DNA of 15,947 bases. Source: an uncultured Eubacterium sp. Its GTDB lineage: Bacteria; Bacillota; Clostridia; Lachnospirales; Lachnospiraceae. The stretch lies in assembly GCA_900548465.1 (NCBI GenBank), contig URKY01000047.1:1-15947 (forward strand). Reading direction: 5' to 3'. Position numbers and translations under genes: made by a program. The notes beneath the pieces were generated by a model. It was not told where the DNA came from. It ran no database searches and worked only from the letters and a program-made list of their open reading frames with translations. The stretch's first letter is position 1. Every line of letters begins with the position of its first letter. This document shows, one piece after another, positions 1-15,947 of the stretch.

Positions 1-886
1 CCCAGCCGTCAACAATTCCATCTTCAACAAGCTTCTTAATATATCTCTTACCTGTAACAACATTTGTAAGATATAATTTTGCGAATTCAATCTGTCTTGG
101 TGGATTCGGATATTCAAGTTCCGTTACAACCCAGTCGTACAAAGGTCTATGATCCTCAAATTCAAGTGTACAGATTGAATGGGTTACACCTTCAATAGCA
201 TCTTCAATAGGATGAGCAAAATCATACATTGGATAGATGCACCATTTATCTCCTGTATTGTGATGTGTCATATGAGCAACCCTGTAAATAATAGGATCTC
301 TCATATTAATATTGGGACTTGACATATCTATCTTAGCTCTTAGAACCTTTTCTCCATCCTTATACACACCATTTTTCATGTTTTCAAATAATTGTAGATT
401 TTCTTCTACACTTCTGTCTCTGTAAGGGCTGTTCTTTCCAGGCTCTTTAAGTGTTCCTCTATATTCACGAATTTCATCAGCACTTAAATCACAAACATAA
501 GCCTTACCTTTTTTTATTAATTTAACTGCAGCCTCATACATCTGATCAAAATAGTTTGAGGCAAAGAATAATCTGTCTTCCCAATCAGCCCCAAGCCATT
601 TGATATCTTCTAAAATAGAATTAACAAACTCCTCTTTTTCCTTTGTAGGGTTTGTATCATCAAAACGCATATTGAATTTTCCGTTATATTCTTTAGCTAA
701 ACCATAATTTAAAAGTATAGACTTAGCATGTCCAATATGCAGATATCCGTTTGGTTCCGGCGGAAATCTGGTCTGAACATGATCAAATCTTCCTTCCTCT
801 AAATCTTTATCGATTATCTGCTCAATAAAATTCTTTGATTCAGTTTTTTCTAACTCATTATTTGAATTATTGTTCTCTATTCCCAT
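1..886 (-). CDS. glnS: Glutaminyl-tRNA synthetase, 5' two thirds (cut by window start)
   Basis: Class I aminoacyl-tRNA synthetase that charges tRNA-Gln with glutamine in the cytoplasm. I translated 295 codons from the ATG at 886, which follows a GGAGG ribosome binding site at 4-5 nt. The nucleotide-binding motif [13 protein letters not shown] is at residues 41-53, followed by RFDDTNP, the acceptor-binding region, and the end of the catalytic domain near GIVDGW. The C-terminal anticodon-binding barrels lie outside the window. The second class I signature, usually VMSKR in GlnRS, reads VTGKR at residues 277-281: the catalytic Lys280 is kept but Met and Ser are changed. The family assignment is firm because the [16 protein letters not shown] stretch separates GlnRS from GluRS. 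The gene has its own promoter and stands alone. Confidence 0.96.
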
Positions 887-923
887 AATTTCCTCCAGTG
901 TTACTATTTTCACAATCCTAAGA

Positions 924-952
924 ATTATACACTAAATGTATATCTATTTCAA
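924..952 (-). promoter_or_regulatory. Housekeeping (sigma-A) promoter of glnS
   Basis: On the minus strand, TTGAAA (952-947) is followed after 17 bp by a perfect TATAAT (929-924). The predicted start is near 917, giving a leader of about 30 nt that contains the GGAGG site. There is no room for a T-box riboswitch, so tRNA-sensing control of this synthetase is not seen. Confidence 0.8.
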
Positions 953-958
953 CATTTA

Positions 959-1000
959 AATAAAACAGGTCAGGCAATTATGTACCCGACCTGTCTTATT
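959..1000 (-). terminator. Rho-independent terminator of the 3D-domain gene
   Basis: Arms 1000-985 and 974-959 form a 16-bp stem with a 10-nt loop. Two pairs are G-U when read as minus-strand RNA, and these are A-C mismatches on the plus strand, so the structure belongs to the minus strand. It begins 17 nt after the stop of the gene at 1017-1643 and ends in a T-rich run (TTTTATTTAAA). It insulates the glnS promoter, which starts 7 bp further on. Confidence 0.85.
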
Positions 1001-1016
1001 AATATTCAATTGTATC

Positions 1017-1643
1017 TTATCTTACTGTGTAAACATCACAGTATCTTACTCCCCATTCAAGTGCCTTTGCGTGAGAACTGAAGAAAACATCGATTCTGTT
1101 TCCTCTTATTGCACCACCTCTGTCTTCCACTGTATAAGTGTGACCGTTAATTACAACCTTTGTTCCAAAAGGTAATTTTGATGTGTCCGCTGCAATAGTT
1201 CTACCTGCCGTAGCTTTTGTTCCTGAAGCTGTTATACCTGTTGTTTTTCCACAACAACTTGAACAACCACAATATCCTGTAATTTTAAAAGTTCCAATTT
1301 TTTTGTATTTTGTTTTATTAGCTTTTTTGTTTTTCTTTGCGCTTTTAGCTGCTGTTTTCTTAACTTTCCTGTTTTTTTCAATAAGAACTGTGTTTTCCTT
1401 TTCCTCTGTCTTTATTGAAACAACATCATTTGTATTTATAAAACTGGCACTTTTTGTCAATTTTTGAAAATCATTAGAAGATTTCAAAATTGTTTCGTTA
1501 TTGGCCGTCTTCGAAATTGTTGTTACATCTTTGTTAACATTTCCTGCACTAAATCTGTCAACAATTAATAAGCTTGCTGCAACTGCAATACAAAGTGTAA
1601 CTGATAAAATCAGTGAGCCGGCAATAAGTTTTGTCTTTTTCAT
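1017..1643 (-). CDS. Exported 3D-domain peptidoglycan hydrolase (YocH-like)
   Basis: Predicted cell-wall lytic enzyme of 208 aa. An N-terminal hydrophobic segment (about residues 5-27) acts as a signal or membrane anchor. A low-complexity Lys-rich linker follows (about 85-115, with many KK pairs), suited to binding anionic wall polymer. The C-terminal 3D domain (about 117-208) is the double-psi barrel shared with MltA-type lytic transglycosylases. The three family aspartates are visible: D153 in AADT, D174 in VEDRGG and D185 in RIDVF. Four clustered cysteines (C125, C127, C130, C131) and C202 could form disulfides. I chose the ATG at 1643 because AAAGGAG sits 8 nt upstream. A GTG nine bases earlier would put the ribosome binding site inside the gene. 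Whether it cleaves glycan strands is inferred from the family. Confidence 0.88.
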   Translation of the reverse strand: MKKTKLIAGSLILSVTLCIAVAASLLIVDRFSAGNVNKDVTTISKTANNETILKSSNDFQKLTKSASFINTNDVVSIKTEEKENTVLIEKNRKVKKTAAKSAKKNKKANKTKYKKIGTFKITGYCGCSSCCGKTTGITASGTKATAGRTIAADTSKLPFGTKVVINGHTYTVEDRGGAIRGNRIDVFFSSHAKALEWGVRYCDVYTVR

Positions 1644-1685
1644 AAAATACACTCCTTTTGTCGCAAAATTTGAACGACAATGAGT

Positions 1686-1714
1686 ATATTACACGTTTTG
1701 TTACACTTTGTCAA
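1686..1714 (-). promoter_or_regulatory. Promoter of the 3D-domain hydrolase
   Basis: A perfect -35 TTGACA (1714-1709) is separated by exactly 17 bp from TAATAT (1691-1686, 4 of 6 matches to TATAAT). The likely start is near 1679, leaving a leader of about 35 nt with the AAAGGAG site. The LCP gene upstream ends at 1782 with no clear terminator, so some read-through is possible. Confidence 0.7.
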
Positions 1715-1737
1715 GAGAATGTTACAATTATGTTACA
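1700..1737 (-). promoter_or_regulatory. Phased TGTAAC repeats: candidate WalR (YycF) operator
   Basis: The minus strand reads TGTAAC-N5-TGTAAC at 1737-1721, an exact match to the published WalR box TGTWAH-N5-TGTWAH. A third TGTAAC lies 21 bp further on (1705-1700), inside the promoter spacer, so the repeats are spaced 11 and 21 bp, on one helical face. The box ends 6 bp before the -35, centred about 50 bp upstream of the predicted start, which suits an activator. B. subtilis WalR controls wall hydrolases including the 3D-domain protein YocH. That this organism has a WalR is inferred. Confidence 0.55.
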
Positions 1738-1781
1738 TTAACATGTTTTATTGAAACTTTTTATTTACGAAATGTACCATA

Positions 1782-3344
1782 TTATTCAACTTTTTCTGTA
1801 ACTTCTTTTACTTTTTTGTTGTTTTTATTTTGTGACAGCATTTTCTTTGCTGCATCAATTGTGCTTTCGTCAGGATACATAACATACGCTCTCTTACTTG
1901 GTACAGAATAAGTAAACTCTGATGCCCCTCTTCCTGTAATGCTGTAAGTTGTCACTTTCCAGCTTGGTGCAGTATTTAACTGAAATTTTACAAGGGACTT
2001 AATGCTGTCCTTATTCATATTTGTCTGGAAGCTTTTGCTTACATCATTTAAAATCTTGTCATAATTGTTAAGTAAAGCTGTAGACTGACATTTTTTTATA
2101 ACAGCTTCTATTACTTTCATCTGGTCTCTTCCCCTCTGGTGGTCGCCATCTGCAAAAGCATGTCTTTCCCTTGCAAACCACAGTGCTTCAATTCCACTAA
2201 GATTTTCATTCAGTCCCTGATGATAACTGTGTCCATGGGTGCTGAAATCATAATCGGACTGAACATCAACACCGCCTAAGGCATCTATTATATCCACAAA
2301 GCCCGTAAAATTCATTCTTACATAATAATCAAATTTGATGTCATATAGCATTTCCAACGTTTTCATTGAAACATCTATTCCATATATTCCTGCATGAGTA
2401 AGTTTATCCTTTACGCCGTTTGAAATAGACAAAGGAACATAGCAGTCTCTTGGTGTGGATATCAAAATAATTCTATGGGTAAGAGGGTTAACTGACATAA
2501 TTATATTAACATCACTTCTGCTCTTTACTGTCACATCTCCTTCTGTGTCAATTCCACTTATATAAACATTAAAACATCTCTTAGTAACATTTCCAGGGTC
2601 TGACATCGCTGCCAAAGCATTTTTTACTGTAATCGAATAGATACATTTAATTTTTGAGTCAAATTTCGCATATGTTCCATCTAATTTTCCATTATTATCA
2701 TCGTCACCGGCTGATTTAATGGTGTCAATCAATGACTGATTAAGAATTATAGCCTTAACCTGTCCATTTAATAATGCATCTGCTAAATGAGAAGGATCAT
2801 CTATCTTCTGTTTTTTTATTACTTTTCCTAATTCACTCTCAATGGAATTAACAACTGTTGTTGTGTCATCTGATGCATATTTAAGACAATATCCTACGTT
2901 ATAATCCGCTACATCTGACAATTTTTCTGCCCCATCATCTTTCAAAACGTAAACACCATATTCATCTGTTGCAAGTTGCGAATTTTCAACTATTTTGTCG
3001 AGAGTTTTCTCCGTGGTGCTGATTTTGTCTTTAATTTCACCGTTATAAACTACTCCCAAAATACCAACAACGACTAATGCCACTGTCAAAACTGCTGACA
3101 TAACAATAGATGCAATGGCTGATTTCTTTCCCCATTTTATAACAAAGGGAATAATTACCAGTACAACAAGAATGATTTCTGCAAAAATAATATATTTTAC
3201 AGGCAAATATTCTAAAACAATATAATCTTTATATGACACTATATTATATAAAACAATTTCCACAAAAATCGTTGCCAAAACTGCACATATATTAACAATC
3301 AATGCTGCAATTCCTAATTTTTTGCTAAGTCTTTTCTCTTTCAT
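1782..3344 (-). CDS. LCP (LytR-CpsA-Psr) family wall glycopolymer transferase
   Basis: Membrane enzyme of 520 aa expected to move a lipid-linked glycopolymer (teichoic acid or capsule) onto peptidoglycan outside the cell. Three hydrophobic segments (about 11-35, 49-70, 75-100) anchor it. An outer accessory domain (about 125-245) resembles the N-terminal domain of CpsA-type proteins, with the LNGQVKAIILN stretch at 192-202. The LCP domain spans about 255-420: SRSDVN at 275-280, STPRD at 296-300, DALGGVDV at 354-361, ARER at 391-394 and DHQRGRDQ at 401-408 supply the arginines and aspartates that bind pyrophosphate and metal. Residues 214-222 (DDDNNGKLD) look like a calcium loop. Start: ATG with GGAGG 4 nt upstream. 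Old names call such proteins transcriptional regulators; the domain is enzymatic. Confidence 0.92.
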   Translation of the reverse strand: MKEKRLSKKLGIAALIVNICAVLATIFVEIVLYNIVSYKDYIVLEYLPVKYIIFAEIILVVLVIIPFVIKWGKKSAIASIVMSAVLTVALVVVGILGVVYNGEIKDKISTTEKTLDKIVENSQLATDEYGVYVLKDDGAEKLSDVADYNVGYCLKYASDDTTTVVNSIESELGKVIKKQKIDDPSHLADALLNGQVKAIILNQSLIDTIKSAGDDDNNGKLDGTYAKFDSKIKCIYSITVKNALAAMSDPGNVTKRCFNVYISGIDTEGDVTVKSRSDVNIIMSVNPLTHRIILISTPRDCYVPLSISNGVKDKLTHAGIYGIDVSMKTLEMLYDIKFDYYVRMNFTGFVDIIDALGGVDVQSDYDFSTHGHSYHQGLNENLSGIEALWFARERHAFADGDHQRGRDQMKVIEAVIKKCQSTALLNNYDKILNDVSKSFQTNMNKDSIKSLVKFQLNTAPSWKVTTYSITGRGASEFTYSVPSKRAYVMYPDESTIDAAKKMLSQNKNNKKVKEVTEKVE

Positions 3345-3395
3345 ATTTCCTCCAATGTATATTCATATATTATCCTTTTGGACTAATTATCTGAT

Positions 3396-3404
3396 AGTAT
3401 ACCA
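3396..3404 (-). promoter_or_regulatory. Extended -10 promoter of the LCP gene
   Basis: The minus strand reads TGG-TATACT (3404-3396), an extended -10 element with 5 of 6 matches to TATAAT. No good -35 is seen 16-18 bp upstream, which extended -10 promoters tolerate. It faces away from the dpaA promoter in the same intergenic region. Confidence 0.5.
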
Positions 3405-3438
3405 TTTAATTAAGAAAATAAAAATACCCATTATCCGG

Positions 3439-3466
3439 TACAGTATTTTTTTTTCAGCATACTCTA
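3439..3466 (+). promoter_or_regulatory. Candidate sigma-K promoter of dpaA-dpaB-asnB
   Basis: CATACTCTA (3458-3466) matches the sigma-K -10 consensus CATANNNTA at every fixed position. TACA (3439-3442) fits the loose -35 (HACM), with a spacer of 15 bp, one less than the usual 16-17. B. subtilis transcribes the dipicolinate synthase operon spoVF with sigma-K, so the match is expected biologically. The predicted start falls at about 3471-3473, right at the GGAGG site, giving a very short leader. This is the weakest point of the call. Confidence 0.5.
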
Positions 3467-3482
3467 AATTATGGAGGTGTTT

Positions 3483-4310
3483 ATGAAGAAATTTGCAATA
3501 TTATCAGTTGATAAAAGACAACAATATATAAAAGATTTTTTGACGAAATCAGGTGCAAATGCATATATTAAAACCACAATGGATTTTAACAACGATGATT
3601 ATATAGTATGTGGAACACCTTTCTCAAAAAATAATGAATATTTAAACTGTGACTTTTATTCCAGTTATCCAATTAAAACTTTCAGTAGTTTATTAAAGCC
3701 CGGGCAAATTGTTTTTGGTGGAAATATTCCAAAATCTGTCATTGATATTAATAATGTAAAATTTGTGGATGTTTTGGCTGACGAAAATGTCGTATGGAAT
3801 AATTCAATGCTTACAGCTGAAGGTTTAATTTCAAAAATAATTGAAAATACTGATTATTCTATTTGTAATTCCTGCTGTCTGATTATCGGTTTTGGAAAAT
3901 GTGGCACTAATATTGCCTCAAGGCTTCAGCTTCTTGGATGTGAAGTTACAATATATGACCACACTCCCGCCCACTTAAGCCAAGCAGAATCTTTCGGATA
4001 TAAAACACAGGTATATGAAAATCTTATTTATAATATTAATAATTTTGATTTTATTATAAATACAGTAGAAAATCCGGTTTTAAAGCAGGAACATTTCATA
4101 AAAATCAAAAGTACCTGTTCTATCTTCGATATTGCTTCCGGAAATAGAGCTTTTGATAAAGAATTACTGCAAAAATATAATTTATCTCTTATTACATGCC
4201 CCGGACTTCCCGGTGCAACGTCACCAAAATCTGCCGGGGAATTAATTGCGAAAAGCATAATTTCATATTTAGAAAGGAATGAGATAAATGGTGCACAATT
4301 TCAAAGATAA
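3483..4310 (+). CDS. dpaA: Dipicolinate synthase subunit A
   Basis: Together with DpaB it makes dipicolinic acid from a lysine-pathway intermediate (4-hydroxytetrahydrodipicolinate or its dehydrated form) in the mother cell. The acid is then loaded with calcium into the spore core. The protein is 275 aa. A Rossmann nucleotide loop IIGFGKCG is at 134-141, preceded by the family signature TAEGLI (111-116), and the C-terminal block CPGLPGATSPKSAGELIA is at 239-256. This resembles B. subtilis SpoVFA over its whole length. I chose the ATG at 3483: GGAGGTG sits 5-6 nt before it, whereas an in-frame ATG at 3471 overlaps that site and probably the transcription start. The last 23 bases overlap dpaB, which points to coupled translation. 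Confidence 0.94.
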   Translation: MKKFAILSVDKRQQYIKDFLTKSGANAYIKTTMDFNNDDYIVCGTPFSKNNEYLNCDFYSSYPIKTFSSLLKPGQIVFGGNIPKSVIDINNVKFVDVLADENVVWNNSMLTAEGLISKIIENTDYSICNSCCLIIGFGKCGTNIASRLQLLGCEVTIYDHTPAHLSQAESFGYKTQVYENLIYNINNFDFIINTVENPVLKQEHFIKIKSTCSIFDIASGNRAFDKELLQKYNLSLITCPGLPGATSPKSAGELIAKSIISYLERNEINGAQFQR

Positions 4311-4893
4311 AAATATTGGTGTAGGAATCACAGGTTCATACTGTACCTACAAAAAAGTTTTTGAACAGTTAAAACGACTTGCAGATACAGGGGCTAATAT
4401 CTTTACCATTTTTTCCGACAACGCATCTACTACAGATTCCCGTTTTGGAAAAAGTAAGGATTTCCTTAAACTTGCCGAAGAAATAAGTGGCAAACCACCT
4501 ATTACTACAATACCTGATGCAGAACCCATTGGTCCTAAATCTATGCTTGATATTCTGATAATTGCTCCATGTACGGGAAACACATTGTCAAAACTTGCAA
4601 ACGGTATCTCAGATACCCCTGTCTTAATGGCAGCCAAAGCTCACCTTAGAAATAATCGTCCTTTAGTAATTTTTCTCAGCACGAATGATGCTTTAGGGAT
4701 GAATTTGAAAAACATCGGAATACTTCTTAATACAAAGAATATATTCTTTGTTCCATTTGGTCAGGATAATTATATTACCAAGCCAAATTCCATGATTGCA
4801 CACGTTGACCTTATTGAAGAAACAATTGAAAAAGCATTGGGAGGCAGACAAATCCAGCCTGTTATAAAAAGCCCACATGTTACCATATTATAA
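4288..4893 (+). CDS. dpaB: Dipicolinate synthase subunit B
   Basis: Flavoprotein-type partner of DpaA, 201 aa, close to the usual length of about 200. GVGITGSYCTY (11-21) is the N-terminal nucleotide/flavin loop of the flavoprotein fold. IIAPCTGNTLSKLANGISD (91-109) and the PVLMAAKAHLR stretch (111-121) are typical of SpoVFB. It starts inside the end of dpaA with AAAGGA about 9 nt upstream and ends 20 nt before asnB, so the three genes should share one transcript. Its presence together with DpaA shows the organism uses the dedicated synthase and not the EtfA route of some clostridia. Confidence 0.94.
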   Translation: MVHNFKDKNIGVGITGSYCTYKKVFEQLKRLADTGANIFTIFSDNASTTDSRFGKSKDFLKLAEEISGKPPITTIPDAEPIGPKSMLDILIIAPCTGNTLSKLANGISDTPVLMAAKAHLRNNRPLVIFLSTNDALGMNLKNIGILLNTKNIFFVPFGQDNYITKPNSMIAHVDLIEETIEKALGGRQIQPVIKSPHVTIL

Positions 4894-4913
4894 TGATATT
4901 TTAGGAGTTATTT

Positions 4914-6758
4914 ATGTGCGGTATTGCTGGTTTTTTTCAAACTAAACATGATGTATTTAAGGATTATTCATTTAATCTGTTAAAAAACCGACTGATAAAC
5001 ATGAAAAATTCTATTAAACATCGCGGACCTAATGATGATGATATATTTATGCGGGGATTTGCCGGTTTTTGCCACACCCGTCTTTCCATTCGTGACATTA
5101 AAGGCGGACATCAGCCAATGACCAGAAAATATAACGGGGACATTGCAACTATTGTGTATAATGGGGAACTCTATAACGCAGAGGAACTTAAAAGCCGTCT
5201 TATGGCATATGACATAGATTTAAGAACAACCAGCGATACCGAAATAATTCTTTACTGCTACCTTGTTTTTGGAACAAAAATCTTTAAAGATTTTAATGGT
5301 ATTTTTGCATTTGCCATATATGACAATAATAAATTAATTGTTGCCAGAGACCATGCGGGAGTTAAGCCGCTGTTCTACTACACTGATGAAAAGCAGTTTA
5401 TTTTCGCATCGGAAATTAAGGCTATATTTGAATACGGTATTACTCCTGAGCTTGACAATAACAGTTGGTGTGAAATCATTGCTCTTGGTCCTGCACATAC
5501 TCTTGGCAATGGAGTTTTTAAAGGAATAAAGGAAGTTCTTCCAGGACATTTTCTTTCCATAAAAACTGATTACACTAAAAACATCATTATGGAGGATTGT
5601 TGTTTCTGGAGTTTAAAAAGCTGTCTCCATACTGAAAATTATGAGGAAACCGTCTCCCACTGTAATTACCTTATAAATGACAGTATTAAAAGACAAATGG
5701 TATCTGATATACCTATATGTACATTTCTATCAGGTGGGTTAGATTCAAGTCTTGTATCAGCAATTGTCAGCGAAAATCTTGGTGAAAAGAAATTAAATAC
5801 TTTTTCTTTTGATTTTGTTGACAATGATATAAATTTTAAATCTAATTCTTTTCAATCCACAAGAGATAAACCTTTCGTAGATATTATGACTAATCATATT
5901 AAAAGCAATCATACTTATCTGGAGTGTGACAATATTGAACAGATTAACTGTTTATTTAAGGCAGTTGACGCCAGAGATATGCCATGTATGGCTGATGTGG
6001 AATCCTCTATGCTATATTTTTGTAATCTCGTTTCCAGAAGCTGTAAAGTAACCTTAACCGGGGAATGTGCAGATGAAATTTTCGGAGGGTATCCCTGGTT
6101 TCATAGAAAAGACTTATTATATAAAGATAATTTTCCATGGTCCTATGACATGTCTGCCAGATGTTCTGTATTTAAGGATGAGTTTATTAATGAACTGAAT
6201 CTTAAAGAATACAATTATGACGCTTATAAAACAAGCATTAATCAATGTCCTCTGTTAGATGGTGAAAATGAAAAAGAAGTTTATAGGAGAAAAATTTCAT
6301 GGCTTAATATCCGTTGGTTTATGATGACTCTTCTTAACCGAATGGATCGATGCAGCATGTATTCAGGACTTGAAGCCCGTGTTCCATTTGCTGATTACCG
6401 TATTCTTGAATATGTATTTAACGTTCCGTGGGAATATAAATGTCATAATAATCAAACTAAAAGTCTTCTTGTAGAATGTGGCAAAACTCATCTTCCACCG
6501 GAAATATTGTATAGAAAAAAGAGTCCTTATCCTAAAACATACGACCCTAATTACGAAAATCTCTTATCTGATATGCTGTTAGAGGAATACAGTGATAACA
6601 GTAGACTTCAGGATATAATTGATTACAAGAAGTTAACCACCTTCATCTCCAGCTCTAAAGATTATGGAAAACCATGGTATGGACAATTAATGGCCGGACC
6701 ACAAATGCTGGCATACGTTCTACAAATTGGATATTGGTTAAAAAAATATCATTTATAG
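4914..6758 (+). CDS. asnB: Asparagine synthetase (glutamine-hydrolysing), likely sporulation-linked
   Basis: Makes asparagine from aspartate, ATP and glutamine. The protein is 614 aa. The N-terminal class II glutaminase domain has the nucleophile Cys2 exposed after Met removal (MCGIAGFF), HRGPND at 36-41, RLSI at 56-59, and the glutamine-binding VYNGELYN (81-88) and SDTE (107-110). The C-terminal synthetase domain has the PP-loop SGGLDSS (273-279) and the GECADEIFGGY block (383-393). All catalytic motifs are intact. AGGAG lies 6 nt before the ATG. The gene follows dpaB by 20 nt in what looks like a sporulation operon. B. subtilis has a sporulation-specific paralogue of similar type, AsnO (YisO), so the same role is proposed here by context. 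A general housekeeping AsnB cannot be excluded. Confidence 0.93.
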   Translation: MCGIAGFFQTKHDVFKDYSFNLLKNRLINMKNSIKHRGPNDDDIFMRGFAGFCHTRLSIRDIKGGHQPMTRKYNGDIATIVYNGELYNAEELKSRLMAYDIDLRTTSDTEIILYCYLVFGTKIFKDFNGIFAFAIYDNNKLIVARDHAGVKPLFYYTDEKQFIFASEIKAIFEYGITPELDNNSWCEIIALGPAHTLGNGVFKGIKEVLPGHFLSIKTDYTKNIIMEDCCFWSLKSCLHTENYEETVSHCNYLINDSIKRQMVSDIPICTFLSGGLDSSLVSAIVSENLGEKKLNTFSFDFVDNDINFKSNSFQSTRDKPFVDIMTNHIKSNHTYLECDNIEQINCLFKAVDARDMPCMADVESSMLYFCNLVSRSCKVTLTGECADEIFGGYPWFHRKDLLYKDNFPWSYDMSARCSVFKDEFINELNLKEYNYDAYKTSINQCPLLDGENEKEVYRRKISWLNIRWFMMTLLNRMDRCSMYSGLEARVPFADYRILEYVFNVPWEYKCHNNQTKSLLVECGKTHLPPEILYRKKSPYPKTYDPNYENLLSDMLLEEYSDNSRLQDIIDYKKLTTFISSSKDYGKPWYGQLMAGPQMLAYVLQIGYWLKKYHL

Positions 6759-6967
6759 GTATATTGGGGGAGAGGGAGATTATAAAGTACCGACAGAGCA
6801 TTGTCAGAATTTCGTTATTTTTGCAAGCCTAGCTACAATGGCGGAGCACTGTTTGAAGTCGCGAAGCGACTGAGTTTGCGAGAGCCATTGTTAATAGGCG
6901 GCGCAGCAAAAATAGAAATTCGACACGCTTTGCCGGGACTTTATAATCTCCCTCTTCCCCTTTATAC
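6759..6967 (+). repeat. 209-bp nested palindromic element (MITE-like or structured RNA)
   Basis: Almost the whole gap between two convergent genes folds on itself. Outer arms 6759-6788 and 6938-6967 match at 27 of 30 positions. Middle arms 6807-6824 and 6906-6921 share GAATTTC and TATTTTTGC. Inner arms CAATGGC (6836-6842) and GCCATTG (6884-6890) are perfect. The tip is AGTCGC-GAA-GCGACT (6857-6871). An ATTTATA/TATAAAT pair (6751-6757, 6970-6976) extends the symmetry into the last codons of asnB. The GC-rich tip differs from the surroundings. It has no coding potential and could be a non-autonomous mobile element, a bidirectional transcription end, or both. Strand is nominal. Confidence 0.85.
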
Positions 6968-6978
6968 GTTATAAATGA

Positions 6979-9588
6979 TTATTTTATCAAATAATTTTCC
7001 AATGAGTCACGGGGAGTGTTTATATGTGCGGATATTGCCTTCTCCACATTTTCTACTTCCTCTTTAAAGTTCATTGCTGACATACGAAGTGCACCATGTC
7101 CCATTATGATTAACTGTTCTAATGCATCTGATGTAGCTACGGTGACTTTGTATTTATTTGCCATTTGATGAGTTGTTTTGGCTATATACATATCTGCAGT
7201 CTCGGCTTCTTTTGTAAAGACTACATATATGTTGTTGTGTTTGTATATAGTTTCTTTGTGACGATTAACGTTGTATGCATCAAAAACTACAATTACCGTG
7301 TTTCCTTTGTATCCCTGATAATTTGACATTATATCAAGTAGTTTATCCCTTGCGCCGTCAATATTTACTTTGGCAACCTTATTTAATTCTTCCCAGGCAA
7401 AAATAATATTATAGCCGTCTACAAGAATACATTCAGGAAGATTATTATTAACTTTTCCTTTATATTTCTTTGTTCCTGATTTATTGTAGTTTCTAATTTT
7501 CGTTTCCTGATATTTTTTTCTTTTAACTTTTCCAAATGTCTTTTCAAAAATTGCCTCCAGTTCTTTATCTGTTGCATAAGAATCATAACTTTTGCTTTTC
7601 TGAATATTTTGTGGAGATTTTATGGAAATCTCTTCCTGAGGCTGACTATTATTTAGATTAAGTTCGGTTTTTACGTGCATGTAGTTTTCCACTTCATTCC
7701 ACGGAACATTGAATCCACTTCCGTGGGCACAGAAAACGGATCCTGTAGGATTTCGTAAATCAAGTTCACTGTCATATCCTTTTTCTGCAATAACCTCTTC
7801 GCTGTTATGACAGGGTGCATAGCCCTTAAATTTCAAAGTAAGAGTGCCCTTTCCGTGGGTATATTCATTTACGGTGTTTATATAATTCCACATTGTAGAT
7901 ACCGGTGCATAACCTGTAAGAACAGAAAATTCCTGACTGTTTTCCGGTTGGTTTACACTTCCACTCATTGCACAAATATCCGTCATTGCACGACCTACAT
8001 TTTCATTTGGAACTTTTAGAATAAAGTCATAATAAGGTTCTAACAAAGCAGAGTCTGCTTTTTTTAATCCCTGACGCACTGCACGATAAGTAGCCTGCCT
8101 GAAATCTCCACCCTCTGTGTGTTTTAAATGAGCCTTTCCACCAATAACTGTTATACAAATATCAGTTATCGGTGCCCCGGTAAGGACCCCTTTGTGAACC
8201 TTTTCTTCAAGATGTGTGAGAATAAGCCTTTGCCAGTTTCTGCTAAGTTCATTTTCACTTACATTACTTCTAAACTGTAAGCCGGTTCCCGGTTCTCCCG
8301 GTTCCATCATTAGATGCACTTCCGCATAATGCTTTAACGGTTCAAAATGTCCCACACCTTCAACTGTATCAAGAATAGTTTCCTTGTACAGAATACTTGC
8401 GGCCCCAAACTCAATCTCCATATTAAAACGCTCCTTTACAATCTGCTTTAATACTTCAATCTGAATTGGTCCCATAACATTTGCAGTTATTTCCTTTTTT
8501 TCTTCATTCCATGTTATTTTTAAAGTTGGATCTTCGTCTTCTAATTCCAATAATTGTTTATAAGCCAGATTTACATTAATATCTTTTGGAATAATGACTT
8601 TATATGCAAGAACAGGAACAAGACTTGGTTCAATTGACTCATTTTCAAATCCCAGTCCCTGACCTGAATATGTTTCATCTAATCCCGGTATAACGCATAC
8701 ATCTCCACCCTGAACCTTAGAAACAGATTCATATTTGTCCCCAGAATACAATCTTATTTCATTTACTTTTTCTTCCCAGTCTTTGGCTCCCCTGCTTGCT
8801 TTGATAATATCTTTTACATGAAGTTCACCGCCTGTTATTTTTATATGAGTAAGACGGTTCCCTTTATTATCTTTTGAAATTTTATATACCTTTGCACCGA
8901 AATTTTCATTGTAAACCGGCTCAAAGGTATAGTCATATAATCCTTCTATTAATTCTTCCACTCCATCCAGCTTAAGAGCCGAACCAAAAAAGCATGGAAA
9001 AAGCATTCTGTTATAAATAAGTTCAGATATAGTGTCTTTTTCTATTTTTCCTGTTTCCATATAATTTTCAAGAACGTCCTCATCACACATTGCAATATCT
9101 TCCAATGTTCCCACTCCTACAGGAAAACCAACTATTTTATCTGAGAGTTTTTCTTTAAGTTCATGTAACAAAAAATCACCGCTTACATTTGGCATATCCA
9201 TCTTATTTACAAATATAAAAGTTGGAATATTATACCTGTTAAGCAGTTTCCATAATGTTTCCGTATGTCCCTGAATACCTTCACTGGCACTTATAACTAA
9301 GACAGCATAATCTAGTACGGCTAAAGTCCTTTCCATCTCCGCCGAAAAATCTATATGTCCCGGAGTATCAAGAAGATTAATCCTCATATCCTTATAATCA
9401 AGAATAGCCTGTTTTGAGAAAATGGTAATTCCTCTGTCACGCTCCATTTTGAAAGTGTCTAAATATGCGTCTTTATGGTCCACACGACCTAATTTTTTTA
9501 TTTTTCCCGTTAAATACAATACTGACTCAGATAGAGTTGTTTTACCACTATCTACATGAGCCAGTATTCCTAATGTTATTTTCTTCAT
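6979..9588 (-). CDS. Tet(M)-like ribosomal GTPase fused to Rae1/YacP NYN endoribonuclease
   Basis: 869 aa, against about 640 for Tet(M). Residues 1-638 follow the EF-G/Tet(M) plan: G1 AHVDSGKTT (10-18), RGITI with Thr54, DTPGH (74-78), NKMD (128-131), SAL (203-205), then domains II-V, ending in a Tet(M)-like terminal helix (about 628-638). Residues 641-718 are a Lys- and Asn-rich linker. Residues 720-855 are an NYN/PIN-like nuclease with DGYNIIFAWEEL (724-735), VVFDAY (767-772), FTKEAETAD (791-799) and ATSD (818-821), closely like B. subtilis Rae1, which cuts mRNA in the ribosomal A site. The candidate acidic residues D724, D770, D799 and D821 are intact. The domain IV loop that in Tet(M) reads SPVSTP is KHTEGGDF here, so tetracycline protection is doubtful. 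The start is fixed by homology and has no ribosome binding site. It follows the response regulator by 39 nt. Confidence 0.9.
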   Translation of the reverse strand: MKKITLGILAHVDSGKTTLSESVLYLTGKIKKLGRVDHKDAYLDTFKMERDRGITIFSKQAILDYKDMRINLLDTPGHIDFSAEMERTLAVLDYAVLVISASEGIQGHTETLWKLLNRYNIPTFIFVNKMDMPNVSGDFLLHELKEKLSDKIVGFPVGVGTLEDIAMCDEDVLENYMETGKIEKDTISELIYNRMLFPCFFGSALKLDGVEELIEGLYDYTFEPVYNENFGAKVYKISKDNKGNRLTHIKITGGELHVKDIIKASRGAKDWEEKVNEIRLYSGDKYESVSKVQGGDVCVIPGLDETYSGQGLGFENESIEPSLVPVLAYKVIIPKDINVNLAYKQLLELEDEDPTLKITWNEEKKEITANVMGPIQIEVLKQIVKERFNMEIEFGAASILYKETILDTVEGVGHFEPLKHYAEVHLMMEPGEPGTGLQFRSNVSENELSRNWQRLILTHLEEKVHKGVLTGAPITDICITVIGGKAHLKHTEGGDFRQATYRAVRQGLKKADSALLEPYYDFILKVPNENVGRAMTDICAMSGSVNQPENSQEFSVLTGYAPVSTMWNYINTVNEYTHGKGTLTLKFKGYAPCHNSEEVIAEKGYDSELDLRNPTGSVFCAHGSGFNVPWNEVENYMHVKTELNLNNSQPQEEISIKSPQNIQKSKSYDSYATDKELEAIFEKTFGKVKRKKYQETKIRNYNKSGTKKYKGKVNNNLPECILVDGYNIIFAWEELNKVAKVNIDGARDKLLDIMSNYQGYKGNTVIVVFDAYNVNRHKETIYKHNNIYVVFTKEAETADMYIAKTTHQMANKYKVTVATSDALEQLIIMGHGALRMSAMNFKEEVENVEKAISAHINTPRDSLENYLIK

Positions 9589-9594
9589 ATTTTC

Positions 9595-9623
9595 AGTATA
9601 TCTTATGCTAATTTAAAATGCAA
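9595..9623 (-). promoter_or_regulatory. Candidate promoter of the GTPase-nuclease gene, possibly leaderless
   Basis: TTGCAT (9623-9618), then a 17-bp spacer and TATACT (9600-9595, 5 of 6 matches). Only six bases, GAAAAT, lie between the -10 and the ATG, so transcription would begin at or next to the start codon. There is no purine-rich Shine-Dalgarno sequence. The alternative is read-through from the response regulator gene, since no terminator lies in the 39-nt gap. Confidence 0.4.
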
Positions 9624-9627
9624 TTTT

Positions 9628-10458
9628 TTATTTACTGTTTCTGTAATCCTTAGGTGAAATTCCTTCATAATTCTTAAAAATTCTTGAAAAATGAGTTACA
9701 TCCTGAAATCCTACTATATCGGAAATCTCCTGTATCTTTGCTGTGCTTCCCTTTAACAGCTCTTTAGCTTTGTCTATACGAATTCTATTAACTATTTCAA
9801 AAAAACCTTTACCGGTATATTGATTTAATAATTTACTTAAATGCCAACTACTTATATAACAATGATCTGCTACATCCAATAAACTTAATTTTTGCACATA
9901 ATTATTGTACATATATATAATTGCTTTTTTTATTATGTAACTATTAGCATCATTAAAACGGATTTTGCTGTCATCATCATGCTGATTCAGTCTTTCTTTT
10001 ATAAAAGTATTATAAAGATATTTTTCATCTGAATTTTGGCAATCCCATATATTGTCTAAACCGCTTTCACCGGTCTTTCCTTTAGACTGAAGATTTTTTA
10101 TCATGGCATCAATTGCCTCTTCTAATTCGTCTATTTTAGATGGCTTAAGCAAAAATCTTGTAACTCCGAGCTTAATTGCCTGTTGTGCATATTCAAAATT
10201 CCTAAATCCCGTTAAAAGACAAACTTCAACGTTTGGATGTTCTGATTTAATTGCTGCTACCATAGCCAGCCCATCCATATTAGCCATAGATATGTCAGAT
10301 ATCAAAATATCCGGTTCAAGCTTTTTTACCAGTTCCAGACCTTCCATACCGCTGCTACCGGTTCCAACTATTTCACAGTTCCATTTTTCCCACTCTATTC
10401 CTTTTTGCAACCCTTCAACAATGATTGGCTCGTCATCCACAATAATTACCTTGTACAT
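9628..10458 (-). CDS. YesN-type response regulator with AraC DNA-binding domain
   Basis: Cytoplasmic transcription factor of 276 aa that should be phosphorylated by the sensor kinase encoded at 13953-15788. The receiver domain (1-120) has the acidic pocket D8-D9-E10, phospho-acceptor D55 (LISDISM), switch T83 and K105 (LKPS). A short linker, reduced compared with the roughly 370-residue YesN proteins, leads to an AraC-type domain at about 175-276, with two helix-turn-helix units (about 192-211 and 241-262) and the signature DIVGFQDVTHFSRIFK. The ATG at 10458 has AAGGAGA 7-8 nt upstream. The probable target is the sugar ABC transporter genes just upstream, by analogy with other YesMN loci. It has its own strong extended -10 promoter. 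Confidence 0.93.
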   Translation of the reverse strand: MYKVIIVDDEPIIVEGLQKGIEWEKWNCEIVGTGSSGMEGLELVKKLEPDILISDISMANMDGLAMVAAIKSEHPNVEVCLLTGFRNFEYAQQAIKLGVTRFLLKPSKIDELEEAIDAMIKNLQSKGKTGESGLDNIWDCQNSDEKYLYNTFIKERLNQHDDDSKIRFNDANSYIIKKAIIYMYNNYVQKLSLLDVADHCYISSWHLSKLLNQYTGKGFFEIVNRIRIDKAKELLKGSTAKIQEISDIVGFQDVTHFSRIFKNYEGISPKDYRNSK

Positions 10459-10481
10459 TTTGATTTCTCCTTCGCCAATAT

Positions 10482-10490
10482 ATTATACCA
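10482..10490 (-). promoter_or_regulatory. Extended -10 promoter of the response regulator
   Basis: TGG-TATAAT (10490-10482) is a perfect extended -10 element in the 47-nt gap after the permease gene. The start would be near 10475, with AAGGAGA inside a leader of about 17 nt. The -35 region (GTTAAA at 17 bp) is poor. It allows the regulator and perhaps the GTPase to be expressed independently of the transporter. Confidence 0.65.
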
Positions 10491-10505
10491 CAAAAAAGGA
10501 TAAAT

Positions 10506-11372
10506 TTAACCTTTTACTGCCCCTACTGTCATGCCTTTTATAATGTATTTTTGTAAGCAGATATATACAATCAAAACAGGTACTACAATAAGTGTAACTG
10601 ATGAGAATAACGCTCCATAGTTAACACCTTCTTTTGCAGAAATGTTATTTAAAAGAATTGTAATTGCCCAATTTTCCTTTGTTCTTAAGAAGAACATCTG
10701 AGTAAACAAATCATTATAGCTCCAGAGGAAGCTGAATATACCTACTGTTACAAAGGAAGGTTTGCTTAAAGGCATTATAACCTTAAAATAAATCTGGAAA
10801 ATGTTACAGCCTTCCATATAAGCCGCCTCTTCCAATTCCACAGGAAGTCCTTTTATATAACTTGACAGAACAATTATGGCAAAGGACATATTTCCCGCTA
10901 TTTGAGGTAGTATAACTGATATCAGATTTAGTCCTACACTATTTGTATTAGCAATTCCCCATGATGTAAGCATTCTCAGTACCGGAATGATTGTTGAATA
11001 AATTGGGAACATCATTCCTGCATACAATAATGCCATCAGTATTGCTTTACCTTTAAATTTGTATCTTGTAAGTACATAGGCAGCCATTCCTGAAAAAAGA
11101 ATTACAACAATGGCAACAGTTCCGGATATAATAAAACTGTTTTTGTATGCACTTAAAATATTATAATTTTCAAAAATATTCTTATAGTTATCTAATGAGA
11201 ACAAACTGCCAATAGGTAAGGAAAATGAGTTTGAATATATTGCTCTCTTGTCCTTAAATGAATTTACAACAGACCATACTAACGGAAAAATTGTAGTAAG
11301 TGCCCAGATTATTAAAAATACATAGATTACTATAGATGAAATTTTTATTTTTTGATTTCTTTTTTTTGCCAT
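10506..11372 (-). CDS. Sugar ABC transporter permease, MalG type (CUT1)
   Basis: Inner permease subunit of 288 aa with about six membrane helices, beginning with a hydrophobic helix at about 12-35. The EAA loop that docks on the ATPase is at 181-201 (EEAAYMEG...IMPLSKP), with the conserved Gly188. The C-terminus KGMTVGAVKG is typical of MalG-like subunits. GGAGG lies 8 nt before the ATG and overlaps the stop codon of the preceding permease gene, so the two are translationally coupled. Sugar specificity cannot be read from sequence. Oligosaccharides or plant-derived sugars are usual for YesMN-linked systems. Confidence 0.94.
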   Translation of the reverse strand: MAKKRNQKIKISSIVIYVFLIIWALTTIFPLVWSVVNSFKDKRAIYSNSFSLPIGSLFSLDNYKNIFENYNILSAYKNSFIISGTVAIVVILFSGMAAYVLTRYKFKGKAILMALLYAGMMFPIYSTIIPVLRMLTSWGIANTNSVGLNLISVILPQIAGNMSFAIIVLSSYIKGLPVELEEAAYMEGCNIFQIYFKVIMPLSKPSFVTVGIFSFLWSYNDLFTQMFFLRTKENWAITILLNNISAKEGVNYGALFSSVTLIVVPVLIVYICLQKYIIKGMTVGAVKG

Positions 11373-11384
11373 TTCTTCTACCTC

Positions 11385-12281
11385 CTATGCTTCATAATCA
11401 CTTTTTGTCTTAAACAGTCTGTTAACAACAAATGAAAGCACTACACCTATCAAAACAATTACGACACCAATTGCAGATGCATAATCTACATCAGAATAAA
11501 CATTTGAATACATATATGTTCCGGTTAACCAGGTATCTGCCATTCCTCCCGGGAACATTGTCCAAGGAAGGTCGAATACTTTAAGTGCACCTGTTACAGC
11601 TAATACAACACATGTACAAATGCTGTTTCTTAATAATGGAATGGTAATATACCTTACTCTTTGTAGTTTAGAAGCCCCGTCAATTGCAGCCGCTTCATAT
11701 AAATCCATTGGAATACCACTTAATCCTGTAAGCAAAATAACAAAGTAAAATCCTACATATTGCCATACTACCGGAATTAACATTGTCATTATTGAGTGTG
11801 AAGCTTTCCAATCAATCAATTGATTTTTTGAAGCATCCAACACTCCTATAAACTGCAGGAACTGGTTAATCATTCCTTTGTCATATAAGAATATAAGGTT
11901 AAATAATAAACCAAGTGCAGTTGCCGATACAACAATCGGGAAGAAATATACTACTCTGAAAAATCCTGATCCTTTTTTTATATTGCTTACTAAAAGTGCT
12001 AATATAAGGGCAATACCAACTTCGCCAACTATTGTTGCAACAATCATAATCCCTGTATTTTTCAATGCCAGTGACATCTTAGGGTCCTTAAATATATTTA
12101 TAAAGTTTTTAAATACCGGATTATTCCATTCACCTGATGCTGTTCCCATATATTTAATATGCTGAAAACTATTAATAATATTTCTCACAAACGGATAGTA
12201 AAGGAATACCAACATAAATATAAATGCAGGAATAAGGAAAAATATAATAATTTTTTTGTTTTTATAAATTCTTGCGTCCAT
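11385..12281 (-). CDS. Sugar ABC transporter permease, MalF/UgpA type (CUT1)
   Basis: Partner permease of 298 aa. Hydrophobic helices start at about 11-31 (IIIFFLIPAFIFMLV) and continue at about 78-100, 108-132, 166-190, 221-240 and 268-290. The EAA motif YEAAAIDG...ITIPLL spans 195-217. It lacks the extra periplasmic loop of E. coli MalF, as is usual for Gram-positive members. The ribosome binding site AAAGGT is weaker than that of the binding protein, and a strong hairpin lies upstream, which fits lower expression than the binding protein. The stop TAG overlaps the GGAGG of the next permease gene. Confidence 0.94.
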   Translation of the reverse strand: MDARIYKNKKIIIFFLIPAFIFMLVFLYYPFVRNIINSFQHIKYMGTASGEWNNPVFKNFINIFKDPKMSLALKNTGIMIVATIVGEVGIALILALLVSNIKKGSGFFRVVYFFPIVVSATALGLLFNLIFLYDKGMINQFLQFIGVLDASKNQLIDWKASHSIMTMLIPVVWQYVGFYFVILLTGLSGIPMDLYEAAAIDGASKLQRVRYITIPLLRNSICTCVVLAVTGALKVFDLPWTMFPGGMADTWLTGTYMYSNVYSDVDYASAIGVVIVLIGVVLSFVVNRLFKTKSDYEA

Positions 12282-12306
12282 TTATATATTACCTTTCTAA
12301 AAATAT

Positions 12307-12335
12307 AAGGGATTGTTGCTTAGCAACAACCCCTT
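12307..12335 (-). terminator. Hairpin between binding-protein and permease genes (partial terminator)
   Basis: Arms 12335-12323 and 12319-12307 form a 13-bp stem with a 3-nt loop. One pair is G-U on the minus-strand RNA and a mismatch on the plus strand, so it belongs to the minus-strand transcript. It is followed by ATATTTTT. In ABC operons such hairpins set a high binding protein to permease ratio by partial termination or by protecting the upstream mRNA 3' end. A weaker 7-bp hairpin (12352-12358 with 12367-12373) lies just before it. Confidence 0.75.
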
Positions 12336-12406
12336 TTGTTTCCTTTGAATCACTCATATAAACATCTATGAGTTGCAGTTTCTATTATGTTATTTACTAT
12401 TCACTT

Positions 12407-13705
12407 CTATTCGTTAGCTTTTTCAATAACCTGTTTTACAGCGTCTTTGATTGCTGTATCACCTTTAACGATTGAAGCCATTTCACCGAATATAGGTTTT
12501 CTAGCTGCATCTGACAATCCATCCTGTACTGCATTAGAGATTGCAGTAACGCCTGCTGTAAATGTAAGAGCATCTTTTGATAATGCTGAAAGATCTGATG
12601 CTGCTTCAGGAGCCTTCTTTAATGCTGTTGCTCCTGTTCCTGCGAATTTAGCTACCATTTCATCTGTTGTCATGTATTCAACGAAATCAACTGCAGCTTT
12701 ACGCTTTTCAGGATCATCCCAAGCTTTCTTTGTAATATAATAACCTGATGAAATACCGCCAATGATATCTGTTGTTTTACGATCACCCTTGCCAGGTACA
12801 TATGTTACTGTAAAGTTTCCAATTTTATCTTCTCCAACTGCATTTTCAATACCGCCGACTTTCCATGAGCCGTCGATAAGGAATGCTGCTTTGTCGTTTG
12901 TAAATAACTGGAATGTTTCATCATCCTTTGCTGTTAATGTGTTATCAGGTAAATATCCTTTTTCATATAATGTCTTGATATCACCTAAGCCGTTAACCCA
13001 TGCTTTTCCTGCAGCGTCATCAACCTTCTTTGGAAGTGTTGCATGTGTAGCCGGTGAATCGAAGTTATAAATTGAATATTCAAACCAATAATGTGGAATT
13101 TCCTGTAATGAAACTGCAATCGGTGTATATCCTGCTTTCTTAATCTTTTCACACATCTTCATGAAGTCATCCCATGTTGTGTTCTTGTCAGGTACATCAA
13201 CTCCGGCTTTCTTACATACTTCTTTATTAACAAACATACCTTCCCAGTATCCATTTACAGGAACTGAATAATTTTTGTTGTCTGTTGGAGAAGCTCCCAT
13301 TCTGTCATCCTGCATATTAGTTGCATATTCAGGATATTCTTTTCTGATTTCATCAATAGAAACTACCTTACCCTGCTCTACAAACTGGTTTGAGTCAACA
13401 CCGTTAAAGAAGAATAATACATCAGGTTCTGAACCTGTTTCAAAATCTGTAATAACTCTTGACTTAAATTCTTCATTTGATGTAGCTGATGAATCATCAA
13501 CCTTGTTTCCTGTTTTCTTTTCCCAGGCTGCAACCGCATCTTTATAATTCTGTGCGTTTGTATCTTCACCTGCAAATGTTGTTGTAACTCTCAATTTAAG
13601 TGCCTTCTTTTCACTTCCTGAATCGTTACTACCTGAACTACTTCCACAACCGGCTAATGTTAATGCCATAGTGCCGGCCAGTAATAAAGCTATCGCCTTT
13701 CTCAT
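12407..13705 (-). CDS. Sugar-binding lipoprotein of the ABC transporter (family 1)
   Basis: Extracellular solute-binding protein of 432 aa tethered to the membrane. A signal peptide with lipobox LAGC (17-20) puts the lipid on Cys20, followed by a Ser/Gly/Asn-rich spacer. The fold is the MalE/MsmE type, with the typical VNGYWEGMFVNKEV region and the Gly-Gly-rich hinge stretch near IIGGISSGYYITKKAW. I chose the ATG at 13705 because GGAGG sits 7 nt upstream and the signal peptide then starts correctly. A longer frame from 13753 would run through the ribosome binding site. It delivers sugar to the two permeases encoded downstream. The ligand is unknown. It is preceded by a terminator and an inverted repeat, so it is probably the first gene of the regulated transport operon. 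Confidence 0.94.
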   Translation of the reverse strand: MRKAIALLLAGTMALTLAGCGSSSGSNDSGSEKKALKLRVTTTFAGEDTNAQNYKDAVAAWEKKTGNKVDDSSATSNEEFKSRVITDFETGSEPDVLFFFNGVDSNQFVEQGKVVSIDEIRKEYPEYATNMQDDRMGASPTDNKNYSVPVNGYWEGMFVNKEVCKKAGVDVPDKNTTWDDFMKMCEKIKKAGYTPIAVSLQEIPHYWFEYSIYNFDSPATHATLPKKVDDAAGKAWVNGLGDIKTLYEKGYLPDNTLTAKDDETFQLFTNDKAAFLIDGSWKVGGIENAVGEDKIGNFTVTYVPGKGDRKTTDIIGGISSGYYITKKAWDDPEKRKAAVDFVEYMTTDEMVAKFAGTGATALKKAPEAASDLSALSKDALTFTAGVTAISNAVQDGLSDAARKPIFGEMASIVKGDTAIKDAVKQVIEKANE

Positions 13706-13744
13706 AATAAATCCTCCTATCTTTGCAAACACCTTTTTAATATT

Positions 13745-13771
13745 GTAATCCAATTATCGTCTATTGATTAC
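13745..13771 (-). promoter_or_regulatory. Inverted repeat over a candidate -10 upstream of the binding-protein gene
   Basis: GTAATCCAAT (13745-13754) and ATTGATTAC (13763-13771) form a dyad with one bulged base and an 8-nt centre. On the minus strand GATAAT (13758-13753, 5 of 6 matches to the -10) lies in its centre, with GACA-containing sequence 15-17 bp upstream. It could be an operator or a leader hairpin. AraC-type regulators more often bind direct repeats, so a second regulator is possible. No good match to a catabolite-responsive element was seen. Confidence 0.35.
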
Positions 13772-13808
13772 TTTGTCTGCATTAATTTTTATATTCATAA
13801 TTTTATAC

Positions 13809-13849
13809 AAAAACTGCCAATAAGTGAATGTATTTTATTGGCAGTTTTT
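13809..13849 (-). terminator. Strong bidirectional-type terminator after the sensor kinase gene
   Basis: CTGCCAATAA (13814-13823) pairs perfectly with TTATTGGCAG (13835-13844). The A and T runs on either side extend the stem to 15 bp around an 11-nt loop. On the minus strand it ends in TTTTTG, so it ends the pgm-kinase transcript and separates it from the transporter operon. The 103 bp between it and the kinase stop codon are plain AT-rich sequence in which I see no gene. Confidence 0.85.
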
Positions 13850-13952
13850 TGTTAATCGTTGGCATTAATTCATTTTTTATTGTTTTATTCAGTTAATTTT
13901 ACTATTTTTTATAGTGTTTTTTCTATTTTTTTATCATTTTTGTATAATTTCT

Positions 13953-15788
13953 TTAGTTTGGAAGGTTATTAAGTTCAATTACAATTCTGCTTACTGTCAA
14001 ATTGTCCTTTGGATTTTCTATTGTAAGACCACTTCCCTCACCGTACAATATTTTAAGTCTTCTGTTTACATTACGTATTCCAATATGATGATTGTCCACA
14101 TCAACGTCTTCATTGCTTAAAAGATAATCTATGTTTTCCTTGTCTTTTTCATTAATGTTACCATTATTATTTACTACAATATGAATACTGTTATCTTTTT
14201 TGTATATTTGAAGTTTTCCATCTCTGTTTCCATATACATCTCCACCGTGTTCAACCATATTTTCTACAAGTGGTTGAATAATTAATCGTGGAATCTTAAC
14301 TGACATAAGAGATTCATCTATTTCTTTTTCAAAATGAAATTTGTTTCCAAACCTTTGATCTATTATATACAAATAAGCATCAACATATTTCAATTCTTCC
14401 TTTATGGTAATAAAAGCCTCATTATTTCTATTCATGGTAGCTTCCATCATTATTCCTAAGGATTCAATCATTCCGCTAACATCATTATTTCCACTTATTC
14501 TTGCTTTCCAATTAATAATTTCTAATGTATTATTCAAAAAATGCGGATTAATCTGAGATTGTAAAGCACTCATTTTTGCATCTCGGACTGCAATCTCCTC
14601 AGCATATATTCTGTCAAAAGATTCTTTCAGACTTATAGACATATGATTAAAAGTATCAATTAATGTTCCAAATTCATTATTTAATTCTGCTTCCTTAATT
14701 TCACATCCATATTCACCATTTTTAATTTTTTCCGAAGCTTCTAATAACATAGAAATAGGATGAAGAATATTACCGTAAAAGTAATAGAATATTGCAAATA
14801 ATAACGGTATTAAAAGTATGGCAATAATAATACACACATACATTACCGTATTGTCCTGATTAAGCATTCCATGTCTGTCAAGACGCACTATAAATGAAAA
14901 TTTCTGATCATTAACACCCATACTCACATTGGCAAGACCTGTTGTTCTATTACATGCGTATTCAAGTGAATATTCATCTATCCTCTTGTTATTAAGTACA
15001 TTTTTCTTTGCATAGCTTAACATTTCCGCTTTATCTTTTTCTCCGCAGGAAGGTTCATGTACGATACTGTCGTCAACATATGCCAGAGTATCCTCACTCC
15101 AAACTACATTATATATGCTGTTAAAAATATATTTTTTATTTATTTCCATAACAAGAACAGCAATAGCTTTATATTCACTGTTTACAATATTTCTGACCAG
15201 ATATAAATGATTACCTACATTTACTAATTTAGTTCCCGTACCCAGATATTTGGCAACACTTGTAACCTTCAGTAATCCGTTAGACTTAAACTCATTAATA
15301 TTTGCATATGTAGAGTCTGCATTATTACTATATGTATAATATTGATAAGGAGTTTTCATATTATATAAAAGTATTGCACTGGAAATAACCGGGCTATAAG
15401 CATATGTTTTGCTTAAATATGCAGAAATTCTATCATACATTTTTTCATCATCCTTGTCTTCCAGATAATCATTATAACAGTCTTTAATTATCCCATCATA
15501 TGAAGGTTTCTTGGATTCCTCAATTGCCACCGATATGTTTGTTCTGCATATTTCGGCAGCATTTTTCATGGATGTATTAACTGTGTCTGCAATCTGATGA
15601 TTTGTTTTGGTTTTTGTTGAATAAAAAAGAGCAACAGACAAAGTCAGGCATGGAATAAACCAGCAAAACAATATTACACGAACCATTCCTTTTGTTAAAT
15701 TGGACTTTTTTAATTGGCTTATTTTTATAGCCTGAACACTGTTCTTTATTGTTTTTACGATTTTTTCTTTTTTACCTGCTTTGACCAT
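13953..15788 (-). CDS. YesM-type sensor histidine kinase
   Basis: Membrane sensor of 611 aa, partner of the response regulator at 9628-10458. A basic cytoplasmic N-terminus (many Lys in 1-34) is followed by TM1 at about 36-57, an extracellular sensor region of about 255 residues (58-312, Cache-like in position and size), TM2 at about 314-338 and a HAMP linker (about 340-392). The His_kinase domain has phospho-acceptor H416 in SQINPHFLNN (411-420), the N box LVENMVEHG (507-515) and the G2 box HIGIRNVNRRLKILYG (568-583). The G1 box, usually DNGxG, reads NNGNI (541-545), so its Asp is replaced by Asn. AAGGAGA is about 9 nt before the ATG. It starts 22 nt after the phosphohexomutase stop, implying one transcript. 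Confidence 0.93.
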   Translation of the reverse strand: MVKAGKKEKIVKTIKNSVQAIKISQLKKSNLTKGMVRVILFCWFIPCLTLSVALFYSTKTKTNHQIADTVNTSMKNAAEICRTNISVAIEESKKPSYDGIIKDCYNDYLEDKDDEKMYDRISAYLSKTYAYSPVISSAILLYNMKTPYQYYTYSNNADSTYANINEFKSNGLLKVTSVAKYLGTGTKLVNVGNHLYLVRNIVNSEYKAIAVLVMEINKKYIFNSIYNVVWSEDTLAYVDDSIVHEPSCGEKDKAEMLSYAKKNVLNNKRIDEYSLEYACNRTTGLANVSMGVNDQKFSFIVRLDRHGMLNQDNTVMYVCIIIAILLIPLLFAIFYYFYGNILHPISMLLEASEKIKNGEYGCEIKEAELNNEFGTLIDTFNHMSISLKESFDRIYAEEIAVRDAKMSALQSQINPHFLNNTLEIINWKARISGNNDVSGMIESLGIMMEATMNRNNEAFITIKEELKYVDAYLYIIDQRFGNKFHFEKEIDESLMSVKIPRLIIQPLVENMVEHGGDVYGNRDGKLQIYKKDNSIHIVVNNNGNINEKDKENIDYLLSNEDVDVDNHHIGIRNVNRRLKILYGEGSGLTIENPKDNLTVSRIVIELNNLPN

Positions 15789-15810
15789 TGCTCAAAATCT
15801 CCTTACTGTT

Positions 15811-15947
15811 TTACAGACCAAGAAATTCTTTCAGAATGTCACAAACTTTAATTGCATCTTCTTTTTCAGGCATCTCACAAAAAATTCTTATTAACGGCTC
15901 CGTTCCTGAAAATCTACCAATAACCCATCCTCCATTTTTGAAATATA
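15811..15947 (-). CDS. Phosphoglucomutase/phosphomannomutase, C-terminal 44 residues (cut by window end)
   Basis: Only the C-terminus is in the window: 44 residues ending in KEFLGL and a TAA stop. The stretch RFSGTEPLIRIFCEMP carries the phosphate-binding loop (S-G-T-E-P followed by Arg) of domain IV in the alpha-D-phosphohexomutase family, which interconverts hexose 1- and 6-phosphates. Glucose versus mannose preference cannot be decided from this fragment. It lies 22 nt upstream of the sensor kinase gene, whose start and ribosome binding site fall in that gap. Confidence 0.85.
   Translation of the reverse strand, partial: YFKNGGWVIGRFSGTEPLIRIFCEMPEKEDAIKVCDILKEFLGL

What the first reader, a model, noticed from the sequence alone, without database searches (positions are those of the whole stretch)
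6979..9588. Ribosomal-protection-type GTPase fused to an A-site mRNA endonuclease domain
One frame encodes a complete Tet(M)/EF-G-like GTPase and, after a basic linker, a complete Rae1/YacP-type NYN domain with its acidic residues intact. Tet(M) family GTPases bind the factor site and reach the A site; Rae1 enters the A site and cuts mRNA. Joining them suggests a GTP-controlled factor that recognises ribosomes in a particular state (stalled, antibiotic-bound or with an unusual A site), cuts the message and perhaps resets the ribosome. I know of no experimental description of such a fusion, though the domain pairing may recur in related Clostridia.
Basis: partly seen in the sequence, partly recalled or inferred. 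Interest (0 to 1): 0.85.

Follow-up and report, generated by a model that had tools for sequence, protein, structure and literature searches.

The report
Ribosome GTPase fused to mRNA cutter
In many Clostridia the enzyme thought to cut mRNA inside stalled ribosomes is found only as the tail of a translation-factor-like GTPase that databases sometimes label a tetracycline-resistance protein, which suggests a widespread but untested way of handling stalled ribosomes.

Summary
Minus-strand ORF 9588-6979 (869 aa) encodes a complete Tet/EF-G-like GTPase, a variable basic linker and a Rae1/YacP NYN domain with its Asp residues intact. It is no assembly error: all 240 listed hits carry both parts. 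It is also in print: Atkinson 2015 noted the fusion in ten Clostridiales species, without experiment. Of 188 class-sample genomes with NYN_YacP, 105 have it as the fusion and 83 as a stand-alone gene; none has both. Trees are compatible with one fusion event. In 8 of 12 fused genomes yacP is missing between rlmB and sigH. The GTPase is a distinct subfamily: the Tet(M) drug-displacing proline is replaced by a lysine, and it scores well below NCBI's resistance cut-off. Best reading: this is these bacteria's only Rae1, brought to the A site by its own GTPase. Ribosome binding, cleavage and GTP control are inferred, not shown. Antibiotic resistance as main role is less likely.

The parts
6979..9588 (-). 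Whole gene: Tet/EF-G-like GTPase fused to Rae1/YacP NYN domain (869 aa; stop codon 6979-6981)
8914..9588 (-). G domain (about residues 1-225): P-loop AHVDSGKTT at 9535-9561, DTPGH at 9355-9369, NKMD at 9196-9207
   Evidence: Pfam GTP_EFTU 178 bits; motif positions; D74-H78 invariant in the 75 sequences
8614..8913 (-). Domain II (about residues 226-325)
   Evidence: Pfam EF-G_D2
8398..8613 (-). Domain III (about residues 326-397)
   Evidence: Pfam EFG_III
8053..8397 (-). Domain IV (about residues 398-512), the most conserved part of the protein
   Evidence: Pfam EFG_IV; mean column identity 0.78 over 101 fused proteins
8101..8130 (-). Domain IV tip signature HLKHTEGGDF (residues 487-496); K489 stands where Tet(O)/Tet(M) have Pro509
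   Evidence: H.KHT.GGDF in 99 of 101 fused proteins; alignment to Tet(O)
7804..8052 (-). Domain V (about residues 513-595)
   Evidence: Pfam EFG_C
7669..7803 (-). C-terminal extension (residues 596-640, SVFCAHGSGF...YMH); most stand-alone relatives end about here
   Evidence: ordered in the AF2 model; stand-alone C-termini; aligns to the Tet(M) C-terminus
7441..7668 (-). Variable basic linker (residues 641-716)
   Evidence: pLDDT mostly under 50 in the full model; mean column identity 0.28; family length 61-153 residues between H638 and D724
7531..7569 (-). Conserved linker motif DKELEAIFEKTFG (residues 674-686), predicted helix
   Evidence: E676 94%, I680 95%, T684 89% in 101 fused proteins; 29 pattern hits in the ORFs of L081-L201, all in fused genes or pieces of them; helix
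6982..7440 (-). NYN/PIN-type nuclease domain, Rae1/YacP family (residues 717-869)
   Evidence: Pfam 161 bits; PDB 5mq8/5mq9; D724, D770, D799, D821

Best explanation
This is the lineage's form of Rae1, the A-site mRNA endonuclease, permanently tethered to its own translational GTPase. SHOWN by sequence: both enzymes are complete and conserved; in none of the fused genomes sampled is there a stand-alone Rae1; the data are compatible with one fusion event; the GTPase belongs to a subfamily distinct from Tet(M) and EF-G. INFERRED: in the GTP state the factor binds the ribosomal factor site and pushes domain IV (HxKHTEGGDF tip) into an empty or stalled A site. Hydrolysis withdraws domain IV. The NYN domain, on a 61-153-residue basic linker, then enters the vacated A site (or that of the next collided ribosome) and cuts the mRNA, leaving a truncated message for tmRNA-type rescue. 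The GTPase would thus give Rae1 its recruitment and stall-sensing.
For: Architecture and intact motifs. Exclusivity: 105 fused, 83 stand-alone, 0 both among 188 genomes over cut-off; 63 of 63 fusion genomes tested (13, 50; three of them also lie in the class sample) have no stand-alone YacP, G322 having only an extra 25.2-bit hit in a 721-aa frame. 80 of 80 fused genomes tested have no separate GTPase of the subfamily. One fused clade in the GTPase tree (SH-aLRT 96); in the NYN tree one clade is not rejected (AU p 0.76). yacP missing from the rlmB-sigH interval in 8 of 12 fused genomes. Rae1 described as an A-site nuclease in PMC12320835 and PMC6613710 (passages). Domain IV is the most conserved region, the linker the least. 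The predicted GTPase part matches ribosome-bound EF-G and TetM.
Against: No ribosome binding, GTPase or RNase activity has been measured for any member in the papers found. Exclusivity follows simply if the only yacP copy was the one that fused, so it shows that the fusion carries the Rae1 function, not that the GTPase controls it. The stand-alone GTPase is not clearly tied to stand-alone Rae1 (10 of 55 genomes with Rae1 tested versus 8 of 100 without NYN_YacP; Fisher p 0.07). B. subtilis Rae1 is a lone gene, so no covalent GTPase is obligatory. Three stand-alone Rae1 genes (G173, G275, G256) group with the fused ones and could be re-separations. One fused copy (L199) lacks the P-loop, NKxD, tip and DG[YF]N patterns and another (L200) the P-loop and tip patterns. 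Domain IV and NYN would compete for the same site.
Confidence: 0.55

Rival explanations
1. Tetracycline (or other A-site drug) ribosomal protection protein that gained an RNase, as Atkinson 2015 suggested: it clears the drug from the ribosome and cuts RNA as part of resistance.
For: Best curated family is tet_protect (428 bits); best solved sequence match is TetO; the model aligns with TetM over residues 1-632 including the TetM C-terminus; some public annotations say TetM/TetW/TetO/TetS.
Against: 428 bits against a cut-off of 775. The tip residue that overlaps tetracycline in TetM, Pro509 (PMC7456112, passages), aligns with K489, invariant in the 75 sequences. One copy per genome in 79 of 80 fused genomes. 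Only 2 of 72,556 plasmid records have a place covering at least 80% of it, both large replicons typed non-mobilizable.
Confidence: 0.12
2. Recycling or splitting factor: the GTPase works like EF-G2 or mitochondrial EF-G2, splitting stalled ribosomes while the NYN domain destroys their mRNA.
For: Closest solved folds include EF-G, mitochondrial EF-G2 and Bacteroides EF-G2.
Against: The predicted structure shares the Tet-type C-terminal extension and the best sequence match is TetO; nothing seen points to RRF or subunit splitting, which was not searched for.
Confidence: 0.13
3. The NYN domain matures rRNA or tRNA, as first proposed for NYN domains; the GTPase tethers it to ribosomes during assembly.
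For: Atkinson 2015 cites this proposal (passage); stand-alone yacP sits beside rlmB and, by my reading, mrnC.
Against: Rae1, the characterised relative, is described as cutting translated mRNA or acting in the A site (PMC12320835, PMC6613710, PMC10100781, passages).
Confidence: 0.1
4. Chance gene fusion: two enzymes share a chain but act independently.
For: The linker is long, poorly conserved and mostly disordered in the full-length model. Three stand-alone Rae1 genes that group with the fused ones could be re-separations.
Against: Kept in 105 of 188 NYN-bearing genomes of the class sample and, by frame length, in 43 of 45 of an Erysipelotrichales-type order; a linker motif is conserved.
Confidence: 0.1

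Closest known systems
Clostridial Tet-NYN fusions noted by Atkinson 2015 (PMC4342817)
   Same: Same architecture: Tet-subfamily GTPase plus YacP-like NYN domain (passage)
   Different: Reported for ten species as a possible resistance mechanism; here it is the only Rae1 in 105 of 188 NYN-bearing class-sample genomes, and its tip differs from Tet(M)
Rae1/YacP of Bacillus subtilis (PDB 5mq8, 5mq9)
   Same: Same NYN fold and conserved Asp residues; 41-44% identity in structural matches
   Different: Rae1 is a stand-alone protein co-transcribed with yacO, the rlmB homologue (PMC6613710); here it is the tail of a GTPase at varied loci
Tet(M)/Tet(O) ribosomal protection proteins
   Different: About a third identical to Tet(O) (33%); no SPV tip; fails the curated resistance cut-off; rarely on plasmids (2 of 72,556 records with 80% cover)
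Elongation factor G / EF-G2
   Same: Domain order and switch motifs
   Different: EF-G alignments end near model residue 605, before most of the extension; no nuclease
RelE-type A-site mRNA nucleases
   Same: Cut mRNA in the A site (PMC12320835, passage)
   Different: Toxins of toxin-antitoxin systems with a different fold (recalled), no GTPase

Membership tests
Rae1/YacP (NYN_YacP, PF05991) | Profile match over the curated cut-off | tested here: met
   161.3 bits against 24.6
Rae1/YacP (NYN_YacP, PF05991) | Conserved acidic residues of the NYN active site | tested here: met
   D724, D770, D799 in 102 of 102, D821 in 101 of 102 (L199 left out); which of them are catalytic in Rae1 is recalled, not read
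Rae1/YacP (NYN_YacP, PF05991) | Translation-dependent mRNA cleavage in the ribosomal A site | not testable with these tools
   needs biochemistry; stated for B. subtilis Rae1 (passages)
Rae1/YacP (NYN_YacP, PF05991) | Stand-alone gene beside rlmB | tested here: not met
   here fused; yacP missing between rlmB and sigH in 8 of 12 other fused genomes. An organisational feature, not a defining domain feature
Translational GTPase, EF-G/Tet family | G domain with P-loop, RGITI, DTPGH, NKxD and domains II-V | tested here: met
   across 101 fused proteins the P-loop pattern matched 98, DTPGH 101, NKxD 96
Tetracycline ribosomal protection protein | NCBIfam NF012153 score over cut-off | tested here: not met
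   428.5 bits against 775; two stand-alone relatives 427 and 393
Tetracycline ribosomal protection protein | Domain IV loop 3 proline (TetM Pro509) that displaces the drug | tested here: not met
   aligned residue is K489, invariant in the 75 sequences; role of Pro509 from PMC7456112 and PMC8161019 passages
Tetracycline ribosomal protection protein | Raises tetracycline tolerance | not testable with these tools
   needs a deletion strain
Tet-NYN fusion of Atkinson 2015 | Tet-subfamily GTPase followed by YacP-like NYN domain in Clostridia | tested here: met
   the paper's own list of ten species was not seen

The most novel reading that the evidence does not exclude
A large part of the Clostridia, and probably of the Erysipelotrichales, handle stalled ribosomes with a GTP-switched A-site nuclease: a dedicated GTPase subfamily inspects the A site with its own KHTEGGDF tip, and its GTP cycle licenses the tethered Rae1 domain to cut the mRNA. 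A common set of 'tetracycline resistance' annotations would then be an intrinsic mRNA-surveillance and ribosome-rescue factor.
Probability: 0.33. Interest if true: 0.86.

Novelty: new variant of a known kind. Interest (0 to 1): 0.64.

Why it matters
How Rae1 gets to the A site and recognises which ribosomes to act on is, as far as I know, open. These bacteria may have answered it by covalently joining Rae1 to a translation GTPase, which makes recruitment directly testable. It also bears on resistance surveys: some genes of this family in gut commensals, such as Agathobacter rectalis, are annotated as tetracycline resistance although family members lack the drug-displacing tip residue and are present as one copy in 79 of 80 fused genomes tested.

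Tried and rejected
Assembly artefact: rejected.

Mobile resistance gene: 2 of 72,556 plasmid records and 2 of 50,697 phage records have a place covering at least 80% of the protein. The plasmid ones are replicons of 252 and 518 kb typed non-mobilizable. Of the phage ones, H9 is marked UNVERIFIED and unannotated; H10 was not opened.

Anti-phage system: no PADLOC family. Structured RNA leader: no Rfam match at gathering threshold in the window.

Conserved operon: the most widely shared neighbours (asparagine synthase and the dipicolinate pair) occur in 11 of 80 loci, the 11 nearest; all others in 7 or fewer. No functional partner could be read from context.

Differences between fused and stand-alone NYN domains (102 and 37 rows; three stand-alone rows that group with the fused ones left out): D724, N727, D770, D799, R747 and Q825 are shared; N730, present in 84% of stand-alone rows, is in no fused row; R835 falls from 100% to 80% and E840 from 100% to 60%. 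No interpretation made.

Second hits that are not Rae1: G149, G214 and G255 have a partial, below-cut-off match; G322 has a 25.2-bit match in a 721-aa frame. G261's only match is below cut-off, so it counts as without NYN_YacP. G237's 'stand-alone' NYN is a contig-cut fusion whose sequence overlaps the end of the GTPase contig. G144's GTPase without NYN runs off a contig end.

Papers I could not read because they are not held: Leroy 2017, Condon 2018 (distribution of Rae1), Gilet 2025, Deves 2023, Li 2013. Condon 2018 may already describe fused Rae1, so my scale and exclusivity results are not claimed as unpublished.

In one search one motif pattern (nD3) was written wrongly and matched nothing; the column counts of the same call were used for that residue. 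One search stopped with an error after printing the stand-alone contexts; the fused part was done.

Full report
OBSERVATION. The gene lies on the minus strand at 9588-6979, 869 aa. Pfam finds the EF-G/Tet domain series and then NYN_YacP at 721-864. The C-terminal part matches Rae1 of Bacillus subtilis by sequence (E 2.3e-27) and predicted fold. An alignment of 75 sequences, window included, shows invariant DTPGH, near-invariant P-loop residues, and invariant D724, G725, Y726, N727, D770 and D799. In 101 fused proteins the P-loop pattern matches 98, DTPGH 101 and NKxD 96; L199 and L200 are the clearly diverged ones and L060 is N-terminally incomplete. So both halves look like working enzymes in nearly all copies.

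A DISTINCT GTPASE SUBFAMILY. Domain IV is the most conserved region (mean column identity 0.78; linker 0.28). Its tip reads H.KHT.GGDF in 99 of 101 fused proteins; the two without it are L199 and L200. All 16 stand-alone relatives checked have H.KH..GGDF, and none of 8 outgroup proteins does. In the alignment to Tet(O) the SPV of the tip falls on L488-K489-H490. TetM Pro509, which overlaps the tetracycline site (passages in PMC7456112 and PMC8161019), therefore corresponds to a lysine that is invariant in the 75 sequences. A profile of domain IV plus extension gives uncut members of the subfamily 327 bits or more and other listed trGTPases 128 bits or less; copies cut by contig ends or frame breaks fall between or below. 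NCBI's resistance model scores 428 bits against a cut-off of 775.

DISTRIBUTION. In a class-wide sample drawn around Ruminococcus albus (291 genomes), 188 have NYN_YacP over its cut-off. I classed them by open-frame length and follow-up searches. 105 are fusions: 91 listed frames over 400 aa (a few of them contig-cut), 11 more, and three broken by contig ends or a frame break (G193, G064, G237). 83 are stand-alone. None has both; one genome has two fusions (G146). The other 103 have none over cut-off. Independent assortment would give about 30 genomes with both, though kinship makes that comparison rough. For 80 of the 91 listed fusions the GTPase profile was found right beside the NYN match, and at E 1e-50 nowhere else in the genome; a few more are confirmed and the others rest on frame length. 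Of the 80 loci, 63 genomes were tested and none has a stand-alone YacP (13 of 13; 50 of 50); 17 were not tested. In the order around locus L061, whose record title names Massilimicrobiota, 45 of 59 genomes have NYN_YacP, 43 of them in frames of 615-1109 aa; two are short (G389, G396). These were judged by frame length only, apart from L061.

HISTORY. In the NYN tree (143 rows) 101 of 102 fused rows fall in one supported cluster (100/98) with four rows labelled stand-alone; one of those is the contig-cut G237, the others are G173, G275 and G256. One fused long branch (L199) falls outside, joined with another long branch. In a thinned set (54 of 103 fused rows and 38 stand-alone; five long rows dropped, the other fused rows left out to thin) a single fused clade is not rejected (AU p 0.76) and fits better than the free tree found. 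So one origin is compatible with the data, and the three stand-alone genes may be pre-fusion forms or re-separations; G173 sits in the rlmB-yacP-sigH order. In the GTPase tree (61 fused rows, 16 stand-alone, 8 outgroup; quick method) the fused rows are one clade (SH-aLRT 96) with the stand-alone rows beside them (77). At least 27 of 40 stand-alone yacP loci have the order rlmB-yacP-sigH (gene names other than rlmB and yacP by my reading of sequence and order). In 8 of 12 fused genomes rlmB is followed directly by sigH, in three by another gene, and in one the cluster was not recognised. The picture is one fusion in which yacP left its ancestral operon and joined the end of a pre-existing GTPase.

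IS THE STAND-ALONE GTPASE LINKED TO RAE1? Only weakly. It occurs in 10 of 55 stand-alone-Rae1 genomes tested and in 8 of 100 genomes without NYN_YacP; one of the latter (G144) is probably a contig-cut fusion and one (G250) has a broken frame. 28 further stand-alone-Rae1 genomes were not tested. Partnership before fusion is therefore not established.

MECHANISM. PMC12320835 and two B. subtilis papers (PMC6613710, PMC10100781; passages) describe Rae1 as an A-site or translation-dependent endonuclease, proposed to act on stalled ribosomes. Tet-type GTPases overlap EF-G and tetracycline in the A site, and GTP hydrolysis is thought to serve their release (PMC8161019, passages). Putting them on one chain suggests sequential use of one A site: inspection by domain IV, GTP hydrolysis and withdrawal, then entry of the tethered NYN domain and cleavage. 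Acting on the neighbouring ribosome of a collided pair is an alternative that the linker length may allow. These steps are inference.

WHAT IS KNOWN. Atkinson 2015 reported that Tet proteins from ten Clostridiales species had gained a YacP-like NYN domain and suggested an RNase-based resistance mechanism (passages). No experimental study appeared in six searches of the held library. The paper on Rae1 distribution (Condon 2018) is not held, so I cannot say what it reports about fusions.

VERDICT. Observation confirmed; interpretation partly supported; architecture already in print; its scale, exclusivity, apparent single origin, vacated operon slot and distinct GTPase tip make it an interesting and testable variant of a known nuclease.

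Noticed in passing
window 9589-9640: No Shine-Dalgarno before the fusion's ATG; a TATACT box lies 6 bases upstream, so the mRNA could be leaderless. 33 of 54 starts checked (window included; 27 of 81 dropped as unreadable) have an SD-like site, and 9 of 54 a -10-like box this close.
   Followed up: partly
window 7531-7569: Conserved linker motif DxELxxIFExTYG with no Pfam match of its own, seen only in fused genes or their pieces among the ORFs of L081-L201.
   Followed up: partly
L226 (Agathobacter rectalis 252 kb replicon), L227 (Monoglobus pectinilyticus 518 kb replicon): The fusion sits on large plasmids typed non-mobilizable in two species and is annotated as tetracycline resistance in the first.
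   Followed up: partly
plasmid hits H3-H8: Ligilactobacillus salivarius plasmids of 214-249 kb carry a GTPase about 49% identical over residues 1-640, with no match to the NYN part at that place, annotated as TetM/TetW/TetO/TetS family.
   Followed up: no
L136, L137: GTPases of the subfamily in genomes (G220, G091) without an NYN_YacP match; they score above the other uncut stand-alone forms.
   Followed up: no
L152, L160, L176: Stand-alone Rae1 genes (G256, G275, G173) that group with fused NYN domains; G256 and G275 also have a stand-alone GTPase, so they may be close to the pre-fusion state, or be re-separations.
   Followed up: partly
L185 and L186: One genome (G146) carries two different fusions.
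   Followed up: no
L199: A strongly diverged fusion (G245) lacking the P-loop, NKxD, tip and DG[YF]N patterns; perhaps a decayed or repurposed copy.
   Followed up: no
window 3471-6758: Dipicolinate synthase A (DpaA_N) and a flavoprotein-domain gene, then asparagine synthase, convergent with the fusion; shared in its neighbourhood by the 11 nearest of 80 loci.
   Followed up: partly
window 9628-15788: ABC transporter (probably sugar) with a sensor kinase and an AraC-type response regulator, same strand as the fusion and ending 39 bases upstream of it.
   Followed up: no
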